A stretch of DNA of 22,196 nucleotides from a virus. The translations under genes were made by a program, and so were the position numbers. The DNA is taken from the IMG/VR virus record IMGVR_UViG_3300030393_000020, positions 1 through 22,196 of that record. One strand, written 5' to 3'. This document shows positions 1-22,196 of the stretch, in pieces; the stretch's first letter is position 1; the number at the start of each line of letters is the position of its first letter. The notes under the pieces were generated by a model. The model was not told where the DNA came from. It made no database searches and worked only from the letters and a program-made list of their open reading frames with translations.

Positions 1-978
1 CATCGAGGTGACAGATCCAGCCACTGAACCGGCACCACCAGAGAAGGTGGCCGGGAATGTCCAGGTAAGCGGAGCAGCGTTGCGATAGATGGCCCCGGCG
101 ACAGTGGTGACATCGACAGATGCAAAGTCGGGCGAGATGCAGATCTGCGTTCCATCCGCAAACCGGACATATCCTCCATTGGCATTGCTGCCGCGCTCGA
201 TCACCGCGCCGGTCGGCGTGCCGCCCGATTGCGCCACCGCCCCCACCAGGTTTTCCAGATGCACCAGCCGCGCCCAGCCCCCGAAGCTGTCACCGGAGGT
301 GCGGAGCTGCACCTCGCTGGAGGCATTGGGCGCCGCAGAGGAGCCGCGCGCAATGATCTGCAGCCCGCGCCCGGCGTTGCGGCGCAGCTGCAAAAGCGCC
401 CCATCAAAGGGCCAGCCCTCCTCCGCCGCAATGCTGTAGATCCCCGCAGGCACGTCGAGCCTGGAAGGATCCGGCAGCGATGGCGGGTTGGCCGCCAGAA
501 GCCCGCCCGCTCCAGTCCGCAGCAGCTTGCCCGCCGCGCTGTCTGTAGCACTGGCCTGCACCGCCGCGCCGGAGGCCAGCCCCGCGCTGTCGAACTCGAT
601 AGCCTCCTGATTGCCCGCCATCAGCGCCAGCCGGGAACTGCCCGCAGCATTTCCGATGGTGGTCTTGTTGCCCGCAGTCTGCACAAGAAAGTTGGAGGCA
701 ACGCCGTCGCGGAGTGCAGCCAACACCCCAGGACTGCCCGCAACCTCGACACTGGTGAACTTCGCCGCCGCCGGGGTGGTCAGGCCGATGGTGGTGTCAT
801 TGAGCGCCGCGCCGATGACGGTGGAGTTGGTTTCCAGAAAGGCGATGAAGGCCAGAAGCTCCGCGCGATGCGTGGTCGCAAAATGCTGGAACAGCGCATA
901 CATCTTGGCGTCAAAATCCGCCTCCGGCGTGCTGCGCTGCGGGATCTCGGGGAAGGCTGAGAAGGTCGGAATGCTCAT
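1..978 (-). CDS. Tail fibre protein with pyocin-knob-like domain (3' end cut by the window edge)
   Basis: The reading frame is open for 326 codons from an ATG at 978 to the left edge, so the C-terminus is missing. AGGAG lies ten bases before the ATG and overlaps the stop of the upstream gene. The N-terminal 50 residues are polar and helical (PEADFDAKMYALFQHFATTH), then a low-complexity Ala/Gly/Thr stretch typical of fibre shafts follows. Residues of about 175-245 (GIYSIAAEEGWPFDG to RTSGDSFGGWARLVHLENL) resemble the pyocin-knob domain of phage and pyocin tail fibres. Next comes a SNANGGYVRFADGTQICIS segment, a module common in fibre receptor-binding ends. The likely role is host recognition at the tail tip. 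It is the last tail gene visible. Function is inferred from motif resemblance and position. Confidence 0.8.
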   Translation of the reverse strand, partial: MSIPTFSAFPEIPQRSTPEADFDAKMYALFQHFATTHRAELLAFIAFLETNSTVIGAALNDTTIGLTTPAAAKFTSVEVAGSPGVLAALRDGVASNFLVQTAGNKTTIGNAAGSSRLALMAGNQEAIEFDSAGLASGAAVQASATDSAAGKLLRTGAGGLLAANPPSLPDPSRLDVPAGIYSIAAEEGWPFDGALLQLRRNAGRGLQIIARGSSAAPNASSEVQLRTSGDSFGGWARLVHLENLVGAVAQSGGTPTGAVIERGSNANGGYVRFADGTQICISPDFASVDVTTVAGAIYRNAAPLTWTFPATFSGGAGSVAGSVTSM

Positions 979-991
979 CTGCGGCACTCTC

Positions 992-1897
992 CTATTTGAG
1001 GGTTTTGAGGATCAGCGGAAAGACAGATTCGCCCGCCACATCGATCGGCTGACTGTGGTCATCGACAAAGCCCAGCCCTTCGATCCCGAAGGAAGGCGCC
1101 GCGCCGGTGACGTAAAAAGCGGTCGCCAGCCCGTCGACCTCGGCCACGATATCCATGACGCGCGGCGCCTGATGGCTCGGCACCAGAAGCGACAGGTCGA
1201 CCTTGCGGGTGGAGCCGCGCCGGACCAGGATCTCATTGCCAAAATCGTCATAGCCCTTGCGGCTGTGGCTGACGAACTGGACCCGGGGCAGGTTCAGCAC
1301 CCGGCCCAGAAGATGGTTGCGCCCGAGCACGATATGGCCGACCTCAGCCACCGCGCCGGGGGCCTCGATGGAGATGTCGACACGGTGGCCGATATAGCCG
1401 GGAAAGCCGTTGAGCACCTTCTGGCGGGCATAGATCACGCCGCCGAAGAACCAGGTATAGGCGCTGACCACATGGCCGGTGTCGACCATGGCAAAGGTCT
1501 GGTCATGGATGCGGCTGGCCCCGTCCCAGACCTCGATCCGCACGCGGCCCGCAGTCAGACCAAAGAGCGCAATGGCATCGCAATCCTGCGAGGGCACCAC
1601 CGAATAGGTGATCAGATCCGCCTGTTTCGCGGTATTGGAGCGGCGCTGATCAAAGGCCCGCCAGCGGTTGGTGGCGCTGATCTCCAGCCAGGCGCTGCCA
1701 TCGTCGGAGACCGGATCATGGCCCTGGTTGCCCTCCGCGAGGCTCTCATAGATCCGGTGCGACAGGGGCGAGATCACCCGGTCCCCCGTGCCGTAGCTGG
1801 TCGCCGCCGCCCAGACCGGGTGATCATCCTCGGCAATATTCGACGCCACCAGCTCCGCCTCGGTGACCGGCATCGGTGCGATGATATTGAAGTCCAT
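992..1897 (-). CDS. Distal tail protein with an N-terminal carbohydrate-binding-like module
   Basis: This 301-aa protein starts at an ATG that shares one base with the tape measure stop (TGATG), indicating translational coupling. Residues of about 28-75 (VWAAATSYGTGDRVI, then HRIYESLAEGN and W70) have the spaced aromatic pattern of small carbohydrate-binding modules found in phage tail proteins. They are followed by TNRWRAFDQ. This N-terminal arrangement (IAPxxVTEAxLVASNI, then GDRVI, then ATNRWRxFD) is one I recognise from siphophage tail proteins encoded just after the tape measure. The remaining 200 residues look beta-rich. The likely role is a baseplate or tail-tip component between tube and fibre. 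It could equally be annotated simply as phage tail protein; no enzymatic motif is visible. Confidence 0.72.
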   Translation of the reverse strand: MDFNIIAPMPVTEAELVASNIAEDDHPVWAAATSYGTGDRVISPLSHRIYESLAEGNQGHDPVSDDGSAWLEISATNRWRAFDQRRSNTAKQADLITYSVVPSQDCDAIALFGLTAGRVRIEVWDGASRIHDQTFAMVDTGHVVSAYTWFFGGVIYARQKVLNGFPGYIGHRVDISIEAPGAVAEVGHIVLGRNHLLGRVLNLPRVQFVSHSRKGYDDFGNEILVRRGSTRKVDLSLLVPSHQAPRVMDIVAEVDGLATAFYVTGAAPSFGIEGLGFVDDHSQPIDVAGESVFPLILKTLK

Positions 1898-4800
1898 CAG
1901 CGCCGCTCCCCCGGCAGGCCCGCCTCATCCCAATCGTCCACCGTGTTGGCGATCCGATCGAGCAGCATCCGCATCACCTGCCCCTGCGCCACCACATGGC
2001 GGCTCAGCTCCTCCACGCCCTTGGCCAGGGGGCGATTGTCCAGCATCGCCACAGACTCCGCGTGGCTGTGAATCCGCGAGGGGCCGGTGGTCTCGATCTC
2101 CCAGCCGCGCTCGCCGACAATGCGCGCACCGCCCTGATGGGCGCCGCCGCGCGCAAAGGCGGGAATGCCGCCGAGATCCCGGATCTGGGCGCGCAGGGTC
2201 TCAAGCTGATTTGCGCTGGTTCTGTAGCGCTGGTTATGAGCCCGGATCTGCGCCTCCAGCCCATCCGCCCCCCGAAAAGCCGCACGGAACCCGGCCAGAT
2301 CTGCCCCTGCCCCATAGGTCAGGTAATCCGCATCATAGATGATCCGCCCCGAGACATCCGAGACCCGCAGATCGGCATCCCGGCCCCCCGCGCGGGTCAG
2401 GCTCACGCCGGTCTGCTGCTCCAGCGCCTCGATCTGCGCCACCAGGCTCGTCGCCTCACTGCGATCCGCTACGACAGAGGCCGCCGTCTGCCCCTGCGCC
2501 TGCAGCGCCGCGATCTGGGTCTGGGCCGCACGCGCCTGGCGGTCGGCCTCCACAGCGGCGCGCAGCTCGCCGAGCATGCCGCGCAGCCGGTCCAGGGGCG
2601 CGCGCAGCCGTCCGGTCTGGCTCGCGAGATCGGCAAAGACATCATCCGCCTCCAGCACCACACCGCCGCCAAAGGTGAGCCGGCCAGTTCCACCACCAGT
2701 GCCGATCAGCCGCGACAGGCGGGTCAGCCGATCCACCGTCTCCGAGCTGTCACCGGTTAGCGCCACATTGACCTGCCGCGACAGATTGGCCGAGCGCGTC
2801 AGCACCAGCGCGCGCGTGTCCGCATCAAGATCGCGGCCCAGGTCCAGCATCAGGCTCCGGCGCAGATCCGCCGCCGTTGTCAGCGCCAGCCTGCGGCTGT
2901 CGCGGTCCAGATCCGCCCCCAGCACCAGATCCAGCGTCGAGATATGCTGCGAGAGCGCATGGGTGGCAATCCAGCGATCGGCCGGGCTCAAATCATCGCG
3001 CCGGAGGATAAAATCCAGCGTGGTGCGAATGCCGCTATCGGCCTGCTCCACCAGTTCCCGCAGCCAGCGCGGCGCGTTGTCATCCAGAGACACAGCCACA
3101 TCCAGCGCGCCCACCAGATCGTCATAGCTGAAGGCCTCGGCATTCTCGATCGCGGCCTCCAGCGCCGAGAGAGACCCCTCAAAGGCCGCCACCGTGCCAT
3201 CCCAATCCGCCGCCAGCGCCTGCACACCGTCGCTGAGATCCGCCACCTGATCCGCCGTCAGCCCCTCCAGCTGCAGGAAGTTGCCGAGCGAGGTCAGCAC
3301 CTCGATCTGGTGCTGATAGAGCCCGGCCAGCACCTCATCATTACCCGCTTCCAGATCGGCAATGCCAGCGGCCCTTGCCATCTGCGCCTGCACCTCGGCG
3401 GCAATGCGGCGATAGTCCAGCTCGGAGCCGGCGCTGTCGCGGGCGCTCTGCAGATAGGTTCGCGCCAGATCCGGCAGCGCCGCCGCCGAGGCCGCATCGC
3501 CCGCCTGAACCCCCGCAAAGGCCCTGTCCAGCCGGGCGCGCTGCACCGCCGCCGCCTGATCGCTGCTGGCCGCCCTCAGATCGGTATTGACCAGATCCGC
3601 CACAAAGCCGCGCAGACTGTCCGCCGTGCGCCGCCACTCCTCTGCGGCGGTGCGGGCCTCGCTGATCATGTCGCGGGCGGTGTCAATCTGGGTGCCGATC
3701 TCGCCGCCGACCTCCTGCGCAATCCCCGCCAGCTCCGCCGTGAAGGCGCTGACCTCGGGCAGCACCTCATCCAAGGCGCCCGACAGCTGCAGCAATTGCG
3801 CATAAAGCGCCTGCCCGCCCTCGGTGGTCAGATCGAGACTGTCGACGATCTCGCGGAAGCCATCGCGCGAGGCGGGCATGGCAATGCCGAGGCTCTCGAA
3901 CTCTTCGCGCAGGCGGCGCAAGATCACCTCGCTCTGTTCTGACTCTGAGTAAAAACCGGAGACATAGCCCGTGACCGCCGCCGACATCTGATCGGCGCCC
4001 CCGAAGGCCGCCACCAGATCCGAGGCCAGATCCGCCCCGGCCAGCGACACATCAAAGGCGGTGCGGCCCAGCAGATCCATGGCGTCATTCACCGTGACCA
4101 GGCTCCCCGACAGCCGCGCCAGCGTCTCCGAGGCCGTCTCGCCCGCGCGGCTGAAGGCCTCGGTGCCGAGGATCAGATCCGCCATCTGCTCCTGGGCGGC
4201 GGCCATGTGATCCGCGATATCCTGCTGGATTTGCTCTTGCGTCCGCCCCGAGGTCATCACCGAGAGATGATAGCCCTCGAACTCCGCCAGCGCATCCGCG
4301 CCAAGCCCCAGCGCCTCGGCCATCGACAAAAGCCCGGTGGTGACACCGCTGACCTGCTGATCCAGCGCCGCATCCAGATCGCCGTCCAGGGCGCCCTGGA
4401 TATCGCGGTCGCTGCGGAACCAGCCGCCGCGATAATGGTCGCGGGTGTAGCCGTCAAAGCCCGCCGCCCCCACCGTGCCCTCCAGCGCCGAGAAGTCAAA
4501 GCTGCGCCCGAAGGCTTTCTTCAGAAGCGCGGCACCGCCAAACACAATGCCAAGCGCCGGGATTGCCGCGCCGATCGCGCCAAGCCCGCCCGACGCCCCG
4601 GACAAAAGCCCGCCGAGATTGGCAAAGCTCGACCCCAGCCCGCCGCCCGACAGCACGCCGCCAAGACCAGATCCCAGACCGCCGAGAATGCCACCGCCGC
4701 CCAGAAGGCCACTGGCGCCCTGCCCCAGCAGTCCTGTCAAAAGACCGCCACCGCCGGAGATCACCCCGCCCGCCGCATTCGCTGCAGTGCCCGCACCGCC

Positions 4801-6681
4801 GAGCGACAGCCCCAGGGCGATCTGTATTTTATTTTTGGCAAACTGCGCCGCGAGATCCGCAAGCCCCCGCGTGGCAGCCTCCTTGAGGCCGTCCCACAGG
4901 TCGCGGAAGTCGCGCAGGCCGCCCGCGACCCAATCGCCAAAGCTCCGCGAGACGCCATCCACCGCCGTCGACAGCGGCCCGCTCATTTCTTGCGAGAGAT
5001 CCCCTGCCGCCTCGCGTGTCTTCGACAAGCCCCCTGCCACGCCGCCGCCGGAGCCGTCATCCAGCACCTGCCCCAGCTCGCCGAGTTTCTCCTTCAGCGC
5101 ATCCGCGCTGTCATCGCCCGCATCCAGTTCCGCATTGGCCGAATCCATCTGCAGGGTCAGGGTCTTCAGGGCTTCAGTTGCCTTGCCCCAGCCCTGTTTT
5201 GCCAGCGCCGCCGCCGTCTTGCGCGCCGCCTCGGCCGCCTCCTGATGGGCGGCGACCTTCACAGTCAACCCATGCACCGCGCTGGCCGCCTCCACCGCAT
5301 AGCCATGCAGCGACAGCGCCAGCCCGTCCTGCCCCGCCGCCCGCGCGCCCTCGGTCATCCGATGCAGGAACCCGGCCCAGGTCGCCTGCACCCCGGAGAT
5401 CATGGAGACAAACCCGGCCTGCACCCCGGCCCAGACCGCCTGCAGGGCGGGCTTGATCGCCTGCGCCCCGGTGGTGATCCCCTCCCAGACCCCTTTGGCA
5501 AGATCGCCGAGCGCCTGCAGCGCCGCGCCCCAGCCGCCGGTGGCCACAACCAGATCGTGGAACTTCATCGCCAGATAGCCCGCCCCCACCACCAGCGCGC
5601 CGATGCCGGTGGCAATCACCGCGCCGCGCAGCAGCACAAGCCCCCGCTGCAGGCCTTTCATGGCAACCCCTGCAATCGCCGCCTTGGCAGAGGTCGCCCC
5701 CAGCGCCAGCTCCAGCGCCACGGCGGATTTGGCCGCCGCCGCAAAGCGCAGCGGTGCCAGCGCCACCGTGGAGATCAACCCACCCATGCCGAGCGCCAGT
5801 GGCGTCGCCACCTTCAGCACCAGCCCCAGCGCCAGCGCCGCAGGCCCCAGCGTGCCCACCAGCAGCGCGCCAGTCGCCACCACCTGCTTGGTCCCATCGG
5901 ACAGGTCATTGAACCAGGTCGAGACATCCGCCACCCGGTCGCTCAGCCCCTGCAGCGCGGGCGCCAGCGCCACCGTCACCTGATTGGCCAGCCCCCGGCC
6001 CGCCAGGCCCATCCGCGACAGCGCGTCATTGGTCAGCTCGATCTGATCGGCCTCAACCTCGGAGACCGCGACGCCAAAGCGGCTCACATCCGCCGCCGCC
6101 ACCCGCAGCGCCGCGCCGTCAATGCGGGTGAAGATCAGCCCCGCCCGGCTGCCAAACAGCTCCGAGGCCACCGCCGCGCGCTCCGCCTCCGGCACATACG
6201 CCGCCAGCGCGCTCTGGATCTCGTCCAGCCGCTGATCCAGCGGCAGCGCCTGCAGCTCCGACGCCGACAGATGCAGCCGGTCCAGCGCCTTGGCCGCCGC
6301 GCCGGTGCCGCCCGCCGCCTGGCTCAGGCGTTTGGTCAGCTGGATCGTCGCCTGCTGCACCTCGCCCATGGCAACGCCCGACAGATCCGCTGCCCGCTCC
6401 AGCACCTGCATCGAGGCCACGGTGGTGCCCAGCGACTGCGCCATCTTGGCCTGGGCATCGACGATCCGCAGGCTGGAGCGCACGGCCACCGTTGCCGCCC
6501 CCGCCATCGGCAGGGTGAGGCCAAGCGCCATGCGCCGCCCGGCCCCCTCCATTTTACCCGCCAGTGCCACCATGCGGCGCTCGACAGTGCCCATGGTCGC
6601 CTGCGCCCGCTTCGCGCCCGTCTCGAAGGCGGCGGAGTCCATCGAAAGCACGCCGCGCAGCGCGCCAATAACTGCGGACAT
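1897..6681 (-). CDS. Tail tape measure protein
   Basis: At 1594 aa this is by far the longest gene in the window. It sits directly after the tail chaperone pair, the standard siphovirus position. The N-terminal 250 residues are helical (VERRMVALAGKMEGAGRRMA onward). Hydrophobic stretches at about residues 265-310 and 345-375 could span membranes during DNA ejection. A very Gly-rich hydrophobic segment occupies about residues 625-710. Residues 1193-1303 hold four degenerate 27-29-aa repeats. Near the C-terminus ARGGAHQGGARIVGERGWEIE matches the GERGxE motif common at tape measure ends. If it follows the usual rule of about 1.5 angstrom per residue, the tail would be near 240 nm. The protein fills the tail, sets its length and is ejected ahead of DNA. 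AAGGGGG precedes the ATG by five bases. No cell-wall hydrolase motif was recognised. Confidence 0.93.
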   Translation of the reverse strand: MSAVIGALRGVLSMDSAAFETGAKRAQATMGTVERRMVALAGKMEGAGRRMALGLTLPMAGAATVAVRSSLRIVDAQAKMAQSLGTTVASMQVLERAADLSGVAMGEVQQATIQLTKRLSQAAGGTGAAAKALDRLHLSASELQALPLDQRLDEIQSALAAYVPEAERAAVASELFGSRAGLIFTRIDGAALRVAAADVSRFGVAVSEVEADQIELTNDALSRMGLAGRGLANQVTVALAPALQGLSDRVADVSTWFNDLSDGTKQVVATGALLVGTLGPAALALGLVLKVATPLALGMGGLISTVALAPLRFAAAAKSAVALELALGATSAKAAIAGVAMKGLQRGLVLLRGAVIATGIGALVVGAGYLAMKFHDLVVATGGWGAALQALGDLAKGVWEGITTGAQAIKPALQAVWAGVQAGFVSMISGVQATWAGFLHRMTEGARAAGQDGLALSLHGYAVEAASAVHGLTVKVAAHQEAAEAARKTAAALAKQGWGKATEALKTLTLQMDSANAELDAGDDSADALKEKLGELGQVLDDGSGGGVAGGLSKTREAAGDLSQEMSGPLSTAVDGVSRSFGDWVAGGLRDFRDLWDGLKEAATRGLADLAAQFAKNKIQIALGLSLGGAGTAANAAGGVISGGGGLLTGLLGQGASGLLGGGGILGGLGSGLGGVLSGGGLGSSFANLGGLLSGASGGLGAIGAAIPALGIVFGGAALLKKAFGRSFDFSALEGTVGAAGFDGYTRDHYRGGWFRSDRDIQGALDGDLDAALDQQVSGVTTGLLSMAEALGLGADALAEFEGYHLSVMTSGRTQEQIQQDIADHMAAAQEQMADLILGTEAFSRAGETASETLARLSGSLVTVNDAMDLLGRTAFDVSLAGADLASDLVAAFGGADQMSAAVTGYVSGFYSESEQSEVILRRLREEFESLGIAMPASRDGFREIVDSLDLTTEGGQALYAQLLQLSGALDEVLPEVSAFTAELAGIAQEVGGEIGTQIDTARDMISEARTAAEEWRRTADSLRGFVADLVNTDLRAASSDQAAAVQRARLDRAFAGVQAGDAASAAALPDLARTYLQSARDSAGSELDYRRIAAEVQAQMARAAGIADLEAGNDEVLAGLYQHQIEVLTSLGNFLQLEGLTADQVADLSDGVQALAADWDGTVAAFEGSLSALEAAIENAEAFSYDDLVGALDVAVSLDDNAPRWLRELVEQADSGIRTTLDFILRRDDLSPADRWIATHALSQHISTLDLVLGADLDRDSRRLALTTAADLRRSLMLDLGRDLDADTRALVLTRSANLSRQVNVALTGDSSETVDRLTRLSRLIGTGGGTGRLTFGGGVVLEADDVFADLASQTGRLRAPLDRLRGMLGELRAAVEADRQARAAQTQIAALQAQGQTAASVVADRSEATSLVAQIEALEQQTGVSLTRAGGRDADLRVSDVSGRIIYDADYLTYGAGADLAGFRAAFRGADGLEAQIRAHNQRYRTSANQLETLRAQIRDLGGIPAFARGGAHQGGARIVGERGWEIETTGPSRIHSHAESVAMLDNRPLAKGVEELSRHVVAQGQVMRMLLDRIANTVDDWDEAGLPGERR
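2773..3105 (-). repeat. Four degenerate 27-29-aa tandem repeats in the tape measure protein
   Basis: Four consecutive units start with LDVAVSLDD (residue 1193), LDFILRRDDL (1222), LDLVLGADLD (1250) and LMLDLGRDLD (1277). Each has a hydrophobic strand-like start, an acidic DLD/DDL turn and a helical second half (for example RDSRRLALTTAADLRRS). A truncated fifth start, VNVALTGD, follows. The last two units are clearly alike and the first two are more divergent. The period is far longer than the 11-residue helical period usual in tape measure rods. Confidence 0.6.
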
Positions 6682-6990
6682 CTATGCCCCCTTTTTGCTT
6701 TTGAAGTGCAGACCCATCAGACTCGCGCGCAGCTGTTCCACATCCTGCGTCGCATCAGCCTTGGTGCTGCGGCCCTTGCGGCCCGCCGCCCTGGTAAAAT
6801 CCGGCATTGATTTGGGGCTGTGGAAGGCGTGGCTGACCAGCACGCCCAGTTCCTGATTGAGCACCCGGCGCGCGTCGATCTCGGCGTCCTTGGACCGGAT
6901 CCTTGCGCGGGTGATCAGGTCATATTCCCGCAAGGTCACGCCGGGGAAATCGGCGTGGTGCTGGCCCAATTCGCACCACGCCGCCATCAA
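6682..6990 (-). CDS. Tail assembly chaperone, T-part, reached by -1 frameshift from the G-part
   Basis: This 102-aa frame lies between the G-like chaperone gene and the tape measure, where lambda has its GT frame. It could only start independently at TTG 6990 or ATG 6987, and neither has a Shine-Dalgarno sequence. The frame is open further upstream and is exactly the -1 frame of the preceding gene, joining it at the slippery heptamer at 7026-7032. A frameshift there would add 114 residues to K115 of the G-part and give a 229-aa fusion. The junction-proximal sequence (VDWPGLMAAWCELGQHHADF, then PGVTLREYDLI) resembles the small tail assembly chaperone of Rhodobacterales gene transfer agents. 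The fusion would bind the tape measure during tail assembly and be absent from virions. It may be annotated elsewhere as an independent hypothetical protein. Confidence 0.7.
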   Translation of the reverse strand: MMAAWCELGQHHADFPGVTLREYDLITRARIRSKDAEIDARRVLNQELGVLVSHAFHSPKSMPDFTRAAGRKGRSTKADATQDVEQLRASLMGLHFKSKKGA

Positions 6991-7001
6991 TCCCGGCCAG
7001 T

Positions 7002-7370
7002 CTACGCCCCCGCCGGGGGGCGCGCCTTTCCCGGTTCTGCGGCCTCACCGGATTCCGTGCCCGTTTCCGTTTTGGGCGCGGGGAAGGCTTTGCCGATCGC
7101 CTCGGCCACAAAGGGCACCACCTTGCGCGCGCCGCCCGCGGCGTCGACCATCTCCATGGCCTCCTCTTTGGACACGCCGCTGCCATCCCCGAGACCCGCC
7201 GCCAGCGCCGAGACCAGAAGCTTGATCCCGCCGGTGCCCTGGATCAGCCGGTCCAGCAGGCTATCGAAAGGCGCATTGCCATTGTCCTCTTCGAACCGCA
7301 TCAGCGCGCCCGTGGTCAGACGCAGTTTATGGGTCACCTTGCCCAGCTTCAGAGTTGCGGCCGGGATCAT
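7002..7370 (-). CDS. Tail assembly chaperone, G-part (GTA gp10-like)
   Basis: The 122-aa product starts at an ATG overlapping the tail tube stop by four bases (ATGA). Its beta-rich N-terminus (ATLKLGKVTHKLRLTTGALMRFEEDNG) resembles small proteins found after the tail tube gene in Rhodobacterales gene transfer agents and siphophages. The C-terminus is disordered and rich in Pro, Glu and Gly. The GGA AAG codons for G114 and K115 form part of a G GGA AAG heptamer, seven codons before the stop. By analogy with lambda G, most ribosomes would end here and a minority would shift to make the GT fusion. Function is inferred from position, frameshift signal and family resemblance. Confidence 0.75.
   Translation of the reverse strand: MIPAATLKLGKVTHKLRLTTGALMRFEEDNGNAPFDSLLDRLIQGTGGIKLLVSALAAGLGDGSGVSKEEAMEMVDAAGGARKVVPFVAEAIGKAFPAPKTETGTESGEAAEPGKARPPAGA
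7005..7022 (-). other. GC hairpin just downstream of the frameshift site
   Basis: The minus strand reads CGCCCCC, loop CGGC, GGGGGCG: a perfect 7-bp all-GC stem three bases after the slippery heptamer and directly before the zero-frame TAG. It is a plausible frameshift stimulator. The spacer is shorter than the usual 5-9 bases, although the outer pairs may open as the ribosome reaches the site. Confidence 0.6.
7026..7032 (-). promoter_or_regulatory. -1 ribosomal frameshift slippery heptamer GGGAAAG
   Basis: On the minus strand the zero-frame codons read CCG GGA AAG, so the heptamer is correctly phased as G GGA AAG. Phage lambda uses the same heptamer for gpG/gpGT. Three bases downstream a 7-bp GC hairpin begins. 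The -1 frame is open from here to the stop at 6682. Confidence 0.8.
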
Positions 7371-7813
7371 GCTGCGGCCCCTTCCGTCCAGTCAATGAGC
7401 CCGGTCGGGCGCAGTTTGAGATCCGTCATCAGGTCGCCATCCACATCCGTCGAGGGCATCGAGGGGTTGACGAAGGCCTTGAACCGGAAGGTATCGCCCG
7501 TCGACTGCCCCGGCCCCGCGGGCAGGGTGACCCGAAAGAACACCGGCTGGCGCGACGCCCTGTAGGCCGCCGCCTGCTTGTACAAAGCGGTCGAGTAAAA
7601 ACAGCTCAGCGTCACCTCGCCGGTGTCCGTCATCCCCACGCCCCATTCGCGCGCGCGCCCCGGACTGTCCAGCGAGGTCCGGTCGCGGTATTCCGGGTTT
7701 TCCTCCGGGATGCCCACGGTCTTGCAGCCCGTGATGGCGGCAAAACTGTCCTCCACATCCTCGGCGGACCATTCGATCTCCACCAGATCGCCTGCAATGA
7801 CATTCTCTGCCAT
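7367..7813 (-). CDS. Major tail tube protein
   Basis: The 148-aa product lies between the DUF3168-like tail terminator and the chaperone pair, the conserved place of the tail tube gene in HK97- and GTA-like modules. The N-terminus (VIAGDLVEIEWSAEDVEDSFAAI) and the mid-region (YRDRTSLDSPGRAREWGVG) fit phage tail tube proteins, as does the alternating hydrophobic beta pattern with a C-terminal FRFKAFVNPSMP...VDGDLMTDLKLRPTG section. It would polymerise around the tape measure to form the tube. AAGGA lies seven bases before the ATG. The gene overlaps the next start by four bases. A GC hairpin lies in its leader. Confidence 0.82.
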   Translation of the reverse strand: MAENVIAGDLVEIEWSAEDVEDSFAAITGCKTVGIPEENPEYRDRTSLDSPGRAREWGVGMTDTGEVTLSCFYSTALYKQAAAYRASRQPVFFRVTLPAGPGQSTGDTFRFKAFVNPSMPSTDVDGDLMTDLKLRPTGLIDWTEGAAA

Positions 7814-7843
7814 GGCGTTTTCCTTTCATCATGTTTGGAAAGA

Positions 7844-7861
7844 GGGCCGGTCGCCCGGCCC
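7844..7861 (-). other. GC hairpin in the leader of the tail tube gene
   Basis: The minus strand reads GGGCCGG, loop GCGA, CCGGCCC, followed by TCTTTCC. It occupies most of the 60-base gap after the DUF3168-like gene, one of the few real gaps in the tail operon. With no T-run it is a poor intrinsic terminator. It may be an RNA processing or stability element for the abundant tube mRNA. Confidence 0.45.
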
Positions 7862-7873
7862 GTTCAGCTGTGA

Positions 7874-8236
7874 TCAGGCGCGGTAGCGCACCTGCACATC
7901 CAGCATTTGCAGCCGGATCACATCGCCGCCGGTCTCCGATATGGAATCCCGCCGGGACAGTTCCTTGATGCGGATCACCGACCCGCCCCGATAGTCGGTC
8001 AGCGCCTGCGAGACCAAAGGTGCCAGCTGCAGCACCTGGTCGGCATCCTCGGAATAGATATTGATCTGCACCCGTGCGGTCTCGATATCGGCGCGGCCCT
8101 TCAGGGAATAGCCGGTCAGATTTGAGATCCGTTGCAACGTGATGCGTGGGAACCCCTCGGCATCGTCAAAGCCGCCCCAGACGACAGCCGGAGTGAATGA
8201 CACAAGCACGGCACAGAGATCCGTCTCCATGCTCAT
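7874..8236 (-). CDS. Tail terminator/completion protein (DUF3168-like)
   Basis: The 120-aa product has the size and layout of DUF3168 proteins: an N-terminal helix (METDLCAVLVSF), a central RITLQRISNLTGYSLKGRADIETARVQ-type strand region split by a turn, then INIYSEDADQVLQLAPLVSQAL and a C-terminal strand. Members of this group cap the tail tube where it meets the head. The position between the HK97-gp10-like gene and the tail tube gene is the canonical one. The ATG overlaps the preceding stop by four bases (ATGA). A second in-frame ATG lies two codons downstream. The next gene is 60 bases away across a GC hairpin. Confidence 0.8.
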   Translation of the reverse strand: MSMETDLCAVLVSFTPAVVWGGFDDAEGFPRITLQRISNLTGYSLKGRADIETARVQINIYSEDADQVLQLAPLVSQALTDYRGGSVIRIKELSRRDSISETGGDVIRLQMLDVQVRYRA

Positions 8237-8712
8237 GTCACCGCCCGCGCCGCCTTGCGCCGGGCCCGCTCCACGGTTTTTTCAATCTCCGCCCAGACCT
8301 CACGGCGCAGGGTTGCCAGCATGATCGGCTGGGACATATCCCAGGCCGGGCGCAGAAAGGGACGTGCGGGCATCGCACCTGTCGAGCGCCCCGTCGAGGT
8401 CTGGACACGCGGCCCGGTGCCGAACTCATAAAGATGCGCATGCGGCGCACCGTCACCGTCAGGCGTTACCGGCCCCACATAAAGCACCACCTTGCTGCGA
8501 CCCCGATCGCGGCGCGCGTCCCGCTGCTGGCGCGCGATCAGCTTACTTGTGACTGCAATGGCAAAGGGCGAGATCGCCTCCGCCGCCTCCGCCACCGGCT
8601 TCAGGCTCTTCTTCATCGCCCGCCGCATCACGCCCTTGGCCGTGCCCCGCGCCAGCTCCGCCAGTGCGCGCTCAATATCGCCCGCGCCCTCGATCTTCAT
8701 CTTGACCGCCAT
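8233..8712 (-). CDS. HK97 gp10-like head-tail protein
   Basis: The 159-aa product begins KMKIEGAGDIERALAELARG, then helical VMRRAMKKSLKPVAEAAEAI. Next come a basic segment, VVLYVGPVT, HAHLYEFGTGPR and the signature ARPFLRPAWD. These motifs are typical of the HK97 gp10 family, which acts at the head-tail interface or in tail completion. Two adjacent ATGs follow AGGAGG. The second, at 8712, is chosen because it leaves four bases after the Shine-Dalgarno; the first, at 8715, leaves one. The start overlaps the head-closure stop and the stop overlaps the DUF3168-like start by four bases. Many lysines and arginines give a strongly basic protein. Confidence 0.85.
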   Translation of the reverse strand: MAVKMKIEGAGDIERALAELARGTAKGVMRRAMKKSLKPVAEAAEAISPFAIAVTSKLIARQQRDARRDRGRSKVVLYVGPVTPDGDGAPHAHLYEFGTGPRVQTSTGRSTGAMPARPFLRPAWDMSQPIMLATLRREVWAEIEKTVERARRKAARAVT

Positions 8713-9044
8713 CATTCCTCCTTTCGGATCTTCCAGGCGGTGATCTCGATCCACCGCCGCCGACCGATGACCTTGGTCCCGGTGATTTCCCAATCCGCGC
8801 CTTCAAACCGCAGCACATGAGCGCCCGTCACCGCCGCCGCCCGCGCCGAATACCCCAGCACAAAGCGCGCCTCGGCCTTCTGCTCCACCGCCCCCGCCCG
8901 CCAGCGCTCCCCGTCCGAAAGCGGCTCATAGCTGGCCGCCGCGCGCAGCACCTCCTGCGTGCCGACAACACGCGTGTTGCCGGTGGCGGTTTTCTCCGTC
9001 ACTGGCGCGAGGACATGCACCTGCCGATCCAGACGCCTGCCCAT
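8712..9044 (-). CDS. Head-tail adaptor / head closure protein
   Basis: The product of about 110 aa fits the phage head-tail joining family (SPP1 gp16 / HK97 gp7 type). Its N-terminus MGRRLDRQVHVLAPVTE, a middle strand pair around ARFVLGYSAR, and the C-terminal FEGADWEITGTKVIGRRRWIEI followed by W105 match the family layout, where the C-terminal part reads xxxWxIxxVxxxxRxxxLEI. It would plug the connector after packaging. The ATG at 9044 is chosen since GAGG lies seven bases upstream. A GTG one codon earlier (9047) is possible. It overlaps its upstream neighbour by one base and its downstream neighbour by up to one base. Confidence 0.82.
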   Translation of the reverse strand: MGRRLDRQVHVLAPVTEKTATGNTRVVGTQEVLRAAASYEPLSDGERWRAGAVEQKAEARFVLGYSARAAAVTGAHVLRFEGADWEITGTKVIGRRRWIEITAWKIRKEE

Positions 9045-9619
9045 CACGCCACCTCGCAGGGGCGGCGATAGCGAACCTGTTTCATCAGGAGCCGCACCCC
9101 AAACGAAAGTTGCGGCGGCTGCGCGCCATCGATAGCGATCCCCGCCTCAAACCATTCTTTTGCCAGCAGAAAGATCGCCTGGCGCAGGCGGGCAAGGGTC
9201 GGGACATCTGCCCCGCCCACCACCGCCTGCACCCGCAGCAGATCTCCAGGCACAATGCGCCCGGCCCAGTCCGCGCCAAGCACCAGCTGCGGCTCATCAT
9301 GGGCCTGCTGCACCCAGGCACCTGCCAGTGGCTGATCGATCCAGCCGCCCGCGCCGTCGCTGATCGCAAGCGCGGTCAGATCCGCCACCGGCAGAACCGG
9401 GAACCACCAGCGGCCCCAGCTGCCACGGGTCACGATGAACTCCACTGCGCGCGGCGTCAGCGGGCGACCGGTGGCGGTGGCAACGGTTGCTTCAGCCGTC
9501 TCCAGAACAAGCTGCAGCGCGCCATCGTCATCGATGTCTTCAGCGGCGATATGCACCGATCGCTTGAAGTCCGCCACCGCCACACCCGCCGGAATTTCCC
9601 CGGCTTCAATCACCCGCAT
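9044..9619 (-). CDS. Head-tail connector protein (gp6-like)
   Basis: The 191-aa product starts at ATG 9619 with AAAGGAG eight bases upstream. Further upstream the frame is open but reads as Arg-rich nonsense, so the long form is rejected. The sequence VAVADFKRSVHIAAEDIDDDGALQLVLETAEATVATATGRPL matches the N-terminal helical bundle of gp6/gp15-type connectors. The later half (PVLPVADLTALAISDGAGGW, then LRQAIFLLAKEWFEAG) resembles the longer gp6-like proteins of alphaproteobacterial prophages. It would form the ring beneath the portal, between head and head-closure protein. Confidence 0.85.
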   Translation of the reverse strand: MRVIEAGEIPAGVAVADFKRSVHIAAEDIDDDGALQLVLETAEATVATATGRPLTPRAVEFIVTRGSWGRWWFPVLPVADLTALAISDGAGGWIDQPLAGAWVQQAHDEPQLVLGADWAGRIVPGDLLRVQAVVGGADVPTLARLRQAIFLLAKEWFEAGIAIDGAQPPQLSFGVRLLMKQVRYRRPCEVA

Positions 9620-9632
9620 CGCCCGCGCTCCT

Positions 9633-9989
9633 TTACGTTTTCGCGCCCTGCTTCGGCGGAGCACCTGCGGGCGCCGTTTTTTCAGGGGCGGGATCCGGGC
9701 TCTGCGCGGCCTCACGCGCCGCCAATGCCTCTTCCCGCGCCTTCAAATCGGCCTCGCGCGCGGCGAGTTCATCGCCCTTCCTTTCGAACTCGGCTTGCGC
9801 CTCAGCGATTGCCTTTTGCGCTTCCGAGCTGTCGACATGCTGGGGTTCGACAGTGGCGGACGCGTCCGCGTCATAGGGCCTGCACACGTCCTGCGGCCAT
9901 TTGGCGAGGGTTGCGGCCTCAAATCCGGCCACATCGCCTTTGACGTAGCGCCCATGGGTTTTCAGGAATTCAACGATGACTTTTGCCAT
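9633..9989 (-). CDS. Small coiled-coil protein between capsid and connector genes
   Basis: The 118-aa product has an N-terminal folded section (MAKVIVEFLKTHGRYVKGDV, then AGFEAATLAKWP). It is followed by an acidic linker, a strong charged coiled coil at about residues 55-93 (EAQAEFERKGDELAAREADL, then KAREEALAAREA) and a Pro/Ala-rich tail. AAGGA lies eight bases before the ATG. The position after the major capsid gene is where accessory head or packaging-assistance proteins such as lambda FI are found, and the coiled coil is compatible with that. No domain was recognised with certainty. The gene ends 13 bases before the connector start. Confidence 0.7.
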   Translation of the reverse strand: MAKVIVEFLKTHGRYVKGDVAGFEAATLAKWPQDVCRPYDADASATVEPQHVDSSEAQKAIAEAQAEFERKGDELAAREADLKAREEALAAREAAQSPDPAPEKTAPAGAPPKQGAKT

Positions 9990-10017
9990 ATCAGCAATCC
10001 TTGTCAGAGAGGGAAGA

Positions 10018-10042
10018 GACCCCGGCGCGCACCGCCGAGGTC
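10018..10042 (-). terminator. Hairpin after the major capsid gene (weak or partial terminator)
   Basis: The minus strand can form a 10-bp stem, GACCUCGGCG with CGCCGGGGUC (one U-G pair), around loop GUGCG, starting 18 bases after the capsid stop. The following TCTTCCCTCTCTG is pyrimidine-rich but not a true T-run. It may lower read-through into downstream head and tail genes or protect the capsid mRNA 3' end. Confidence 0.5.
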
Positions 10043-10060
10043 AGAAAGAATGCGCCGCGA

Positions 10061-11371
10061 TCAGAGCGACCAGCCGACACCGTTCAGGCCCGCGATGGCC
10101 TCATCATGCATCGGGGCCATGTCGTGTTCCGCGATCGCGCGCATCAGGGTCAGATCACGCTGGAACGCCGACACGGTGTCGCCAGCCTGGTTCACATAGG
10201 AGGCCTCGGAGCTGGACCCGAAGGTGATCTGCATGGCGTCACCGATCATGATTTCCGCGAAGTCGGCAAAATAGATCTCGGTCTCATCGCCGCCGACGCC
10301 CAGATTGTCGGGGATCTGCGACGTGGTGCGGATCGGATACCCATGCAGCGTGCCGCTATCATCAATCGACGGGAACACTTTGAAGCCATTGGCCCAGCGG
10401 AGGCTTGCGAGGAAGTTCTTGGCCGAGGCGCGCATGATCCAACCCGGCGAGACCATCGCCACATTGGCATCTTCGACCCGGCTCTTGATCCGCCGGATCG
10501 CAGCTTCGACGACAGCGGGATCACTGCCAACGGCAGCTTGCCAATTCGCCGCCAGTACCCACTGGCGCAGGCCCTTCGGCAGATTGCCGGTGCCGTCAAA
10601 GCGCAGGAAGGCCAGATCATTCTTCAGGCCCATTTCCAGAATGATGCTGTCCCGCACCATCATGGCGATGGACGCCGTGGAATGGCGCAGCAGAGAATTT
10701 CCGACCGGCACCAGCGAGGTCAGTTTCCTGAACTTCTCCTCCACCTTGTCAAACGTCGGCTCGCTCTCGACCATCGCGGCGTTTTCCGCGCCATAGGCCG
10801 CAGACGCCGGAGTGGCCTGCCGCGCGTTGCGCAGCTCACCGGCCGGCATATCATGAAGGCGCGCGCCGGAGGCCCGCACCGTCACGCGCGGACGCAGCAG
10901 GCCGATCACCTGTTGCGCCTGCGGGCGCGGCAGCGTCACGCCCCCGGCGCTTTCCGACGCGCCGGAAAGGGCGGCGGAAATCCCGGAATGGCCGTCCTGA
11001 TCAAGCCGCGCAGCCGCGCGATCGCGATCGCCCCGCGCATTGATCAGCGCATGGGCCATGAACCCGACCTCAATCCCCTCATGCTCCGGATCTTTCGGCA
11101 GTGCGGGCGCGGCCTGCGGTGCAGCGCTGCCGGTTGCGTCAACTTCGGAGGTGGCGGTGGCGGCCTTGGCGCGCTCGACGGCCTCGGCCCGGCTGACCCG
11201 GAGCTGCAGCGCCTTGAAGTCGCCCTCGGCGGTCTCGAAAGCCGCAACCGCCGCCGCCAGCGCCTCTGCATCCACATCGGATGCCGATTCCAGATCCTCG
11301 ATCGCCTTGGCCTTGTCGCCCATGGCGTCCGCCGCAGCCTTCAGCATGCGGCGCAGATCGTTGATGTCCAT
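10061..11371 (-). CDS. Major capsid protein, HK97 fold
   Basis: The 436-aa length, the order portal-protease-capsid and the sequence itself identify an HK97-type major capsid protein. The first 95-100 residues are charged and helical (MDINDLRRMLKAAADAM, a coiled coil to about residue 70) and resemble the delta scaffold domain normally removed by the prohead protease. The mature part includes VTVRASGARLHDMPAGEL, KLTSLVPVGNSLLRHS, a long RDSIILEMGLKNDLAFLRFDGTG-type section split by the spine helix, and late strands TSQIPDNLG and EIYFADFAEIMIGDAM, all characteristic of the family. The exact cleavage site cannot be read. GGAG lies eight bases before the ATG. Hairpins flank the gene on both sides, unlike most neighbours, which fits separate control of its high expression. 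Confidence 0.94.
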   Translation of the reverse strand: MDINDLRRMLKAAADAMGDKAKAIEDLESASDVDAEALAAAVAAFETAEGDFKALQLRVSRAEAVERAKAATATSEVDATGSAAPQAAPALPKDPEHEGIEVGFMAHALINARGDRDRAAARLDQDGHSGISAALSGASESAGGVTLPRPQAQQVIGLLRPRVTVRASGARLHDMPAGELRNARQATPASAAYGAENAAMVESEPTFDKVEEKFRKLTSLVPVGNSLLRHSTASIAMMVRDSIILEMGLKNDLAFLRFDGTGNLPKGLRQWVLAANWQAAVGSDPAVVEAAIRRIKSRVEDANVAMVSPGWIMRASAKNFLASLRWANGFKVFPSIDDSGTLHGYPIRTTSQIPDNLGVGGDETEIYFADFAEIMIGDAMQITFGSSSEASYVNQAGDTVSAFQRDLTLMRAIAEHDMAPMHDEAIAGLNGVGWSL

Positions 11372-11395
11372 GTCGATTTCTCCTTTTCACATGGA

Positions 11396-11415
11396 GGGCT
11401 GCACCCGCGCAGCCC
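11396..11415 (-). other. Stem-loop in the capsid gene leader
   Basis: The minus strand reads GGGCTGC, loop GCGGGT, GCAGCCC: a perfect 7-bp stem ending eleven bases before the Shine-Dalgarno GGAG of the capsid gene. It lies in the 100-base gap after the protease gene and may stabilise or process the capsid mRNA. A further small stem (GGCCA/TGGCC) lies near the protease stop. Confidence 0.45.
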
Positions 11416-11471
11416 AATTGGCCCCGCCGCGAATGCGCGAGGTGAACTCAGGCCAGACTGGCCGGTGAGAT

Positions 11472-12395
11472 TTAGAGGGAGGCCTGCGCCCGGGCCGCCG
11501 ACGCGCGCGCCAGATAGGCCTGCGACCGGGCCTGCGATTTCGGCGCATAGAGCTCCGAGATCCGCGCCATGAAGGCCGCGACGGTCTCGATCCCGTCGAC
11601 AAGGCCGCGCGCGACGGCATCTGCGCCCCAGAAGACATCACCGCCCTTGGTGGAATCCTCGCTGCGGCTCAGCTTCGATTTCAGATCCTCGACCGAGATC
11701 CCGCGCCCCTCCGAGATGGCGGCGTGGAATTCGGCTTCCATCGCATCCAGGCGCACCATAGCAACGGCCCGCCCGTCTTCACTGGACAGATCAGGACGCT
11801 TGGCCCCCGCGTGCTGCGAGGTGAGAATAAAGCCCTGATCGCCGCCCGATCCCGGCTGCATCGGCTGGAAGCCGGTCAACATGGTACCGACGGAGCCCAC
11901 CCAGCTGCCCGGGCTGGCGATGATCTCGCGGCATTGGCTGGCAAGCCAATAGCCCGCCGAGGCGGCCAGCGGATGCACCAGCCCATGAACCGGCTTCACC
12001 GCCGCGCAGGCCTTGATCGCCTCTGCCGCGCCCTGAATGCCGATCACGGCACCGCCGGGCGTGTCGAAAAACATCACCACCGCCCGCACCTCATCGCTTG
12101 CCGTCAAGGCGTCCATGGTCTCGGTCAGACCGTGATAGGTGGCCCAGCCCATGTATTTTTCCAACAAGGCCGAGTTTGGCGACAGGATGCCGCGCACCGG
12201 CACATAGGCCACGCCGCGATGCACAGCAAAGCGCTCGCCGCGCCCAATCTCGACCCCGGCCCCCTGCAGGGCTTCCGTGGCGAGCGAGGCCCCCGTTTCC
12301 TGATCCGGCAGATCTGCATTCAGAAACGGCAAAGCCGCCTCACTGATCGCAAGCGCAGCGCCGCCCAGAAGCGCGCCAATGGTGGTTCGGCTCAT
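11472..12395 (-). CDS. S49-family prohead protease (SppA-like)
   Basis: The 307-aa product has the ClpP/crotonase-like S49 layout: VAYVPVRGILSP near residue 62, VRAVVMFFDTPGGAVIG near 103-119, the nucleophile region HPLAASAGYWLAS with probable Ser146, SWVGSVGTM, and AGAKRPD with probable general-base Lys199. These match the Ser/Lys dyad of SppA-type capsid maturation proteases. Residues 5-25 are hydrophobic, but this is common in such phage proteases and need not be a signal peptide. It would cleave the capsid N-terminal scaffold and then itself inside the prohead. The ATG overlaps the portal stop by four bases. The capsid gene follows after 100 bases. Confidence 0.9.
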   Translation of the reverse strand: MSRTTIGALLGGAALAISEAALPFLNADLPDQETGASLATEALQGAGVEIGRGERFAVHRGVAYVPVRGILSPNSALLEKYMGWATYHGLTETMDALTASDEVRAVVMFFDTPGGAVIGIQGAAEAIKACAAVKPVHGLVHPLAASAGYWLASQCREIIASPGSWVGSVGTMLTGFQPMQPGSGGDQGFILTSQHAGAKRPDLSSEDGRAVAMVRLDAMEAEFHAAISEGRGISVEDLKSKLSRSEDSTKGGDVFWGADAVARGLVDGIETVAAFMARISELYAPKSQARSQAYLARASAARAQASL

Positions 12396-13669
12396 GTGTC
12401 TTTCCCCTTTTCCGTCTTGCTCTCATCACGGGTCATGTTGGGCGCGGGGTTCAGCTTGTCGCCCTCCGCAACCGGCTCCAGGCCGATCTTGCGGCGCCCC
12501 TCATTCGGCGTCATGAACGGGCCACCGATGGCCTTGTTCATCGCCTCATTGCGTTCCCTGACGGTCGGCTGCAGCAGCGCATCAAAATCATGGCGCAGGA
12601 AGAATTCCGCCTCGCGCTCGCGGCGGGTCAGCACTGCCATCGCCATGGTCTGTTCCGCCAGACCGGACCAGTGAAACAGGCAATCGGTCAGATAGTCGAT
12701 CGCCTGCTGCTCCCCATTGGCCTTCACGCCATATTCCAGCATCTGCAGCTTCGATGGCGGCATGCGGTACATCGCGGCCAATTGCTCGCGATCAAACTTG
12801 CGGCTGGCCAGCAGCTCCTGATCCGCCGCCGTCAGATCGAGGCTCTTGATGTCCTCATCCGGCCCCAGAACCGGGATGCCGTCCGAGGTGCTGTTCAGCA
12901 GCGTCTCCTTGATCCGGCGCGCATTCCGCGTCCGCGTCTCATCATCCTCATAGGCCTCGCCGAGCTTCATATAGGCCTTGGAATGCGCCCCCGACACCGA
13001 GCGCGCCGCCGAATCCTGACCGGCAAAGGCCAGCCCGACCGTTTCCGATGCCACCTGCAGCGGCGACCGGCCCGACCACCCATCAAGCGCCATATAGCGC
13101 AGATGCACCATCGACCGGCTCGCAACCCGGCGCGCCACACCGGCCCCATCCGTAAAATCATAAAAGCGATCCCGGCCCGCCCTCAGCGGCGTGCACCCGT
13201 CCTGGTCGACCAGTTCGATCATCTCCAATTCACCGCCGCCGTCGCGCGGACCAAAGGCATAGCCATTGCCTCGCAGCGCCCAGGCATAGACCAGCGCAAA
13301 CCGCATGAGTTTGGCAGGCACCCCCGGCGCGGCCTCGACGTTCAGAAGATAGGTCGCGGGATGATCCCGCACCCGCAGCTCCTGCCCGTCCGCCCGGCGC
13401 TGCCACAGCTTCAGCGGCACCTTCGCGAGATCCCCGGCGATATTGTTGCAGCAGGCAAACACCGTGCCGTGCTGCTCGCCCCGCTGTGGCGTCACGCGCG
13501 GCAGCCTGGCCGAAAGCTTTGGCCCGCCGCCCCAGCCGATCTCGGTCATCCAGGGCTGCGGGCTGGCGGTGCCGGAGGTCTCCGCCTCTGCCGCTGCGGC
13601 CACCACGGGCGGCTCCACCCGCGACATCGCGCCCCCCGCGCGGCTGATCTCCAGGCCCAGAATCCTCAT
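12392..13669 (-). CDS. Portal protein (HK97 family)
   Basis: The 425-aa product carries the HK97 portal pattern: VFACCNNIAGDLAKVPLKLW, DHPATYLLN, RFALVYAWALRGNGYAF (the conserved LxGNxY segment), then MVHLRYMALDGWSGRSPLQVA. It continues with SKAYMKLGEAYEDDE, IKSLDLTAADQELLASRKF and MYRMPPSKLQMLEYG, close to the family motif FGVPPxMLG. A C-terminal GPFMTPNEGRRKIGLEPV matches the usual MTxNExRxxxGLxP. It would form the dodecameric DNA channel at one vertex. GAGG lies four bases before the ATG, which overlaps the TerL stop (ATGA). The stop overlaps the protease start in the same way. The first 40 residues are Ala-rich and probably disordered. Confidence 0.94.
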   Translation of the reverse strand: MRILGLEISRAGGAMSRVEPPVVAAAAEAETSGTASPQPWMTEIGWGGGPKLSARLPRVTPQRGEQHGTVFACCNNIAGDLAKVPLKLWQRRADGQELRVRDHPATYLLNVEAAPGVPAKLMRFALVYAWALRGNGYAFGPRDGGGELEMIELVDQDGCTPLRAGRDRFYDFTDGAGVARRVASRSMVHLRYMALDGWSGRSPLQVASETVGLAFAGQDSAARSVSGAHSKAYMKLGEAYEDDETRTRNARRIKETLLNSTSDGIPVLGPDEDIKSLDLTAADQELLASRKFDREQLAAMYRMPPSKLQMLEYGVKANGEQQAIDYLTDCLFHWSGLAEQTMAMAVLTRREREAEFFLRHDFDALLQPTVRERNEAMNKAIGGPFMTPNEGRRKIGLEPVAEGDKLNPAPNMTRDESKTEKGKDT

Positions 13670-15333
13670 ACCACCTCAACCTCGCGCGCCTTGCGTTTCT
13701 CTTCCCCGACCTCGGCGCGCCCCAGCGCCATGATCGCCGCCACCGCCGCATCAATGCGCCCGGTGGATTTCTTCTTGTTCGGTTTCACATTCTCGGCGGC
13801 GTCCTCATCGCGGTGCACATTGCCCACCTGCCAGCCCAGCACCGGATTGCCGCCGTGGCGGATCTTGTTCTGCGCCACTTTCTCCTCGAACCGCTTCATC
13901 GGGTTCGACATCGAGGCATAGCCCTGCCGATGCTCGACCATCGGAAACCGCCGCTTGTCCAGCTTGTCCGCCAGATATTTCATGCCCCAGGGATCATAGG
14001 CGACCTCCTGGAGGTCAAAGCGCTGCCTGATCCACTCAAGGCGATCTGCGATCTGGTCTTCATCGATCGTGCCGCCCTTGTGGATCTCCAGCCAGCCCTG
14101 ATCCCGCCAGCCGACATATTCCCGCTTTTCCGTCTGCGCCCGCTGGATGAACCCTTTCGGCCCCTCCGGCAAAAACGTGTAGGTGATCAGATAGATCAGC
14201 CCGTCAACCGGCACCGCCACCACAATGGCGGTGGTGTCGATCTTGTTCGACAGATCCAGCCCCACCCAGGCCTTGCGCCCATAGAGCATCGCCGGATCAA
14301 AGGGCGCCGAGGCCAGCCCCTTGTCCCAAACATCCCCGGCAATCCAGTTCTGTGCCCCTTCGGTCCAGAGATTGAGGTGGAAGCGGCGAAAGTTCGGCAT
14401 CTTGCCCGCGATCGCCAGCGCCGAGCGCAGCGTCGACTGCATCGCATCCACTTTTTTGCTGACCCCGAGGTTCGGGTTGCCCATCGCCCAGGCCTGCGGA
14501 TCTGCCGGGTCACAATCGGGCGCAGGCTCCGCCACAAAGCCAAAGAAACTGTCATCCTCGACCTTGCCGCTCAGCACGCTGTCCGCATAGCCCCGGATCT
14601 CGCCGCAGAGCGAATTGCGGTCCTGACCGGCGGTGGTGATCACCCAGTCAATCGGCTGATCCCGCGCGATCATGCTTTCCACGATCGTGTCCGCCAGCTC
14701 GCGATCGGTCCAGCGGTGCATTTCATCACGGGCCAGGAATGACGGGTTGATCCCGTCCGAACTGTCGCCATCGCGGCTGAGGCAGGCAATGGCGCCATCC
14801 GTGCGTGGCGTCTCGATCGAGGTCCGCCAGACCCTCATTTCCTGACGGAGTAGCGGCGATCTCTTGATCATCCGCTTCATTTCCTTGAACAAAAGCCCCG
14901 CCTGATCCTTGGTGGTGGCGGCACAATAGCCCTGCGGTGCCGCCTCGCCGTCAAACAGCTGCGTGAACAGCATCGGCACGCCGGTATCTGTCGTCTTGCC
15001 GTTCTTCTTGCCGACCTGGTGATAGGTCGACCGGAACCGGCGCAACCCGGTCTCATGGTGTTTCCAGCCAAAGACAGACCCGTGCCGGAATTCCTGCCAG
15101 GGCTCCAGTTTCAGCGGCTGGCCCGCCATCGGCCCCGTGGTGTGCTGCAACATGCCGCCCCAGCGGATGATCCGGCTTGCCGCCTCGCAATCAAACACCA
15201 ACCCGCGATCGGCGCCGGTTTCCAGATCCAGCAAATGCCGTTCACAAGCCATGCGGACCAGATCGCCCGCGATGATATCCCCCTCCACAACCCCGGTCGC
15301 ATAGCGCGAGACCGGGTGATCAATCGGGTCCAT
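13666..15333 (-). CDS. terL: Terminase large subunit (HK97-like)
   Basis: The 555-aa protein is an HK97-type large terminase (Phage_Terminase_1-like). Counting from ATG 15333, the Walker A-like GKKNGKT is at 108-114 and the Walker B FLARDE at 199-204. Candidate nuclease acidic residues are D360 (VGLDLSNK), D447 (VAYDPWG) and D528 (GRIDAAVAAI). It would pump DNA into the prohead and cut at packaging boundaries. The start overlaps the small-subunit stop by 14 bases. A GTG at 15342 is an alternative, and neither start has a strong Shine-Dalgarno, so expression probably depends on coupling to terS. The stop overlaps the portal start by four bases. Confidence 0.95.
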   Translation of the reverse strand: MDPIDHPVSRYATGVVEGDIIAGDLVRMACERHLLDLETGADRGLVFDCEAASRIIRWGGMLQHTTGPMAGQPLKLEPWQEFRHGSVFGWKHHETGLRRFRSTYHQVGKKNGKTTDTGVPMLFTQLFDGEAAPQGYCAATTKDQAGLLFKEMKRMIKRSPLLRQEMRVWRTSIETPRTDGAIACLSRDGDSSDGINPSFLARDEMHRWTDRELADTIVESMIARDQPIDWVITTAGQDRNSLCGEIRGYADSVLSGKVEDDSFFGFVAEPAPDCDPADPQAWAMGNPNLGVSKKVDAMQSTLRSALAIAGKMPNFRRFHLNLWTEGAQNWIAGDVWDKGLASAPFDPAMLYGRKAWVGLDLSNKIDTTAIVVAVPVDGLIYLITYTFLPEGPKGFIQRAQTEKREYVGWRDQGWLEIHKGGTIDEDQIADRLEWIRQRFDLQEVAYDPWGMKYLADKLDKRRFPMVEHRQGYASMSNPMKRFEEKVAQNKIRHGGNPVLGWQVGNVHRDEDAAENVKPNKKKSTGRIDAAVAAIMALGRAEVGEEKRKAREVEVV

Positions 15334-15757
15334 TGAGCGCACTCACTGCATCACCGAACAGCTCGCCTTGATTTGCATAGCTCAGGCGCTTCTCATCAAC
15401 AGGCGACATCCCGAACAAGCCGCCAAGTGCTTTCAAGGTCGCCAACGCATCCAGACGCGCCTGCCAAGCGGCCGTCTTTTTCTGTTGCATGCCGTTGCGT
15501 GTCGTCACGCTGTAGGTGCGCCCCTCCATGGCGATGACGGAGGACAGCTCGATGACGTCATTTGCGGCTTCACAGAATTGCGCAAAGACATCCTCGAAAA
15601 TCGGCTCCAAGCGCCCCTTGCTGACCATGGCAGGCGCGAGCCTGTCCCAGACGGCCTTGCCGCCATCAGACATCAGATCTGGCGCTGGCGGTACTGGACC
15701 AATGCTATCGCCACGCATGCGGATGACGTTATCGAGTTTCGGATTTTGACCCTTCAT
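15320..15757 (-). CDS. Terminase small subunit (P27-like)
   Basis: The 145-aa product starts at ATG 15757 behind a strong AAGGAGG five bases away. The upstream open frame overlaps the HNH gene and is rejected. The sequence SDGGKAVWDRLAPAMVSKG, then FEDVFAQFCEAANDVIELS, then GRTYSVTTRNGMQQKKTAAW and LFGMSPVDEKRL follows the phage P27-type small terminase layout: xxAxxxWxxLxPxL, a central helix pair, and FGLTPxxRxRL near the C-terminus. It would bind the packaging site and recruit the large subunit. It is separated from the HNH gene by a 95-base gap and overlaps terL. Confidence 0.88.
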   Translation of the reverse strand: MKGQNPKLDNVIRMRGDSIGPVPPAPDLMSDGGKAVWDRLAPAMVSKGRLEPIFEDVFAQFCEAANDVIELSSVIAMEGRTYSVTTRNGMQQKKTAAWQARLDALATLKALGGLFGMSPVDEKRLSYANQGELFGDAVSALNGPD

Positions 15758-15852
15758 CCCTGCCTCCTTCCCTCTAGTCCAAGTGGGCTTTTTTCTCCAA
15801 TTTCGCTCGCACGGAAATAAAGGTATCCCCGCCGGTTTCGGAGATCCCCGCC
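15758..15852. other. Gap between HNH and terS genes with 9-bp direct repeats; candidate cos region
   Basis: ATCCCCGCC occurs at 15825-15833 and again at 15844-15852, nineteen bases apart. The rest is mixed sequence with an A-run on the minus strand ahead of the terS Shine-Dalgarno. In HK97, cos lies between the HNH gene and the terS gene in circular order, so this gap is the natural candidate. No nick-site symmetry could be demonstrated, and the assignment rests mainly on position. Confidence 0.3.
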
Positions 15853-16254
15853 TCAGTTTCCAGATACCCCCCGGTCCCCGTGGAACACCTCCCGCGCGGT
15901 CTTGCGGCTGTGACACCGATGGCAAAGCGCCTGCCAGTTCGACCGGTTCCAGAACAGTTTGCCATCGCCCTTGTGCGGTGTGACGTGATCCACATCCGTC
16001 GCCACCTCGATCGCACCCAGTTCGCCGCAATCCGCGCACAGCGGATGCTGCCGCAGGAAGGCCAGCCGCGCCGCTTTCCACCGGGGATCGCTATAGAGAA
16101 CCCGCGCCAGGACCGCCGCCTCCGAGGTCTGCGCCTTTGCCCGCCGCGCCTTCAGCTTGTCCTGCCGCCGCGCCTCGTGCCGCTCGCAATGCGACAGCCC
16201 AGGCAAGGCGATCTCATCGCAGCCGGACGCCGCGCAGATCTTCGATCGCGCCAC
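15853..16254 (-). CDS. HNH endonuclease of the packaging module
   Basis: The 133-aa product has a typical HNH domain: CADCG (Cys73, Cys76), DVDHVTPHKGD with His90, LFWNRSNWQALCHRCHSRKT with the Asn and the second Cys pair (Cys111, Cys114). A short N-terminal CAASGC...HCERH section may bind another metal. HNH proteins beside terminase genes, such as HK97 gp74, are known to work with the terminase in cos cleavage, and the location just ahead of terS fits this. The start is a GTG at 16254 with GAGGA seven bases upstream. An intrinsic terminator lies about 30 bases before it. It could also be a selfish homing endonuclease, but the compact packaging context argues against that. Confidence 0.9.
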   Translation of the reverse strand: MARSKICAASGCDEIALPGLSHCERHEARRQDKLKARRAKAQTSEAAVLARVLYSDPRWKAARLAFLRQHPLCADCGELGAIEVATDVDHVTPHKGDGKLFWNRSNWQALCHRCHSRKTAREVFHGDRGVSGN

Positions 16255-16284
16255 GGGGAGGTCCTCAGGAGTTGGGAGTTGGCC

Positions 16285-16323
16285 AAACGAAAAACGCCCG
16301 ATGCAGGATCACTGCAGCGGGCG
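16285..16323 (-). terminator. Intrinsic terminator between early and late leftward genes
   Basis: On the minus strand CGCCCG-C-TGCAG, a TGATC loop and CTGCA-T-CGGGCG form an 11-bp stem with one internal mismatch, followed directly by TTTTTCGTTT. It lies 42 bases after the stop at 16366 and before the HNH gene. On the plus strand no T-run follows, so it acts leftward only. Confidence 0.75.
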
Positions 16324-16365
16324 CACGTTGAGTGACTGCTTTATGTCAACCGGGCTAGGATTTCG

Positions 16366-17034
16366 TCAAGTGCTTTTCTTCCAGGGCGCGCTCACCGGCA
16401 GGACATCCGTGACCACATGAGCCGTCAAGTGACTGATCTGCAGCGCAGTTTTGATTTCCAAAAGAGCGGACCACCATTGCAGATAAGCGCGCCGCATCGC
16501 CCCGACCTCGCGGGCCGTCGGGCGAATCTCGACCGGACTATAGGCCACAGGCTCCAGCACCACGCAGCCGGTGCGTTTGCGTCGGGGCTGATGCGGCCAG
16601 CCCGCGTGACCCAGGTCTGCTGCATCTGCTGTTCGCGCCCGCGTGCCATGCCGATTGGTCGTGGTCGCCAGAGGGCGCACCTGCGGCTCCGCCTGCCATT
16701 CCGGCCTCCGGCCAGCCCGTGCCAGCTCCGCAACCCAGATCGCCATCCGCCGACCGCCGCAGCTTTCGGGCAGCACCGCCAAAGTGCTGGCCACAATATC
16801 GGCATCATGATGGGCGGGCGACGTGCCACCGCCCTGCACACGACAGCCCAGCCGCGCCTGTTCCATCAGAATATATTCCATCCCGACGCCCGGCCGCGTG
16901 CCGGTTTCCCGCTCGATCTCATCAAACTCCACGCTGACTTTCTCGCGCTGGAACGCCCATTCAACCAGCTCCAGAACCGGAACCGGGCGCTTTTCGGCGC
17001 CGCCGGTTCCAAGACCCCGCACCGCCATGGTCAT
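16366..17034 (-). CDS. Unrecognised phage protein before the late genes; possible late regulator
   Basis: The 222-aa product starts at ATG 17034, overlapping the preceding stop by four bases. A second ATG is two codons later, and the longer upstream frame lies inside the previous gene. Residues 20-45 (VLELVEWAFQREKVSVEFDE) look helical and a Gly/Arg-rich middle follows. The C-terminal 60 residues (YSPVEIRPTAREVGAMRRAY, then LQWWSALLEIKTAL, then LPVSAPWKKS) are a conserved-looking helical module. No enzyme motif is visible. Location at the end of the early operon, just before a terminator and the packaging genes, is where Q, RinA or ArpU-type late activators often lie. That role is inference from position only. 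Confidence 0.65.
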   Translation of the reverse strand: MTMAVRGLGTGGAEKRPVPVLELVEWAFQREKVSVEFDEIERETGTRPGVGMEYILMEQARLGCRVQGGGTSPAHHDADIVASTLAVLPESCGGRRMAIWVAELARAGRRPEWQAEPQVRPLATTTNRHGTRARTADAADLGHAGWPHQPRRKRTGCVVLEPVAYSPVEIRPTAREVGAMRRAYLQWWSALLEIKTALQISHLTAHVVTDVLPVSAPWKKST

Positions 17035-17615
17035 TCTGCACCTGCCTCCACGACCAGGGCCGCGATCCGTTGACATTTCTCCTGGGCCAGATCGCGAGTC
17101 CGGCGGAAATTCCAATCTGCCTCCGACAGTCGGCCACCGCGCGCCACCTGTTCATCCTGGCGAATGATCCGACGGCGCGCATCCTCCGCCCTGGAGCGGA
17201 TCTGGTTGAGGTCATACTCGCGTGGCCAGATCCGTGACCGGCGCAGATGGACCAGCAGTTCCGGTGCCCAGCCCTCCGCCAACGCCGCCTGCCCCAGCCG
17301 ATCGGCAAACACCGCGCGAAACAAGGGGGACGCATCATCAGCGGGCGGCTGGATCGCCCCCGCCCATTTCAAAATCTTAGCGGCGATCGGGAACTGATCC
17401 TGATCCCGGCCACCCGGCATGCTGGCAACCTGCTCCGCCAGCGCCTGCAGATTGAGATCGTTCATATAGGCCAGCTTGCCGCATAAATCCGCGATCATCG
17501 CCTCAAACTGCGCCACCGTCAGTTTCGACGGCTTGGCCAAGCCCAACCGCTCCAGCGGTTCAATCAGCAACCGTCGCACCCGCGCCTCGCCCGCTGCCTG
17601 TTCCTTCGCATCCAT
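17031..17615 (-). CDS. Unrecognised replication-region protein
   Basis: The 194-aa product begins at ATG 17615 with GAGG seven bases upstream. It appears wholly helical. The N-terminal 65 residues (RRLLIEPLERLGLAKPSKLT, then VAQFEAMIADLCGKLAYMND) are followed by FPIAAKILKWAGAIQPP and a basic C-terminal half (LLVHLRRSRIWPREYDLNQI, then SRAEDARRRIIRQDEQVARG). It lies directly downstream of the putative origin and of the replication-protein gene. A helicase-loader role like lambda P is possible by position, but I see no Walker motif or other direct evidence. It ends in an ATGA overlap with the next gene. Confidence 0.7.
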   Translation of the reverse strand: MDAKEQAAGEARVRRLLIEPLERLGLAKPSKLTVAQFEAMIADLCGKLAYMNDLNLQALAEQVASMPGGRDQDQFPIAAKILKWAGAIQPPADDASPLFRAVFADRLGQAALAEGWAPELLVHLRRSRIWPREYDLNQIRSRAEDARRRIIRQDEQVARGGRLSEADWNFRRTRDLAQEKCQRIAALVVEAGAE

Positions 17616-17646
17616 TCCTGCACCTCATATTCTCAGCAATTCCGAG

Positions 17647-17655
17647 TTATCCACA
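17647..17655 (+). promoter_or_regulatory. Consensus DnaA box
   Basis: TTATCCACA is an exact match to the strong bacterial DnaA box. It lies in the non-coding gap beside a dense repeat array. An exact 9-mer is rare in GC-rich DNA, so a functional site is likely but not proven. Confidence 0.6.
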
Positions 17656-17670
17656 GCCACCGCCCGTGAC

Positions 17671-17797
17671 CTGTCCGGCGACTGACCTTCTGTTTTGTTA
17701 TGTCTCTGTCTCTGTCCCTGTCGTGCAGGACAGTCTGAGACTGTCCGAGACTGTCTTGAACTGTCCGCCGGACAGTCTTGGACAGTGTCGGGACAGT
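17671..17797. repeat. Iteron-like CTGTC/GACAG repeat array; candidate phage replication origin
   Basis: The 5-mer CTGTC or its complement occurs eleven times: at 17671, 17706, 17712, 17718, 17729, 17741, 17751, 17761, 17771, 17781 and 17792. The last seven are spaced 10-12 bases, about one helical turn, and six of them are extended to GGACAGT/ACTGTCC or nearly so. Two inverted pairs occur: GGACAGT-5-ACTGTCC (17728-17746) and ACTGTCC-3-GGACAGT (17760-17776). The array lies immediately after the replication-protein gene and beside a DnaA box. Regularly phased binding sites next to an initiator gene are typical of phage origins. An RNA hairpin role is the main alternative. Confidence 0.65.
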
Positions 17798-18435
17798 TAT
17801 CGGACGGAGCCGGAGCGGGCCTGGCCGAGGTCGATCATATGCGTCGACCAGGACCGCATGGCGCGCTCGATCCAGCTGGCATTGCGGTATTCGCAGCCCT
17901 CCTGGACCAGCCATTCATCCATCCAGCGAATGGCCGCGTCATTCTTTGCCAGCTCGGCGTGATAACCGGCCACCGTCATGCGCAACCGCTGCAACCGCTT
18001 GGCCGCATTGGCAGCTTCGTGCTTGGCGCGATTGTCTTCCTTGCGCGACAGCGCCTCTGTCAGCGAGCGCAGCACCATCGGATGCATCAGCCGCACCTCG
18101 CCGCCCTCACAGAGGCAGGGCGTCCATTTGTGCAACGGGCCGTAGTCCAGCTTACACAGTGACCGGAAATGCCCGGCATCGACCATCAGCAGCTTGGCCA
18201 GCGTGTCCGGATCCTGCGGCAACGTACCCACCGGCGCCTGGTCATAGGCGATGTTGATCAGATCGAAATAGAGCGCGCGACACTCCGGCGTGCCCTTCAG
18301 GCGCATGTCCGAATTGAGCCAGCGCCGCCGTTCCCAAGCCATGAAGTAGTGGCTATCCAGCCGGTCCTCGATCCCGAGCGGATACTCCGGCAGATCATCC
18401 GTGGCGACCGGTTGCAGTCCCACCGTTCCCAGCAT
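17797..18435 (-). CDS. Putative replication protein (DUF1376-like N-terminus)
   Basis: The 212-aa product has an N-terminal half (DSHYFMAWERRRWLNSDMRL, then CRALYFDLINIAYDQAPVGT, then LPQDPDTLAKLLMVD) resembling the DUF1376/phage replication-initiator winged-helix group. In that group a ...W..S....L....R..Y..LL...W.....G.LP.D...LA... pattern recurs. The C-terminal part is a basic helical stretch (LSRKEDNRAKHEAANAAKRL) and a WMDEWLVQEGCEYRN end. It lies directly before a repeat array with a DnaA box, consistent with an origin-binding initiator like lambda O. ATG 18435 is chosen with GAGG seven bases upstream. GTG 18438 is possible. The stop TAA abuts the last repeat. Confidence 0.68.
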   Translation of the reverse strand: MLGTVGLQPVATDDLPEYPLGIEDRLDSHYFMAWERRRWLNSDMRLKGTPECRALYFDLINIAYDQAPVGTLPQDPDTLAKLLMVDAGHFRSLCKLDYGPLHKWTPCLCEGGEVRLMHPMVLRSLTEALSRKEDNRAKHEAANAAKRLQRLRMTVAGYHAELAKNDAAIRWMDEWLVQEGCEYRNASWIERAMRSWSTHMIDLGQARSGSVR

Positions 18436-18698
18436 CACGCCGCCTCGCCGAACAGGCGGGACAGCTCCGTGTCCAACGCCTCGACCATGTCGGGGCCAGT
18501 GTCGATTCTGGTGTCGATCGCGGCGCTGCGCGTCATCTTACGATAGCGCCCAGTCCAGCCCCGATACCGGCAGATCTGCGAACACGACGGGATCGAGGCC
18601 CCGGTGAACGCCGCCATATCCGCCAGCGTGCATTCCCCGGCGCTGTCATTGATCAGCCACCAGATCTGATAGGCGATCCGTTCAATCCGGGCACTCAT
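18435..18698 (-). CDS. Small early protein, probably DNA-binding
   Basis: The 87-aa product starts at ATG 18698, overlapping the preceding stop by four bases. The upstream extension is another gene read in the wrong frame. The N-terminal 50 residues (RIERIAYQIWWLINDSAGEC, then TLADMAAFTGASIPSCSQICRY) look like a helix-turn-helix: two helices, a TGAS turn and a recognition-type helix. A Cys-containing basic patch (RYRGWTGRYRK) follows, then an acidic C-terminal helix. It sits in the leftward early operon between two other HTH-like genes and the replication protein. The function is unknown; regulatory or replication-associated roles are both possible. Confidence 0.65.
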   Translation of the reverse strand: MSARIERIAYQIWWLINDSAGECTLADMAAFTGASIPSCSQICRYRGWTGRYRKMTRSAAIDTRIDTGPDMVEALDTELSRLFGEAA

Positions 18699-19021
18699 GC
18701 GGCGGCCCCCTTCAGTTCCTGCCGGAAAAATGCCGCCGCGCCGGGATCGCTCAGGATCATCAGCAGCGCGATATGGCTGGTCGGCGCGGTGGTCGCGCCC
18801 CACCAGTTCAGCGCGGTCTGGAAGGACACATCGCAAAACAGCGCCACCTCGCGGGGGCTGTGAAACCGGGCGTGGAAATAGGCCGACCAGAGATCGGCCG
18901 CATGGGCTTTCAGCGCGTAGGGGTCCAAACGATTTGACCAAGACGCTGGGTCCGGACCCGTGCCAGGCTCAGCGCATGGCACATCATTGTTCACAATCAG
19001 AGTCAGACGCGGGCGGCTCAT
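18695..19021 (-). CDS. Small HTH-like early protein
   Basis: The 108-aa product starts at ATG 19021, overlapping the cro-like stop (ATGA). After a polar, probably disordered N-terminus, residues 48-85 (LWSAYFHARFHSPREVALFC, then DVSFQTALNWWGATTAPTSH) form a convincing helix-turn-helix. REVALFC is the first helix, DVSFQTALNWW the recognition helix, and ALLMILSDPGAAAFF closes the fold. The pattern of an N-terminal helix followed by xVSFQTALNWW resembles small phage transcription factors. It is the second gene of the leftward early operon, where lambda has cII, so a regulatory role is plausible but unproven. Confidence 0.7.
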   Translation of the reverse strand: MSRPRLTLIVNNDVPCAEPGTGPDPASWSNRLDPYALKAHAADLWSAYFHARFHSPREVALFCDVSFQTALNWWGATTAPTSHIALLMILSDPGAAAFFRQELKGAAA

Positions 19022-19242
19022 GCGGCAGCGTCCTTGTCGGCGTCGGGATGGTCGCAGGCGATCCATTGATGCGTTGTAACTGCACCCTGTGTTGCGAGTT
19101 CAATCCGTACGGCAAGCGCAAGGCTTGGTTGCTTTGTACCGTTTGCCAAGCGCGAAACGACACCCTGCGTGACACCAACCTGGGCAGCAAATTCGGATTG
19201 CGTAACCATTGCCATTTTGAGGTATTCGGAAAGGTTCATCAT
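19018..19242 (-). CDS. Cro/YdaS-like transcriptional regulator
   Basis: The 74-aa product contains a clear HTH: TQSEFAAQVGVTQGVVSRLANGTKQPS is the core, in which VTQGVVSRL is the recognition helix, followed by LALAVRIELATQGAVTTHQWI, typical of Cro/YdaS-type small regulators. It diverges from the XRE repressor gene, with about 93 bases between start codons. ATG 19242 is preferred. A -10-like AATATT ends exactly six bases upstream and no good Shine-Dalgarno is present, suggesting a leaderless mRNA. ATG 19239 is the alternative. It heads the leftward early operon and would act as the lytic-side regulator, probably binding the GAATA-type operators beside it. Confidence 0.82.
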   Translation of the reverse strand: MMNLSEYLKMAMVTQSEFAAQVGVTQGVVSRLANGTKQPSLALAVRIELATQGAVTTHQWIACDHPDADKDAAA

Positions 19243-19248
19243 GCGCTC

Positions 19249-19291
19249 AATATTCCCGACACGAATATTCGCGTCAAGAATAATTATTCCC
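19249..19291 (-). promoter_or_regulatory. Leftward early promoter/operator (module copy A)
   Basis: The minus strand starts with GGGAATAATTATTCTTGAC. TTGACG (19277-19272) is the -35, seventeen bases follow, and AATATT (19254-19249) is the -10. The predicted start falls on the A of the cro-like ATG. Operator-like palindromes cover the promoter: GAATAATTATTC (19278-19289), CGAATATTCG (19262-19271) and AATATT with flanking GGG, with centres 15-17 bases apart. The 41 bases 19251-19291 match copy B in the opposite orientation at 35 positions. Confidence 0.75.
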
Positions 19292-19300
19292 GAGGGTGTT

Positions 19301-19339
19301 TTGCTTAAAACTTGTCTCAATGGAATATTGAGGGCATGA
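19301..19339 (+). promoter_or_regulatory. Repressor promoter, predicted leaderless
   Basis: TTGCTT (19301-19306), a seventeen-base spacer and AATATT (19324-19329) precede the repressor ATG at 19336 by exactly six bases, so the predicted transcript starts at the ATG. GGAATATTGAGGGCATGA (19322-19339) mirrors the cro-like start region at 17 of 18 positions, and its GGAATATT part may also be an operator half-site allowing autoregulation. Confidence 0.6.
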
Positions 19340-19641
19340 GCTCTACAAAGTCACTTCGTCAGCTTAGAGGCTGGAACCAAAGCACGCTTGCGAAAGCCGC
19401 CGGGCTTGAACAGTCGACTATTTCAAAAATTGAAAGAGGCTGGGATGGCGCCACCATCCGCAGCATGAAGCTCATAGCGCAAGCGCTGGACGTCCCACTC
19501 TACCAGCTGTTCTCGGAAGAGCAGGACCAGGCCGAACTCAGGCTTCTGGAGGTTTTTCGCAACCTCCCTGAGGATCGCCAGCAGGGCTGGCTGGATATGG
19601 CGCATTCGGTACTAGACCGGAATCAAACAAAATCTGAATAA
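19336..19641 (+). CDS. XRE-family prophage repressor (CI-like, no peptidase domain)
   Basis: The 101-aa product has a standard XRE HTH: SLRQLRGWNQSTLAKAAGLE, then QSTISKIERGWDGATIRSMK, then LIAQALDVPLYQLF. The short C-terminus (DQAELRLLEVFRNLPEDRQQ, then GWLDMAHSVL) resembles the oligomerisation tail of small XRE regulators. It lacks the LexA/CI autoproteolysis domain, so induction probably does not follow the RecA-stimulated cleavage route. ATG 19336 is preferred over TTG 19312 because a -10-like element lies six bases before it and the intervening residues look non-coding. It diverges from the cro-like gene and is the likely lysogeny repressor. Its last 104 bases are overlapped on the other strand by a possible small gene. 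Confidence 0.85.
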   Translation: MSSTKSLRQLRGWNQSTLAKAAGLEQSTISKIERGWDGATIRSMKLIAQALDVPLYQLFSEEQDQAELRLLEVFRNLPEDRQQGWLDMAHSVLDRNQTKSE

Positions 19642-19702
19642 GCTCCTCCAGCTGCCCGCGGCTCATCCGCTGTAACGCAAGCTTAAATTTTTCTTCGTTC
19701 AT
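19538..19702 (-). CDS. Possible small gene antisense to the repressor 3' end
   Basis: A 54-codon frame starts at ATG 19702 behind AGGAG with an ideal five-base spacing. It encodes MNEEKFKLALQRMSRGQLEE, then LIQILFDSGL, which reads as a well-formed amphipathic helical hairpin, and ends with a Pro/Gly-rich tail. The last 104 bases run antisense to the repressor gene; the helical part lies mostly outside the overlap, which argues that it is not just a shadow. No clear promoter was seen upstream. If expressed, it would be convergent with the repressor and could affect it by antisense RNA or by protein contact. This is speculative, and no family was recognised. Confidence 0.42.
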   Translation of the reverse strand: MNEEKFKLALQRMSRGQLEELIQILFDSGLVPNAPYPASPAGDPQGGCEKPPEA

Positions 19703-19830
19703 AGTAACTCCTCTCCCCTCCCACCAAAGAGGGAGCATGGCTGTGCAGTAAATCTGCGGCTCGCTCCTCGCATCTTCAGTGTCTGTCAGTGACCTGAGAC
19801 AAGCCGAGCCACAAGCGCTGTAGTCCCAAT
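19703..19830. other. Intergenic stretch without a recognised feature
   Basis: Between the small antisense frame and promoter copy B there are about 130 bases of mixed composition. Apart from the Shine-Dalgarno region of the antisense frame, I see no gene, strong hairpin or clear promoter in it. Confidence 0.4.
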
Positions 19831-19873
19831 GGGAATAATTATTCTTGACAGACATATTCTTGACGGGAATAAA
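19831..19873 (+). promoter_or_regulatory. Rightward early promoter/operator (module copy B)
   Basis: GGGAATAATTATTCTTGAC starts this copy. TTGACA (19845-19850), seventeen bases and AATAAA (19868-19873) form a good promoter directed at the 94-aa gene, about 27 bases ahead of its ATG. The palindrome GAATAATTATTC (19833-19844), ATATTC and GGGAATA repeat the operator set of copy A. A repressor that binds A should therefore also bind here. Confidence 0.75.
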
Positions 19874-19900
19874 TGTCTCCATCAAGCCATGGAGGATTGA

Positions 19901-20185
19901 ATGCAAACCAAACTCAAAACCGTCCTGCTCAATGCGCAGCAGATCGCAGGCTCGCCAGAAGACCACCTGGACAGCCCCCAGGTGTTCACAACCGCCTGGG
20001 CCACCCTCAAGGCCGCCCGCGGCCAGGGGTTTGACCCGGCACGGCTGAAGGCGGCCCATCTGATCGAGCGACCGGCCCCTGCGCCTGAACCCACCGAACA
20101 GGTTCTGCACCGCGTCGGCCAAAGGGTTCGCAGGATCATGACGGACCGCCACATCCCCGGCCCCCGTGACCCCCATGCGGCGTGA
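19901..20185 (+). CDS. Unrecognised early protein, first gene of the rightward operon
   Basis: The 94-aa product starts at ATG 19901 behind GGAGG with a five-base spacer and follows promoter copy B by about 27 bases. The N-terminal part (TKLKTVLLNAQQIAGSPEDH, then FTTAWATLKAARGQGFDPA) looks helical. A Pro/Ala-rich linker (IERPAPAPEPTEQ) leads to a basic C-terminal helix (VLHRVGQRVRRIMTDRH). No family was recognised. As the first gene of an early operon under a repressor-type operator it is likely made soon after induction. Possible roles include modulation of host or switch functions, but nothing in the sequence decides this. Confidence 0.72.
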   Translation: MQTKLKTVLLNAQQIAGSPEDHLDSPQVFTTAWATLKAARGQGFDPARLKAAHLIERPAPAPEPTEQVLHRVGQRVRRIMTDRHIPGPRDPHAA

Positions 20186-20418
20186 CGCACGGCAGATCCG
20201 CAATGCCATCCCCTACCTTGTCAGCCTCCGCATCCATTGCGGACAGCCACCCCGGGCGCCGCCCGGAGAACAATAAACCGCAGCAGCGCCCCGGAGGATT
20301 GAGCGCTGCGATCGAGGCAGGCGTTTCGCACCCCTCACCGGGTGCGGATCTGGCGCGGGCGGCTCTTCAATCCTCCAAATTGCCCGCCGCCCGCGTCCAC
20401 TTGACGGAGACCACCCAC
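20186..20418. other. 233-base spacer with nested inverted repeats
   Basis: The stretch is open in the frame of the next gene, but its translation (Ser/Pro/Ala/Arg-rich) does not look like a folded protein, so it is treated as non-coding or leader. It holds a 10-bp inverted repeat enclosing a perfect 7-bp hairpin. If a GTG at 20182 or an ATG at 20203 were used, it would be an N-terminal extension of the 82-aa protein. Confidence 0.5.
20293..20376 (+). repeat. Inverted repeat with internal hairpin in the rightward operon leader
   Basis: GGAGGATTGA (20293-20302) is complementary to TCAATCCTCC (20367-20376). Between them CGCACCC, loop CTCACC, GGGTGCG (20327-20346) forms a perfect stem. GGAGGATTGA is identical to 19891-19900, the Shine-Dalgarno region of the first gene of the operon, so the right arm could also pair with that site. 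Confidence 0.5.
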
Positions 20419-20667
20419 ATGACACCGCTCAACCCGATCACATCCCTTGCCCGCACCCTGCAGGCCCTGCCGGTCGCCGAACGCCGCGACCATTTCGCCA
20501 GTGCCGTGATCGAGCGCGGCGGGCGCTACACCGTGCCCCGCAACCTGCCACCGGGCCGGGCCATTGTGATGCTCAGCCTCGAAGGCATCGAGACCTCCGG
20601 CTGGTTCGAAGACGCCGCGATCGAGAGCTGGATCCGCATCGCGCTTGGACATGAGACCGCCGCATGA
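20419..20667 (+). CDS. Unrecognised small early protein (82 aa)
   Basis: ATG 20419 is chosen because GGAGA lies eight bases upstream and the downstream sequence reads as a compact folded protein: LNPITSLARTLQALPVAERR, then DHFASAVIERGGRYTVPRNL, then IVMLSLEGIETSG and a helical end. Longer forms from GTG 20182, which overlaps the preceding stop, or ATG 20203 are possible but add a low-complexity segment. The stop overlaps the next start by four bases. No family is recognised. It is part of the rightward operon that ends with the excisionase-like gene. Confidence 0.65.
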   Translation: MTPLNPITSLARTLQALPVAERRDHFASAVIERGGRYTVPRNLPPGRAIVMLSLEGIETSGWFEDAAIESWIRIALGHETAA

Positions 20668-20999
20668 CCGATCATTTCACCATGGCGCAGGATCTGCGCG
20701 CGCTGGTGCCCTTGCGCCGCATCATGGGTTTCAAAGCCCTCGGCGGCCGGTTCCAGAAGCCGGAGCGCCCGCCGATGGTTTTCGATGAACTCTGGTGGTC
20801 GGCGTCCCTGGCCGGGCTGACCGGCAGCGGATTGACCTGCCGCGCTTCGGTGGATGACTGGATCAGCCAGGCTCTGGCCCGCACGCCCCGCCGCGCCACA
20901 GATTGCCGCCCGGAGTGCCCCTGCAACGGGCAGCAGAAGCCACCGCCAAGCGAGACGGCAGCGACAGAAACTGCACCAAACTTTTTGAAGTGGAGATAA
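20664..20999 (+). CDS. Unrecognised early protein (111 aa)
   Basis: The ATG overlaps the preceding stop (ATGA). The N-terminal two-thirds (MAQDLRALVPLRRIMGFKAL, then MVFDELWWSASLAGLTGSGL, then TCRASVDDWISQALA) look folded, with a WW pair and another Trp. The C-terminal 40 residues are rich in Pro, Thr and Arg, contain two Cys in a CRPECPC cluster and are probably disordered. No domain is recognised. It lies four bases before the GTG start region of the excisionase-like gene, so the two are probably co-expressed. Confidence 0.65.
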   Translation: MTDHFTMAQDLRALVPLRRIMGFKALGGRFQKPERPPMVFDELWWSASLAGLTGSGLTCRASVDDWISQALARTPRRATDCRPECPCNGQQKPPPSETAATETAPNFLKWR

Positions 21000-21003
21000 C
21001 AGC

Positions 21004-21237
21004 GTGACCGCAACACAGTTTATCGCCGTAGACGCCGCCGCCCTTGAGGCTGTGCAAACCGAATTGCAGGAGATCAAGCGGATTCTCGAGGCCTCCCATG
21101 TCACCCCGCCCGCAAAGTGGATCACGGTTGCAGCATATGCGGCAAAGGTCGATCGATCAGAGGCAACCGTGCGCCGCTGGATCCGTGAAGGCCAATTGGA
21201 GCGCAATAGGAAACTTGTCCGCAACCCGGATGTTTAA
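21004..21237 (+). CDS. Excisionase-like small HTH protein
   Basis: The 77-aa product starts at GTG 21004 with GGAG about eight bases upstream. The N-terminal half is a helix (AALEAVQTELQEIKRILEA). The C-terminal half, WITVAAYAAKVDRSEATVRR followed by WIREGQL, is a MerR/Xis-type winged-helix start: ITVxxYAxxxxxSxxTVRRWIRxGxL. Small proteins of this type next to an integrase usually act as recombination directionality factors. Here the gene meets the integrase tail to tail, with overlapping stop codons in TTTAA. Its operon is driven from promoter copy B, so excisionase would rise when repression is lifted. A role as an ordinary DNA-binding regulator cannot be excluded. Confidence 0.75.
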   Translation: MTATQFIAVDAAALEAVQTELQEIKRILEASHVTPPAKWITVAAYAAKVDRSEATVRRWIREGQLERNRKLVRNPDV

Positions 21238-22196
21238 TCCAGACGCTTGGCCAATTCCTCTGCGCTTTCATTGTAGTAGACCCGCAATTGCCGCAGATCC
21301 GTATGCCCGACCATCCGCGCCAAGGCCAAGACATCCAGCTTGCGCGACAAGGCGGTAATCGCTGCATGCCGGGAATCGTGAAACGTCAGCCCAACGACAC
21401 CGGCCCGATCGCGCAGCTTGCGGAACAACGCATCCAGTTGCCGGGACGATAGGCCGAAGACCGGGTCCAGAGGTGGCAAGGCCTGCAACAGGCGTACGGC
21501 TTCGGACGACAAGGGCACCTCGCGCGCGCGCCCGTTCTTGGTGTGGGTCAGCCTAGCAACCCTGCGCTCCAGATCCACCCTGTCCCATTCGAGCCCCGCG
21601 ATCTCTCCGGCGCGCATGGCGCTCTCCAAGGCGAACAGAAACGCGTGAAAAGCCCGCGCCGTTGCCTTGGTCAGATCCTCCCCCGCACTGAACCGCATTG
21701 CCTCGACCTCACCCGCCGTTGGCAGCCGATCACGTGGCTGTGGTTTGGTCGGCTTGCGCACATCGGAAAGTGGATTCGCAGAGATCAATTCCCACTCCCG
21801 GCGCGCCACATTCAGCACCGAAGACATCAACTGCATTTCCCGAATGACGCTGGCGGGGGCGACTTCCCCCAGGCGTTTATCGCGCCAGGCGGCAAAATCC
21901 TTTGCCGTCAGGTCTTCGAGCCGGATTTGTGAAATCGCGTCGCGGCACAGCTTTTCCAGACGGATCACTTCCCATCGGTGCCCCCGCTTGCCTGGCGAGA
22001 CCTCGCGGGCGTAGCGATCGAACAGCTCCCCCAAGCGCAACTTGGCTGCGATCTTGTCACCGTTGAGGATTTCATATTCCGCCCGCGCCGCCCAATCCTT
22101 GGCCTCCTGCCGGGTCGGAAAAACCTTTGACTTGCGGATACCCTGCCGGGCAATCTCGGCCCGGTATCCAGATTTCAGCTTGCGAATTGACGCCAT
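21234..22196 (-). CDS. int: Tyrosine integrase
   Basis: The 320-aa protein starts at an ATG on the last bases of the window, so its promoter lies outside. A small N-terminal arm-binding domain (MASIRKLKSGYRAEIARQGI to EAKDWAARAE) precedes a SAM-like core-binding domain (LRLGELFDRYAREVS through LNVARREWELISANP). The catalytic domain shows Arg195 (AMRAGEIAGLEW), a probable Lys220 (THTKNGRAREVP), HDSRH with His273 and Arg276, GH with His298, and the nucleophile at Tyr307 or Tyr308 (RVYYNE). It would recombine attP with the host attB. The length is normal and no active-site residue is missing. It converges with the excisionase-like gene. No attachment site can be identified inside the window. Confidence 0.96.
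   Translation of the reverse strand: MASIRKLKSGYRAEIARQGIRKSKVFPTRQEAKDWAARAEYEILNGDKIAAKLRLGELFDRYAREVSPGKRGHRWEVIRLEKLCRDAISQIRLEDLTAKDFAAWRDKRLGEVAPASVIREMQLMSSVLNVARREWELISANPLSDVRKPTKPQPRDRLPTAGEVEAMRFSAGEDLTKATARAFHAFLFALESAMRAGEIAGLEWDRVDLERRVARLTHTKNGRAREVPLSSEAVRLLQALPPLDPVFGLSSRQLDALFRKLRDRAGVVGLTFHDSRHAAITALSRKLDVLALARMVGHTDLRQLRVYYNESAEELAKRLD

Follow-up and report, generated by a model that had tools for sequence, protein, structure and literature searches.

A predicted programmed −1 ribosomal frameshift of the lambda G/GT type in the tail chaperone genes of a siphovirus-type prophage

How does a tail module produce protein from a long reading frame that lies directly before the tape measure gene and overlaps the end of another gene in a different phase? 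We examined this for a 22,196-nt stretch of viral DNA (IMG/VR virus record IMGVR_UViG_3300030393_000020, positions 1 to 22,196; hereafter the window). The window is a prophage carrying genes for an integrase, the small and large terminase subunits, a portal, an S49 protease, a major head protein, head–tail connectors, a tail terminator, a major tail protein, the chaperone pair considered here and a tape measure protein. A preliminary description of the DNA had placed a chaperone pair before the tape measure gene, and the order of major tail protein, PF11836 chaperone, second frame (frame 2) and tape measure is confirmed (Table 1). We conclude with high confidence that this siphovirus-type prophage expresses the pair by programmed −1 ribosomal frameshifting. 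The carrier appears to be a prophage of a marine Roseobacter-type bacterium, and the longer product appears to be missed by standard gene calling.

Table 1 Features of the chaperone locus in window coordinates
Feature	Position	Strand	Evidence or remark
Major tail protein gene	7367..7813	−	phrog_158, E 2.9e-12; upstream neighbour, stop overlaps TAC1 ATG
TAC1, zero-frame tail assembly chaperone ORF, 122 aa	7002..7370	−	PF11836; phrog_2115 tail protein
TGA closing the −1 frame upstream	7045..7047	−	Sequence
Slip heptamer G GGA AAG	7026..7032	−	Sequence and phase; identical in all 9 distinct close copies
GC inverted repeat of 7 bp, tentative stimulator with weak support	7005..7022	−	CGCCCCC-CGGC-GGGGGCG
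TAC2, −1 part of the predicted fusion, 115 residues and stop	6682..7029	−	Open frame; kept in relatives; GTA g10.1/PF09550 profile match
Tape measure protein gene	1897..6681	−	phrog_8462, E 7e-85; begins directly after TAC2 stop

The zero-frame open reading frame (ORF) runs on the minus strand from the ATG at 7370 to the TAG at 7004–7002 and encodes the 122 aa of TAC1. Within it, the heptamer GGGAAAG at 7032–7026 had been read as phased G GGA AAG; sequence and phase are both as described, GGA and AAG being zero-frame codons 114 and 115. Upstream of the heptamer, a TGA at 7047–7045 closes the −1 frame, so that frame 2 has to be entered between 7044 and 7002. From there it is uninterrupted to the TAG at 6684–6682 and comprises 115 residues counted from the shifted AAA codon; the proposal that the −1 frame stays open to 6682 and yields a 229-aa fusion thus holds, as 114 + 115 aa. 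The shift-spanning peptide region of the predicted fusion is EPG-KGAPPGGGVDWPGLM. Across 3878 codon positions in nine window genes, a heptamer of the form GGGAAA[GC] or AAAAAA[GC] occurs in phase exactly once, at 7032–7026. It makes use of GGA, the rarest glycine codon in the window genes counted (9/394). When the overlap was recoded synonymously, such a heptamer arose with a probability p of about 0.01 in the window taken by itself and with p between about 0.001 and 0.03 for other loci, values that are mutually non-independent among close loci and largely independent among distant ones.

According to the proposed mechanism, most ribosomes would terminate at the stop at 7004–7002 and release TAC1, and a minority would slip back by one base on G GGA AAG, their tRNAs re-pairing on GGG AAA. 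The shifted ribosomes would continue in the −1 frame and make the 229-aa TAC1–TAC2 fusion, presumably at low frequency. By analogy with lambda gpG and gpGT, both products would attach to the tape measure protein and bring in subunits of the tail tube. What the analysis establishes directly is the sequence of the heptamer, its phase, the conservation of the frame relation together with the heptamer, and the lack of a conserved start in frame 2; the occurrence of the shift, its efficiency and the chaperone role are inferred. Judged from sequence, this is a lambda G/GT-type frameshift, real, conserved and ordinary in kind, and the kind is well known.

The likeness to phage lambda G/GT extends to the heptamer G GGA AAG, to a −1 shift late in frame 1 and to the position just before the tape measure gene. 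The window pair differs from G/GT in that TAC1 is a PF11836 protein (GTA-gp10 type), a PF09550-like segment opens frame 2, and a GC hairpin, of putative role, follows only 3 nt after the heptamer. In 2004 Xu, Hendrix and Duda reportedly described a frameshift conserved among the tail genes of dsDNA phages; with the loci described here, a well-supported group of prophages from Alphaproteobacteria joins this conserved tail-chaperone frameshift. G_GGA_AAG is highly shift-prone in Escherichia coli, and the g–t genes of tailed haloarchaeal viruses use G_GGA_AAG, G_GGA_AAC and A_AAA_AAC (PMC5009743).

Assignment to protein families is firm for the zero frame: TAC1 matches PF11836 (Phage_TAC_11/GTA-gp10) with E 9.1e-10 and 38.9 bits, against a curated cutoff of 27.8. 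The window's frame 2 searched alone gave no Pfam match (PF09550 included) and no PHROG match. Among the 15 members of the frame-2 family alignment, 13 matched the unannotated family phrog_2066 (best E 4.8e-12, with matches admitted up to E 1) and 6 matched PF09550 (best E 1.4e-5). In a profile comparison with hhalign, a 34-residue stretch of frame 2 aligned with the PF09550 gene transfer agent (GTA) chaperone (probability 96.4%, E 1.2e-9); by this comparison frame 2 is a remote homologue of PF09550 that is not filed as a Pfam member. The chaperone pair suggests a role for the unannotated phage families phrog_2066 and phrog_19318. An 867-aa open frame on the plus strand (window 4207–6810), antisense to the tape measure gene, is most likely a spurious frame due to high G+C content.

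Homologous pairs were drawn from 397 family, 18 genus and 385 class genomes, and from viral contigs, genome contigs and phage and plasmid records. In all 20 loci tabulated together, frame 2 stands in the −1 relation and the overlap contains an in-phase XXXYYYZ heptamer. One further locus (L060) adds an in-phase GGGAAAA, and plasmid pP66_i of Phaeobacter inhibens P66 (L080) adds GGGAAAC, with the −1 frame opening exactly at GGG AAA. After identical copies had been dropped, the total was 21 distinct loci, with GGGAAAG in nine, GGGAAAC in nine, and GGGAAAA, AAAAAAG (L009) and AAAAAAC (L011) in one each. GGGAAAG typifies the close group and GGGAAAC the majority of the distant loci, and frame-2 identity to the window falls as low as about 27% among loci that keep the slip site. 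Loss of the heptamer with both frames kept, which would speak against the frameshift, was not seen in the 9 distinct close copies (68–100% frame-2 identity), all of which have GGGAAAG in phase; a check for heptamer and phase beyond this group found an in-phase XXXYYYZ in 12 more distant loci as well. In the close group GGGAAAGGC is unchanged, whereas the bases upstream of it vary, and the C-terminal tail of TAC1 is barely alignable apart from the persisting slip core.

This pattern bears on two other ways of producing a frame change. Frame 2 could simply continue frame 1 after decay or a sequencing error, since a single-base indel or a pseudogene would give a frame break within an apparently single protein. 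Against this, 21 distinct loci spread over many genera share one and the same −1 relation, and the protein is conserved on both sides of the break; conservation already refutes this explanation, and we give it a negligible probability. The frame change could instead arise by transcriptional slippage, and in L009 and L011 the A runs around AAAAAAG and AAAAAAC make slippage of RNA polymerase conceivable. The window and most relatives, however, have only GGGAAA, which to our knowledge contains no run long enough for the polymerase to slip, and all 20 tabulated loci obey the XXXYYYZ phase, a rule of consequence to tRNAs alone; this explanation, too, is exceedingly improbable.

No clear canonical slip site was found in three remote relatives with a recognisable frame 2, namely L062 (Agrobacterium phage Rivra), L064 and L081 (an unannotated faecal phage), which show 35–46% identity over part of the protein; these may use a non-canonical slip site or another mode of expression. 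Several candidates were set aside. The class-level phrog_2066 matches L073–L075 proved on translation to be unrelated long proteins, L076–L078 are similar phrog_2066 matches with equally long frames, and L012, L061 and L063 were unreadable as a chaperone pair.

The remaining question is whether frame 2 could be started independently. The first conserved motif of frame 2 is DW in most of the 20 tabulated loci. Over the 45 nt leading up to this motif, not one of the 20 has a frame-2 ATG, GTG or TTG, and 12 stay free of such codons when the stretch is extended to 60 nt past it. The window's frame 2 does contain a TTG at 6990 and an ATG at 6987, 12–15 nt past the D codon overlapping the TAC1 stop, and these codons would allow frame 2 to be a separate gene translated by termination–reinitiation after that stop, like g10/g10.1 of GTAs, a homologous pair that uses overlapping or adjacent starts. 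Neither codon is conserved, however, and a product started there would lack the conserved VDW motif. A search for a well-spaced Shine–Dalgarno sequence for either codon found none; TAC1 and the tape measure gene both have good ones. Independent initiation would moreover leave the conserved heptamer and the constant −1 relation unexplained, and we regard it as very unlikely. The earlier statement that frame 2 lacks a Shine–Dalgarno sequence of its own is upheld as regards a well-spaced one, with the amendment that start codons do exist in the window.

Public annotation treats frame 2 as a separate protein from an internal GTG in two homologous pairs with the same −1 geometry, and thereby loses the conserved beginning of frame 2. 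These are RS22975/RS22970 of P. inhibens pP66_i, with the heptamer GGGAAAC, and genes 12/13 of Agrobacterium phage Rivra, without a canonical heptamer. In pP66_i, the first start codon of the −1 frame falls 3′ of the DW motif. About 24 conserved residues are dropped by the internal-GTG annotation (L080, NZ_CP010714.1 18076–18396; L062, PV764937.1 8591–8803). The plasmid pP66_i carries this phage head–tail module and is probably a phage-plasmid.

The GTAs of Rhodobacterales provide a comparison with a pair that seems to have separate starts. Their g10/g10.1 genes (also g10.5) resemble the window pair in that frame 1 is PF11836, frame 2 is PF09550-like over 34 residues and the gene order is the same; the RcGTA genes have been called tail chaperones 1 and 2 (PMC11409702). 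PF09550 was matched in 76 of 101 family genomes, and we read the best 30 of the 76 (L024–L053), which are putatively assigned to GTAs from their family and from the conserved tail of the upstream gene. In all of these best 30 loci, a start codon lies at most 42 nt before an FDW motif, at −6 to −12 in 28. Of the 29 loci in which the relative frame of the upstream gene was readable, 18 show one frame and 11 the other. An in-phase XXXYYYZ was found among the 30 loci read only in L037 (GGGGGGC). The GTA pair thus differs from the window pair in having a conserved start before FDW, two relative frames and no slip site except this one GGGGGGC; it has the appearance of two separately started ORFs, and the prophage pair that of a fusion made by frameshifting. 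In the genome that carries the window, PF09550 is not matched at all and PF11836 only once, by the prophage copy.

Of the phages of Rhodobacter capsulatus, most have been described with the usual chaperone frameshift and RcZahn with none (PMC8601537). In the literature searched, which excludes subscription papers, we found no paper stating the contrast between GTA and phage. That Rhodobacterales hold one homologous pair with an obligatory −1 frameshift in prophages and two separately started ORFs in chromosomal GTAs is a proposition to which we would give even odds. If it is true, the domesticated GTA would have given up frameshift control of chaperone stoichiometry, or would never have acquired it. 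The homologous GTA genes are a natural comparison for why phages keep the frameshift.

Downstream of the slip site, the preliminary description had also pointed to a GC hairpin at 7005–7022, sitting on the zero-frame stop. The 7-bp inverted repeat is indeed present and begins three bases past the heptamer; it abuts the stop and reaches the T of the TAG only if an eighth, G·U pair is counted. The stem alone has a predicted energy of −14.5 kcal/mol, but the emphasis on the hairpin as a conserved element is not supported. The region folds no better than shuffled sequences (z = −0.30), a competing alternative fold exists, and the hairpin is sometimes absent from the minimum-energy fold. Over nine distinct sequences, 87% of cells are paired and no pair shows a two-sided change, so that covariation gives no support to a conserved stimulator; L003 and L017 break inner stem pairs. 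The 3′ arm is invariant, but the stretch codes in two frames and is already constrained by this. Mild support comes from L023, in which a 12-nt insertion falls in the loop and most of the stem is retained. The distant loci L008, L014 and L011 have strong stem–loops directly after the slip site that span the zero-frame stop (z about −4 to −7 with mononucleotide shuffles). A stimulator may exist, though not as a conserved defining element, and as evidence the hairpin ranks far below the heptamer.

The hairpin arm also contains another heptamer that is in phase, C CCC CCG (window 7014–7020), 9 nt 5′ of the stop. We rejected it as a second slip site: it belongs to the hairpin arm and is missing from L003 and L017. 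It occurs in seven of the nine distinct close copies, and in L023 it lies 21 nt before the stop.
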